This document shows positions 1 to 45,704 of a stretch of 45,704 nucleotides of DNA, one piece after another; positions within the stretch are counted from its first letter, which is position 1, and each line of letters opens with the position of its first letter. This DNA is from an uncultured Faecalibacterium sp. GTDB lineage: Bacteria; Bacillota; Clostridia; Oscillospirales; Ruminococcaceae. A program made the position numbers and the translations under genes. The notes under the pieces were generated by a model. The model was not told the origin of the DNA. It made no database searches and worked only from the letters and a program-made list of their open reading frames with translations. The stretch is taken from assembly GCA_904394215.1 (NCBI GenBank), contig CAJFNF010000021.1, positions 1-45,704 of the forward strand. The letters run 5' to 3'.

Positions 1-164
1 GCTCCGCTCTCGCTTCGCCAGGCCAGTCTTTGATTCGTTTACTTCTACCCCTTGCAGGCCTCTTTTTTGTACTGTCCGCACAATATGGGGCGGTTCACTC
101 TTCTGCTGCCATCTTTTTTTATTTTGGCGGCTATTAGAATTCTTCTTTTTCATCCATACACAAA
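1..164. other. Window edge, no gene recognised
   Basis: These bases lie beyond the 3' end of the polyamine operon. I see no convincing gene. A 66-codon plus-strand reading frame starts at 52, but it has no ribosome-binding site, runs through the operon terminator and resembles nothing I know. Any neighbour is outside the window. Confidence 0.5.
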
Positions 165-213
165 TAAAAACGCACCCCCTCACCTGTGCCCCGCACAGAT
201 GTCAGGATGCGTT
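165..213 (-). terminator. Terminator of the polyamine operon
   Basis: On the minus strand, 30 bases after the aguB stop, AACGCA/TGCGTT arms enclose an inner CTGTG/CACAG hairpin and are followed by a TTTTTATTT run. This is a typical intrinsic terminator and marks aguB as the last gene of the operon. Confidence 0.8.
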
Positions 214-243
214 GAAAGTTTTCTTGTTTTCTTTTTGCCTAAG

Positions 244-1125
244 TTAGCCTAAGTCACAAATGGCACCATAACACTTGGGCCTGCGATCCCGGAACAAGCC
301 CCATTCCAGGCGTTCCTGACGAATGGTTCCAAAGTCATAGCTTGCTGTCAGAACTGCGTCTCCATCACGGCCGGCCTGTTCCAGCACAGCGCCTGTCTCA
401 TCCGTCAAAAAGCTGCATCCATAAAACCGCAATGCACTCTGCTGGCCTCCGTTTTCCCGGCAAGGCGTGACAACCTCTGTTCCGTAGCGGTTTGCTGCTG
501 CTACCGGTACAATATTGGCCGCCGCGTGCCCCTGCATGGTTCTCTGCCAGTGACCGGCGCTGTCAACGTCCAGAATCGGCTCGCTCCCGATTGCTGTTGG
601 ATACAAGATAAGGTCTGCTCCTGCCAGCGTCAGGCACCGAGCCGTTTCCGGAAACCATTGATCCCAGCAGATGCCCACGCCCACTTTGCCGTACTGGGTT
701 TCAAACACCTTGAAACCTGTATTTCCCGGCGTGAAATAAAACTTCTCCTGGTAATAATGGTCATCCGGGATATGTGTTTTACGGTAAACGCCTAGGATTT
801 CTCCATCTGCATTCACCATGGCCACGCTGTTAAACAGCCGGGTCCCGGCCTTCTCGTAAAAACTGATGGGCATCACCAGCTCAAGCTCACGGCACACCTC
901 AGAAAAGCGCTGCACCGCTGGATTTTCCGTGATAGGCATCGCATAGCTGTAATATTCATACCGGCGTTCCTGGCAAAAATAAGGGCGCTCAAACAGCTCC
1001 GGCAGCAATACGATCTGTGCCCCTTTGGCAGCAGCCTGGCGCACCAGCTCCTCTGCATGGGCAATGTTCTGGGCCGGGTCTGAACTGCACGCCATTTGGA
1101 TGGCGGCAACTGTAGTTTGAGGCAT
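244..1125 (-). CDS. aguB: N-carbamoylputrescine amidase
   Basis: This 293-residue nitrilase-superfamily enzyme hydrolyses N-carbamoylputrescine to putrescine, CO2 and ammonia in the cytosol. The catalytic triad is visible: Glu43 in LPELFE, Lys116 in YRKTHIP and Cys153 in GICWDQW. The length is normal for AguB. AAGGAGGG lies a proper distance before the ATG. It is the last gene of the polyamine operon, 24 bases downstream of aguA, which makes its substrate. That pairing is why I prefer AguB over a generic carbon-nitrogen hydrolase. Confidence 0.95.
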   Translation of the reverse strand: MPQTTVAAIQMACSSDPAQNIAHAEELVRQAAAKGAQIVLLPELFERPYFCQERRYEYYSYAMPITENPAVQRFSEVCRELELVMPISFYEKAGTRLFNSVAMVNADGEILGVYRKTHIPDDHYYQEKFYFTPGNTGFKVFETQYGKVGVGICWDQWFPETARCLTLAGADLILYPTAIGSEPILDVDSAGHWQRTMQGHAAANIVPVAAANRYGTEVVTPCRENGGQQSALRFYGCSFLTDETGAVLEQAGRDGDAVLTASYDFGTIRQERLEWGLFRDRRPKCYGAICDLG

Positions 1126-1149
1126 GGGTTTGTTCCCTCCTTTTTTGGT

Positions 1150-2226
1150 TTACAGTGGAATCTGCTGGGTAATGCAGTGGATGTTTCCCCCGCCCTGCAA
1201 AATATCCCGCGCAGGAAGGCCTATAACATGGCGGCCATGGCACACTTGCTGCAAAATCTGACAGGCCAGCGCGTCACTGGCTGCATTTTCCCCTCCAAAC
1301 TGAGGAACCAGCACAGCATCGTTGGTAAAATAGAAATTCACATAGCTGGCTGCCAGCCGTTCCCCCGGCTCCCTGGTGTCTTCCCCCGGTTCAAAGGAAT
1401 AGGCTTCACAGTCTTCTTCACTGCACAGAATCGGGTGTTCCGGGATCGGCAGCTTATGAATAGTCAGAGGGCGTCCTTTTGCATCGGTGACACTCTGCAG
1501 ATAATGATAGTCAGCCATGGACAGCAGATACTGCGGGTCATCCTGGTTGTCGGTCCATGCAAGAACCACTTCAGCCGGTCCAACAAATGCACAGACATTA
1601 TCCACGTGTTCGTTGGTCTCATCGTTGTAGATGCCGCGGGGCAGCCACAGCACCTTTTCCGCGCCAAGGCGCCGGCAAAGTTCTGCTTCAATTTCGGCGC
1701 GGGTCATGGATGGGTTGCGTCCTGCTGAGAGCAGGCAGCTCTCAGTAACCAGCAAAGTCCCTTCACCGTCGGAATGAATGCTGCCGCCTTCCAGCACAAA
1801 GGGGCTTGCATCTTCCCATGGAAGACCCACTGCCTGGCAAAAAAGCGATGCTACCGCGTCATCTTTTTCCCAATCGGCATACAGGCCGTCCACCGTACCG
1901 CCCCAGGCATTGAAACTCCAGTTGATACCCCGGATGTCTCCCCTTTCATTTCGAACGAAAGTAGGTCCAACATCTCTGGCCCAGGCATCATCTGAATTAA
2001 TGGGCAGTAAATGTACCCGGTCCATGTGTGCAGTGGCAGCCCGGGCCTGCTCCCAATGGGCAGGATCAACCAACAGATCGAGATCTTCGCTCTGGGTAAT
2101 CGCTTCAAATACCCGGACAAATGCCGCTTGGGCGGCACTGGGGTCTTTGCCCCAACTGCCGGGGCGGACCGGCCAAATCATCAGAGTGGCACGGTGCGGC
2201 TCATATTCAGCCGGCATTCTGTACAT
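1150..2226 (-). CDS. aguA: Agmatine deiminase
   Basis: The 358-residue protein belongs to the peptidyl-arginine-deiminase fold and converts agmatine to N-carbamoylputrescine and ammonia. The N-terminal [13 protein letters not shown] and the C-terminal GGGNIHC, with the nucleophile Cys351, are AguA hallmarks. The acidic and histidine residues of the active site fall in the segments WARDVGPTF and [17 protein letters not shown] precedes the ATG. It sits between nspC and aguB, and together with speA upstream it supplies putrescine from arginine without ornithine decarboxylase. Confidence 0.96.
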
Positions 2227-2249
2227 AGATAAACTCCTTTGAAAATGTG

Positions 2250-3401
2250 TCAGGACAACCGCATTTTGAAATCCTGATAGCCAAAGCGGCGCACGACTTC
2301 ACAGCTGCCGTCCTGATGCCGCAGCGCTATATCCGGCAGCGGCATACCATTGAAGGTGTTATTTTTCACCATGGAGTAGATGGCCATATCGCCGAAAACC
2401 AGCCGGTCGCCAACCTGCGGCAGCACATCAAAACTGTACTCCCCGATCACATCCCCAGCCAGGCAGGTGCGGGAAGCCAAACGACAGGTTACCTTTTTTT
2501 CACCCGGCAGACCACTGTCAAACAGAGGCGGACGGTAAGGCATCTCCAGTACATCCGGCATATGGCAGGCCGCCGATGTATCCAAAATCAATACCGGCAT
2601 GTCGGTAGCCTGCACCACATCCAGCACTGTGGTAATCAGTGTTCCAGCCCCGAGGGCAATGGCTTCCCCCGGTTCCAGATAGACAGTCACATGGTACTTT
2701 TCCCGGATATACAAAATCAAGCGCTCCAGCACTGCCACATCATAACCAGGACGGGTAATATGGTGGCCGCCGCCCAGATTGATCCATTTCAGGCACGACA
2801 GATACTGACCGAATGTTTTCTCAAACGCTGCAAAGGTTTCCACCAGCGGAGCGGCATCCTGCTCGCACAGAGTGTGAAAATGCAGGCCCTCTACCCCTTC
2901 AGGCAGCTGATCCGGCAGATTCTGCCGCCGGATTCCCAACCTGCTGCCGGGAGCGCAGGGATCGTAGATGGCGTGGCCATCCTGCGTCGAGTGCTCAGGG
3001 TTAACCCGCAGCCCTACACTTACTCCGGCCGCTTCCCAGACCGGACGGTGTGCTTCCAGCTGCGCCAGAGAATTGAAGCTGATATGGTCGCAGATGGAGA
3101 CCAGCTCTTTCATTTCTTCCGGCGTATAGGCAGGACAAAACACATGGTTTTCCTTGCCCGGCATTTTCTCATAGGCCAGCCTGGCCTCAAACAGGCCGCT
3201 GGCAGTAGCCCCCGACAAATACCGGGCAATCAGAGGATACACACGGAACATGGAAAATGCCTTCTGCGCCAGCAGAATGTGGCAGCCGGTACGCTCCTGT
3301 ACACGCTGCAGAATTTCCAGATTGTGAACCAGCGCCGTCTCGTCCACCACGTAGACAGGCGTGGAAAGCGTTGGTTCCTGATTCATCAAGTAATCCATCA
3401 T
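2250..3401 (-). CDS. nspC: Carboxynorspermidine/carboxyspermidine decarboxylase
   Basis: This 383-residue PLP enzyme has the alanine-racemase-type barrel of group IV decarboxylases. Lys47 in LLAQKAF is the probable PLP lysine, and [10 protein letters not shown] and [10 protein letters not shown] are family segments. It removes the carboxyl group from carboxyspermidine (or carboxynorspermidine) to give spermidine (or norspermidine). The start ATG overlaps the stop of the upstream dehydrogenase by four bases (ATGA), which implies translational coupling of the two consecutive steps. A second in-frame ATG at 3398 is an equally possible start. Confidence 0.93.
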
Positions 3402-4660
3402 TCCACCACAGCGGGATGCTCATCCACAACCCAGGGCAGGCCATACTGGTTCAGCATCTCCATAAAGGGATCGGGATCCATCTCCTCCAGGTTATAAACG
3501 CCGGGTTTGCGCCACTGGCCGTTGGCCACCAGGGCAGTACCAATCATAGCAGGCACGCCAGTGGTATAACTGATGGCCTGACTTCCCAGTTCCTTGTAGC
3601 ATTCCTGATGATCGCAGACATTGTAAATGTAGATGGTCCGCTCTTTGCCGTCCTTAACGCCGGTATAGATGCAGCCGATGTTGGTTTTGCCAACGGTACG
3701 GGGTCCCAGCGAAGCAGGATCCGGCAGCAGAGCTTTCAGGAACTGGATGGGGACGATCTCTTTGCCCTCATACAGGATGGGGCTGGTGGAGAGCATTCCC
3801 ACGTCCTCCAGACACTTCATGTGGGTCAGGTAGCTCTGGCCAAAGGTCATAAAGAAACGGATCCGCTTGACGCCAGGGATGTTCTTGGCAAGGCTCTCGA
3901 TTTCCTCATGATGCAGCAGATACATGTCCTTCTCGCCCACCTGCGGGAAATCATAAACCCGCTTGATCTCCATGGGCTTGGTCTCAACCCAGTGGCCATC
4001 TTCCCAGTAGCTGCCGTTGGCCGAGACTTCCCGCAAATTGATCTCAGGATTGAAGTTGGTGGCAAAAGCATAGCCATGGTCGCCGCCGTTGCAGTCCAGG
4101 ATATCAATGGTGTGGATCTCATCAAAGTAGTGCTTCTGCGCATAGGCAGTAAAGACGCTGGTGACACCCGGGTCAAATCCGGAGCCGAGGATAGCGGTCA
4201 GGCCAGCTTCCTCAAACTTTTTGGCATAGGCCCACTGCCAGCTGTAGTCAAAGTAGGCAGTGAAGCCTTCCTCTTTGCACCGCTTCTCATAAATAGCACG
4301 CCAGGCAGGATCATCGGTGTTTTCGGGCTCATAGTTGGCTGTATCAACGTAGTGTACACCGCAGGCCAGGCAGGCATCCATAATGGTCAGATCCTGATAC
4401 GGCAGCGCCACATTCAGAACCAGATCCGGCTTGTAAGCCTTGATCACCCGCTTCACGTCTTCCACATCGTCCGCATTGACCTTCATGGTGGTAATTTTCA
4501 CGGGGGTACCGGCAGCTTCCAGCTTGGCTTTCAGCGCATCACATTTGGACACCGTGCGGCTGGCAATGCACAGCTCCGAAAAGGTCTTATCGTTCTGGCA
4601 GCACTTCTGGATCGCCACCGATGCGACGCCGCCGCAGCCAATAACAAGCAGTTTGCTCAT
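3398..4660 (-). CDS. Carboxynorspermidine/carboxyspermidine dehydrogenase (saccharopine dehydrogenase family)
   Basis: A 420-residue member of the saccharopine-dehydrogenase family, with an N-terminal Rossmann motif VIGCGGVAS at about residues 6-14. In the CASDH branch of the family the enzyme condenses aspartate semialdehyde with putrescine (or diaminopropane) using NADPH. Overlap with the partner decarboxylase nspC identifies this branch rather than a lysine-pathway enzyme. I chose the ATG at 4660 because AAAGGAG lies nine bases before it. An in-frame ATG at 4678 would put the ribosome-binding site inside the gene. The family name lys1/lys9 is often attached to such proteins but would be misleading here. 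Confidence 0.92.
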   Translation of the reverse strand: MSKLLVIGCGGVASVAIQKCCQNDKTFSELCIASRTVSKCDALKAKLEAAGTPVKITTMKVNADDVEDVKRVIKAYKPDLVLNVALPYQDLTIMDACLACGVHYVDTANYEPENTDDPAWRAIYEKRCKEEGFTAYFDYSWQWAYAKKFEEAGLTAILGSGFDPGVTSVFTAYAQKHYFDEIHTIDILDCNGGDHGYAFATNFNPEINLREVSANGSYWEDGHWVETKPMEIKRVYDFPQVGEKDMYLLHHEEIESLAKNIPGVKRIRFFMTFGQSYLTHMKCLEDVGMLSTSPILYEGKEIVPIQFLKALLPDPASLGPRTVGKTNIGCIYTGVKDGKERTIYIYNVCDHQECYKELGSQAISYTTGVPAMIGTALVANGQWRKPGVYNLEEMDPDPFMEMLNQYGLPWVVDEHPAVVE

Positions 4661-4710
4661 GAGAGATACTCCTTTCAAATGTCAACGTCATGGGTTTGAA
4701 CCCTTGTGCA

Positions 4711-5574
4711 TCAATCTTCTTCTTCCTTCAGAAGATCCTCAACATAGCGCGGCAGCATAAAAGCGCCGCGGTGCAGATGGGGGGTGTAATACCAGGTCTT
4801 GATTCCCCGCTTGTTCCAGCGCTTGGGGTCAAAGTCCTTGATGGGGTGGTATTTTTTGCTGGCAAAGCCGAACAGCCAATACCCCGCCGGGCAGGTTGGA
4901 ATGTGTGCCTGATAGACACGACTGATGGGAAAAGAACGGTAAGCTTTTTTATGCATGGCGCGGCAGCTCTCTTCATCTTCATCGAAGAACGGGCTCCCAT
5001 GCTGATACACCATGATACCGTCCTCATGAAGTGCCTTGTAGCAGCTGCCATAGAACTCCTTGGTAAACAGCCCGGCTGCATGTCCCAGCGGATCGGTACA
5101 GTCATTGATGATCAGATCATATTCGTCCTCTTTGCTCCGCAGAAACCGCAGACCATCCTCATAGTAAACCCGGACCCGGATATCGTCCAAACCGCAGGCA
5201 TTATCCGGGAAGAATTTGCGGCATACATCCACAAACATCTTGTCCGGCTCCACCACGTCAATTACTTCAATCTCCTGATAATAGGAGAGCTCTCTGGCTA
5301 CGCCGCCGTCGCCGCCGCCGATCACCAGAACCCGCTTTACATCGGGATGGACCGCCATCGGCACATGCACGATCATCTCATCATAGGTAAACTCATCCTT
5401 CTCCGAAAAGATCACGCTGCCATCCGATGTCAGGAACCTGCCAAATTCAGGAGAATCAAAGACATCAATCCGCTGAAAGTCACTGGTTCCGCTGTAGAGT
5501 TGGCGATCCACCCGGATACAGGTCTTCACATTGGCCGTGTGCAGTTCACCAAACCAATAATCCATTTCCTGCAA
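4711..5574 (-). CDS. speE: Spermidine synthase-type aminopropyltransferase
   Basis: The 287-residue protein has the spermidine-synthase layout: an N-terminal beta-hairpin domain (YWFGELH), then the nucleotide-binding GGGDGG at residues 86-91, VVEPDKM, and the catalytic DCTDPLGHA segment with FTKEFY. It transfers an aminopropyl group from decarboxylated SAM to putrescine or a related amine. The start is probably TTG at 5574, because AAGGAGGG lies about seven bases upstream; the ATG at 5565 is poorly spaced. No SAM decarboxylase (SpeD) gene is in this window, although the enzyme needs its product. The exact amine acceptor cannot be read from the sequence. Confidence 0.92.
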   Translation of the reverse strand: MQEMDYWFGELHTANVKTCIRVDRQLYSGTSDFQRIDVFDSPEFGRFLTSDGSVIFSEKDEFTYDEMIVHVPMAVHPDVKRVLVIGGGDGGVARELSYYQEIEVIDVVEPDKMFVDVCRKFFPDNACGLDDIRVRVYYEDGLRFLRSKEDEYDLIINDCTDPLGHAAGLFTKEFYGSCYKALHEDGIMVYQHGSPFFDEDEESCRAMHKKAYRSFPISRVYQAHIPTCPAGYWLFGFASKKYHPIKDFDPKRWNKRGIKTWYYTPHLHRGAFMLPRYVEDLLKEEED

Positions 5575-5594
5575 GATATACCCTCCTTTCAGAA

Positions 5595-7043
5595 TCAGGC
5601 CAAAACATTCAGTTCCGAAATATCTTCACTGGCCGGTCCCTGCATGGAGCAGCCTTTGGCCTTGGCAAACTCGATATAATCGATGATTTCCTGCGTAATG
5701 ACTTCCCCCGGCGCCAGGATGGGGATTCCCGGAGGATAGCACATCACAAACTCCGTGCAAATCTTTCCTGCTGTCTCCCGCAGCGGCAAGCTGACCTTGG
5801 GCGAGTAAAACGCCTGCTGCGGTGTCGCTTTCACCTGGGGCGTAATATATTCGGCTGTAAACAGGCCGCTGCGGGGCTTGGCATAAAGGCGGCGGATATC
5901 AGCCAGCGCCCCCACCAGACGTTCGATATCCTGGATACGGTCCCCAATGGAGATATACGCCAAAATGTTGGACAGATCCCCGAACTCGATCTGGATGTCG
6001 TATTCATCCCGCAGAAGGTCATACACTTCAATACCGGTCAGTCCAATGCCCCGGGTATTTACCGCCAGCTTGGTGACATCAAAGTCATAAACGCTGCCGC
6101 CATTGATGATCTCGGAGCCAAAGGCATTGTAGCCGCCGATGGCGTTGATCTCCCGCCGGGCATATTCTGCCATATCGATGACTTTGGCAAAGCTCTCCCG
6201 GCCCCGCATTGCCAGATTCCGGCGGCTGATATCCAGGCTTGCCATCAGCAGGTAGGATGCACTGGTGGTCTGGGTCAGATTGATGATATTCCCCACATAG
6301 CCGGCGTCCACATTCGGACCGCACAGCAGCAAAGAGCTCTGGGTCAAGCTTCCGCCGGACTTGTGCATTGAGACAGCCGCCATGTCTGCACCGGCAGCCA
6401 TGCCGCTGAGGGGCAGGCTTGGATTGAAATACAAATGGGTCCCATGTGCCTCATCCACCAGTGCCAACATGTTGTGCGCATGCGCCATCTCCACCAGTTT
6501 GCGCAGATCCGAGCAAATGCCATAATAAGTCGGGTTGTTGATGAAAATGGCAACGGCATCCGGATTGGCCTCGATGGCTGCCTGCACATCCTCAATTTCC
6601 ATACCCAGCGGGATACCTAGGTCTACATCCACCTTTGGATCAATATAAACCGGCACCGCCCCGCACAACACCAGCGCATTGATAGCGCTTTTGTGGACGT
6701 TACGAGGCAGGATAATTTTATCCCCCGGTTTACAGGCAGTCAGCACCATGCTCTGCACGCTGCTGGTGGTTCCACCAACCATCAGAAAAGCATGTGCTGC
6801 ACCAAAAGCATCCGCGGCCAGTTCTTCGGCCTCTTTGATCACGGAAACCGGATGGCACAGATTATCCAGCGGCTTCATGGAATTGACATCAATGCCGACA
6901 CACCGCTCTCCCAGCAGTTCTACCAGCTCAGGGTTTCCGCGGCCTCGTTTATGGCCTGGCACATCGAAGGGGACGACCCGCTGACGGCGGAATTTTTCCA
7001 GCGCCTCATAGATTGGCGCGCGCTTTTGACGTTCCCGGTTCAA
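5595..7043 (-). CDS. speA: Arginine decarboxylase, short fold-type I (Orn/Lys/Arg decarboxylase family)
   Basis: This 482-residue PLP enzyme is of the short Gram-positive Orn/Lys/Arg decarboxylase type. The N-terminal PFDVPGHKRG, ALVDEAHGTH and the PLP lysine Lys228 in MHKSGGSLTQS are visible, and a C-terminal decarboxylase domain follows. Family alone cannot separate arginine from lysine or ornithine, but co-transcription with aguA and aguB points to arginine, giving agmatine. The start is TTG at 7043, preceded by AGAGGG. The nearby ATG at 7050 is out of frame. It is the first gene of the polyamine operon and follows the structured RNA at 7143-7505. Confidence 0.92.
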   Translation of the reverse strand: MNRERQKRAPIYEALEKFRRQRVVPFDVPGHKRGRGNPELVELLGERCVGIDVNSMKPLDNLCHPVSVIKEAEELAADAFGAAHAFLMVGGTTSSVQSMVLTACKPGDKIILPRNVHKSAINALVLCGAVPVYIDPKVDVDLGIPLGMEIEDVQAAIEANPDAVAIFINNPTYYGICSDLRKLVEMAHAHNMLALVDEAHGTHLYFNPSLPLSGMAAGADMAAVSMHKSGGSLTQSSLLLCGPNVDAGYVGNIINLTQTTSASYLLMASLDISRRNLAMRGRESFAKVIDMAEYARREINAIGGYNAFGSEIINGGSVYDFDVTKLAVNTRGIGLTGIEVYDLLRDEYDIQIEFGDLSNILAYISIGDRIQDIERLVGALADIRRLYAKPRSGLFTAEYITPQVKATPQQAFYSPKVSLPLRETAGKICTEFVMCYPPGIPILAPGEVITQEIIDYIEFAKAKGCSMQGPASEDISELNVLA

Positions 7044-7142
7044 AAAACATCCCTCTCTTTACAGTGTGAATCAAACAAAGCAATCTTTCCCTGGTATGCT
7101 TCGGCAAAATCCGGAATCTGCCCGATCCCCCTCAGACACAAA

Positions 7143-7505
7143 GAAAAAAAGGCAGCGCACCCTTTCGGGCACACTGCCTGTGAGATACAGTCGAGGCGGC
7201 TTTCTTCTTGTTTCAAAGAAGAACTGGCATCCTGCCAAGCCTTACCTTTGGAAAGAGAACTTCAGCAAATAGATCGTAGGGTGGTTCTGCTGCTCTTATT
7301 GACGTTTCACAAGTGGTGTGCATCCGCACAGAGAAATCAAAGTGACCAACTTATAAAATTTCCGGGTGACCTCACCCGTTCAATAATGTTGTGGCGCTTT
7401 ACGCCACACGCGGCAGCGGCCAGCCCTGTCCGATGAGCTTTAGGCGTTTTGGAAATCCAAACAACCCGGCCTAATCTATTTGTGTGCACATGTGTGCACG
7501 CTTTG
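7143..7505 (-). ncRNA. Candidate structured RNA or speA leader, unassigned
   Basis: A minus-strand unit of about 360 nt is bounded by the promoter at 7511-7538 and a strong terminator at 7144-7180. It folds into a series of hairpins. These are TTAGGC/GCCTAA (7474-7440) enclosing TTTGG/CCAAA, TGTGGCG/CGCCACA (7408-7390), CGGGTGA/TCACCCG (7378-7363), TGTGC/GCACA (7330-7317), TGGCA/TGCCA (7237-7225) and TTCTTCTT/AAGAAGAA (7223-7202). I looked for hallmarks of RNase P, tmRNA, SRP RNA and T-box and found none; my recall of clostridial 6S RNA is too poor to exclude it fully. No clear promoter lies between its terminator and speA, so it may be an attenuating leader. A 36-codon ORF inside (7323-7213) lacks a ribosome-binding site. 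Confidence 0.55.
7144..7180 (-). terminator. Strong terminator between the candidate RNA and speA
   Basis: On the minus strand a 13-bp stem (AGGCAGTGTGCCC with its partner, including three G-T pairs) closes a GAAA tetraloop and is followed by seven T residues. This is one of the best intrinsic terminators in the window. It stands 100 bases before the speA start codon. Confidence 0.88.
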
Positions 7506-7510
7506 GCATC

Positions 7511-7538
7511 ATTTTACCATCTTTTTTTCACTTGTCAA
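7511..7538 (-). promoter_or_regulatory. Vegetative promoter for the candidate RNA
   Basis: Minus-strand TTGACA (7538-7533), a 16-bp spacer and TAAAAT (7516-7511) form a near-consensus sigma-A promoter. Transcription would start near 7504 and run into the hairpin-rich region and possibly on to speA. Confidence 0.8.
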
Positions 7539-7678
7539 GGCTTTGGATGCAAATCCTTTCACTTTTTATTTTTATTTTACAAAAAACATCGGCTCTGCAT
7601 CACAAACACTCGAAAAATCTTTGTGGCAGACAAATGCTTCAAGTGCTGAGCATTTTCCCCGCCCTGTACAAAACCTCT

Positions 7679-8527
7679 TTAGACTCCCGGCGTTTCCACT
7701 GGCTGGGTCCCGAAATAAGCGCAAATCGCATGGTAATAAACCTGGGCTGTCAATGCGCAGCCATCCTGGTCACCAAAGCGGTCCACATCTGCGGCGCTGG
7801 TCACAAAGCATTGCTCCGCCAGCACCGCCGGGCAGTTTGATTCCTCCAAAAGCGTAAAAGTTTCTTCTTCCCGTACCCGCAGATCGTTGGCCTCTGCCAA
7901 TACCTTTTCGCCATCTTCATAGTAGATATACCGGATTCCGCCATGCCCCCGCAAGGTGCTCCCGGCAGCTTCCATGCCGGACGCCAGGAGCCTGGCAAAA
8001 TAAACGCTCTCCCGGTGCCATGTGCGTCCCGGCGTAATGGGATAACACTCAAAGCCGCCGGCCTCTGTTGCCGCAGAATTCCCATGGATGGACAACAGCA
8101 AGTCCGGGTGCTGGCGGTTGGATGCCTCGGCCCGTTCCATGGGCGTTGCCGTGGTATCATAGCTGTCCCGGGTTGTCACCGGTATGTAGTTGGGATCAGA
8201 CCAGAGCCAGCTGAGAAGCGCCTCCGCGGTCTCCGCTGTCATATCCTTTTCCACAATCACGCCGGTAGCGCCCGGGTCATCTCCGCCGTGGCCGGCATCC
8301 ACTGCAACAGTATAGGGCGGCTCCCCCACATCAGGACGAAAATCTTCCGCCGGTTCCTCCGTTGCGCTGGCTTCACGAATGGCATTTTGGGCAGCAACCC
8401 ATTCGCTGCCGGCCTGCCAGACTTTGGGAAAGCCGATCACAATCACCGCTGCTGTCACCAGCAGAGGCCAGTGGAATTTGCGCTTTTTTCCGTGTCTGGA
8501 TTTTGTACGTCTTCCCTGTTTTGACAT
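7679..8527 (-). CDS. N-acetylmuramoyl-L-alanine amidase (Amidase_3, CwlD-like)
   Basis: This 282-residue protein has a basic N-terminus, one membrane segment (about residues 19-33) and then a zinc amidase domain. The motif AVDAGHGGDDPGATG (from about residue 75), SIHGNSA and LAEQCFVTS are the family zinc and active-site segments. It cleaves the amide bond between muramic acid and the peptide stem outside the membrane. I start at the ATG at 8527, preceded by GGGAGGGG, rather than 22 codons upstream. CwlD makes muramic lactam in spore cortex in related bacteria; whether this copy does so is an inference. Confidence 0.85.
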   Translation of the reverse strand: MSKQGRRTKSRHGKKRKFHWPLLVTAAVIVIGFPKVWQAGSEWVAAQNAIREASATEEPAEDFRPDVGEPPYTVAVDAGHGGDDPGATGVIVEKDMTAETAEALLSWLWSDPNYIPVTTRDSYDTTATPMERAEASNRQHPDLLLSIHGNSAATEAGGFECYPITPGRTWHRESVYFARLLASGMEAAGSTLRGHGGIRYIYYEDGEKVLAEANDLRVREEETFTLLEESNCPAVLAEQCFVTSAADVDRFGDQDGCALTAQVYYHAICAYFGTQPVETPGV

Positions 8528-8576
8528 CTTATTTTTTCGTCCCCTCCCTTTTTCACTTTCCCTTATCATAAACGAA

Positions 8577-8611
8577 GCAGACCGCCTGTACATTCCAACC
8601 AGGCGGTCTGC
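8577..8611. terminator. Inverted repeat between mutS2 and the amidase gene
   Basis: A perfect 12-bp inverted repeat (GCAGACCGCCTG / CAGGCGGTCTGC) with an 11-base loop lies between the two genes. The T-run is better on the plus strand (CTTTT) than on the minus strand (TTCGTTT), so termination of mutS2 transcripts is probable but not certain. Confidence 0.6.
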
Positions 8612-8625
8612 TTTTGATGATCCGT

Positions 8626-11043
8626 TTATTTCAGCTCCACCACGGTTACACCGCTTTCGCCTTCACCATAGCGTCCCAGACGGAAACTCTTTACCATCCG
8701 ATGGCCACGCAGATGTTTTTGAATGGCATTGCGCAGAGCACCTGTGCCATTGCCGTGAATCAGATAAACCGTAGACTGCCCATTCAGGATCGCATGATCA
8801 ATGAAAGAATCCGCCTCCTGGATTGCTTCGTCCACTGTCAATCCCAGCAGATTGCACTCCATCTTGGCATCCCGGCGGACCCGTTCCACGTGCCCGCCTG
8901 TGCCGCGGCTCCCATCACCGGTCTGGCGGGTATACCGCTGCTGCGCTTTGGTCTTGGGGGCAGCCGGAGCCTTTTCCATTTTGTCAGGCTGCTTCAGGCC
9001 TTTGAGTGGGACTTTGGTTTTCACAATGCCGGCCCGAACCAGGACTTCTCCGTTTTTATCCGGCAGCGCCAATACAGTAGCCAGCTGGTTCAGTTCTGCA
9101 ATGCACACTTCCTGCCCGACTTTTACCTCCTTCAGCGGCACAAAATCCCGCACCGGGTTATGGACCACATCCGAGTTGGCAAAAAGCTTTGCCGATTCCT
9201 TCTTGGCAATCTCACGGGCCCGCTGTGCCCGCTGCTGAGCGCTCATTTTTTCATCTTTCTGCAGCTGACGCAGCTCGTCCGTCAGGCGGTAAGCTTCATT
9301 TTCCACCTGTTGAGCCAGCGTGCGGGCCTTGGCCCGGGCAGCTTCCAGCTCATTTTCGCCCTGCTGAATCAGTTCTTCTTTCTTTTTCTGCGCAGCTTCC
9401 AGCTGATGGGCCGCTTCATGACGGAGGTTTTCCACCTCGTCCTGGCTGGCTTTCAGCTGCAGCTTCAGGTCATCCAACTGACCCAGCACCGCGTCCAGAC
9501 GTTTGTCATCCGCCGAAAGGTGCTGCTGGGCGGCCTCAATTACCCGCTGGGGAATGCCCAGTTTTTCGCTGATCAGGAAGGCGTTGGACTTGCCGGGCAC
9601 ACCCACGCTCAGCTTATAGGTGGGGCGCAGGGTTTCCAGATCGAATTCGCAGCTGGCATTGACTACGCCGGGGGTTTCCAGCGCAAAGACCTTCAGCTCA
9701 GCATAGTGGGTGGTGGCCATCAGCAAAACGCTGCGGCGGCGCAGTTCCTCAATGATAGCCACTGCCAGGGCTGCGCCCTCGGCAGGGTCGGTACCTGCAC
9801 CCAGCTCATCCAGCAGAACCAGAGTACCAGGGCCGGCCAGCTCCAGGATCCCGGTGATTTTGGTCATATGGCCTGAGAAGGTGGACAGGCTCTGCTCGAT
9901 GCTCTGTTCGTCGCCGATATCCACCAGGTATTCCTGGAACACACAGACTTCACTGCGCTCATCCGCCGGGATCAAGAAGCCGCACTGGGCCATGGCACAC
10001 AGCAGGCCGGCGGTCTTCAAGGTAACCGTTTTACCGCCCGTGTTAGGGCCAGTGATAATCAGGGAATCATAGTCTTTTCCCAGCGTGATATCCACCGGCA
10101 CACACTTGGACGGGTCGATCAGCGGGTGCCGTGCCCGTACCAGAGAGAAGGACTGGTCATAGCTGACAGACGGCTTAAATGCCTTCATCTCCAAAGCCAT
10201 CCGCGCCTTGGCCAGCAGAATATCAATTTCCAGCATCGCCTTGTAGCTGTACTGGAACTGGGGTTCGATGGCTGCCACCTGGCTGGTGAATGCGGTCAGA
10301 ATTCGTTCGATTTCCTGCGCCTCCTGGGCACGGAACTGCAGAATGCGGGCGTTGGCTTCCACCACTGCCTGAGGCTCCACAAAGACGGTTGCGCCTGTGG
10401 AGGATACATCATGAATGATACCGCTGACTTCGCCGCGGTATTCACTTTTAACCGGCACAACATACCGGCCGTTGCGGATTGAAACCACAGCTTCCTGTAA
10501 GTACTTGGAGGACTCCATATTGTGCACCAGGCTGTCCAGCCGGTCACGGATGGCGTTTTCTGTGGCACGAATCTTCTTCCGCAGCTCATTCAGGGTATGA
10601 GAGGCAGTATCTGCCATGGTGTCCGGCGCCAGAATGGCGTCCGAGATCTGCTGTTCCAGGCCAGGCTGGGGCGCCAGCGCATAAAACAGATCATCGGTGG
10701 GCAGCGCATCATGGTCGGTGGAGCCATACCAGGTGCTCAGGTTCTGGAAATTGCGCAGCGCACCGGCCACCAGCAGCAGCTCTCCCATGGAAAGGACACC
10801 GCCTTTGACCGCGCGGGTAGCCAGCGCACTGACCCCCTCCACGCCGCCGAACCGGGGTGAGCCATTTTTGATCAGCAGGGTATTGATGGCATCGGTCTGT
10901 TCCAGCATAAACCGAACTTCGTCGGGATCGCTCTGCGGTTCCAGCTCCATCATTTTGGCTCTGGCTTCCTGGCAGACGCACCCGGCGGCGGCACGCTCAA
11001 TGATTTTATTGAGTTCCAGTGTTTTTAAGTAACTTGTTTCCAT
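8626..11043 (-). CDS. mutS2: MutS2 endonuclease/ribosome rescue ATPase
   Basis: At 805 residues this is a full-length MutS2. It has an N-terminal core and lever region, an ABC-type ATPase with TGPNTGGKT (about residue 335) and LDELGAGTDPAEG, a long coiled coil (about 520-640), and a C-terminal Smr domain with LLGLTVDEA and HGNGTGALR. Unlike MutS it lacks the mismatch-recognition domain. Work on other Firmicutes links it to suppression of homologous recombination and to splitting collided ribosomes. It begins just five bases after the recO stop would end on the other side of the junction, so the two are likely co-transcribed. Confidence 0.96.
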   Translation of the reverse strand: METSYLKTLELNKIIERAAAGCVCQEARAKMMELEPQSDPDEVRFMLEQTDAINTLLIKNGSPRFGGVEGVSALATRAVKGGVLSMGELLLVAGALRNFQNLSTWYGSTDHDALPTDDLFYALAPQPGLEQQISDAILAPDTMADTASHTLNELRKKIRATENAIRDRLDSLVHNMESSKYLQEAVVSIRNGRYVVPVKSEYRGEVSGIIHDVSSTGATVFVEPQAVVEANARILQFRAQEAQEIERILTAFTSQVAAIEPQFQYSYKAMLEIDILLAKARMALEMKAFKPSVSYDQSFSLVRARHPLIDPSKCVPVDITLGKDYDSLIITGPNTGGKTVTLKTAGLLCAMAQCGFLIPADERSEVCVFQEYLVDIGDEQSIEQSLSTFSGHMTKITGILELAGPGTLVLLDELGAGTDPAEGAALAVAIIEELRRRSVLLMATTHYAELKVFALETPGVVNASCEFDLETLRPTYKLSVGVPGKSNAFLISEKLGIPQRVIEAAQQHLSADDKRLDAVLGQLDDLKLQLKASQDEVENLRHEAAHQLEAAQKKKEELIQQGENELEAARAKARTLAQQVENEAYRLTDELRQLQKDEKMSAQQRAQRAREIAKKESAKLFANSDVVHNPVRDFVPLKEVKVGQEVCIAELNQLATVLALPDKNGEVLVRAGIVKTKVPLKGLKQPDKMEKAPAAPKTKAQQRYTRQTGDGSRGTGGHVERVRRDAKMECNLLGLTVDEAIQEADSFIDHAILNGQSTVYLIHGNGTGALRNAIQKHLRGHRMVKSFRLGRYGEGESGVTVVELK

Positions 11044-11047
11044 TGAT

Positions 11048-11836
11048 TCAATCCTTTTTAGATTGTTGGTCCGGGTCCCAGGCCGAAAGGGACCGCAGGA
11101 ATTTCAGGGAATTCAGTTGTTTATCCATGTGGGCCAGGGCATACTGCTCTGCTGCAGCATACAAAAGCTTGGCACTCCCTTCTGAAATGCGGAACCCAAA
11201 AAGCTTTTTATCCTCAATCAGGCAGATGTAACGCACCGCAAACAGCGCACCTTTATCCAGATTACAGGACTTATTCTCCTTGGCTGCACAGTCTGCGCAG
11301 AGCAGACAGCCATCTTCCACATCCAGGCAAAAGCGGTCACCGTCATAGGCGCCGCAGCTCCGGCATGCCAGCAGCTGGGGCATAAACCCACACTCGCACA
11401 TCATCCGCAGCTCAAACACAGCTTTGACAATTTTGGGGTCGGTCTTTTTCTGGCAGATTTTGTACAGGCAGTTCATCAGCAGCTTCAGCTCTTTTTCTGC
11501 CGGCTGCTCCACCAGGGATAAGGCCATGGTAAATTCCATCATATACATGGCCACGCCCTGGGCTTCAAAGCTGTAGGCAATGTCCCGGAAATCGGTTTCG
11601 TAGCCTGCCTCCACCACAGTATACATTTTTTCTTCAGTATTGCGCCCCGGCCGCAGGACAAATTCGGAATAGCACAACTGGCCGCAGGCAGCAAAAAGGT
11701 GACTGGTCAACCGCATGCTGTGTTTGGCAAACGCAGTAATCAGCCCTCTTTCAGCCGTCAGTATTTTGAGAATCCGATCCGACTCCCCGTACTCGATCTC
11801 CTGCATCACCAGGCCTTTGATTACAAACTCGTCCAT
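11048..11836 (-). CDS. recO: DNA repair protein RecO
   Basis: The 262-residue protein has an N-terminal OB fold (VIKGLVMQEIEYGESDR) and a helical C-terminal part with a zinc-binding set CxxC...CxxC in CRSCGAYDG and CLLCADC. RecO loads RecA on SSB-coated single strands with RecR. I start at the ATG at 11836, which gives the usual RecO N-terminus. A good ribosome-binding site is not visible there, which fits translation coupled to the overlapping yqzL frame. It lies four bases before mutS2. Confidence 0.93.
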   Translation of the reverse strand: MDEFVIKGLVMQEIEYGESDRILKILTAERGLITAFAKHSMRLTSHLFAACGQLCYSEFVLRPGRNTEEKMYTVVEAGYETDFRDIAYSFEAQGVAMYMMEFTMALSLVEQPAEKELKLLMNCLYKICQKKTDPKIVKAVFELRMMCECGFMPQLLACRSCGAYDGDRFCLDVEDGCLLCADCAAKENKSCNLDKGALFAVRYICLIEDKKLFGFRISEGSAKLLYAAAEQYALAHMDKQLNSLKFLRSLSAWDPDQQSKKD

Positions 11837-11942
11837 TGTACGCTTTCTGTGCAGCGTCTGCGCCTGCAGCCCGCTTATAGTCCAGGTAATGATCAATTTT
11901 TCCCGTTGAGGCAAACGCCTTCCAGCAGCTTTCTGCATCCAT
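11751..11942 (-). CDS. yqzL: YqzL-family small protein
   Basis: A 63-residue frame starts at an ATG preceded by GCGAGGTG. Its first 23 residues carry the YqzL pattern: CWKAF, TGKIDHYL and DYKR. YqzL genes sit between era and recO in Bacillus and many Clostridia, exactly the position here. Its function is unknown. Oddly, the frame runs 86 bases into recO, so the last 28 or so residues are dictated by recO coding sequence. Only the N-terminal part is probably constrained. A sequencing indel that removed an earlier stop is possible. Confidence 0.75.
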   Translation of the reverse strand: MDAESCWKAFASTGKIDHYLDYKRAAGADAAQKAYNGRVCNQRPGDAGDRVRGVGSDSQNTDG

Positions 11943-12026
11943 GTGTCAGCACCTCGCCTTCGGTTTCAGTGTTAACTTCATCATACTGCCCTATCCCCGG
12001 GAATTCTGTCCTGTTCTGGGAGATGC

Positions 12027-12968
12027 TTACCTGCGGCCCGGGTCCTGCCGGAATCCAAAGCTGTTGAGAAGGAATTCATTGTCCCGCCAATCGGGTTTTA
12101 CCTTCACCCAGCACTGCAGATTGACACGGCATCCCAGGAACTCTTCGCAGTCGACCCGCGCCGCGCTGGCAATCTTTTTCAACATAGCGCCGCCTTTGCC
12201 GATCACCATGCCCTTATGGCTCTCCCGCTCACAGTAAATGTTCACGTCGATATCCACAAGGTCAGTTCCCGGACGCTCCTTGAACCGCTCCACAACCACA
12301 GCCAGTCCATGGGGGATCTCATCCCGCATAAACAGCAGGGCCTTTTCCCGGATCAGTTCTGCCACCAGCTCTTTCTCAGGCATATCGGTGTAGGCATCGT
12401 CCTCAAAATAGTGAGGGCCCTCCACCGCATAGCGGGCCAGCAGGTCAAACAGTTCCTCGCAATTCTTGTTATCACGCACGCTGACGGTGCACACAGTATC
12501 AAAGACGCCCAGGCCTTCCAGCTCTGCTTTCCGGGCCTCCAGCTCCGCCGGGTCCTTGACCAGATCGATCTTGTTGATGACAGCAATGGCAGGGCCGCTG
12601 CGGCGCAGCGCATCAATCAGCATCTGTTCCGACTCGTTCAGGCCCGGATGGGGCTCAAACAGCATCATGGACACATCCACATCGCCCACCGAGTCACTGG
12701 CAGTCTTGTCCATCCGCTTGCCCAGCTTGTTCTTGGCTTTGTGGACACCAGGGGTGTCCAGCAGAACGTACTGCAGCGGACCGCGGGTGATTACACCCGT
12801 AATCCGGGTGCGGGTTGTCTGCGGTTTCGAGGTAACAATGGCCACCTTCTCTCCAACCAGCAGGTTGGTCAGGCTGGATTTACCGACGTTGGGCCGCCCG
12901 ATGACCGCCACAAACACCGACGAGGTATCATAGTGAGGAGTATTTTCCTTCTTTTCTGTATGATTCAA
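12027..12968 (-). CDS. era: GTPase Era
   Basis: This 313-residue GTPase binds 16S rRNA near its 3' end and helps assemble the small ribosomal subunit. GRPNVGKS (residues 24-31), the switch threonine region TTRTRITG, DTPG and NKID are the G motifs. The C-terminal KH domain has GKGGAMLKKI. The start must be a TTG at 12968, since no ATG precedes the G1 motif. The upstream AAAGAGAG is a weak ribosome-binding site. It follows ybeY by 45 bases, in the order usual for Firmicutes. Confidence 0.95.
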   Translation of the reverse strand: MNHTEKKENTPHYDTSSVFVAVIGRPNVGKSSLTNLLVGEKVAIVTSKPQTTRTRITGVITRGPLQYVLLDTPGVHKAKNKLGKRMDKTASDSVGDVDVSMMLFEPHPGLNESEQMLIDALRRSGPAIAVINKIDLVKDPAELEARKAELEGLGVFDTVCTVSVRDNKNCEELFDLLARYAVEGPHYFEDDAYTDMPEKELVAELIREKALLFMRDEIPHGLAVVVERFKERPGTDLVDIDVNIYCERESHKGMVIGKGGAMLKKIASAARVDCEEFLGCRVNLQCWVKVKPDWRDNEFLLNSFGFRQDPGRR

Positions 12969-13013
12969 GGGTCATTCTCTCTTTCCGTTATCCCAAAATA
13001 TCCCAACGAACAC

Positions 13014-13505
13014 TTATTCCGTATAGCTCACAGTCCGGGGCAGGCCCAGCTGGATCAGAATTGCTTCCTCCCGCTCCCGCATCCGGACAGCCTCCAAGCC
13101 GCCGTTCTCGTGGTCATAACCCAGCAGATGCAGCATGGAATGGACCGTCAGAAAAGCCACTTCCCGCTGGAGGGAATGGCCATACAGGTTGGCCTGTTCC
13201 ATGGCGCGCTCCATGCTGATCACAATATCCCCCAGCATCTTGCACCCATTGGTCTCGTTGATGTCATACTGCCCGTCCACCCCCAGAGGGAAACTGAGCA
13301 CATCGGTGGGCATGGGTTTATTGCGGTACTGATTGTTCAGCTCCGCGATGGCAGCGTTATCCACAAAAGTCACGCTGATCTCAGCGGGGCCTTCAAAATT
13401 TTCATGTTCCAGCACCGCATTACAGGCCCGGCGGATCAGGATCCGGAGGCCGGACGGCACTTTGACGGTTTTCTGTTCGTTGGTAATCAACACTTTATTG
13501 GACAT
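13014..13505 (-). CDS. ybeY: Endoribonuclease YbeY
   Basis: The 163-residue metalloprotein carries the zinc-binding HSMLHLLGYDH motif (H-x3-H-x5-H, near residues 122-132), plus the conserved TDVLSFPL and GDIVIS. YbeY matures the 3' end of 16S rRNA and takes part in ribosome quality control. It lies between phoH and era. The dgkA and cdd genes found between ybeY and era in Bacillus are absent here. Confidence 0.95.
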   Translation of the reverse strand: MSNKVLITNEQKTVKVPSGLRILIRRACNAVLEHENFEGPAEISVTFVDNAAIAELNNQYRNKPMPTDVLSFPLGVDGQYDINETNGCKMLGDIVISMERAMEQANLYGHSLQREVAFLTVHSMLHLLGYDHENGGLEAVRMREREEAILIQLGLPRTVSYTE

Positions 13506-13543
13506 GATAGGTCCGCTCCTTTCTTTTTTAGGTGCTTGGCCTT

Positions 13544-14506
13544 TTATCTCTTTGCAGGATGCGCCGCGGCCTCATAGGCCTTGATGATCTCCTGTACCAG
13601 TCGATGGCGCACCACATCTTTTTCGCTGAAATAGCACTGTGCGATGCCAGAAATATTTTTCAGGACCTGCAGTGCATCCACCAGGCCGCTGCGGGTGCGG
13701 TCCGGCAGGTCAATCTGGGTCACATCGCCCGTCACCACCACTTTGGAGCCTGTCCCCATTCGGGTCAGGAACATCTTCATCTGTTCCGGCGTGGTGTTCT
13801 GCGCTTCGTCCAGGATGATAAAAGAATCATCCAGGGTGCGGCCCCGCATATAGGCCAGCGGCGCCACTTCAATCAGCTGCTTCTCCACCAACTTCTCAAA
13901 GGATTCCGCGCCCAGCATATCAAACAATCCATCATACAGAGGCCGCAGATACGGGTCGACCTTTTGCTGCAGATCACCAGGCAGAAAGCCCAGCTTTTCG
14001 CCGGCCTCCACAGCAGGGCGGGTCAAGATGATTCGGGAAACATCCTTTGCTTTGAATGCCTTGACGGCCATGGCAACAGCCAGATAGGTTTTGCCGGTGC
14101 CGGCCGGGCCCACACCAAATGTGATGGCATGGGTACGGATGGCGTTCAGATATTCCTTTTGCCCCAGAGTCTTGGGCCGGATGGGCCGGCCTTTGACAGT
14201 GACAGCTACAAAATCCTCTGTCAGCTCCCGCACGCGCTTTTCCTCACCGTCGTGGGCCAGGCTCATGCAGTAGTGGACCGTCTGGTCCTCCAGCGGTGTA
14301 TGGTTTTCGATCAAGAGCAGCATTCCTTCCACTGCACGGGCGGCAGCCGCCACGTTCTCCTCCTCGCCTGCCAGGCGCAGCATAGTGCCGCGGCAGGTTG
14401 CTGTGACAGAAAATTCTTTCTCCAGCAGGCGGATGTTGCAGTCGCAGTTTCCGAACACAGCGGCGGCAATTTCTACACTGTCCAGCTCGATGCTCTTTTC
14501 AGCCAT
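13544..14506 (-). CDS. phoH: PhoH-like ATPase (YbeZ type)
   Basis: A 320-residue protein with a short N-terminal KH-like region and a PhoH ATPase domain. GPAGTGKT at residues 133-140 is the Walker A motif and FIILDEAQN the Walker B. It is probably an RNA helicase-like partner of YbeY in rRNA maturation, which fits its place directly upstream of ybeY. AGGGAGGGA stands before the ATG. It is the first gene of the phoH-ybeY-era-yqzL-recO-mutS2 run. Confidence 0.93.
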   Translation of the reverse strand: MAEKSIELDSVEIAAAVFGNCDCNIRLLEKEFSVTATCRGTMLRLAGEEENVAAAARAVEGMLLLIENHTPLEDQTVHYCMSLAHDGEEKRVRELTEDFVAVTVKGRPIRPKTLGQKEYLNAIRTHAITFGVGPAGTGKTYLAVAMAVKAFKAKDVSRIILTRPAVEAGEKLGFLPGDLQQKVDPYLRPLYDGLFDMLGAESFEKLVEKQLIEVAPLAYMRGRTLDDSFIILDEAQNTTPEQMKMFLTRMGTGSKVVVTGDVTQIDLPDRTRSGLVDALQVLKNISGIAQCYFSEKDVVRHRLVQEIIKAYEAAAHPAKR

Positions 14507-14581
14507 GTGATCCCTCCCGATGTTCCAGCAAAACGCAGGCTATCTGTTCGCTGGTTTCGACCATATATGGTTCTTGTATTT

Positions 14582-14610
14582 ATTATATCACCAAAACTTT
14601 GCAGTGGAAA
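14582..14610 (-). promoter_or_regulatory. Probable promoter of the phoH operon
   Basis: Minus-strand TATAAT (14587-14582) is preceded at 17 bp by TTTCCA (14610-14605). Downstream, the 12-bp palindrome ACCATATATGGT at 14560-14571 lies in the leader and could be an operator. The -10 is convincing, the -35 only fair. Confidence 0.55.
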
Positions 14611-14717
14611 CTGTGAAACTTTCACAAAATTATTGTGTTACATTCAAGCGGTTTTCCCTGTAGAAACAAGCTCTATCTCCGGTTGTTTCGTCCGATGCAC
14701 ACCACGGACAGAATACC

Positions 14718-14746
14718 TTGACAGCAAAGGGGTTTTATGCTAAAAT
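14718..14746 (+). promoter_or_regulatory. Promoter of tRNA-Thr
   Basis: TTGACA at 14718-14723, a 17-bp spacer ending in TGC and TAAAAT at 14741-14746 form a strong sigma-A promoter. The tRNA begins 16 bases after the -10. Confidence 0.85.
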
Positions 14747-14762
14747 AACTCACGTCGCATAT

Positions 14763-14838
14763 GCTACTGTGGCTCAGCCGGTAGAGCAGCTCACTCGTAA
14801 TGAGCAGGTCGTCCGTTCGAATCGGATCAGTAGCTCCA
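14763..14838 (+). tRNA. tRNA-Thr(CGU)
   Basis: The 76-base sequence folds as a complete cloverleaf. A 7-bp acceptor stem GCTACTG/CAGTAGC, the anticodon stem GCTCA/TGAGC around loop CTCGTAA (anticodon CGU), the T-loop TTCGAAT and an encoded CCA end are all visible. It decodes ACG. It has its own promoter and terminator and stands alone between phoH and ylbJ. Confidence 0.96.
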
Positions 14839-14845
14839 TACCAGT

Positions 14846-14880
14846 CCCCGGAATCGTTTCTTGCGGTTCCGGGGATTTTT
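14846..14880 (+). terminator. Terminator of tRNA-Thr
   Basis: CCCCGGAA (14846-14853) pairs with TTCCGGGG (14867-14874), followed by ATTTTT. The last bases touch the stop codon of the convergent ylbJ gene. Confidence 0.88.
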
Positions 14881-15940
14881 ATTGCTCAGGCCCCGGCAGT
14901 GACCGGCTGAGATGGCATACCAGCAGGCAGCAGCCCAGCAAAATCAAAACGGCACAGTCCGGTGGGACCCGCCGCAATACAACCGGTGCCTGATCCAACC
15001 CAGCGCCTGCAGTCACTGTGCCGCCGGGCAGACATAACAGCAGCCGGAACAACCCCAGAGACAGGGGCAGGTGCAGCAGTCTGGAAATCAGCAGCGGCCG
15101 GAAGGAGATTTCCGGGGGGCAAATGGTTCGAACCTGCAGCAGGACCGACAATCCCTGCAGACTGATGGCAGCACAACAAAGCCAGCTGGCCCACCGGCCT
15201 GCTTGGGAAGCCAAATCGCAGCCGGAACATACTTCCAAAATCATGGCAGCCGGCAGCCTCAGCCCGGATGCTACGGCCCCCAGTCCGCCGGCCAGCAGCC
15301 GGAAATAGAGAATGAAGCCGCAGAGCTTGCAGTAGGTTACGGCGGCGTCTGCAATCACGGTATCCAGCCGGAGCGGCGGCAGGGCTTTGGATGGGTCAGG
15401 GCGAGGCCGGTCTCCTGACTCTGACGGACGGAACATACGGCATAAAACAGCTGCCGAAAGAATTCCTGCTATGGCCTGGGCGGCAAACAGCCGCACGCCC
15501 ACCCCTGTACTGCCCAGCATTCCCTGCCCCACCGTCAGAATCACGAAAGATGGACCCGAGCAGATGCAGGCCGGCAGGAGCGCAGCAGCTTCTCCAGGGG
15601 AAAGCTTGCTGCTGCGGACCGCCTGGGAAGCTGCGTTGGCCGCCGGGGCAAAGCCCCCGGCAAATCCCATCAGCAGGATCCCGCCGCTGCAGGGAGCCTT
15701 TGCCCCTGACAACCGTGCCAGCGGACGCAGCAGAACCCCCAGCAAATCTCCCGCCCCGGTGCGGACAAGCAGGGTTGAGACAATTAAAAACGGAAACAAT
15801 GACAGCAGCAGCGGCCCGCCGCACAGCTGCAGCCCCTCCCGCAGTGCCTGGGCACAGGCCTCCGGCGCCCAAAACGGCAAAACTGCAGTCAGAAGTGCAG
15901 CCCCCGCCAAAACAATCCTTTTCCCATAACAGCAGCGCAT
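14879..15940 (-). CDS. ylbJ: YlbJ-like sporulation integral membrane protein
   Basis: This 353-residue polytopic membrane protein has the nucleoside-recognition/Gate fold. The segments GGILLMGFAGGFAPAANA and CSGPSFVILTVGQGMLG match the YlbJ subgroup, where the second is typically CNTSGPLFI. In Bacillus YlbJ is made in the mother cell under sigma-E and is needed for spore cortex. I start at the ATG at 15940, preceded by CAGGGGGG. The gene is divergent from yqfC-yqfD, another sporulation pair. SpmA/SpmB-type relatives are the main alternative. Confidence 0.75.
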   Translation of the reverse strand: MRCCYGKRIVLAGAALLTAVLPFWAPEACAQALREGLQLCGGPLLLSLFPFLIVSTLLVRTGAGDLLGVLLRPLARLSGAKAPCSGGILLMGFAGGFAPAANAASQAVRSSKLSPGEAAALLPACICSGPSFVILTVGQGMLGSTGVGVRLFAAQAIAGILSAAVLCRMFRPSESGDRPRPDPSKALPPLRLDTVIADAAVTYCKLCGFILYFRLLAGGLGAVASGLRLPAAMILEVCSGCDLASQAGRWASWLCCAAISLQGLSVLLQVRTICPPEISFRPLLISRLLHLPLSLGLFRLLLCLPGGTVTAGAGLDQAPVVLRRVPPDCAVLILLGCCLLVCHLSRSLPGPEQ

Positions 15941-16037
15941 AAGCAGCCCCCCTGTTTCCATATATATGGACAGAAACAGCGCACCATACCGGCAGAACGG
16001 CGCCGCCGGTGCTGCCCTGGAAGCAGGAGGGAAAAAG

Positions 16038-16334
16038 GTGTCAAAGCAACACAAACGAAAGCTTACGCCGCAGAGCTGGTTCAAGCTGCTGTTCCGCCAG
16101 CCCCCCGCCGGCATGTACCGCCGCCCGTCTGTCTATATGACAGGGACACAGATGGAAATCGAGCATTTCCGGCGGATCCGGACCTATGATCAGAACAAGC
16201 TCTGCCTGGAACTGTACGGCGGCACCTTTACTGTTTATGGTGATCAAATGCAGATTCTATCCCTGGCCGCCCACCGGATCACCCTGCAGGGGCGGTTTGT
16301 GCGAACCGACTTCACCGACGGCACCAACGGATAA
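16038..16334 (+). CDS. yqfC: YabP/YqfC-family sporulation protein
   Basis: The 98-residue protein starts at GTG 16038, with AGGAGG seven bases upstream. A start at 15966 would be too long for the family. The core, with LELYGGTFTVYGDQ and ITLQGRFV near the C-terminus, fits the YabP/YqfC family of small beta-rich sporulation proteins. It precedes yqfD by 13 bases, as in Bacillus and Clostridia. The molecular function is not known. Confidence 0.85.
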   Translation: MSKQHKRKLTPQSWFKLLFRQPPAGMYRRPSVYMTGTQMEIEHFRRIRTYDQNKLCLELYGGTFTVYGDQMQILSLAAHRITLQGRFVRTDFTDGTNG

Positions 16335-16347
16335 AGGAGGCAGCTGA

Positions 16348-17505
16348 ATGGAGGTTGTACAGCTCTGGGCAGGCGTCTCCTTTACTGCCCGCAACGGCAA
16401 TACGGAGGAGCTGCTGAACGATGCAGCCCGCACAGGCATTTATCTGTCCAAAATTCGTCCCCTGCCCGGCGGGTTCTCCGGGCGCTGCGCTGCCTGGCGG
16501 TACCGTAGACTGTCGGCACTTGCACGAAAAAACCGGGTACGGCTTCGGGTGCAGCGCCGCCGGGGGCTCTTTTTCCATCTGCGCCCTTTTCTGCATCGAA
16601 CAGGGCTTTGGGCCGGACTGGCTCTTTTTGTCCCGCTCCTTTTGTGGAGCAGGGGCCTTGTCTGGTCGGTGGATTATGGGGATCTGACCGCCGGGCAGCA
16701 GGCCCGAATCGCAGCCGTCCTGCGGGAGGAAACCGGCCTGGAACCGGGCGCCAGTGTTTCCCAGGATCTGCTGACCGCCGGCGAGTATGCGCTTTTGAAA
16801 AGCGGCGAGTTTTCCTGGGCCAGCCTCAACTTTTTTGGCGGGCGGCTGGAAGTGGAGGTGGCCGAAGCCAAACAGACGCCCCTCATTTTTTCAGGCAAAC
16901 TGCAGACCCTCCACGCCAAAACCGGGGGCCTTGTCACCGAGGTCAACATCAAAAGCGGGACGGCCCTGGTGGTTCCAGGGCAGCAGGTCACAAAGGATCA
17001 GCCCCTTATCGGCACCAGCCGTACCGAGCGGGACGGCACCCCTATCTTTGCACCGGCTGCTGGCGTGGTGATGGCACAGTTTGAATGGGATACCGCTTAC
17101 GATCAGCCATTGACCGATCAAGCTCCTCTTTTAACCGGCAAAACCCATACCAAACTCAGGCTTTCCATAGGCGGGCTCCACTGCACTCTGCCCGGCCTGG
17201 ACGGCGGCCTGGTGGGTCCCACCCCCAATGACGTGGAAATCACCCGCCACCTGCAGCTGGAACTCTGGGGCCTGCCGCTGCCGGTGGCTGTCGAAGAAAC
17301 CACACGGTATCAGCGGCGCATCCGGGAAGTGAGCTATTCCGATGACGCTGCCCTGTCTCTGGCCCGTTTCAAATGCCTGGAGGCCCTGGCCAAGGCATGG
17401 CCAGGCGCACAAATCGTCGCTCAGAAAGAGTCGGTGGACCGGCAGGCCCACAGCCTCCATTATGCCGTCACCTACACTCTGCTGGACAACATCGTCCAGC
17501 AATAA
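16348..17505 (+). CDS. yqfD: Sporulation protein YqfD
   Basis: This 385-residue protein has a cytoplasmic N-terminal part, one membrane segment at about residues 91-108 (GLWAGLALFVPLLLWSRG) and a large outer domain. The outer part includes VNIKSGTALVVPGQQV, typical of YqfD. It is expressed in the sporulation programme of other Firmicutes and its role is poorly known. AAAGGAGG precedes the ATG. In most relatives yqfC-yqfD directly precede phoH; here the pair has moved to the opposite strand about 1.5 kb away. Confidence 0.88.
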   Translation: MEVVQLWAGVSFTARNGNTEELLNDAARTGIYLSKIRPLPGGFSGRCAAWRYRRLSALARKNRVRLRVQRRRGLFFHLRPFLHRTGLWAGLALFVPLLLWSRGLVWSVDYGDLTAGQQARIAAVLREETGLEPGASVSQDLLTAGEYALLKSGEFSWASLNFFGGRLEVEVAEAKQTPLIFSGKLQTLHAKTGGLVTEVNIKSGTALVVPGQQVTKDQPLIGTSRTERDGTPIFAPAAGVVMAQFEWDTAYDQPLTDQAPLLTGKTHTKLRLSIGGLHCTLPGLDGGLVGPTPNDVEITRHLQLELWGLPLPVAVEETTRYQRRIREVSYSDDAALSLARFKCLEALAKAWPGAQIVAQKESVDRQAHSLHYAVTYTLLDNIVQQ

Positions 17506-17523
17506 CCAACCGGAACGGACACA

Positions 17524-17564
17524 AAAACAGCCGGTCTGTGCTGCGACGCACGGCCGGCTGTTTT
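17524..17564. terminator. Bidirectional terminator between yqfD and hslO
   Basis: AAAACAGCCGG (17524-17534) pairs with CCGGCTGTTTT (17554-17564). The stem is flanked by A-rich and T-rich arms, so it can stop transcription from both convergent genes. Confidence 0.88.
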
Positions 17565-17578
17565 CTTTGCTTATGAAA

Positions 17579-18484
17579 TTATTTCTGCTCCGCAGCGGGA
17601 ACTTTGGTCTCCGCCGGCATCTCCTTCAGGAGCTGGTTCAGATCAAAAGTATATTTGCTGTGGCAGAAGTGACAGACCACCTCACAGTGGGGATCCTCAT
17701 CCCGCAGCTTTTCCAGTTCCTTGCGGCCCAGACTGAACAGCATTTCCTTGGTGCGCTGCTGACTGCAGTCGCACTTATACGATACCTGCCGACGATCCAG
17801 CACCGACGGAGCAAAACCGGCCAGTGCCTTTTCCATCATGTCTTCGGTGGTGGCACCAGCCCGCAGCATCTCGGTGACAGAAGGCATCGCAGCAATGTTC
17901 TGCTCAAGCCGGGTAATTTCAGCGTCGGTGGCGCCGGGCAGCAGCTGCACCAGGTAGCCCCCTGCACAGTGGATGGTAAGATCCGGGTCCACCAGCACGC
18001 CCAGGGCGCAGACCGTCGGAATCTGCTCACTGTAGGCGTAATAAGCGGTCAAATCCTCAGCAATTTCTCCCGACACCAGAGGCACCTGGCCCACGGTGGG
18101 CTCTCTCTGAAGCTTGTTGTCCCGGATGACGGTGAGGACGCCGTCTTTGCCCACAGCGCCGCCCACATCCAGGTGGCCGTCCGCCCGGGGCGGCAGCTCC
18201 ACCAGCGGATGATCGATGCAGCCCTTTACGTTGCCGTGACCATCGGTGCAGGCAATGACCAGCCCGGCAGGGCCGCCGCCATTGATCCGCAGGGTCACGC
18301 TGTCCCGCTCGTCTTTCAGCATGGATCCCATCAGGGATGCCCCGGTCAAAAGCCGTCCCAGGGCAGCGCTGCAGGTTGCGCTGGTCTTGTGCAGCTGCTC
18401 TGCCTTGCGGACAATATCGGTGGAGTCTATCCCGCAGAATACAATGCCTCCGTTTTCAGAAAGGCCGCGGATCCATTCAGACAT
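17579..18484 (-). CDS. hslO: Hsp33 redox-regulated chaperone
   Basis: At 301 residues this is a normal Hsp33. The C-terminal zinc motif is complete: CDC near residue 238 and CHFC about 30 residues later. In oxidised cells the cysteines form disulfides, zinc leaves and the protein becomes a holdase for unfolding proteins. The start ATG at 18484 has AAGGAG upstream and overlaps the end of the upstream methyltransferase gene by eight bases. Confidence 0.95.
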   Translation of the reverse strand: MSEWIRGLSENGGIVFCGIDSTDIVRKAEQLHKTSATCSAALGRLLTGASLMGSMLKDERDSVTLRINGGGPAGLVIACTDGHGNVKGCIDHPLVELPPRADGHLDVGGAVGKDGVLTVIRDNKLQREPTVGQVPLVSGEIAEDLTAYYAYSEQIPTVCALGVLVDPDLTIHCAGGYLVQLLPGATDAEITRLEQNIAAMPSVTEMLRAGATTEDMMEKALAGFAPSVLDRRQVSYKCDCSQQRTKEMLFSLGRKELEKLRDEDPHCEVVCHFCHSKYTFDLNQLLKEMPAETKVPAAEQK

Positions 18485-19238
18485 CTTGTTCTCCTTCCAG
18501 CTGTGTGTAATTTTTGACGGCGCAGAAAAAATACCTCTCACTGGTATCTGTCAGCGGGCCAAAAGTTTCTCCGTCACAGACCGACTCCAGGGTAAAGCCA
18601 TGCCGTTCCAGAGCGGAACGGATTTCATCCAGCGCATAAGTGTACTCACAGAATTCCTCGTGGAAGCTTTCGCCGTTTTCCTCGTTGGTAATATCCAGTG
18701 AAATGCGGACCCTTCGGCCGCCGTCTTCCAGCTGATTGCGCCAGACGCAGCCAGCCTCTTCCCCTTCAAAGGTGAAGGTATTGTTGCCCAGAACCTTCTG
18801 ATGTTTATAGGGGGTATTCATATCAAACAGCAGCACGCCGCCTTTTTCCATAAAAAAGCCTGCATTGGCAATGGCTTCATCCAGGGCCGGCAGATGATTG
18901 AAGGTGTCGAAGGTGGACACCGCCCCCTGGATGGTGCCATAGAGATCCAGATGGCACAGATCCTGTTCCAGCAGCAGCAGACGGCCGGTCAGCTCCAGCT
19001 GGTCGGCCTTGTCCCGCACTACACAGAGCATTTCCTCCGACTGGTCAATGGCAATCATATCGTAGCCATCCTGGGCCAGCATCAGGGTCAGTTCACCAGT
19101 GCCGCAGCCCAGATCGGCCAGGATGCCGCTCTGGATGCCGTGGTTTTCCAGCTCTGTTTTGATGTGCCGGTACAGGGCATCATAGTCTGCATCCTCGTTG
19201 AGGGAGTCATAAAAATAGGCAAATTCATTATAGGCCAT
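18477..19238 (-). CDS. Class I SAM-dependent methyltransferase
   Basis: A 253-residue methyltransferase with the SAM-binding LADLGCGTGELTLML near residues 41-55, an acidic second motif (AIDQSEEML) and the N-terminal YNEFAYFYDSL. It resembles the YqeM-like group of small-molecule or tRNA methyltransferases, but the substrate cannot be read from the sequence. It starts four bases after the ysxC stop and overlaps hslO by eight bases, so it is inside an operon. Confidence 0.85.
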   Translation of the reverse strand: MAYNEFAYFYDSLNEDADYDALYRHIKTELENHGIQSGILADLGCGTGELTLMLAQDGYDMIAIDQSEEMLCVVRDKADQLELTGRLLLLEQDLCHLDLYGTIQGAVSTFDTFNHLPALDEAIANAGFFMEKGGVLLFDMNTPYKHQKVLGNNTFTFEGEEAGCVWRNQLEDGGRRVRISLDITNEENGESFHEEFCEYTYALDEIRSALERHGFTLESVCDGETFGPLTDTSERYFFCAVKNYTQLEGEQDV

Positions 19239-19242
19239 CTGC

Positions 19243-19845
19243 TTATTCCCCGTCCGTCAAAGCTGCTTGCACTGCCTGATCCAAAATGGCCTGCAGCTCC
19301 GGAATGCCGCTGCCGCTTTCGGCGCTGGTCAGCACCACCGCCTGGCAGCCATAAGCCAGGCATACCTTCTCAAACGCCTGGCGGGTGGATTCCATCTGGC
19401 TCTTTTTCAGTTTGTCGCCCTTGGTCAGGGCCACCACGTAGGGAATCTGATGGTAGTGCAGATACCGCAGCATCTGTGCATCATCGGCGCTGATGTCGTG
19501 GCGGCAGTCGATCAGCTGCACCAGCAGGGTGTGGTGCCGTGCAGCGCCGAAATAACTGTTGATCAGGTCATCCCAGCGCTGGCGGTCTGCATTGCTGACC
19601 TTGGCGTAGCCATAGCCCGGCAGATCCACAAAGTAGCAGTGATCCACATCATAAAAATTGATGGTGGCCGTCTTGCCCGGCGTGCTGGACACACGGGCCA
19701 GATTTTTGCGGTTGCACAGTTTGTTGATCAGGCTGGACTTGCCCACATTGGACCGGCCCGAAAAGCTGATTTCGGGGCGGTCACTGTCCGGCAGCTGGCT
19801 GGAAATGCCATAGCTGGCGAGAAAGGCCGCTTTGTTGTAGTTCAT
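19243..19845 (-). CDS. ysxC: Ribosome biogenesis GTPase YsxC/EngB
   Basis: The 200-residue GTPase has GRSNVGKSS (about residues 30-38), the switch region SSTPGKTATINF, DLPGYGYA and TKGD. This is the single-domain YihA/YsxC family, essential for maturation of the large ribosomal subunit. GAGGAG precedes the ATG. It lies 21 bases downstream of lon, an arrangement also found in Bacillus. Confidence 0.96.
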   Translation of the reverse strand: MNYNKAAFLASYGISSQLPDSDRPEISFSGRSNVGKSSLINKLCNRKNLARVSSTPGKTATINFYDVDHCYFVDLPGYGYAKVSNADRQRWDDLINSYFGAARHHTLLVQLIDCRHDISADDAQMLRYLHYHQIPYVVALTKGDKLKKSQMESTRQAFEKVCLAYGCQAVVLTSAESGSGIPELQAILDQAVQAALTDGE

Positions 19846-19866
19846 GTTTTCTCCTCATCTGCTGTC

Positions 19867-22320
19867 TCAGCAGACCACACCCGGCTGCGGCGTCTTGTCC
19901 GACGCCGGCGGCAGAATCGAGTCGGCTGTCTTGGGTTTACGGGCGCGGGTGCGCCGGGCGGGCATGGGCTTGGGCGCTTTCAGCAGCGCGGTATGCAGCA
20001 CCTGTTCCAGGGTGGATACCGGCATAAACTGGATGTGGTCCTTGACCTCCTGATCCACCTCGTACAGGTCGCTCTCGTTGTCCTTGGGGATCAGAACCAG
20101 CTTCATCCCCTCGCGGTAAGCCGCCATGCTCTTTTCCCGCAGGCCGCCGATGGGAAGGACATTGCCGTGGAGGGTGATCTCACCGGTCATGGCCACATCA
20201 CCCCGGACCGGACGGCCGGACAGGCAGGAAATCAGAGCCGTGGTCAGAGTCACGCCGGCCGAAGGGCCGTCCTTGGGAATGGCGCCTTCCGGGGCGTGGA
20301 TATGCAGGTCGCACTTTTTCAGCTTTTCGGTGTCAATGCCGTATTCCGATGCATGGGCACGGGCGTATGTAATGGCCAGCTGGGCGCTCTCTTTCATCAC
20401 ATCGCCCAGAGATCCGGTGACCGTGATCTTGCCGGAGCCATCCTCGATAACCTGCACCTCAATGGGCAGGGTTTCGCCGCCCACACTGGTCCAGGCCAGA
20501 CCATTTGCAATACCCACAGCGTTGTCACGGTTCAGGAACTCAGGCTTCACCATGCGGGGTCCCAGCAGGTCTTCCAGCATGGAGGAGGTCACAGAGACGC
20601 TCTCCACCTCGCCGGCGGCAATCTTCCGGGCGCACTTGCGCAGTACGCTGGTAATGGTGCGTTCCAGGCTGCGGACGCCCGCTTCGCGGGTATAGCCGTC
20701 GATCAGGCCGTACAGGGCGCCCTGGGACAGGGTCACCTTGCCGGTCAGGCCGCACAGTTCCAGCTGCTTGGGCAGCAGATGGCGGCGGGCAATGTTGTAC
20801 TTCTCCACCCGGGTATAGCTGGGCAGCTCAATGATGTCCATACGGTCCCGCAGCGGTCCAGGGATGCCCCCCAGATCGTTGGCAGTGGTAATGAACAGGA
20901 CATGGCTCAGGTCATAGGGAATATCCAGGAAGTGATCCTTGAAGGTGTTGTTCTGCTCCGGATCCAGCGCTTCCAGCAGAGCGGCCGCCGGGTCACCCCG
21001 GAAGTCCCCTGCCAGCTTATCGATCTCGTCCAGCAGAATCAGCGGGTTCTGGCTCTTGGCGGTGATCATGGCGCTGATGATCTTGCCTGGCATGGCACCG
21101 ATGTAGGTACGGCGATGGCCGCGGATTTCGGCCTCATCCCGCACGCCGCCCAGACTCAGCCGGACATACTTGCGGTGCAGGCAGGCGGCAATGGACCGGG
21201 CAATGCTGGTCTTGCCGACGCCCGGAGGGCCAACCAGGCAGATGATCTGCGCCTTGACATCCGGCGCCAGCTTGCGCACAGCCAGCATCTCCAGAATCCG
21301 GTCCTTCACCTTTTTCAGGCCATAGTGGTCATGATCCAGAATCTGCTGCGCCTTGGCAATATCCAGATCGTCTTCCGTAAAGGTATTCCAGGGCAGATCC
21401 AGGCAGGTGTCCAGATAGGTGCGGATCACCGTCGCCTCCTGGTTGCTGCCCTGCATCTTGGCCAGACGGTCCACCTCTTTCAGCAGCTTCTGCTCACTGT
21501 CTGCTTCCAGATGAAGTGCCAGAATCCGGCGGCGGTAGTCTTCCGCCTCAGCGTGGGTGTCATCTCCCTCCCCCAGTTCGCTGCTGATGATGTTCAGCTG
21601 CTCGTGGAGATAGTAGTCCCGCTGGTTTTTATCCATCGACTCGTTGACCTTGTCGTTGATCTCCTTTTCGATCTGCAGGACCTGGCATTCCCGGCGCAGC
21701 AGCTCGATGAGCCTCTCCAGCCGGCCGGTGAGGGTTCCCTCATCCATGACCGCCTGCTTGTCCTCATACCGGAGCAGCAGGTTGGCCGGGACATACTCGC
21801 TCAGGAACACCGGGTCATCGCTGGAGACAATGGCAAAGACCACATCCTTGGCCAGGCGCTGGTTCAGTGCCAGATATTCATCAAAGATATTTTTCAGGCT
21901 GCGGACCAGGGCATCGGTCTGGAGGGATTTTTCCTCCTTGGCGCCCCGGACCGGTGCCTGCTGGACAGCTGCCAGCAGGAACTTGCCGTCCTCGTCCAGG
22001 TCAGTCATTTTGGCGCGGTACTTGCCTTCCACCAGAACCCGCACCAGGTCATCCGAGACCCGTAGCACCTGCTTGATCTCGGCCACTACGCCATAAGTAA
22101 ACAGGTCGTCGCGGGTGGGCTCATCGGTGTCCATCTTCTTCTGGGCGACCAGAAATACATTGGAATTGTTGCTCATCGCCCACTCGATGGCGGCGATGCT
22201 TTTTTCACGGCCCACCTCAAAATGGACCAGATTGTTTGGGAAGACCACCAGCCCCCGCAGGGCAATGGCAGGAAGATGGAGGGTCTGACGCTCCACCTTG
22301 ATTGTTACTTTCTCAGACAT
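19867..22320 (-). CDS. lon: ATP-dependent protease Lon
   Basis: This 817-residue LonA protease has an N-terminal substrate-binding domain, the AAA+ module with GPPGVGKTS, and the C-terminal Ser-Lys protease domain. The catalytic serine is in PKDGPSAG, and the lysine follows in GLREKSMAA. It degrades damaged and regulatory proteins. I start at the ATG at 22320, after GGGAGG; the longer frame lacks a good signal. Its own promoter lies at 22403-22431, with a hairpin-rich leader. Confidence 0.97.
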
Positions 22321-22331
22321 TGTGAACCTCC

Positions 22332-22370
22332 CAAAGCTGTGCCCCAGTATCGCGATGGGCACAGCCTTTG
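22332..22370 (-). promoter_or_regulatory. Hairpin in the lon leader next to the ribosome-binding site
   Basis: In the lon mRNA, AAAGG-CTGTGCCC pairs with GGGCACAG-CTTT around a loop of about 13 bases. The stem ends directly at the GGGAGG of lon. A second stem, GCAGGGC/GCCCTGC, lies at 22379-22396. Together they could modulate lon translation; this is inference from position only. Confidence 0.4.
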
Positions 22371-22402
22371 TCCTCTAGGCAGGGCATTGGCCCTGCTCCT
22401 GT

Positions 22403-22431
22403 ATTATAGCCGGTTGCGGCTGCAGTTGCAA
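22403..22431 (-). promoter_or_regulatory. Promoter of lon
   Basis: Minus-strand TTGCAA (22431-22426), a 17-bp spacer and perfect TATAAT (22408-22403). No CtsR heptad repeats or CIRCE element are visible around it. Confidence 0.78.
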
Positions 22432-22495
22432 CGGGTCCCACTGGTTTTGCCAGCGATGAGCCCCTGCAAAGATTTTCCATCTGCCGCAAAATGGT

Positions 22496-23035
22496 TTATT
22501 CCTTGTTTCTCTCTCTTATATTATAACCCAGCTTGTCCAGTGCCGGCAGCAAAGCCCGCAGGATCAGAGCAGTCAGAGCCCCCATCACCAGGCCCAGCAC
22601 TAGCATCACCGGCGCATAGTAGAAGGAAAGAGCAGAAGAAATAATGACCCCTGCCCCCAGCAGCTGGCCCACATTGTGGCCAAAAGCGCCGCAGACCGAC
22701 AGAATAAACCAGGTGGGATGCACCGGCAGCACATCATACAAAAGCCACATCACCAGCAGCGAGAGCATACCTCCGCACAGGGAGAGAAAGCCTGCTGTAG
22801 GCCCGGACACCAGAAAGACAAACAGCGCTTTCAGCAGATCCAGGATCAGGGCCTGTTTCGGCCCCATAAACAGCAGGCCATACATCACCACAATGTTGGC
22901 AAGGCCCAGTTTCATGCCGGGCAAAAGGCCCGGTATGGTAAGGGTCCCTTCTGCAAAAGAGAGGGCCATGGCCAGGGCAAAAAGCATGCCCGACAGGGCA
23001 ATTTGTTTGGCTTTACTTCTCTGCTGCCTGCGCAT
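22496..23035 (-). CDS. Gx transporter family membrane protein
   Basis: A 179-residue, highly hydrophobic protein with about five membrane segments. LPGMKLGLANIVVMYGLL and GFLSLCGGMLSLLVM are characteristic of the family once called heptaprenyl diphosphate synthase component I and now Gx transporter. The substrate is unknown; relatives are often near isoprenoid or NusG-like genes. It follows the ABC-F gene by 20 bases. Confidence 0.85.
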   Translation of the reverse strand: MRRQQRSKAKQIALSGMLFALAMALSFAEGTLTIPGLLPGMKLGLANIVVMYGLLFMGPKQALILDLLKALFVFLVSGPTAGFLSLCGGMLSLLVMWLLYDVLPVHPTWFILSVCGAFGHNVGQLLGAGVIISSALSFYYAPVMLVLGLVMGALTALILRALLPALDKLGYNIRERNKE

Positions 23036-23055
23036 GGTTTTCCTCCTGCAAAAGT

Positions 23056-24963
23056 TTATGCTCCAGTGTTCTCATTGGATTCCAGTGAATGTTCATACTG
23101 TTCCTGTTCCTCAACGGCAGCCTCCCAGGCTGCGAACAGTTCCTCCTGATGGAACCGCAGATCCTCCAGTTCGTCGCTCTTTTGGCGCAGCAGCTGGGGG
23201 TCGTTGTAAACCTCCGGAGAGTTGATCTCGTTGTCCAGCTCCACTTCCCGGGCGCCGCACTTCTCCATCTCTTCCTCGCAGGCTTTAATCTTGGCCCGCA
23301 GTTCGGCCCGGCGGCGGCGCTGCTCCTTGCCATAGCCGGCCTTGACGGCGGCGTCTGTCTTTTCCGGCACTGCGGCGGCAGCCGTGCTGCGGCCCATCAG
23401 GGCATCGTAATTGGGGTAAATGGTAGCCTTGCCATTTTCCAGATAGAGGATCGGGCAGGCCAGGCTGTTCATCAGGTGGCGGTCATGGGTCACCAGCAGC
23501 AGGGTTCCTGTATAGGCCATCAGGGCCTCGGTCAGGTTTTCCCGGGTGTAGATATCCAGGTGGTTGGTGGGCTCGTCCAGAAACAGCAGGTTGGGCCGTT
23601 CCAGCACAATCTCTGCAAAGCGGAGCCGGGCCAGTTCGCCGCCTGACAGGGAGGCGCAATCCTTGAACACCGTCTCCCCGCGGAACCCCAGTCGGGCCAG
23701 ATGGCTCCGGACTTCCAGCTCGGTCATCTGGGGATATTTGTCCCAGATTGCGTCAATCACCCGGCCTGCGCCGGCACGGTGCTGTTGCTGCTCAAAAATA
23801 CTGGGCCGGGCGCCGGTTCCCAGACGGACCATGCCCCCCGAGGGACGCCGTTTGCCATCCAGTACCTGCATCAGGGTGGATTTGCCGGCGCCGTTGGGCC
23901 CTGCAATCACCAGCCGCTGGCCCCGGCATACCGTATAGGTAAAGGGCTCCAGCAGCACCCGGTCCCCGATCCGGACCGTCAGGTTCTTCATGATGACCAG
24001 TTCGTTCCAGGGCTCCACATCGTATTCAAAGCGGAACTTCAGCTTGTTGGTCTCGTCCTTGGGGGCTTCGGTGATCTCCAGCTTTTCAAGCTGCTTGCGG
24101 CGGCTCTGGGCCATCTTGGTGGTGGAAGCCCGCACCAGGTTCTTGTCGATATAGTCCTGCAGTTTTTCGGCCAGGGCCACATCGGCGTCGTGCTGCTTTT
24201 GACGCAGGGCATCCGCCGCCTCTTTCTGGGGCAGATAGGCCGAAAAATTGCCCTTGTAAACCGTCATGGTGTGGCCGGAAACTTCCCAGATTTTGGTGCA
24301 CACATTATCCAGGAAATAGCGGTCATGGCTGACCACCAGAACTGCACCGGAGTAGCTGCGGAGATAATTTTCCAGCCACTCCATGGTGGCAAAGTCCAGA
24401 TGGTTGGTGGGCTCGTCCAGAATCAGGATATCCGGCTTTTCCAGCAGCAGCTTGGCAATCCGCAGCCGGGTCAGCTCGCCGCCCGACAGAACACCTACAT
24501 TCTTGGTCCAGGTGTCCTGAGGGAATCCCATGCCTCCCAGCACCTTTTTGATATTCACATCCATATTATAGCCATCAGCGGCATCCACCACCGCCTGCAG
24601 AGCAGCGTGCTGCTCCAGCAGGGCCGGATCCGACTGCACAGCCATTTTCTTTTCCAGCACCTGCATCTGCGCCATGGCATCCAGTACTGGCGCAAAGGTC
24701 GAGCGCATTTCACCGTAGACATCCAGCGTAGCATCCAGTTTGGCGTTCTGGGCCAGATACCCCAGCGTGACGCCGTGGGTCAAGCTGAACTCGCCGCTGT
24801 AGTCGGTGTATTCCCCGGTCAGGATCTTCAGGAGGGTGGTCTTGCCTGCGCCGTTCTGGCCTACAATGCCGATGCGGTCCTCCCGCTCGACGCTGGCCGT
24901 CACGTCCTGCAGCACGATCTTTTCCCCAAAGGTCTTGCCGATATGTTCCAGATTCATCAACAT
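23056..24963 (-). CDS. ABC-F family ATPase
   Basis: The 635-residue protein has two ABC ATPase domains and no membrane segments. The first has GQNGAGKTT and LSGGELTRL; the second has GPNGAGKST and LSGGELARL. Between them is the ABC-F linker, and a basic coiled coil ends the protein (from about residue 555). ABC-F proteins act on the ribosome in translation or antibiotic protection. This one resembles housekeeping YdiF-type members more than resistance factors. I start at the ATG at 24963, preceded by GGGGAAG; a GTG at 24978 is also in frame. Confidence 0.9.
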   Translation of the reverse strand: MLMNLEHIGKTFGEKIVLQDVTASVEREDRIGIVGQNGAGKTTLLKILTGEYTDYSGEFSLTHGVTLGYLAQNAKLDATLDVYGEMRSTFAPVLDAMAQMQVLEKKMAVQSDPALLEQHAALQAVVDAADGYNMDVNIKKVLGGMGFPQDTWTKNVGVLSGGELTRLRIAKLLLEKPDILILDEPTNHLDFATMEWLENYLRSYSGAVLVVSHDRYFLDNVCTKIWEVSGHTMTVYKGNFSAYLPQKEAADALRQKQHDADVALAEKLQDYIDKNLVRASTTKMAQSRRKQLEKLEITEAPKDETNKLKFRFEYDVEPWNELVIMKNLTVRIGDRVLLEPFTYTVCRGQRLVIAGPNGAGKSTLMQVLDGKRRPSGGMVRLGTGARPSIFEQQQHRAGAGRVIDAIWDKYPQMTELEVRSHLARLGFRGETVFKDCASLSGGELARLRFAEIVLERPNLLFLDEPTNHLDIYTRENLTEALMAYTGTLLLVTHDRHLMNSLACPILYLENGKATIYPNYDALMGRSTAAAAVPEKTDAAVKAGYGKEQRRRRAELRAKIKACEEEMEKCGAREVELDNEINSPEVYNDPQLLRQKSDELEDLRFHQEELFAAWEAAVEEQEQYEHSLESNENTGA

Positions 24964-25016
24964 CGTTTTCTTCCCCACACTTCACGTCAGGATCCGGAAT
25001 ACAGTGCCCGGAATCC

Positions 25017-25757
25017 TCAGATCTGATGGCGCCGGTTTTTCTGTCCCACCCGGGCCAGTTCGTCCGGCTCCATGACAATCGGATACAGCTGTTCCAGGTC
25101 ATCAATTTCATAGGTCGGGCTCACCTGGCCCGGATTCTCCGCATGGTTCCGATTCAGCCAGCAGGTGTCCAGGCCCGCATTGATGCCGCCCTGAATGTCG
25201 CTGGAGAGGCTGTCGCCCACCACCAGAACGTGTTCGCGGTTCTCCACCCCGAGCGTTTTGAGGGCAGCGTCAAAAATCTTACGGTTGGGCTTTTCACTGT
25301 CAGCCCGCTCAGAAACAAAGACCTCTTCCATGAAATCCGCGATGCCTGACTCTTTCACCCGCCGGCTTTGCACCTTGTCAAAGCCATTGGTGACAATGGC
25401 CATGGTGGCCACTTCTGCCAGTTCGTGGAGCACATCCAAAACATTACCAGGCATCAAATCCGGGTGGGTAGACAGCTTGCCCAGGTAGGCACGGTTCATT
25501 TCTGCCCCGTTGCCCTCTTTGCCAATTTCTTTCAAAAACCGGGTGAACCGCTCATTCATCAATTTCTCCCGACGGATTTGGCCCTTTTCCAGCTGACGCC
25601 ACAGTCCCTCGTTGATCTCGCGGTATTTCTGGATCGTCTCGTTGGACGGCTCAATGTCATACTGAGTCAGTGTTTCGATCAAAGCTTTATTCTCTGCCAT
25701 ATCGAAATCCAGCAGGGTATTGTCTGCATCAAACAGTATGCAGTAATATTTTGCCAT
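25017..25757 (-). CDS. YjjG-family HAD nucleotidase
   Basis: A 246-residue HAD phosphatase with the nucleophile motif FDADNTLLDFD, motif II IVTNG and the acidic motif VVGDSLSSDIQGG. This matches the YjjG group, which dephosphorylates non-canonical pyrimidine nucleotides in well-studied members. The start at 25757 follows GAGGGAAAGG; the longer frame adds an unlikely 28-residue tail. Confidence 0.85.
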   Translation of the reverse strand: MAKYYCILFDADNTLLDFDMAENKALIETLTQYDIEPSNETIQKYREINEGLWRQLEKGQIRREKLMNERFTRFLKEIGKEGNGAEMNRAYLGKLSTHPDLMPGNVLDVLHELAEVATMAIVTNGFDKVQSRRVKESGIADFMEEVFVSERADSEKPNRKIFDAALKTLGVENREHVLVVGDSLSSDIQGGINAGLDTCWLNRNHAENPGQVSPTYEIDDLEQLYPIVMEPDELARVGQKNRRHQI

Positions 25758-25798
25758 ACCTTTCCCTCTTTTCTCTTGGAGTTCCTTTACAAGGCAAA

Positions 25799-25824
25799 GC
25801 CAGCTCCGTTCACGCAGAGCTGGC
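25799..25824 (-). terminator. Weak hairpin between the small acidic ORF and the YjjG gene
   Basis: GCCAGCTC and GAGCTGGC form an 8-bp stem with a 10-base loop. On the minus strand only TTTGCC follows, so it is at best a weak terminator or attenuator. Confidence 0.35.
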
Positions 25825-25833
25825 CCTGTCGTA

Positions 25834-26070
25834 TCATACATTTATGATCTCGTACCCGCCCGCATCATCGGTCTGCTGGGGCTGGTTGTCAATGCAGCGG
25901 CGCTGGGCCGGGGGTTCCGGTGTTTCGCCGCCGCAGCCGCAGCCTGGATCTTCCTGTTCTGCGGAGCCCGGGTCAACAATCTCCCACTCCATCTCGTAGA
26001 AATCCACGCTGCCGTCTGTCACATTGCCGCAGCCAGCCTGGCTGACGACAAATTCGTCTTGCTGCATCAT
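25834..26070 (-). CDS. Small acidic hypothetical protein
   Basis: This 78-residue protein is acidic and has a CGCGG motif, with further single cysteines near residues 14 and 59. I do not recognise the family. Coding is supported by a strong AGGAGG before tandem ATG codons and by its tight place between the SGNH hydrolase and YjjG genes. The cysteine pattern could bind metal or iron-sulfur, but that is only a suggestion. Confidence 0.6.
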   Translation of the reverse strand: MMQQDEFVVSQAGCGNVTDGSVDFYEMEWEIVDPGSAEQEDPGCGCGGETPEPPAQRRCIDNQPQQTDDAGGYEIINV

Positions 26071-26140
26071 TGGGGTCCTCCTCTCTCCTTTGGGCTATAT
26101 CCCAGCCTATGCAGGCAGGAGACAGAAGGTGTCCGGTTGT

Positions 26141-27946
26141 TTACTCCACCCGGAACAGCCCATCCATTACTGCGTCCAGGGTGCCATCCGAATCCTCACG
26201 GGATGTGCTGGAAGAAGCGGTGCTGGAAGAAGACGATGTGCTGGGTTTGGAAGTTGCCGGCTCTTCATTGATGGCAGAGCTTGAACCCGAGGAGCTGCTG
26301 GCAGCAGGCTTGCTGCTGGAGCTGGAAGAGCTGCTGGATTCCGGTTTGCTGCTGGAGCTGGAGGAACCAGCGGACTCCGTCTTGCTGGAGCTGGAGGAAG
26401 AACTGCTGGAAGAGGCTGCTGCCTCCTCAGAAGGCTCTTCCTTCTCCGAAGAGGAACTGGAAGAACTGCTGGATTCCGGCTTGCTGCTGGAGCTGGAAGA
26501 ACTGGAAGAGCTGCCCGAGCTTACTCCCTTGTCAAAGGAGACATGCAGGGTGTTGCTGGTCACCTGGCTGTCGTTGTAAGTGACAACGGCGTAGACGCTG
26601 TAGGTCTCATTGGCCAGCACAGGATCCACCACGAAGGTGATGGAAGTCTTGCCGGCAGCCTCCTTGGATTCAACGCCGTTGACATACCAGTGCAGGTTTT
26701 CCGCCTTGGCATACTTGCCGCTGAGTTTTGCCTTAAAGGTGTAGTTCATGCCCAGAACGCCGGAGCCCTCGCCCGAAATTTCAACCGATGCGCTGGAAAA
26801 GACTGCGGTCACGTCCAGGTTCTGCTTGAAGGCGCTGTCGGTGCGGGTACGGGAGGTAACGCCGTCGCTCCAGTTGACGAAGAAATAGCCATCAGCGGGC
26901 ACAGCCGTCACAGTAACCGACTGGTCTGCCGTCACATTGAAGCTGAGGGATGTCTCACCCGAAGTATCGCCGCTGGTCAGAGTGCCGCCAGTATGGTCGA
27001 TCCGGTAATGGGCCTCAAAAGTCTCCCCTTCCTCTACAGCTTCCGAGGAGCTGGAGGTCACAGGATCGCTGGGATTGCTGGTGTACTCCAGGGTCCGGGT
27101 GGGGATGTTGCTGGTATCGGGGCGGCGGTCCTCCGTCTCGTAGGCATGAGTGGTCAGGTAGTTCAAAACTGCCTTCAGGCCGCTGCTCTTGAGGTGAATA
27201 TCGCCGCTGATATAGTAATCATCCTTGCCGAAGCCGGTGGCAGAGTCCTTCAGGACCTCTGCGCTGTTGAGGAATTTAACCCCCAGATTCTCGCACATGG
27301 TCAGCAGTGCCATGTTGAGGTCATCAATCTTCTCCTGAGACACAGAAGGATAGTTGGAATGATCCTGGGGGACCGGCGGAATGGTATTGACAATGATATC
27401 AGTATAAGGATAGCTCGACTGGATGTCCTGGATCAGCTGGGTATAGTGTTCGATGAAGGTCTCCACTTCCATGCCGTTATCGTTGGTCCCCAGGGTGATA
27501 ACCACACGGCGGGGCTTCATCATGGCCACAGCCTGGGCCATGGTGTAGCGCTGGTCAGTACCTTTGAAGGTGACCAGCTCCTCCGAAATGGCATCCTGGA
27601 TGCCGATCCCTTCTTTGGCGCAGAACTTCTGCAGGGTAATCAAGCCGTTGTTGTACAGGCGGACCGTATTGGAATCACCCAGGAACAAGGTTTCATCCAG
27701 ATAGGTCTGGCCAGCGTCATCGGTTTCGGTCAACAGGGCTGCGGACTGAGTGTTGACCTGATAATGGGTGGCCAGATCGTCCGGCTCTTCTACTTGCTGG
27801 ACCTCGCCGGCGCCGGTGCCGCCGCCCTTGGTATTCAGCAGCACATAGGTGACGCTGGCCGTAATCAGAATAGCCAGTGCGCAGATGGCGCACACAAAAA
27901 CTGCCTGTTTCTGGATCGGTGTCATAGATTGTGAATTTCGACTCAT
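26141..27946 (-). CDS. Membrane-anchored SGNH/GDSL hydrolase with repeat and serine-rich tail
   Basis: The 601-residue protein begins with a short basic cytoplasmic part and one membrane segment (about residues 15-37). An SGNH hydrolase domain follows, with GDSN (90-93), ITLGTND (about 150) and DIHLKSSG (about 248). A divergent InlB B-type repeat (VPADGYFFVNWSDG) and an Ig-like domain (YVNGVES) come next. The last 125 or so residues are nearly pure Ser with a few Lys, Pro and Glu. It is probably a surface esterase, for example acting on acylated glycans, but the substrate is unknown. Confidence 0.82.
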   Translation of the reverse strand: MSRNSQSMTPIQKQAVFVCAICALAILITASVTYVLLNTKGGGTGAGEVQQVEEPDDLATHYQVNTQSAALLTETDDAGQTYLDETLFLGDSNTVRLYNNGLITLQKFCAKEGIGIQDAISEELVTFKGTDQRYTMAQAVAMMKPRRVVITLGTNDNGMEVETFIEHYTQLIQDIQSSYPYTDIIVNTIPPVPQDHSNYPSVSQEKIDDLNMALLTMCENLGVKFLNSAEVLKDSATGFGKDDYYISGDIHLKSSGLKAVLNYLTTHAYETEDRRPDTSNIPTRTLEYTSNPSDPVTSSSSEAVEEGETFEAHYRIDHTGGTLTSGDTSGETSLSFNVTADQSVTVTAVPADGYFFVNWSDGVTSRTRTDSAFKQNLDVTAVFSSASVEISGEGSGVLGMNYTFKAKLSGKYAKAENLHWYVNGVESKEAAGKTSITFVVDPVLANETYSVYAVVTYNDSQVTSNTLHVSFDKGVSSGSSSSSSSSSSKPESSSSSSSSSEKEEPSEEAAASSSSSSSSSSKTESAGSSSSSSKPESSSSSSSSSKPAASSSSGSSSAINEEPATSKPSTSSSSSTASSSTSREDSDGTLDAVMDGLFRVE

Positions 27947-27967
27947 CGTAACTTCCCCATCTCTCCG

Positions 27968-28621
27968 TCAGACCGACTCTCCCACCAGGAGGTCTGCCAG
28001 TTGTTTGCAGCTTGCAGCATACAGTTTTGGACTGAAGGGTGCAAGTTCTTCCTTGCTGCCGTAGCCATACAGCACGGCAGCCGCATCCAGCCCGCAGGCT
28101 GCTGCGCCGCGCATATCATCGTTTCGGTCTCCTACCATCAGAGCCCGTTTGCCATGCATCAGAGGCTGATCCAGTACAAACCGAATTACATCGGTTTTGG
28201 TATCGCGGCTCTGATCCATCGAAGCGCCCCCAATCAGATCCAGCAGCGGCGCAAGGCCCTGTTCTTCCAGAATCGGCGTTACCACCTGGATCGGCTTGGA
28301 AGTCGCTGTACAGAGGGTCAGCCCTGCGGCTCTGAGCCTGCGTAGCATCTCTTCTGCCCCGGGATAAGGTTTGCACATGTGGCATCCCGTGACCGCATAA
28401 CTGTCTCGATACAGATTGGTGGCCCGCTCGATTTCTTCCTCGCTGGCGTAGTACTCAGCGAAGGTCTTGCGCAGGGGCGGGCCAACATAACGCATCAGAT
28501 CCACACCGGTGATGTCTGTCCCCATGGTGTGAAAGACCTCACGCAGTGTAAAAAGAATCCCTGGGGCGGAATCCAACAGGGTTCCATCCACATCCAGCAG
28601 GACAGCATCGTAAGGTAACAA
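27968..28621 (-). CDS. HAD hydrolase, phosphoglycolate phosphatase-like
   Basis: A 217-residue HAD protein with LLDVDGTLLDSAPG near the N-terminus, TATSKP and the acidic MVGDRNDDMRGA. The cap domain (GVDLMRYVGPPLRKTF) matches the Gph/PpaX type. The reaction is removal of phosphate from a small molecule; the substrate is not clear. It starts with TTG at 28621, with AAGGAGGAG ideally spaced, and has its own promoter at 28662-28690. Confidence 0.82.
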   Translation of the reverse strand: MLPYDAVLLDVDGTLLDSAPGILFTLREVFHTMGTDITGVDLMRYVGPPLRKTFAEYYASEEEIERATNLYRDSYAVTGCHMCKPYPGAEEMLRRLRAAGLTLCTATSKPIQVVTPILEEQGLAPLLDLIGGASMDQSRDTKTDVIRFVLDQPLMHGKRALMVGDRNDDMRGAAACGLDAAAVLYGYGSKEELAPFSPKLYAASCKQLADLLVGESV

Positions 28622-28661
28622 ACGGCGCTCCTCCTTTGATTGTTATAGATATACAGTAGGT

Positions 28662-28690
28662 AGTATAGCACAATTTGTGCCATCGGGCAA
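28662..28690 (-). promoter_or_regulatory. Promoter of the HAD hydrolase gene at 27968-28621
   Basis: Minus-strand TTGCCC (28690-28685), a 17-bp spacer ending in TGC (extended -10) and TATACT (28667-28662). Confidence 0.7.
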
Positions 28691-28745
28691 TTCCGGAACG
28701 CCATTTTAACGAATTTTCCATTTTTCCCCTGGCAATGGACAGCAC

Positions 28746-28778
28746 AAAATGCCCGCCCCGGGCATCGGGGCGGGCATT
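28746..28778 (-). terminator. Terminator after the gene at 28803-29126
   Basis: AATGCCCGCCCC and GGGGCGGGCATT form a GC-rich 12-bp stem followed by TTTTG on the minus strand, just downstream of the small hypothetical gene. Confidence 0.75.
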
Positions 28779-28802
28779 CGGTCGGCTTTCAGTACGGCGG
28801 AC

Positions 28803-29126
28803 TCAGCAGACGGGGTCTGTCTCCTCTGCGCAGCAGCCATCGCTGTCATAGGACAGGTTGTTGGTCACGAACTCCAGCTTATCCTTCAGCACCAGCTCCA
28901 GGTTGGCCACAGCGTGCACCATATTGGTGGCAGAGTCATTGATCTCCAGCAGCTTGCACAGGTCGATGCCGTCCATATTCAGAGCCGTTTTCATCTTCTG
29001 GCTCTCTGCACAGAGGATGTAGCTCAGGGCGCCCTCCTGCATCGCGATACTCTCGAACAGGTCCAGCACAACCTGGTGCAGAGAACGGGCCTCGATCTTG
29101 GGGCAGCTGGCAGTATAATTGGTCAT
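28803..29126 (-). CDS. Hypothetical helical protein, possibly spore-surface related
   Basis: A 107-residue protein with no signal peptide. The segment ESIAMQEGALSYILCAESQK resembles an amphipathic motif (ALAHILNAEGEK type) that I recall from spore-surface and collagen-like proteins of Clostridia. That link is from memory and is tentative. The C-terminus has a pair of cysteines (GCC) and a final VC. GGGAGG precedes the ATG at 29126; the longer start at 29147 lacks this signal. Confidence 0.6.
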   Translation of the reverse strand: MTNYTASCPKIEARSLHQVVLDLFESIAMQEGALSYILCAESQKMKTALNMDGIDLCKLLEINDSATNMVHAVANLELVLKDKLEFVTNNLSYDSDGCCAEETDPVC

Positions 29127-29197
29127 AGTGGGTATCCTCCCTTTCATCTGTTTTGGATACGCCAGTCTATGCCGCCCCAGCCCCAGGTGTGCGCCCC

Positions 29198-29503
29198 TTA
29201 CTTTTCCTTGGATTCCTCCAGACGCTGGATGATGGTCTGATAGCCGCCGGCACCATACTGGATGCAGCGGTTGATCCGGCTGATGGTGGCAGTGCTGATT
29301 TCGGCCGATTTGACAATCTGCTCATAGGTCTTGCCCTCCAGCAGAAGCTTGGCAGCCTCCAGACGCTGGGACATATCGGAAATTTCCTTCACGGTGCACA
29401 GATCGTCAAAAAAGCGGTAGCACTCCTCCCGATCCTGAAGGGTCAGAATCGCGTCGAAGAGGGCATCGGTCAAAGCGTTGCGCCGGGGATTCTTGTCTGT
29501 CAT
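29198..29503 (-). CDS. YerC/YecD-family TrpR-like regulator
   Basis: The 101-residue protein has a TrpR-superfamily helix-turn-helix: [19 protein letters not shown] followed by ATISRINRC. Members of the YerC/YecD group are small DNA-binding proteins of largely unknown targets in Firmicutes. GGAGG precedes the ATG. It is driven by a strong promoter at 29546-29574 and is followed by the spore-like gene at 28803-29126. Confidence 0.88.
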
Positions 29504-29545
29504 GGGACGGCCTCCTGTATCATTCCTGCTGCGTTACTGTCATTC

Positions 29546-29574
29546 ACTTTAGCACAAGAAAGCGCGAAAGTCAA
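29546..29574 (-). promoter_or_regulatory. Promoter of the YerC-type gene
   Basis: Minus-strand TTGACT (29574-29569), a 17-bp spacer ending in TGC and TAAAGT (29551-29546). Confidence 0.75.
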
Positions 29575-29606
29575 CACCCTGCCCCGACTTTTCATCGAAT
29601 TCCCCG

Positions 29607-29648
29607 CAAAGAAAAAGGGCACAGCACCCTGCAGGATGCTCTACCCTT
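29607..29648 (-). terminator. Terminator of the rpsB-tsf operon
   Basis: AAGGG/CCCTT arms enclose an AGCA/TGCT inner stem. On the minus strand CCCTTTTTCTTTG follows, directly after tsf. Confidence 0.8.
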
Positions 29649-29681
29649 CTCTTTCATAGATCTGGATCGCTTACAGCCAAA

Positions 29682-30602
29682 TTACTTGACCATGCTGGCG
29701 ACTTCAGCTGCGAAGTCATCAGCGCGCTTCTCCAGGCCTTCGCCCTTCTGGAAGCGGGTGAACTTGACGATCTTGATGTCGCCGCCCAGCTCCTTGGCCA
29801 CCTTAGCGGTGTACTGAGCCACAGACAGATCGCTGTCCTTGACGAACTCCTGGTCAACCAGGCAGTTCTCCTTGTAGTACTTCTTCAGCTTGCCCTCGAT
29901 CATCTTGACCTTGACAGCCTCAGGCTTGTTGGCGTTCTTGGGATCGCTGGCCATCTGAACCAGCATGATCTCCTTCTCCTTGTCGATGACCTCGGCAGGA
30001 ACGCTGGCCTCGTCCAGGTAGGTGGGGTTGGCAGCTGCGATCTGCATAGCGATGTCCTTGCCGTAAGCAGTGAACTCGGGCTTTGCAGCAACCTCGTCAG
30101 AGGTCTCGAAGTTGACCAGAACAGCGTGGGTGCCGCCGCCGTGCACATAAGCTGCGCAGGGGCCCTCGTAACGGACAAAACGGCGGACCTTGATGTTCTC
30201 CTTGATGACCAGGATCAGCTGCTTCAGAGCCTCGTCCACGGTGCCCTCGCCCATCTTGCAGTTCATCAGAGCCTCGACATCAGCGGGGTTCTGCTGCATG
30301 ATGACCTTGGCTGCTTCCTTGACGAACTCAACGAACTTCTCGTTCTTGGCGACGAAGTCGGTCTCAGCGTTGACCTCGATGACAACGCCGACCTTGCATG
30401 CGGGGCAGTAATCAGCGTAGACCATGCCCTCGGCAGCCACACGGCTGGCCTTCTTGGCAGCAGTGGCCAGGCCGCGCTCACGCAGCAGCTCGACAGCCTT
30501 GGCGAAATCGCCGTTGGCATCGGTCAGAGCCTTCTTGCACTCCATCATGCCGCAGTCGGTCTGCTTGCGCAGCTCCATAACGTCCTTTGCAGAAATAGCC
30601 AT
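29682..30602 (-). CDS. tsf: Translation elongation factor Ts
   Basis: The 306-residue factor exchanges GDP on EF-Tu. The N-terminal UBA part is clear ([19 protein letters not shown]), followed by the core with [10 protein letters not shown], which contacts EF-Tu. In place of the usual glycine-rich loop before IEVNAETDF there is YADYCPACK with a CxxC pair, an unusual detail. It follows rpsB by 31 bases, the standard operon, and codon use is strongly biased. Confidence 0.96.
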
Positions 30603-30633
30603 TGTAATCCTCTCCTATGTTGTGACGGAGAAA

Positions 30634-31362
30634 TCAGGCGTTGGCGGCTTCCTCAGCGGGAGCAGCCTCCTGGTTGCCCTGCTTGCCCTCCAGAACGGCG
30701 TCAGCCATAGCGCCAGCAATCAGCTTGACAGCGCGGATAGCGTCGTCATTGCCGGGGATGACCCAGTCGATCTCGTCGGGGTTGCAGTTGGTATCGACGA
30801 TTGCAATGATGGGGATGTGCAGCTTGCGGGCCTCGGAGACAGCGATGCGCTCCTTGTGAGGATCAACGATGAACAGAGCCTTGGGCAGGGTCTTCATGTT
30901 CTTGACGCCGCCGAGGTACTTGTCCAGCTTCTCCATCTCCAGCTCCAGCTTGGCAACTTCCTTCTTGGGCAGCAGCTCGAAGGTGCCGTTCTCCTGCATC
31001 TTCTTCAGCTGCTCCATCCGGTCAATGCGCTTGCGGATGGTGCGGAAGTTGGTCAGCATGCCGCCCAGCCACCGGGCGTTGACATAGTGCATGCCGCAGC
31101 GGTTGGCCTCGTCACGGATGGACTCCTGAGCCTGCTTCTTGGTGCCGACGAACAGGATGTCGCCGCCGTCAGCTGCGACTTCCTTCACGTAGTTGTAAGC
31201 TTCGTCCAGCTTCTTAACGGTCTTCTGCAGGTCGATGATATAGATGCCGTTGCGCTCGGTGAAGATATACTTCGCCATCTTGGGGTTCCAGCGGCGGGTC
31301 TGGTGACCGAAGTGCAATGACTGCCATGATACGTTACCTCCAAATTGTTTTGACCTCCGCAC
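30634..31362 (-). CDS. rpsB: 30S ribosomal protein S2, with disrupted 5' end
   Basis: From [13 protein letters not shown] on, the protein is an ordinary S2. Upstream, a good GGAGGT and an ATG at 31327 give Met-Ala-Val-Ile, the normal S2 start. That frame does not join HFGHQT: the bases for the following conserved residues (normally S-M-K-Q-L-L-E-A-G-V) are missing, a loss of about 29 bases that also breaks the frame. The only in-frame start upstream is a GTG at 31362, giving an unnatural N-terminus. S2 is essential, so this is most likely a sequence or assembly error, but a real change cannot be excluded. Coordinates follow the GTG frame. Confidence 0.85.
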
Positions 31363-31498
31363 ACCGTGATCTGCCCACCCCGCATGGTACAGGGCCGCAG
31401 ACTGCTCTCCACCTTTCTACAAGGCACAAAAGAGCATAGTGATGCGTGTGTGATAATGAATCGGCGCACTGGCCCCTTTGACCAGACACACCTTAGAT

Positions 31499-31527
31499 AT
31501 AATAACACAGCCTTCTGCCGGATGCAA
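31499..31527 (-). promoter_or_regulatory. Promoter of rpsB-tsf
   Basis: Minus-strand TTGCAT (31527-31522), 17 bp and TATTAT (31504-31499). The leader to the rpsB ATG is about 165 bases and contains a CTGG/CCAG hairpin. Confidence 0.7.
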
Positions 31528-31556
31528 GACCAATTTTCACTTTCAGGGGTAAATTT

Positions 31557-33500
31557 TTATTCTTCCTCGTCGAGGGATATCCCCATCCGGTCCAGCGCAT
31601 ACCCTTCCCCAAACATCAGATCATATTGGAGCAGCCAGTGGTTGCCCCGCCAGACCTCCTGCCGCGGGGTCAGGCCGTCTGCAATGGTGCCGTCCCAGTT
31701 GACGGTTTTGCCGGCGGTGCAGCTGCGGTACCCGTAGCGCAGCTGGCGGTTCAGATACTGGAAGTACAGCGGCTGGTCCAGCCCGAAGATATCCATCATC
31801 ACCGGCGAGACTTCATAGGCTGCGATGGTGCCCAGATCCACCGGCGTGCTGCTGTAGTTGGACCACATCAGCAGGGTGGTCTGGTGAAGGTTGGGATCGC
31901 TGCTGCTGGCGCTGGCATAACCGGTCTTGGTGTAAACGTCATAGCCCGAGTCGATGGGGTTATAGTGGTCCCCCCAGAACACCAGAATGACCGGCTCGTC
32001 CACCTGGGCGAAATAGTTCACCAGTTTTCCCAGCAAGGCATCTGCATCCCGGATGCCGGTGGCGAAGTCCTCCAGCGCACCGATGGTGCTCTGTTTCAGA
32101 CCGGCCGGCGCACTGGTCACATGGACCCGCTGGTCATCCGGATAGTTAGCCGCATTGTAATTGGTGTGGTTCTGCATGGTGACGGCATGAAGGAACACAG
32201 GGGCATCCGAAGAAGACTTCAGGTTTTCGTATTCCTGGATGATCTGATCCCCCATGGAATCATCGGTGACAAGGCCGCCGGACCAGTAGTAGCTGCGCAC
32301 CTTGTCCACTCCGTGCATATCCTCCAGGCTGATGAAATCGTCAAACCCCAAATTGGGATAAGCCGTATTGCGGCTCCAGTATTTTGCATAGTAGCAGTGT
32401 ACAGCGGCCGTCTGGTACCCTTTGCTCTTGAGATAGGATGGCAGTGCAAACATAGGGTGGGTCACATGCTGCTGGTAGGGCTTGCAGCCGGAAGGGAGGA
32501 ATCCAACCGAATAGCCGGTCAGCGCCTCAAACTCCACATCACAGGTACCGCCGCCAAAGCTGGGACTGTATACCTTTCCATAGGCGCTGGTCTGCTGGAG
32601 CGCATGGAGATTGGGGGACAAATCTGTATCAAAGGTGACGCCGTACTGCTCCAGTTCGCTCACATCCCAGTAGGACTCGTCCATCACATAGATGATGGTG
32701 GGGGTCTTTTCAATTTCAGCGGGATCGGTGGTTGCACCATAGCTGCCCGGGAAATTGGAACCGGTTGTCACCTTACTGGCTTCCTCCACATCATCCAGCA
32801 GGGCGTTGACAGCCTCCTCCGAATAATCATCGGGGGCATCAATTTCCAGATTGGTCAGGTTGGTCACAAAACCGGTGATCAAGCCATACCAGCGGTAATA
32901 CCGGTCCTGCATCCATGCATCCGAGTAGATGCCGAACCACTGGGTAGCTGCCGGCTGCAGATAGATGCCGAATACCAGGGTCAGAAAGGCCGCTGCGGCG
33001 GCCACAATGCTGACCAGCCGCATTGGCAGGGTCGGTTTGGGCCGGCGGCGGTACAGAACAAAAGACAGTCCTATCAGAACAACCAGCAGGATGCCGGAGC
33101 AGACCATGCTGGTCTGTACCTTCAGCCCTGCGGCAGAAGCCACACCGGCGGCTTCCTCCATCTGGGTCAGATCCCAGGGCAGAAACGGTTCACCCCGCAG
33201 CTGCAGGGTGTAGAAGTTGACAGTGGCAGGCAAAAGGCCCATCACACCCGTCAGCAGGGTGGCCAGAGGGGCCAGCCGGGTGACGGTGTCCACCACCATC
33301 CAGATCAGAAACAGAAACAGCCAGGACAAAATATACGACGCCAGGTGCGGCAGAATGTACTCCGCCCAGGTCTCCCCTGTCAGCTCACCCCGCGCTACCC
33401 ACTCGGTTAGAATCAGCAGGACCAGTGACGCTGCAAGCGGAAAAAATCCCCGGGCGATTTGGACGCCCAGGGAAGATGTCGTCTGTTGTTTATTTTTCAT
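31557..33500 (-). CDS. LtaS-like sulfatase-family membrane protein
   Basis: This 647-residue protein has four to five membrane segments in the first 240 or so residues, including NFYTLQLRGEPFLPWDL, a phrase typical of lipoteichoic-acid-synthase relatives. The extracellular sulfatase domain then has YVMDESYWDV, GGGTCDVEFEALTG (probable nucleophile Thr) and FWGDHYNP with metal ligands. It is likely to transfer phosphoglycerol or a related alcohol onto surface glycans. I start at the ATG at 33500; the frame runs open well upstream, but that part looks random. Confidence 0.85.
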   Translation of the reverse strand: MKNKQQTTSSLGVQIARGFFPLAASLVLLILTEWVARGELTGETWAEYILPHLASYILSWLFLFLIWMVVDTVTRLAPLATLLTGVMGLLPATVNFYTLQLRGEPFLPWDLTQMEEAAGVASAAGLKVQTSMVCSGILLVVLIGLSFVLYRRRPKPTLPMRLVSIVAAAAAFLTLVFGIYLQPAATQWFGIYSDAWMQDRYYRWYGLITGFVTNLTNLEIDAPDDYSEEAVNALLDDVEEASKVTTGSNFPGSYGATTDPAEIEKTPTIIYVMDESYWDVSELEQYGVTFDTDLSPNLHALQQTSAYGKVYSPSFGGGTCDVEFEALTGYSVGFLPSGCKPYQQHVTHPMFALPSYLKSKGYQTAAVHCYYAKYWSRNTAYPNLGFDDFISLEDMHGVDKVRSYYWSGGLVTDDSMGDQIIQEYENLKSSSDAPVFLHAVTMQNHTNYNAANYPDDQRVHVTSAPAGLKQSTIGALEDFATGIRDADALLGKLVNYFAQVDEPVILVFWGDHYNPIDSGYDVYTKTGYASASSSDPNLHQTTLLMWSNYSSTPVDLGTIAAYEVSPVMMDIFGLDQPLYFQYLNRQLRYGYRSCTAGKTVNWDGTIADGLTPRQEVWRGNHWLLQYDLMFGEGYALDRMGISLDEEE

Positions 33501-33633
33501 ACCAACGAACTCCACTTCCTGTTTTGGTTCCCATGCGGGCAGCTGCCCGCAGAAAGTCTGCATCCTATTATAACGCAATTTGACCCAAAGTCCACTCCAA
33601 TACCCGTGAAATTTTACAAACCGGTCTTTTCTG

Positions 33634-33927
33634 TTACTTTCCCAGCAGCCGTTCCAGCAGGCCGGTCCTCTTTTCTTCCTGCCCCTGCTGCTCCGGCAGT
33701 TCCGTGGTGACCAGCAGGGCGTCGGCCCCGATTTTTTCGATCTCGTTCCAGTCAATGACCAGGGTCTCTCCCCGGCCCAGCAGCCCGAACAGTTTGGGCC
33801 GCCCCAGCATCAGCAGCTTTTCGATTTTAGCCTGGTCCGGATCAATGACCATGTCGTCGATTTTTCCCAGGCAGGCCCCTTCTTTCAGCTGAACCACTTC
33901 TTTTTTGCTCAGTTCCCGAAATGTCAC
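33634..33927 (-). CDS. YlmC/YmxH-family PRC-barrel protein
   Basis: The 97-residue protein is a single PRC-barrel: FRELSKKEVVQL, then GKIDDMVIDPDQAKI and IEKIGADALLV. YlmC/YmxH proteins are linked to sporulation in Bacillus and Clostridia, role unknown. The start is GTG at 33927 after GGGGGAG. Confidence 0.88.
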   Translation of the reverse strand: MTFRELSKKEVVQLKEGACLGKIDDMVIDPDQAKIEKLLMLGRPKLFGLLGRGETLVIDWNEIEKIGADALLVTTELPEQQGQEEKRTGLLERLLGK

Positions 33928-34074
33928 AGCGCTCTCCCCCTTTCGGTCTGCCCCAATGGGTGCAGACCCTGCGGCAAAAACCAGTGGAAATCTCTGGTCC
34001 CGATGTGTTATACTATGCAGTACAAAGAAAAACGTGCATGGATCCGGCCCAAAGCCGGGTCAGGAGAGGCCATT

Positions 34075-34689
34075 ATGTATAAAAATGTCATTTTTGATAT
34101 CGGCGGTGTGATGGTGGACTTCAACCCCAAGGATTTTCTGCTGGAACGGTTCTGCAACAGTGCCACGGAGGAAAAGGTCTACAATCTGACCTTTGGCAGC
34201 GAGATCTGGAAAAAGCTGGACGCCGGCCTTTGCACCCGCTACGAGGGCAACCAGGCCATGCTGGAAGCCGCCAAGGCGGAACACTGCGTCTTTGAAGTCC
34301 AGGAGGTGCTGGAAAACTGGACCACCATTCTCCGGCTCCGCCGCAGGATGGTGGAACTGGTTCACCGTCTGAAAAACCACGGCTACTGCGTCTACTACCT
34401 GAGCAATATCCCCGAAGATACCCTGGACTTTTTGATGAAGCGGGGACTGGAAGGCGTCTTTGACGGCGGCGTGGCTTCCTATGAAGTCCACATCAACAAA
34501 CCAGACCCCCGCATCTACCAGGAACTGCTGAACAAGTACCACCTGATTGCCAGCGAGTGCATTTTTATTGATGACAGCCGGGCCAACGTACAGACTGCCT
34601 TTCAGTTGGGAATGAACAGCATCCAGATGAAGGAGAGCGTCGACACCCTGGTCCGCAGCCTTGCCACCTGCAACGTCACCCTCCGCTGA
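34075..34689 (+). CDS. HAD hydrolase, YihX-like
   Basis: A 204-residue HAD phosphatase with VIFDIGGVMVDFNP, YYLSNIPE, the lysine in HINKPDPRIY and the acidic FIDDSRANV. This pattern is close to the YihX (glucose-1-phosphatase) branch, but the substrate is unknown. AGGAGAGG lies before the ATG at 34075; the longer frame from 34003 begins inside the presumed promoter (TATACT near 34011). Confidence 0.82.
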   Translation: MYKNVIFDIGGVMVDFNPKDFLLERFCNSATEEKVYNLTFGSEIWKKLDAGLCTRYEGNQAMLEAAKAEHCVFEVQEVLENWTTILRLRRRMVELVHRLKNHGYCVYYLSNIPEDTLDFLMKRGLEGVFDGGVASYEVHINKPDPRIYQELLNKYHLIASECIFIDDSRANVQTAFQLGMNSIQMKESVDTLVRSLATCNVTLR

Positions 34690-34701
34690 AACACCAACAG
34701 C

Positions 34702-34751
34702 AAAGCTCCCCTGCCGCACGCCTTGAAGGGTGCGCGGCGGGGGAGCTTTTT
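34702..34751 (+). terminator. Terminator of the HAD gene
   Basis: AAAGCTCCCC...GGGGAGCTTTTT forms a long GC-rich hairpin with an extra GCCGC/GCGGC section. It sits between this gene and the convergent DUF1540 gene and may serve both. Confidence 0.85.
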
Positions 34752-34763
34752 CTTCAGGCCAAG

Positions 34764-34931
34764 TTACTTCTTCTGGTAGCTCTGGCAGAAGTGGGGCGTA
34801 TCAACCTGCTGGGTGCTGCAGCTGTCAGATGCGCAGTGCTCGGTCACCTTGATCTGAGGCAGATTGCACTTGCAGCAGTCCACGTTGTAGCGGCACTCGC
34901 CGACATCACAGATAACGCCTTTGTTTTCCAT
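34764..34931 (-). CDS. DUF1540 cysteine-rich small protein
   Basis: A 55-residue protein with eight cysteines, including C-x4-C and the segment CDVGECRYN. The spacing fits DUF1540, short metal-binding-like domains common in Clostridia. The function is unknown. The ATG at 34931 follows GGAGAGAGGTG; the longer frame upstream lacks a signal. Confidence 0.85.
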   Translation of the reverse strand: MENKGVICDVGECRYNVDCCKCNLPQIKVTEHCASDSCSTQQVDTPHFCQSYQKK

Positions 34932-34993
34932 TTTTATCACCTCTCTCCTGCAAGCAGTATGCCCGCAATCGGAGAAGTTTATACAAAAAGATT

Positions 34994-35752
34994 TTACCGC
35001 AGCATAAACACCAGGGTAAGCACACCGTAAATCACCGGCTGATGCAGCAGGTAGATCAGCAGTGAATGCCGGCCCATCCATCCCAGGGGCGGACAGACCG
35101 AGCAGGCAAGGAATTCCATCCGCCCTTTCCCTATCACCCGGTGCAGGAAGTAGCCTGTCCAGAACAGGAACAGCCACGGGAACAAAGAGAAATAATCGGT
35201 GGAGTAAAACGAAGGCTGGGGGAATCCCAGAAAGGCCGTAATGTTGTTTGCATACCAGTTCCCGGGGACCATTCCCAAGGAAAGGCCTTCAAACCCAAGA
35301 AAGCCGCTGTTGATATTGCGGGTCACCACAAATAAAACAACGCTGGCAACCAGACCAATCCAGGCCGGGATGCGCTCCAGCCAGCGGCGCAGCAGACCAG
35401 TTGCAATCATGGCTGAACCCAGGAAGGTCAGCACGCCGAACAGAACCAAATCCTCCGGCATGGCAATCCAGGTCACCAGGGTAACCAGCGCCCCGGCTGC
35501 AAACACCGTCACCCCGCGCTGTACCGTCCGATGCCCCAGGGGCACGCAGAAGCCCGACAAAAGAATAAAAATCCAGCAAATGGTCTGCTGCCAGATATAC
35601 CCCGGCCTCTCAGAATACCATGGGATGGATACGCCATACAGATAAACCAGATCCCACATGCCATGATAGAGCATCATGCTGATGAGGTCCAGCCCTCGCA
35701 GCTCATCCAGCAGCGCATAACGGCCGCCCGTCCGGGCAGAAAGATTTGACAT
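34994..35752 (-). CDS. DUF1624 (heparan-alpha-glucosaminide N-acetyltransferase-like) membrane protein
   Basis: The 252-residue protein has about seven membrane segments. The start RYALLDELRGLDLISMMLYH and the final HSLLIYLLHQPVIYG are DUF1624/acyltransferase-like features. Members are predicted to transfer acetyl groups across the membrane, with substrates unknown in bacteria. AGAGGAGG precedes the ATG at 35752. Confidence 0.85.
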   Translation of the reverse strand: MSNLSARTGGRYALLDELRGLDLISMMLYHGMWDLVYLYGVSIPWYSERPGYIWQQTICWIFILLSGFCVPLGHRTVQRGVTVFAAGALVTLVTWIAMPEDLVLFGVLTFLGSAMIATGLLRRWLERIPAWIGLVASVVLFVVTRNINSGFLGFEGLSLGMVPGNWYANNITAFLGFPQPSFYSTDYFSLFPWLFLFWTGYFLHRVIGKGRMEFLACSVCPPLGWMGRHSLLIYLLHQPVIYGVLTLVFMLR

Positions 35753-35847
35753 CTTATTGCCTCCTCTAACAAAGACTCCGGCGCCGGGCCGGGTCAACCG
35801 CGGCTCATGATCTACTTTTGTAAAATCAGGTCAGCGGTTTTTTACAC

Positions 35848-35876
35848 AAAAAAGCGCCCGGCCAAACCGAGCGCTC
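35848..35876 (-). terminator. Terminator of tRNA-Leu
   Basis: AGCGC-CGG and CCG-GCGCT form a stem followed by TTTTTT on the minus strand, ten bases after the tRNA. Confidence 0.85.
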
Positions 35877-35884
35877 TCTTGTTA

Positions 35885-35968
35885 TGCCGCCGACGGGGGT
35901 CGAACCCGTACTCTGTCTCCAGAAAGGGATTTTAAGTCCCTCGTGTCTGCCAATTTCACCACAGCGGC
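35885..35968 (-). tRNA. tRNA-Leu(UAA)
   Basis: The 84-base minus-strand sequence folds as a class II tRNA. The acceptor stem GCCGCTG pairs with CGGCGGC, the anticodon loop is CTTAAAA (anticodon UAA) between AGGGA/TCCCT, a long variable arm follows and the T-loop is TTCGACC. CCA is not encoded; bases TAAC follow the discriminator A. Confidence 0.95.
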
Positions 35969-35975
35969 ACAGCAA

Positions 35976-35999
35976 GCTGCCGCGAAAAAACGCGGCAGC
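35976..35999 (-). repeat. Hairpin in the tRNA-Leu leader
   Basis: GCTGCCGCG and CGCGGCAGC form a perfect 9-bp stem around a six-T loop, between promoter and tRNA. It has no T-tail on the minus strand, so it is not a pncB terminator. It may mark a 5' processing site. Confidence 0.5.
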
Positions 36000-36013
36000 A
36001 TCAGACGAACTAT

Positions 36014-36042
36014 ATAATACAATAGGTCCCGCGGTTTGTCAA
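36014..36042 (-). promoter_or_regulatory. Promoter of tRNA-Leu
   Basis: Minus-strand TTGACA (36042-36037), 17 bp and TATTAT (36019-36014). The -35 hexamer lies three bases from the pncB stop. Confidence 0.85.
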
Positions 36043-36044
36043 CC

Positions 36045-37565
36045 TCAGACCCTGCCTCCGTGCAGCTCTGCATACATCTTTTCACGACACTCTGCCACAG
36101 CCGGCGTCATGTTGACATAATGCTTGTGGGGGCACTCCGGGCGCAGCTCGCTCTCCCAAACTTCGCAGGTGAGCTGATGGGCCACATACTCCCGGCGCTC
36201 GCTGATGGAGGGCAGCTGGATGGCCAGCTGCCCTCCTAGAATATGGGGCACCAGCAGCTGTTTCACCGCAGTCGGGGTAAAGGTAATGGTCCGCTCCACT
36301 GCATCCGGGTCCAGGTTGACCATGGTGATGGGCTTGCCGGCCTCGATCACTTCCCCATCCATGGCAATCAGATCGCACTGGGCCTGGCCATTGGCATCGT
36401 ACAGACGCCACGGCATCTTTTTGCCGGGGATAATCGCCTTGCTGACGCTGTCCGAGCACTTCATCTTGGGCAGGTAGCTGCCGTCCGCCTGCTTGACGGC
36501 GACCAGCTTGTACACGCCGCCGAAAACAGGATCCGAAGACGAAGTGATCAGGTTCTCGCCCACACCATAGGAATCAAAGTGAGCGTGTTCATACAGCTCC
36601 ATATTAGCGATCTTTTTCTCATCCAGAGCGTTGGATGCCACCAACTTGATATAGGGCTTGCCGGCTGCATCCAATGCCTTCCGCAGGCGCTTGGAGCCGC
36701 GGGCCAGGTCGCCCGAGTCGATCCGGGCCGATTTCACCCGCTTGTTGGGATCATTGGGGTACTTCTCGATCAGATAGTCATCCAGCTTGATCAGGTTGGG
36801 CAGACCGCTCTCCATGATGTTGTAAGTGTCCAGCAGCAGGCTCACCGAATCAGGATAAGTATCGGCAAAGGCCTTGAAAGCATCAAATTCGGTGGGGAAA
36901 AACTCAATGAAGCTGTGGGCCACAGTGCCCACTGCCTTGACCTCAGCGCCGTACTTCATCTCTGCCAGGCAGTTGGCGGTGCCGACGCATCCACCCAGCA
37001 CAGCGGCATAGGCACCGTCGTTGCCAGCGCTCTCGCCCTGGGCGCGGCGGGTGCCAAACTCCATCACGCTGCGCGGGGTGTGGGTATTCAGGCCTACGAT
37101 CCGGGTGGCCTTGGTGGCAATCAGGCTGTGGAAGTTGATGGTCTGCAGCAGGTAGGTCTCAATCAGAATGGCACCCACCATGTCGCACTCAATCCGAACC
37201 ATCTGAACATTGGGATAGCAGACGGTTCCTTCGGGCAGCGCATACATATCACCCTGCCAGCGATAGGTCCGCAGGTACTCGCAGAATTCCTCGCTCATCC
37301 CCTTGGTCCGCAGCCACCAGATATCCTGGGCATTGAAGTGATAATTCAGCAGGAACCGGGTCAGCTTCCGCTGGCCTGCACTGATGGAATAGCCCTGTTC
37401 ATCCGGATTCTTGCGGAAGAACATGTCAAAGACCAGACGGGTATCCTTGTAGCCGTTCAGAAACAGGCAGTTGGCCATGGTGAACTCATAAAAATCCACC
37501 ACCATGGCAGGGTTGTCATAATCTTCATCGGGAATATACGGGATGACTTCGACTTTATTTTCCAT
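36045..37565 (-). CDS. pncB: Nicotinate phosphoribosyltransferase
   Basis: At 506 residues the enzyme has the features of the family: VVDFYEFTMANCLFLNG, GTRRAQG and RIDSGDLARGSKRLRKALD, the phosphoribosyl-binding loop area. It makes nicotinate mononucleotide from nicotinate and PRPP in NAD salvage. GAGGGG precedes the ATG at 37565. It has its own promoter and does not share a transcript with guaB. Confidence 0.94.
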   Translation of the reverse strand: MENKVEVIPYIPDEDYDNPAMVVDFYEFTMANCLFLNGYKDTRLVFDMFFRKNPDEQGYSISAGQRKLTRFLLNYHFNAQDIWWLRTKGMSEEFCEYLRTYRWQGDMYALPEGTVCYPNVQMVRIECDMVGAILIETYLLQTINFHSLIATKATRIVGLNTHTPRSVMEFGTRRAQGESAGNDGAYAAVLGGCVGTANCLAEMKYGAEVKAVGTVAHSFIEFFPTEFDAFKAFADTYPDSVSLLLDTYNIMESGLPNLIKLDDYLIEKYPNDPNKRVKSARIDSGDLARGSKRLRKALDAAGKPYIKLVASNALDEKKIANMELYEHAHFDSYGVGENLITSSSDPVFGGVYKLVAVKQADGSYLPKMKCSDSVSKAIIPGKKMPWRLYDANGQAQCDLIAMDGEVIEAGKPITMVNLDPDAVERTITFTPTAVKQLLVPHILGGQLAIQLPSISERREYVAHQLTCEVWESELRPECPHKHYVNMTPAVAECREKMYAELHGGRV

Positions 37566-37647
37566 AGAGTGTTTCCCCTCTTCTTGTATCAAAACGTCTG
37601 TTGAATCCTACAGATGCAGCAGGCCCTTACCTGCGCGTATTAACGAT

Positions 37648-37676
37648 ATGATAGCATCATTTAACCGGCTCTGCAA
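37648..37676 (-). promoter_or_regulatory. Promoter of pncB
   Basis: Minus-strand TTGCAG (37676-37671), a 17-bp spacer ending in TGC and TATCAT (37653-37648). Confidence 0.7.
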
Positions 37677-37751
37677 GTTTTTTTGCAAAATTCCGGTCAA
37701 ATCCAGGTGTTATGTCTTGACACATGTCGTTTATACTGCATTTATTCCAAC

Positions 37752-37781
37752 AAAAAGGCCGCCGGTACAAAACCGGCGGCC
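37752..37781 (-). terminator. Terminator of guaB
   Basis: GGCCGCCGGT and ACCGGCGGCC form a perfect 10-bp stem followed by TTTTTG on the minus strand. Confidence 0.9.
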
Positions 37782-37848
37782 ATAAAACTATTTTTGCCGT
37801 GGGAAAGTCCTTGCCCAGCAGATCCGTCCAAAGGCGAAACCGCTAAAC

Positions 37849-39363
37849 TTAGCCATTCATGATGCTGGGGGTGGAGTTCTTAAGCAGAACGTCGTGGCTG
37901 CCGCCCTCCACAATGGAGGTGGAGGAAACAACGGTCAGCTTGGCCTTCTCCTGCAGCTCAGGGATAGACAGAGCGCCGCAGTTGCACATGGTGCTCTTGA
38001 CCTTGTACAGGGTGGTCTGGACACCGTCTGCCAGAGGGCCAGCGTAAGGAACGTAGCTGTCGACGCCTTCCTCAAAGGACAGCTTGGTGGCACCGCCCAG
38101 GTCATACCGCTGCCAGTTGCGGGCACGGTTGGAACCTTCGCCCCAGTACTCCTTCATGTACTGGCCATTGATGCGGACACGGTTGGAGGGGCTCTCGTCG
38201 AACCGGGCAAAGTAACGGCCCAGCATCACAAAATCAGCGCCCATAGCCAGGGCCAGGGTGATGTGATAGTCGTGGACGATACCGCCGTCCGAGCAGATGG
38301 GCACATAAATGCCAGTCTCCTTGTAGTACTCATCACGAGCCTTGGCAACTTCAATCACAGCGGTAGCCTGGCCGCGGCCAATGCCCTTGGTCTCGCGGGT
38401 GATGCAGATGGAGCCGCCGCCGATGCCGATCTTGACAAAGTCAGCGCCAGCCTCAACCAGGAAACGGAAGCCGTCCCGGTCCACCACGTTGCCGGCGCCC
38501 ACCTTCACCTTGTCGCCGTAGTGCTCGCGGATCCAGCCCAGGGTGCGGCTCTGCCACTCCGAGAAACCCTCGGAAGAGTCAATGCACAGCACGTCCACAC
38601 CGGCATCCACCAGGGCGGGCACACGCTCGGCGTAGTCGCGGGTGTTGATACCGGCGCCCACCACGTAGCTCTTGCGGGAATCCAGCAGCTCGTTGGCGTT
38701 TTCCTTGTGGGAATTGTAGTCCTTGCGGAACACGAAATATTTCAGATGGCCCTCAGCATCCACCAGGGGCAGGGTGTTGATCTTGTTGTCCCAAATAATA
38801 TTGTTGCAGTCGTGCAGAGAGGTGTTCTCAGGAGCAGTGACCAGCTTGTCCATGGGAGTCATGAAGGTAGTGACCAGAGCATCATCAGGGGTGTGGTTGA
38901 TCCGGTAGTCACGGGATGCCACAATGCCCAGCAGCTTGCCGCCGGCAGTGCCGTCATCGGTGATGGCAATGGTGGAGTGACCGGTCTTGGCCTTCAGGTC
39001 CAGCACATCGTGCAGGGTAGCCTGGGGAGGCAGGTTGGAATCAGACACCACATAGCCTGCCTTGTAGGTCTTGACCCGGCGCACCATGGCAGCTTCGTCT
39101 TCAATGCTCTGGGAGCCGTAAATAAAGGACACACCGCCCTGGCGGGCCAGTGCAATGGCCAGCTTCTCGCCAGAAACAGACTGCATGATGGCACTGACCA
39201 TCGGGATGTTCATTTCAAGGGGGCAAGCTTCTTCCCCTTTGCGGTACTTCACCAACGGGGTTTTAAGGCTCACTGCGGCAGGGATGTTCTGGGCCGAGGA
39301 ATAACCGGGCACCAGCAGGTATTCGCCAAAGGTACGGGAGGGTTCTTCATAAAAATATGCCAT
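37849..39363 (-). CDS. guaB: IMP dehydrogenase
   Basis: The 504-residue enzyme oxidises IMP to XMP, the first step to GMP. The catalytic cysteine is in [10 protein letters not shown], with two CBS domains inserted ([11 protein letters not shown] and MDKLVTAP...NTLPLVD), and the flap [10 protein letters not shown] and [11 protein letters not shown] follow. Features such as this flap are of the eukaryote-like branch also found in some Clostridia. AAAGGAG precedes the ATG at 39363. Confidence 0.95.
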
Positions 39364-39448
39364 GATCCAATCTCCTTTTCTTATGCCACATGTGAGACGC
39401 TGCGGCCACACTTGTTCTGCGCAACGCCAAAAATAAATACTTGGCTAT

Positions 39449-39477
39449 ACTATACCACATTTGCCGCTGGAATACAA
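39449..39477 (-). promoter_or_regulatory. Promoter of guaB
   Basis: Minus-strand TTGTAT (39477-39472), 17 bp and TATAGT (39454-39449), leaving a leader of about 80 bases with no purine riboswitch that I can recognise. Confidence 0.72.
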
Positions 39478-39610
39478 AATATCCGGGCGACAAAGTTTTG
39501 CAAAATGCGATACCAAAAAACAGTCACTTTGCATAGTCAATGCATGAATATCCTGCAACTTTCCGACAAGAGTCATTCTTTTGCCGTCTTTTTGCCCCTG
39601 CACACCAAAC

Positions 39611-39644
39611 AAAAAAGCCCGCCTTTTGCAAGACGGACTTTTTT
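39611..39644. terminator. Terminator of the candidate small RNA
   Basis: AAGTCCGTCTT and AAGGCGGGCTT, extended by A- and T-runs, form an 11-bp stem plus flanks around a GCAA loop. A-rich and T-rich arms make it bidirectional. Confidence 0.85.
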
Positions 39645-39785
39645 GCACACGAAGTGAGGCATCGCCTGTGTGGCACAACCATACAGCTGAGAAGGAGAAC
39701 AGCCGGAGGAGGAAGTGGCTGCGCCCGACACCTCAAAAGCAAGAAGAAAAAGATTTCACAGTCGCCGTAACGGCTCTCTGCTGTA
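39611..39785 (-). ncRNA. Candidate small RNA with CU-rich loops
   Basis: This region of about 175 nt is bounded by a promoter (39791-39819) and a strong terminator (39611-39644). It has a 5' hairpin (TTACAG/CTGTGA enclosing GCCG/CGGC, 39786-39756) and a larger element closed by TGAGG/CCTCA (39735-39655). In that element AGCC/GGCT displays a loop ACTTCCTCCTCC (39716-39705); a nearby TTCTCCTTCT is at 39699-39690. Both are complementary to ribosome-binding sites, as in trans-acting small RNAs of other Gram-positives. No protein frame fits. I do not recognise the family. Confidence 0.5.
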
Positions 39786-39790
39786 ACTAT

Positions 39791-39819
39791 ATTGTAACTC
39801 TTTTGTCTCCAATTTGCAA
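39791..39819 (-). promoter_or_regulatory. Promoter of the candidate small RNA
   Basis: Minus-strand TTGCAA (39819-39814), 17 bp and TACAAT (39796-39791). Four TTACA-type words (GTTACA, GTTACA, GTTACA, ATTACA) lie around it at 39782-39843, possibly an operator. Confidence 0.62.
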
Positions 39820-39874
39820 TACCTTTTTGTAACTTTTTTGTAATTTTCCAAAAAAGTTTTCGATTTGGCCGTTC

Positions 39875-40609
39875 TTAGAACCGGCAGAACAGTTCAAAGG
39901 CTGCTTTGCCTTCCCTGCGCCCGGTTACATACCAGCCGGAGCCCTCCTGCCCCTGGGCCTGACCATAGAACAGATCCATCTGTTCACCAAAAGGAACCTG
40001 GCGATGGTATTTGATGACACCGTACTGCATGGGCCCCTGCTCGATTACCTGCTGGGGCAGTGCATCACAGACCACATCCAGATAAGCGGCATTGTTGATA
40101 TGCCGGTTGGTGTCACAGATGGAGTAGCCTGCCCGACGCACGCCGGCAGCAGTCAGCTCTGCCGCCTTGGGAACAGTCTGGGACAGTTCCCAGTCCACCT
40201 GCTCATTCCAGTGCTTTTCCATATCTTCCGGGATCGCACGGATGATCTTGGTGGTTTCTGTGTCTACCAGAGTCCAGCGGGTGTCCACACGGGCCACCTC
40301 TTCCCCGCCCTCATCGCAGACCACCATCACCCGCTTGTTGGCGGCGCGGCGGCTCTGTTCCGGGTAGGTGGTCAGGGTCAGGGTGTCCCGCATGGCTGGC
40401 ACCTTGTAAAACTGGAACGCCTGACGGCCCACCAGGTAAACCATGTGACGGGCGCTGTAAAAGGCCTTGTCCATTCCCAGAGACCAGGCATGGGCTGTGG
40501 CCAAATGCTCCGCACAGCGCAGCAGCGCCGAGGGCTTCATCAGTCCCCGAAAGTCCACATCCCCCTCATCCAGGGTCATCTGTTCGGTGTAAAAACTCCG
40601 GTATTCCAT
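39875..40609 (-). CDS. Acyl-ACP thioesterase
   Basis: A 244-residue double hot-dog thioesterase. The start YRSFYTEQMTLDEGDVDFRG and the catalytic Asn-His segment DTNRHINNAAYLD match bacterial acyl-ACP thioesterases. It releases fatty acids from acyl carrier protein. AAAGGAG precedes the ATG at 40609. It follows potD by 34 bases with no terminator between, so it is probably read from the pot promoter, an unusual partner for a polyamine transporter. Confidence 0.88.
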   Translation of the reverse strand: MEYRSFYTEQMTLDEGDVDFRGLMKPSALLRCAEHLATAHAWSLGMDKAFYSARHMVYLVGRQAFQFYKVPAMRDTLTLTTYPEQSRRAANKRVMVVCDEGGEEVARVDTRWTLVDTETTKIIRAIPEDMEKHWNEQVDWELSQTVPKAAELTAAGVRRAGYSICDTNRHINNAAYLDVVCDALPQQVIEQGPMQYGVIKYHRQVPFGEQMDLFYGQAQGQEGSGWYVTGRREGKAAFELFCRF

Positions 40610-40643
40610 CGTGTACTCCTTTCGGTCGGACAGCGCGGGAACA

Positions 40644-41876
40644 TCAATACATGTTCCGTGCCTTCCGGCGCATCTTGCGCCAAATATTGAAGCAGGCCAG
40701 CACAACCATTGCCAGCAGCAAAAGCAGGAACAGGTACCCGCTGCCGCCTTCACTGTAGCTCTTCATCTCGCTCCACTTGACATCCAGCTCGCTGTTGACC
40801 TCTTCGCTGAGGGCCGTAAAAACCTGTTCCTTGGCCTCCACCTCTTCCGAGGGATAGGCGATCTCGCTGTATTTCAGCTCGTCATCCAGCTGTTCCCAGA
40901 CTGCCGTGCTGGGGGTGGTATAGCCGATGTACTCAGCATTGGCGACACCCACGTCCACCTCACACATAAAGTTGATGAACATCTCAGCGGCTTCCTGGTT
41001 CTGGCTGGTGGCGGGGATGCACATGCAGTCCACCGACAGCACACTGCCCTCTTCCGGGAAGACCCAGGCCAGATCGGGGTTGTCGTCAATCATGGTGATG
41101 GCATCACCCGAGTAATACACGCCGATGGCAGCTTCGCCGCCGATCATCTTGTCAAAGATCTCATCCATGACATAGGCCTGCACCAGCGGCTTCTGAGCCT
41201 TCAGCTGCTCCATCACCTCGTCCACCTCTTCGGGGGTGCCGGGATTGATGCTTTTGCCTTCCTTGAAGGCAGCAATAGCGTAGGCGTCGCGGCTGTTGTT
41301 GAACATCAGAATGTTGCCGGCGTACTGCTCATCCCACAGATCCGCCCAGCTGGTGGGCGCCTGGTCCACCATAGTGGTGTTGTAGATGATGCCGGTGGTG
41401 CACAGCATATAGGGCACTGTATAGGCGTTTTCGGGGTCGTAATCAGGATTCCGGTACTGCTCGTCAATCAGTGAGAAATTAGGGATATTGTCGTAGTTGA
41501 GGGGCAGCAGCATATCCTCGTCGATCATCTTGGCCACCATATAGTCGGAGGGGATGATCACATCGTAACTGGCGGCGCCCGACTTCAGCTTGGCATACAT
41601 GGACTCGTTGGAGTCAAAGGTGGTGTAGTTCACATGGATGCCAGTCAGCTGCTCAAAGGCCGCCACCACGTCCACGCTGTCATCCGAACCATTGGAGATA
41701 TATTCGCCCCAGTTGTAGACGTTCAGGGTGACATTCTGGCCAGCAAAGCGGGTCCAGTCGTAATCCCCCGACACACTGATGTCATCGGTGACCTGGATGG
41801 GGTCGGCTGCCAGAGCCGAGCCGGTGCAGGCCGCAGCCAGCACCAGCGACAAAACAACTGCAAACAGACGTTTCAT
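40644..41876 (-). CDS. potD: Spermidine/putrescine-binding protein with C-terminal membrane anchor
   Basis: The 410-residue protein has a signal peptide (LFAVVLSLVLAAACTGSALA) and the PotD fold: YNWGEYISNG at the start of the mature part, IPSDYMVAKM and NFMCEVDVGVANAEYIGY near the end. It binds polyamines outside the cell for PotABC. Unusually, a C-terminal hydrophobic segment of about 20 residues (YLFLLLLLAMVVLACFNIW) and a basic tail would anchor it from that end. The cysteine at about residue 18 is a poor lipobox. GGAGGGGG precedes the ATG at 41876. Confidence 0.9.
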   Translation of the reverse strand: MKRLFAVVLSLVLAAACTGSALAADPIQVTDDISVSGDYDWTRFAGQNVTLNVYNWGEYISNGSDDSVDVVAAFEQLTGIHVNYTTFDSNESMYAKLKSGAASYDVIIPSDYMVAKMIDEDMLLPLNYDNIPNFSLIDEQYRNPDYDPENAYTVPYMLCTTGIIYNTTMVDQAPTSWADLWDEQYAGNILMFNNSRDAYAIAAFKEGKSINPGTPEEVDEVMEQLKAQKPLVQAYVMDEIFDKMIGGEAAIGVYYSGDAITMIDDNPDLAWVFPEEGSVLSVDCMCIPATSQNQEAAEMFINFMCEVDVGVANAEYIGYTTPSTAVWEQLDDELKYSEIAYPSEEVEAKEQVFTALSEEVNSELDVKWSEMKSYSEGGSGYLFLLLLLAMVVLACFNIWRKMRRKARNMY

Positions 41877-41896
41877 AATCAATGTTCCCCCTCCCC

Positions 41897-42733
41897 TCAG
41901 TCCTTCTGGGCGCTGATGTCCCGCTTGTAGCGGCGGCCTTCCATGGTGTTGGAGAACAGGATCACAGCCAGGATGGCCACAAACATAATGGTGGACAGGG
42001 CGTAGATCTCGGGGCTGACCTTGCGGCGGGTCATGGAGTAGATGGCGATGGGCAGCGTCTCCACCGTGCCGCAGTTGAAGTAGGAAATCATGAAGTCGTC
42101 GATGGAGTAGGTCAGACAGATCAAAAAGGAGGACAGGATGGCCGGGCTGATCTCAGGCAGGATCACCTTGAAGAAGGCCTGCTTGGGATCACATCCCAGA
42201 TCCAGCGCCGCCTCATACAGATGGATGTCCAGCTGGCGCAGTTTTGGGCTGACATTGAAGATGACATAGGGCACATTGAAGGCCACATGGGCAATCAGCA
42301 ATGTGGGCATGCCCATGATGACATCCGGCAGCCAGGACACCCCTGCGGCGAACCGCTGATAGGCCACAAACAGCAGCATCAAGGAAATGCCGGTGATGAT
42401 CTCAGGGTTGACCACCGGGATATAGGTGATGTTGGTGATGACCAGCCGGGAGGTCCGTTTCATGCCGGCAATGCCCAGAGACGCCGCCGTGCCCAGCACG
42501 GTGGCTACCACAGCCGACACAAGAGCTACTTCCAGAGAAACCACCAGGGCCCGGAGAATGGAAGAGTTGGTCAGCAGGCTGGCGTACCACTTGGTGGTGA
42601 ACCCGGTAAAAAGAGCATAGCCCTTGCTCTCATTGAAGCTGAACAGGATCATATACGCGATGGGCAGATACATGAATCCAAAGAACAGAATCACATAGGT
42701 CCGCTGCATCAGGCGGAGATGTTTTGTTTTCAT
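41897..42733 (-). CDS. potC: Spermidine/putrescine ABC transporter permease PotC
   Basis: The 278-residue permease has about six membrane segments and the EAA loop EAALDLGCDPKQAFFKVILPEI that contacts PotA. The N-terminal LPIAYMILFSFNES is typical. It overlaps the potB stop by one base (TGATG), with GGAGGGGG inside the end of potB. Confidence 0.93.
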   Translation of the reverse strand: MKTKHLRLMQRTYVILFFGFMYLPIAYMILFSFNESKGYALFTGFTTKWYASLLTNSSILRALVVSLEVALVSAVVATVLGTAASLGIAGMKRTSRLVITNITYIPVVNPEIITGISLMLLFVAYQRFAAGVSWLPDVIMGMPTLLIAHVAFNVPYVIFNVSPKLRQLDIHLYEAALDLGCDPKQAFFKVILPEISPAILSSFLICLTYSIDDFMISYFNCGTVETLPIAIYSMTRRKVSPEIYALSTIMFVAILAVILFSNTMEGRRYKRDISAQKD

Positions 42734-43548
42734 CAGGACACCCCCTCCATTTCGTCTTCGTCAAAGCTGGAAGTAAAGCTCATGCAGAGCAGAACGATGA
42801 TCATCAGCACCAGGCTCATGGCAGAACCCACATTCAGGTTATAGCTATTGCCCAGGAACTGCATCTCGATCAGGTCGCCGATCAGCAGGTTGGCGCCGCC
42901 GCCCAGCATCCGGCTGATGACAAAGGTAGACACTGCCGGGACAAACACCATGGTGATGCCGGTGCAGATGCCGGGCGCGCTCATGGGGATCAGAACCCGG
43001 AACAGCGTCTGGGTGGTGTTGGCGCCCAGATCCTGGGCGGCTTCCACGATGCTCTGGTCGATCTTGGTCATGCTGGTGTACAGGGGCAGGATCATATAGG
43101 GCACATAGTTGTAAACCATGCCCAGCACCACTGCCCCTGCGGTGTTCAGCATATTGAAGGGGCCCAGACCCACCAGGCCCAGCAGGGTGTTGATCGGGCC
43201 ATTGATGCTCAGCAATCCCATCCAGGCGTAGGTCCGCAGCAGGAAGTTCATCCACATGGGCAGCATCACCAGCATCTGCATGATCCGCTGCTTGTTGACC
43301 CGCAGGCGGGACAGAAAATACCCCACCGGGAAGGCAATCACCAGGCAGATGACGGTGGCGATCATGGCCAGCAGAAGGCTGCGGGCAAACACCGAGCCAT
43401 AGCCGCTGACCGAAACCAGATTGGACAGCGTCAGGTTGCCATCAGCATCGGTCAGGGCGTAGTAGCAGACGATCAGCAGCGGAATAACGGTGAATACCGC
43501 CATCCATACCAGATAGGGGGCGGCAAGCCGCTTATCGTATTCTCTCAT
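42733..43548 (-). CDS. potB: Spermidine/putrescine ABC transporter permease PotB
   Basis: A 271-residue permease with six predicted segments and the EAA loop EAAQDLGANTTQTLFRVLIP. I use the ATG at 43548, eight bases after GGAGGGG; a GTG at 43557 sits right on the ribosome-binding site and overlaps the potA stop. PotB and PotC form the membrane pore. Confidence 0.93.
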   Translation of the reverse strand: MREYDKRLAAPYLVWMAVFTVIPLLIVCYYALTDADGNLTLSNLVSVSGYGSVFARSLLLAMIATVICLVIAFPVGYFLSRLRVNKQRIMQMLVMLPMWMNFLLRTYAWMGLLSINGPINTLLGLVGLGPFNMLNTAGAVVLGMVYNYVPYMILPLYTSMTKIDQSIVEAAQDLGANTTQTLFRVLIPMSAPGICTGITMVFVPAVSTFVISRMLGGGANLLIGDLIEMQFLGNSYNLNVGSAMSLVLMIIVLLCMSFTSSFDEDEMEGVS

Positions 43549-43553
43549 CCCGT

Positions 43554-44600
43554 TCACCCCTCCGACCGTGCCATGATGTGGATTTCGTTGGGGCCGATCC
43601 GCATACCGATCCGCTCACCGGGGGTGCAGGCCCGGGTGGAATGGATCAGCCACTCCCGGCCATCGCAGTCCACATGCATCTCAAAATGGACGCCCTTGAA
43701 GATGACGTCGTTGACCACACCGGTCAGCTGGCCTTCCATCGGGGAAACCACCTCGATGTCCTCGGGGCGGACCACCACCTGGACGCTCTGTTCCGGCTTG
43801 AAGCCGCGATCCACACAGGGGAACTGGGCGCCGGCAAAGGACACCAGGAAGTCCCGGTGCATGACGCCGTCAATGATGTTGGAATCGCCGATGAAATCGG
43901 CTACAAAAGCGTTCTTGGGCTCATTGTAAATCTCTTCGGGGGTACCCACCTGCTGAATCACGCCGCCGTTCATGACCACCACCGTGTCCGACATGGTCAG
44001 GGCTTCCTCCTGGTCATGGGTGACATAAATAAAGGTGATGTTCATCTCCCGCTGCAGGCGCTTCAGCTCCAGCTGCATCTCCTTGCGGAGCTTCAGGTCC
44101 AGAGCACCCAGCGGCTCATCCAGCAGAAGAATCTCAGGCTCATTGACCAGACTGCGTGCAATCGCTACCCGCTGCTGCTGGCCGCCCGACATCTGGGTGA
44201 TGCTGCGGCGCTCAAACCCTTTCAGGCCCACAACCTCCAGCATATCCCGCACCTTGGTGCGGATGGTGTCCTCATCCATGTGCTTGAGCCGCAGGCCGAA
44301 AGCCACATTTTCGAACACATTCAGATGCGGAAACAGTGCGTACTTTTGGAACACCGTGTTGACCGGGCGGCGGTAAGGCGGCACGCCAGTGATATTTTTG
44401 CCGTGCAGGATGATTTCGCCTGCATTCGGTTCCAGAAAACCGGCGATCAGTCGAAGCGTAGTGGTTTTGCCGCAGCCGGATGCACCCAGCAGCGTCACAA
44501 ATTCCTTGTCGTGGATATCCAGGTTCAATCCATTCAGGATCCGCTGGCCGTCAAAATCCACTACAATGTTGCGCAGGGATACGATTACAGAATTGTCCAT
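43554..44600 (-). CDS. potA: Spermidine/putrescine ABC transporter ATPase PotA
   Basis: This 348-residue ATPase has GASGCGKTT, the signature MSGGQQQRVA, LLDEPLGALD and a C-terminal TOBE regulatory domain (VVRPEDIEV). It powers uptake through PotB-PotC. The ATG at 44600 is the first in frame, but GGGGAGG is 13 bases upstream, a little far. It opens the potA-B-C-D-thioesterase operon. Confidence 0.94.
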   Translation of the reverse strand: MDNSVIVSLRNIVVDFDGQRILNGLNLDIHDKEFVTLLGASGCGKTTTLRLIAGFLEPNAGEIILHGKNITGVPPYRRPVNTVFQKYALFPHLNVFENVAFGLRLKHMDEDTIRTKVRDMLEVVGLKGFERRSITQMSGGQQQRVAIARSLVNEPEILLLDEPLGALDLKLRKEMQLELKRLQREMNITFIYVTHDQEEALTMSDTVVVMNGGVIQQVGTPEEIYNEPKNAFVADFIGDSNIIDGVMHRDFLVSFAGAQFPCVDRGFKPEQSVQVVVRPEDIEVVSPMEGQLTGVVNDVIFKGVHFEMHVDCDGREWLIHSTRACTPGERIGMRIGPNEIHIMARSEG

Positions 44601-44682
44601 TTTCCAGATGAGTCCTCCCCTTTTTCGTGGAATCCAATGTGTCGCGTGCCGGCCGCAATAATACAGTCGACATACTGCGTCT

Positions 44683-44711
44683 ATCTTAAACAATCGCGCA
44701 GAAAATGTCAA
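44683..44711 (-). promoter_or_regulatory. Promoter of the pot operon
   Basis: Minus-strand perfect TTGACA (44711-44706), 17 bp and TAAGAT (44688-44683), leaving a leader of about 75 bases. The nearby IS element lies about 120 bases upstream and does not disturb it. Confidence 0.85.
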
Positions 44712-44831
44712 TTCATAAAAACCCTTTTTGTGTATAGTCCTTTCCCCGCCGCCTTCAAAACATACGCAGGTACCACAAAAGCCCGGATGCGGCCATGAAG
44801 CGAACCAGTAAAAACGGACAACAGACAAAAG

Positions 44832-44870
44832 CCCCCTGAAGTAGGACAATGAAAGTACTACGTCAGGGGG
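44832..44870 (+). promoter_or_regulatory. Hairpin covering the orfA ribosome-binding site of the IS
   Basis: CCCCCTGA (44832-44839) and GTAG (44841-44844) pair with CTAC and TCAGGGGG (44858-44870). The right arm contains the GGGGG that acts as ribosome-binding site for the ATG at 44878. RNA begun outside the element would fold this way and block transposase translation. Confidence 0.5.
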
Positions 44871-44877
44871 TTATTGT

Positions 44878-45162
44878 ATGTCCAGAAGATATCAGAAAGT
44901 GCAGGAGTTGCTGCCGCAGATCAAGCAAATGCTTGAGCAGGGAATGAGTCAGAGAGAAGTTGCAGAATCCTTAGGGCTAAAAGGAGAGCAGCCTGTGCAT
45001 GACCTGCTGAAGCGAGAACGGAAGAAAGAACTACAGGGAATACGCAAACAACGTGGACGAAAGCCAGCCAAAACATTAGCAGAATATAAACGGGAGAATA
45101 AACGTTTGCAAATGGAGAATGAGTTGCTGCGGGATTTTCTGCAATCCACAGGAAGGAAGTGA
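44878..45162 (+). CDS. IS3-family transposase OrfA
   Basis: A 94-residue protein with an N-terminal helix-turn-helix (GMSQREVAESLG) and a C-terminal leucine-rich coiled coil (ENKRLQMENELL). It binds the element's ends and is fused to OrfB by a -1 frameshift in many relatives. The GTGA overlap with OrfB suggests either re-initiation or frameshifting here. Confidence 0.88.
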   Translation: MSRRYQKVQELLPQIKQMLEQGMSQREVAESLGLKGEQPVHDLLKRERKKELQGIRKQRGRKPAKTLAEYKRENKRLQMENELLRDFLQSTGRK

Positions 45163-45704
45163 GAGCCAGGGCAAAATATGCCGTCATCTACCGTCACAGA
45201 GAAAAGTATTCTGTGCTCGTCATGTGCAGATTCTTTTCGGTATCCAGAAGTGGCTATTACAGCTTTGTAAAGAATCTGAGCCGACCCGAGAAAGACGCCG
45301 CATTGGCAGAGAAAATTCGGAATCAGCAGGACAAATGTTTTCATACCTATGGCTACCGCAGAATGTGGCAGTGGCTAAAAAACAATGAAGCAATCTGCCA
45401 TAACCCTAAAACAATCCTGCGTGTTATGAAAAAATACGGTTTGCTGTCTGAAATTCGCCGCCGCAGACGCTGGCAGCAGATGGGTCAGCAGCTGCATAAG
45501 TACCAGAACCTTCTTAACCGGGACTTTCAGGCTGAAGCGCCAAACCGCAAATGGGTGACCGATATTTCCTATATCCAAACCAAACAAGGTGTACTGTACC
45601 TGTCCATGATCCGGGATCTGTACGACAACAGCATTGTAGCTTACAAGACTGCAACCCAGCAAACAGTGAACCTGGTGCTGGATACCATCCGCCAGGCAGT
45701 GCGC
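45159..45704 (+). CDS. IS3-family transposase OrfB (truncated by the window)
   Basis: In the -1 frame from GTG 45159 (open from 45123) the sequence encodes SVSRSGYYSF, then HTYGYRRMW and the integrase core start WVTDISYI with the first catalytic Asp, and DLYDNSIVAY. The second Asp and Glu of the DDE triad should follow; the frame runs off the window at residue 182. It is intact as far as visible. Confidence 0.88.
   Translation, partial: MRARAKYAVIYRHREKYSVLVMCRFFSVSRSGYYSFVKNLSRPEKDAALAEKIRNQQDKCFHTYGYRRMWQWLKNNEAICHNPKTILRVMKKYGLLSEIRRRRRWQQMGQQLHKYQNLLNRDFQAEAPNRKWVTDISYIQTKQGVLYLSMIRDLYDNSIVAYKTATQQTVNLVLDTIRQAVR

Follow-up and report, generated by a model that had tools for sequence, protein, structure and literature searches.

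The window analysed here, a stretch of 45,704 nucleotides from an uncultured Faecalibacterium, raises the question of what the structured RNA encoded at positions 7143-7505 does in front of a polyamine operon. The initial annotation regarded a metabolite-sensing leader and an independent non-coding RNA as equally possible. Its coordinates for the interval were right, the RNA itself lying on the minus strand. This work suggests that the RNA is probably (at a probability of about 0.72) a cis-acting, transcription-attenuating riboswitch of the polyamine operon, which would be turned off in the presence of a polyamine, its putative ligand. The transcription signals and the downstream genes are as follows.

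7511 to 7538, minus strand: promoter, with the -35 element TTGACA at 7538-7533, a 16-nt spacer and the -10 element TAAAAT at 7516-7511
7144 to 7179, minus strand: intrinsic terminator of 13 bp with a GAAA loop and a U tract at 7149-7144
5595 to 7043, minus strand: speA-type Orn/Lys/Arg decarboxylase (PF01276), with a TTG start
5574 to 4711, minus strand: speE
4678 to 3398, minus strand: carboxynorspermidine synthase-like gene (410 bits, under the model cut-off of 800)
3401 to 2250, minus strand: nspC
2226 to 1150, minus strand: aguA
1125 to 244, minus strand: aguB

The signals that delimit the transcript proved to be as the initial annotation had described them. The promoter is the sole promoter-like site in a scan of 7000-7700 (score 11/12, with TG before the -10 element; shuffles average 0.5 sites), and in close relatives it is arranged as in the window. 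The terminator, whose stem of 13 pairs and 4-nt loop occupy 7179-7150 (minus strand), is the strongest of four terminator-like sites in the same interval, where shuffles average 1.1, and is followed by TTTTTTCTTT. The promoter scan also bore out that no promoter-like site lies between the terminator and speA. The purine-rich sequence AGAGAGGG, at 7058-7051 on the minus strand, stands upstream of the TTG start of the speA-type gene. The sole NCBIfam match of this gene, to the lysine decarboxylase LdcC, scores 82.9 bits where the cut-off is 968, and its sequence assigns it no more closely than to the Orn/Lys/Arg decarboxylases. Among the scanned loci listed, the SpeA of a Gemmiger record (L172) is the most similar to that of the window, with 90.6% identity, by which the window probably derives from Gemmiger or a close neighbour of it.

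The minus-strand transcript of 371 nt folds at -132.9 kcal/mol, compared with -109.6 +/- 5.2 kcal/mol for its shuffles (z -4.49, 0/100), and the plus strand is likewise structured (z -4.25). Ten hairpin loops were counted by eye in the minus-strand fold, where at least seven had been claimed. The interval contains no minus-strand open reading frame of 60 or more amino acids, and the ATG at 7322 has no visible Shine-Dalgarno sequence, in keeping with the earlier statement that it holds no coding frame with a ribosome-binding site. A leader peptide, the short frame MHTTCETS read by eye from this minus-strand ATG, was dropped as a candidate: no ribosome-binding site is visible, and part of the subtype lacks the ATG. 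Nor does the interval match any Rfam family at gathering thresholds. RNase P, tmRNA, SRP and 6S RNA, the families whose detection the initial annotation said would remove the leader idea, appeared neither at those thresholds nor among the weak matches. A housekeeping RNA was accordingly rejected, ARAGORN finding only two tRNAs in the window. Seven weak Rfam matches, mir-651 among them, occur around the interval, each far under the gathering score of its family; four of these, including the best, which is to a miRNA model, fall outside the RNA. Near the window's far end, at 39632-39739 on the minus strand, there is an IMPDH RNA (RF02994, 101.8 bits), a family of the sRNA type.

Conservation of this RNA extends beyond the genus. 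When 199 related genomes were searched at the DNA level, 34 gave matches, the window's own genome included. The leader was matched over most of its length at nine loci, comprising the window and eight loci of its genus, and most of the other loci match only window positions 7290-7361 or slightly more; two loci of this search (L026 and L030) resembled the terminator and promoter by chance, and were discarded. A covariance model of the conserved core, R1, was built over 129 positions (a 129-nt core) from 23 training sequences, which include the window and were drawn from the kinds of genomes that were later counted. Within the genus, R1 matches 27 of 31 genomes (21 of the 22 more complete ones); it further matches 100 of 394 genomes in a sample of the order (E<=0.001) and 25 of 398 in a sample of the phylum (E<=0.01), the latter two counts being lower bounds because these samples were scored with stricter filters. 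The window's own match (G000:C21:7249-7386) has an E value of 2.8e-14, the window being part of the training set. Two weak model matches (L077 and L081), in which the core finder saw no core, were set aside. An exact-pattern scan of the genomes of named species returned at least 120 stretches, 80 of them named. Among the matches listed, the organisms include Faecalibacterium prausnitzii, Gemmiger, Blautia, Paenibacillus, Bacillus, Neobacillus, Acetobacterium and Acidaminococcus, all of which we take to be Bacillota. The alignment columns show the core to be very conserved across these different lineages. From the fold and the alignment, the RNA can be divided into the following parts.

7484 to 7499, minus strand: 5' hairpin GTGCACACATGTGCAC, seen in the fold and variable among relatives
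7266 to 7482, minus strand: domain closed by the long-range helix P2, which pairs CAAATAGAT (7482-7474) with ATCTATTTG (7274-7266)
7411 to 7471, minus strand: 5' subdomain, the counterpart of RF02440, of subtype B (GGCC..GGACAGGGCUGGCCGCUGCCG), aligned to RF02440-positive relatives
7391 to 7407, minus strand: hairpin GUGGCGUAAAGCGCCAC, which covaries among relatives
7296 to 7386, minus strand: core, defined by alignment, structure and the R1 match
7386 to 7380 with 7302 to 7296, minus strand: core helix A, UUAUUGA with UCAAUAA
7378 to 7363, minus strand: core hairpin B
7358 to 7346 with 7316 to 7305, minus strand: core helix C, UUUUAUAAGUUGG with CCACUUGUGAAA
7329 to 7318, minus strand: core hairpin E, GUGCGGAUGCAC
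7253 to 7297, minus strand: 3' hairpin AAGAGCAGCAGA / UUUGCUG..UUCUCUU, an alternative to P2
7308 to 7321, minus strand: candidate antiterminator strand in the core, GCACACCACUUGUG, whose duplex with the terminator arm has -19.5 kcal/mol
7169 to 7182, minus strand: candidate partner of that strand, the terminator 5' arm CACAGGCAGUGUGC

A further hairpin of the relatives, D, is not evident in the window's core. As P2 and the 3' hairpin both use UUUGC, they are mutually exclusive.

Comparison of relatives indicates that part of the leader helices covary. The 219 leader rows of the alignment reduce to 103 that are less than 85% identical, and to 102 after one was dropped for its alignment coordinate, with an RNAalifold consensus of -72.9 kcal/mol over 264 columns. 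Across these 102 leaders, 91.7% of cells are paired, compared with 89.2% after column shuffling and 34-50% in slid controls. In the structure with the 3' hairpin, both sides have changed in 128 cells, compared with 39.1 in the shuffled alignments, and 22 pairs contain such changes, compared with 12.0; the covariation score exceeds those of all 500 shuffles. Where P2 replaces the 3' hairpin, the both-sides-changed cells number 161 against 54.8, and the covariation score is 0.133 against 0.087. Three of the four inner pairs of P2 are kept with both sides changed, in 18, 15 and 5 leaders, and in its three outer pairs the changes are confined to a single side. Slid versions of the structure match the real one on the number of pairs with both-sides changes (up to 21, or 23 with P2, against 22 and 23) and on pair types (66, or 70 with P2, against 63 and 68), but do not come close on cells paired, both-sides-changed cells or covariation score. 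Helices A and C show almost no variation, and therefore covariation is uninformative on them. A pseudoknot suggested by eye, between CAGAGU in the loop of the 5' hairpin and ACUCUG after P2, failed on the alignment, which is poor in that region: for three of the six pairs, the leaders able to form them number 7/84, 12/84 and 31/84.

The genes that follow the core are uniform in function. Among the matches listed, which are at least 120 copies, all 111 that could be tested precede a polyamine gene on the same strand. Among the 120 listed, the core is followed first on its own strand by a SpeA-type gene in 40 copies, by a carboxynorspermidine synthase-like gene in 29, by SpeD in 25 and by PotA in 17; in the remaining nine the downstream DNA, of no more than 312 nt, is too short to judge. 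This test used eight reference proteins within 2500 nt of the core, and the polyamine genes among these matches start 129 to 501 nt from it. The relatives collected before the pattern scan have downstream proteins of the same polyamine kinds, the automatic choice of start having taken a spurious earlier frame at some of these loci. The RNA is thus a leader both conserved and structured, followed by genes of coherent function, as expected of a riboswitch class. In several potA-type leaders (L132, L029, L106 and others), CUGCCGA is followed by an additional hairpin-like insert, perhaps marking a potA-linked subtype; a few others (L075 and L170, for example) have one too. Known riboswitches also lie on the opposite strand near two of the leaders: a c-di-GMP-I riboswitch at 2651-2742 (plus strand) of L058, about 0.9 kb away, and SAM and FMN riboswitches at 4487-4588 and 5447-5583 (minus strand) of L221, about 1.8 and 0.8 kb away.

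The 5' subdomain connects this RNA to an existing Rfam entry, RF02440 ("SpF59 sRNA / ldcC RNA"), which is 54 nt long. A match to RF02440 lies shortly 5' of the core in 45 of the 58 relatives given to Rfam (14/20, 19/20 and 12/18 by batch), and all 17 genomes of the 398 in the phylum sample that contain RF02440 also have an R1 match. Hence, in the relatives examined, the 54-nt family is best regarded as the 5' portion of an RNA of about 235 nt. A further eight R1-positive genomes of the phylum sample have no RF02440 match, the window's own among them, the gathering threshold (37.2 bits) being reached neither in the window nor in its genome. Alignment with RF02440-positive relatives nevertheless places the window's subdomain at the homologous position relative to the shared core, and it retains CGGACAG..CUGCCG at the equivalent place. 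It also lies upstream of a decarboxylase or other polyamine gene, which we take to be the meaning of the name ldcC (a position before a lysine, ornithine or arginine decarboxylase or another polyamine gene). RF02440 differs in being 54 nt long and filed as "Gene; sRNA", whereas the RNA of the window's type comprises about 235 nt and a terminator. The window carries a divergent subtype, B, that RF02440 misses, with GGACAGGGCUGGCC in place of GGACAGCCGGGUC. The former is found in 21 of the 219 leader rows, which count repeat records of one genome again and represent 12 distinct sources for these 21; another 151 rows have GGACAGCCGGGUC, and 47 have neither. The subtype-B loci L002, L010, L172 and L221 are likewise under the RF02440 threshold. 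Both RF02440-positive and RF02440-negative subtypes occur within the window's genus before speA-type genes, for example at L031 and L001. The ldcC motif probably stems from a 2017 survey of 224 candidate RNAs; in the open-access literature, no paper was recognisable by its title or the start of its abstract as being about this RNA.

Transcription termination is as consistent a feature of these leaders as the genes that follow them. A terminator hairpin follows the core in 85 of 86 distinct leaders and in 98 of 101 dissimilar ones. It is strong (-15 kcal/mol or better) in 89 of 98 leaders, compared with 10 of 160 stretches taken at random from elsewhere in the contigs, in 63 of which the same finder detects any hairpin at all. 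The leader, or attenuator, reading of the initial annotation is therefore supported by conservation beyond the genus, by the polyamine gene after every testable listed copy and by these terminators.

That annotation had found no evident antiterminator pairing. In the set of leaders, however, the CUUGU strand of the core is complementary to the 5' arm of the terminator. A 5/5 complement of CUUGU, allowing G-U pairs, is present in 72 of 85 arms, compared with 21% of 1620 control windows, and among dissimilar leaders in 77 of 98 arms, compared with 18% of 4800. Other terminators of the same contigs carry it in 95 of 270 cases, compared with 90 of 107 for the leaders (p 2e-18, near-duplicates included), or in 47 of 119 compared with 35 of 43 when only dissimilar leaders are used (p 2e-6). 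Native core-arm duplexes have -13.1 kcal/mol and permuted ones -11.0 kcal/mol (44 dissimilar leaders, 0/5000), and the in-register flank at -8 to -1 pairs more than its permuted counterpart (0.404 against 0.347, 9/5000; 12/5000 in an earlier set), the permutations and Fisher tests leaving some relatedness among leaders. When only the variable bases are scored and register is ignored, native pairs do no better than permuted ones (1323/5000), and bases +5 to +7 show no clear excess (553/5000 and 123/5000). As roughly 35-39% of unrelated terminators carry the complement, a single leader proves little, and the strength of this evidence lies in the set.

In the window, GCACACCACUUGUG (7321-7308) can pair with CACAGGCAGUGUGC (7182-7169) at -19.5 kcal/mol. 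The best upstream partner of the arm covers CUUGU in only 48 of 85 leaders, one of which was not computable, and in the window it is GGCCGCUGCCGCGUGUG, at -21.9 kcal/mol, ahead of the core site. This strongest duplex involves positions 7418-7432 (minus strand) and neighbouring bases in the 5' subdomain, which is also the best partner in the close relatives L002-L009 (-19.5 to -21.9 kcal/mol). It may reflect either chance or a second alternative pairing. When transcripts are folded only as far as the 5' arm, the probability of arm-core pairing reaches 0.5 in just 20 of 98 leaders, with a median of 0.01 and a value of 0.03 in the window. Equilibrium energies alone hence favour other folds, even without ligand, which could reflect kinetic folding, the need for a factor, or an energy model that misjudges so large a domain.

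These elements suggest a mechanism in which the domain of about 235 nt, closed by P2 and containing the RF02440/ldcC subdomain and the conserved core, would act as the sensor. With the core folded, CUUGU would be locked in helix C, the terminator would form and transcription would end before speA. Were the core not stabilised, GCACACCACUUGUG would be free to pair with the terminator 5' arm CACAGGCAGUGUGC, and this duplex would serve as an antiterminator and permit read-through. An end product of polyamine synthesis, spermidine or a closely related compound being the most likely, would stabilise the sensor and so turn the operon off, presumably without the need for a protein. It is the gene set, through gene context and gene names, that suggests such an end product as the ligand, and the terminating OFF mode is more certain than the ligand's identity.

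Alternative explanations differ in which of these steps they replace. The same attenuation might operate with the balance of folds set by a protein, the ribosome or RNA-polymerase pausing rather than by a bound polyamine. The gene context, terminator and antiterminator complementarity would suit any attenuator, and most truncated transcripts fold with no ligand-free preference for the antiterminator, such that its formation may require a factor or depend on the kinetics of folding. Conservation of the core across lineages is nonetheless what would be expected of an aptamer, and no conserved leader peptide was seen: of the 21 subtype-B rows, which come from 12 distinct sources, 14 (8 sources) keep the sole ATG checked, that of the MHTTCETS frame, and seven (4 sources) lack it. 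We therefore regard this explanation as unlikely. A genuine sensor of another ligand, whether S-adenosylmethionine, decarboxylated SAM, agmatine, an amino acid or Mg2+, would be compatible with the SAM- or amino-acid-linked genes that follow the leader, as speD and aminopropyl transfer depend on SAM, while arginine or lysine feeds the decarboxylase. Yet what SpeA, SpeD, the carboxynorspermidine synthase-like protein and PotA share is the synthesis and import of polyamines, and the presence of a transporter gene in this position favours polyamines over SAM, for which no family match was found at any leader given to Rfam. Another ligand is consequently quite improbable.

Least credible is an independent, trans-acting sRNA that stands before polyamine genes by chance, as the Rfam class of RF02440 would imply. 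The RNA does have its own promoter and strong terminator, and RF02440 is filed as an sRNA gene, but a terminated leader would resemble an sRNA anyway. Such an RNA would not be expected to precede one of four polyamine gene types, on the same strand, in each testable listed copy, nor to have a terminator arm tied to the sequence of its core. The independent non-coding RNA is thus no longer on a par with the leader, none of the testable listed copies lacking a polyamine gene, and we consider it very improbable. The preferred reading remains that of a polyamine-responsive, terminating riboswitch.

Polyamine genes are already known to be preceded by regulatory RNAs. The spermidine riboswitch described in PMC10853860 is a SAM-I variant upstream of polyamine genes including ldcC, and terminates transcription on binding spermidine via a terminator/antiterminator arrangement. 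By that description, it shares with the present leaders both its position before polyamine genes and its mode of control, and differs in its SAM-I aptamer, as neither the window's leader nor the leaders of relatives given to Rfam have a SAM-family match that would indicate a SAM-I-like fold. The odc1 and potE motifs (PMC8632094) and the speF motif (PMC11477304) have also been proposed to control polyamine genes. As described in these sources they are tied to other genes, and are set apart from the RNA considered here by those descriptions rather than by structure; the window's leader matches no Rfam family at gathering.

On balance, we lean towards RF02440 being a fragment of a widespread polyamine riboswitch class of Bacillota, about 235 nt in length and distinct from the SAM-I-derived one, in which the 3' strand of the most conserved helix is tied to a co-evolved terminator arm, and of which the window's subtype is unseen by Rfam. 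This suggests correcting the RF02440 entry, where a 54-nt fragment is filed as a gene for an sRNA. Polyamines are obvious ligands for riboswitches, although the validated class described in PMC10853860 consists of rare SAM-I variants. The leader described here is found before speA, speD, carboxynorspermidine synthase-like genes and potA, in bacteria of both gut and soil. Hence, if this reading is true, the control of polyamine genes would become directly testable in bacteria of the Faecalibacterium/Gemmiger, Blautia, Paenibacillus and Neobacillus types.
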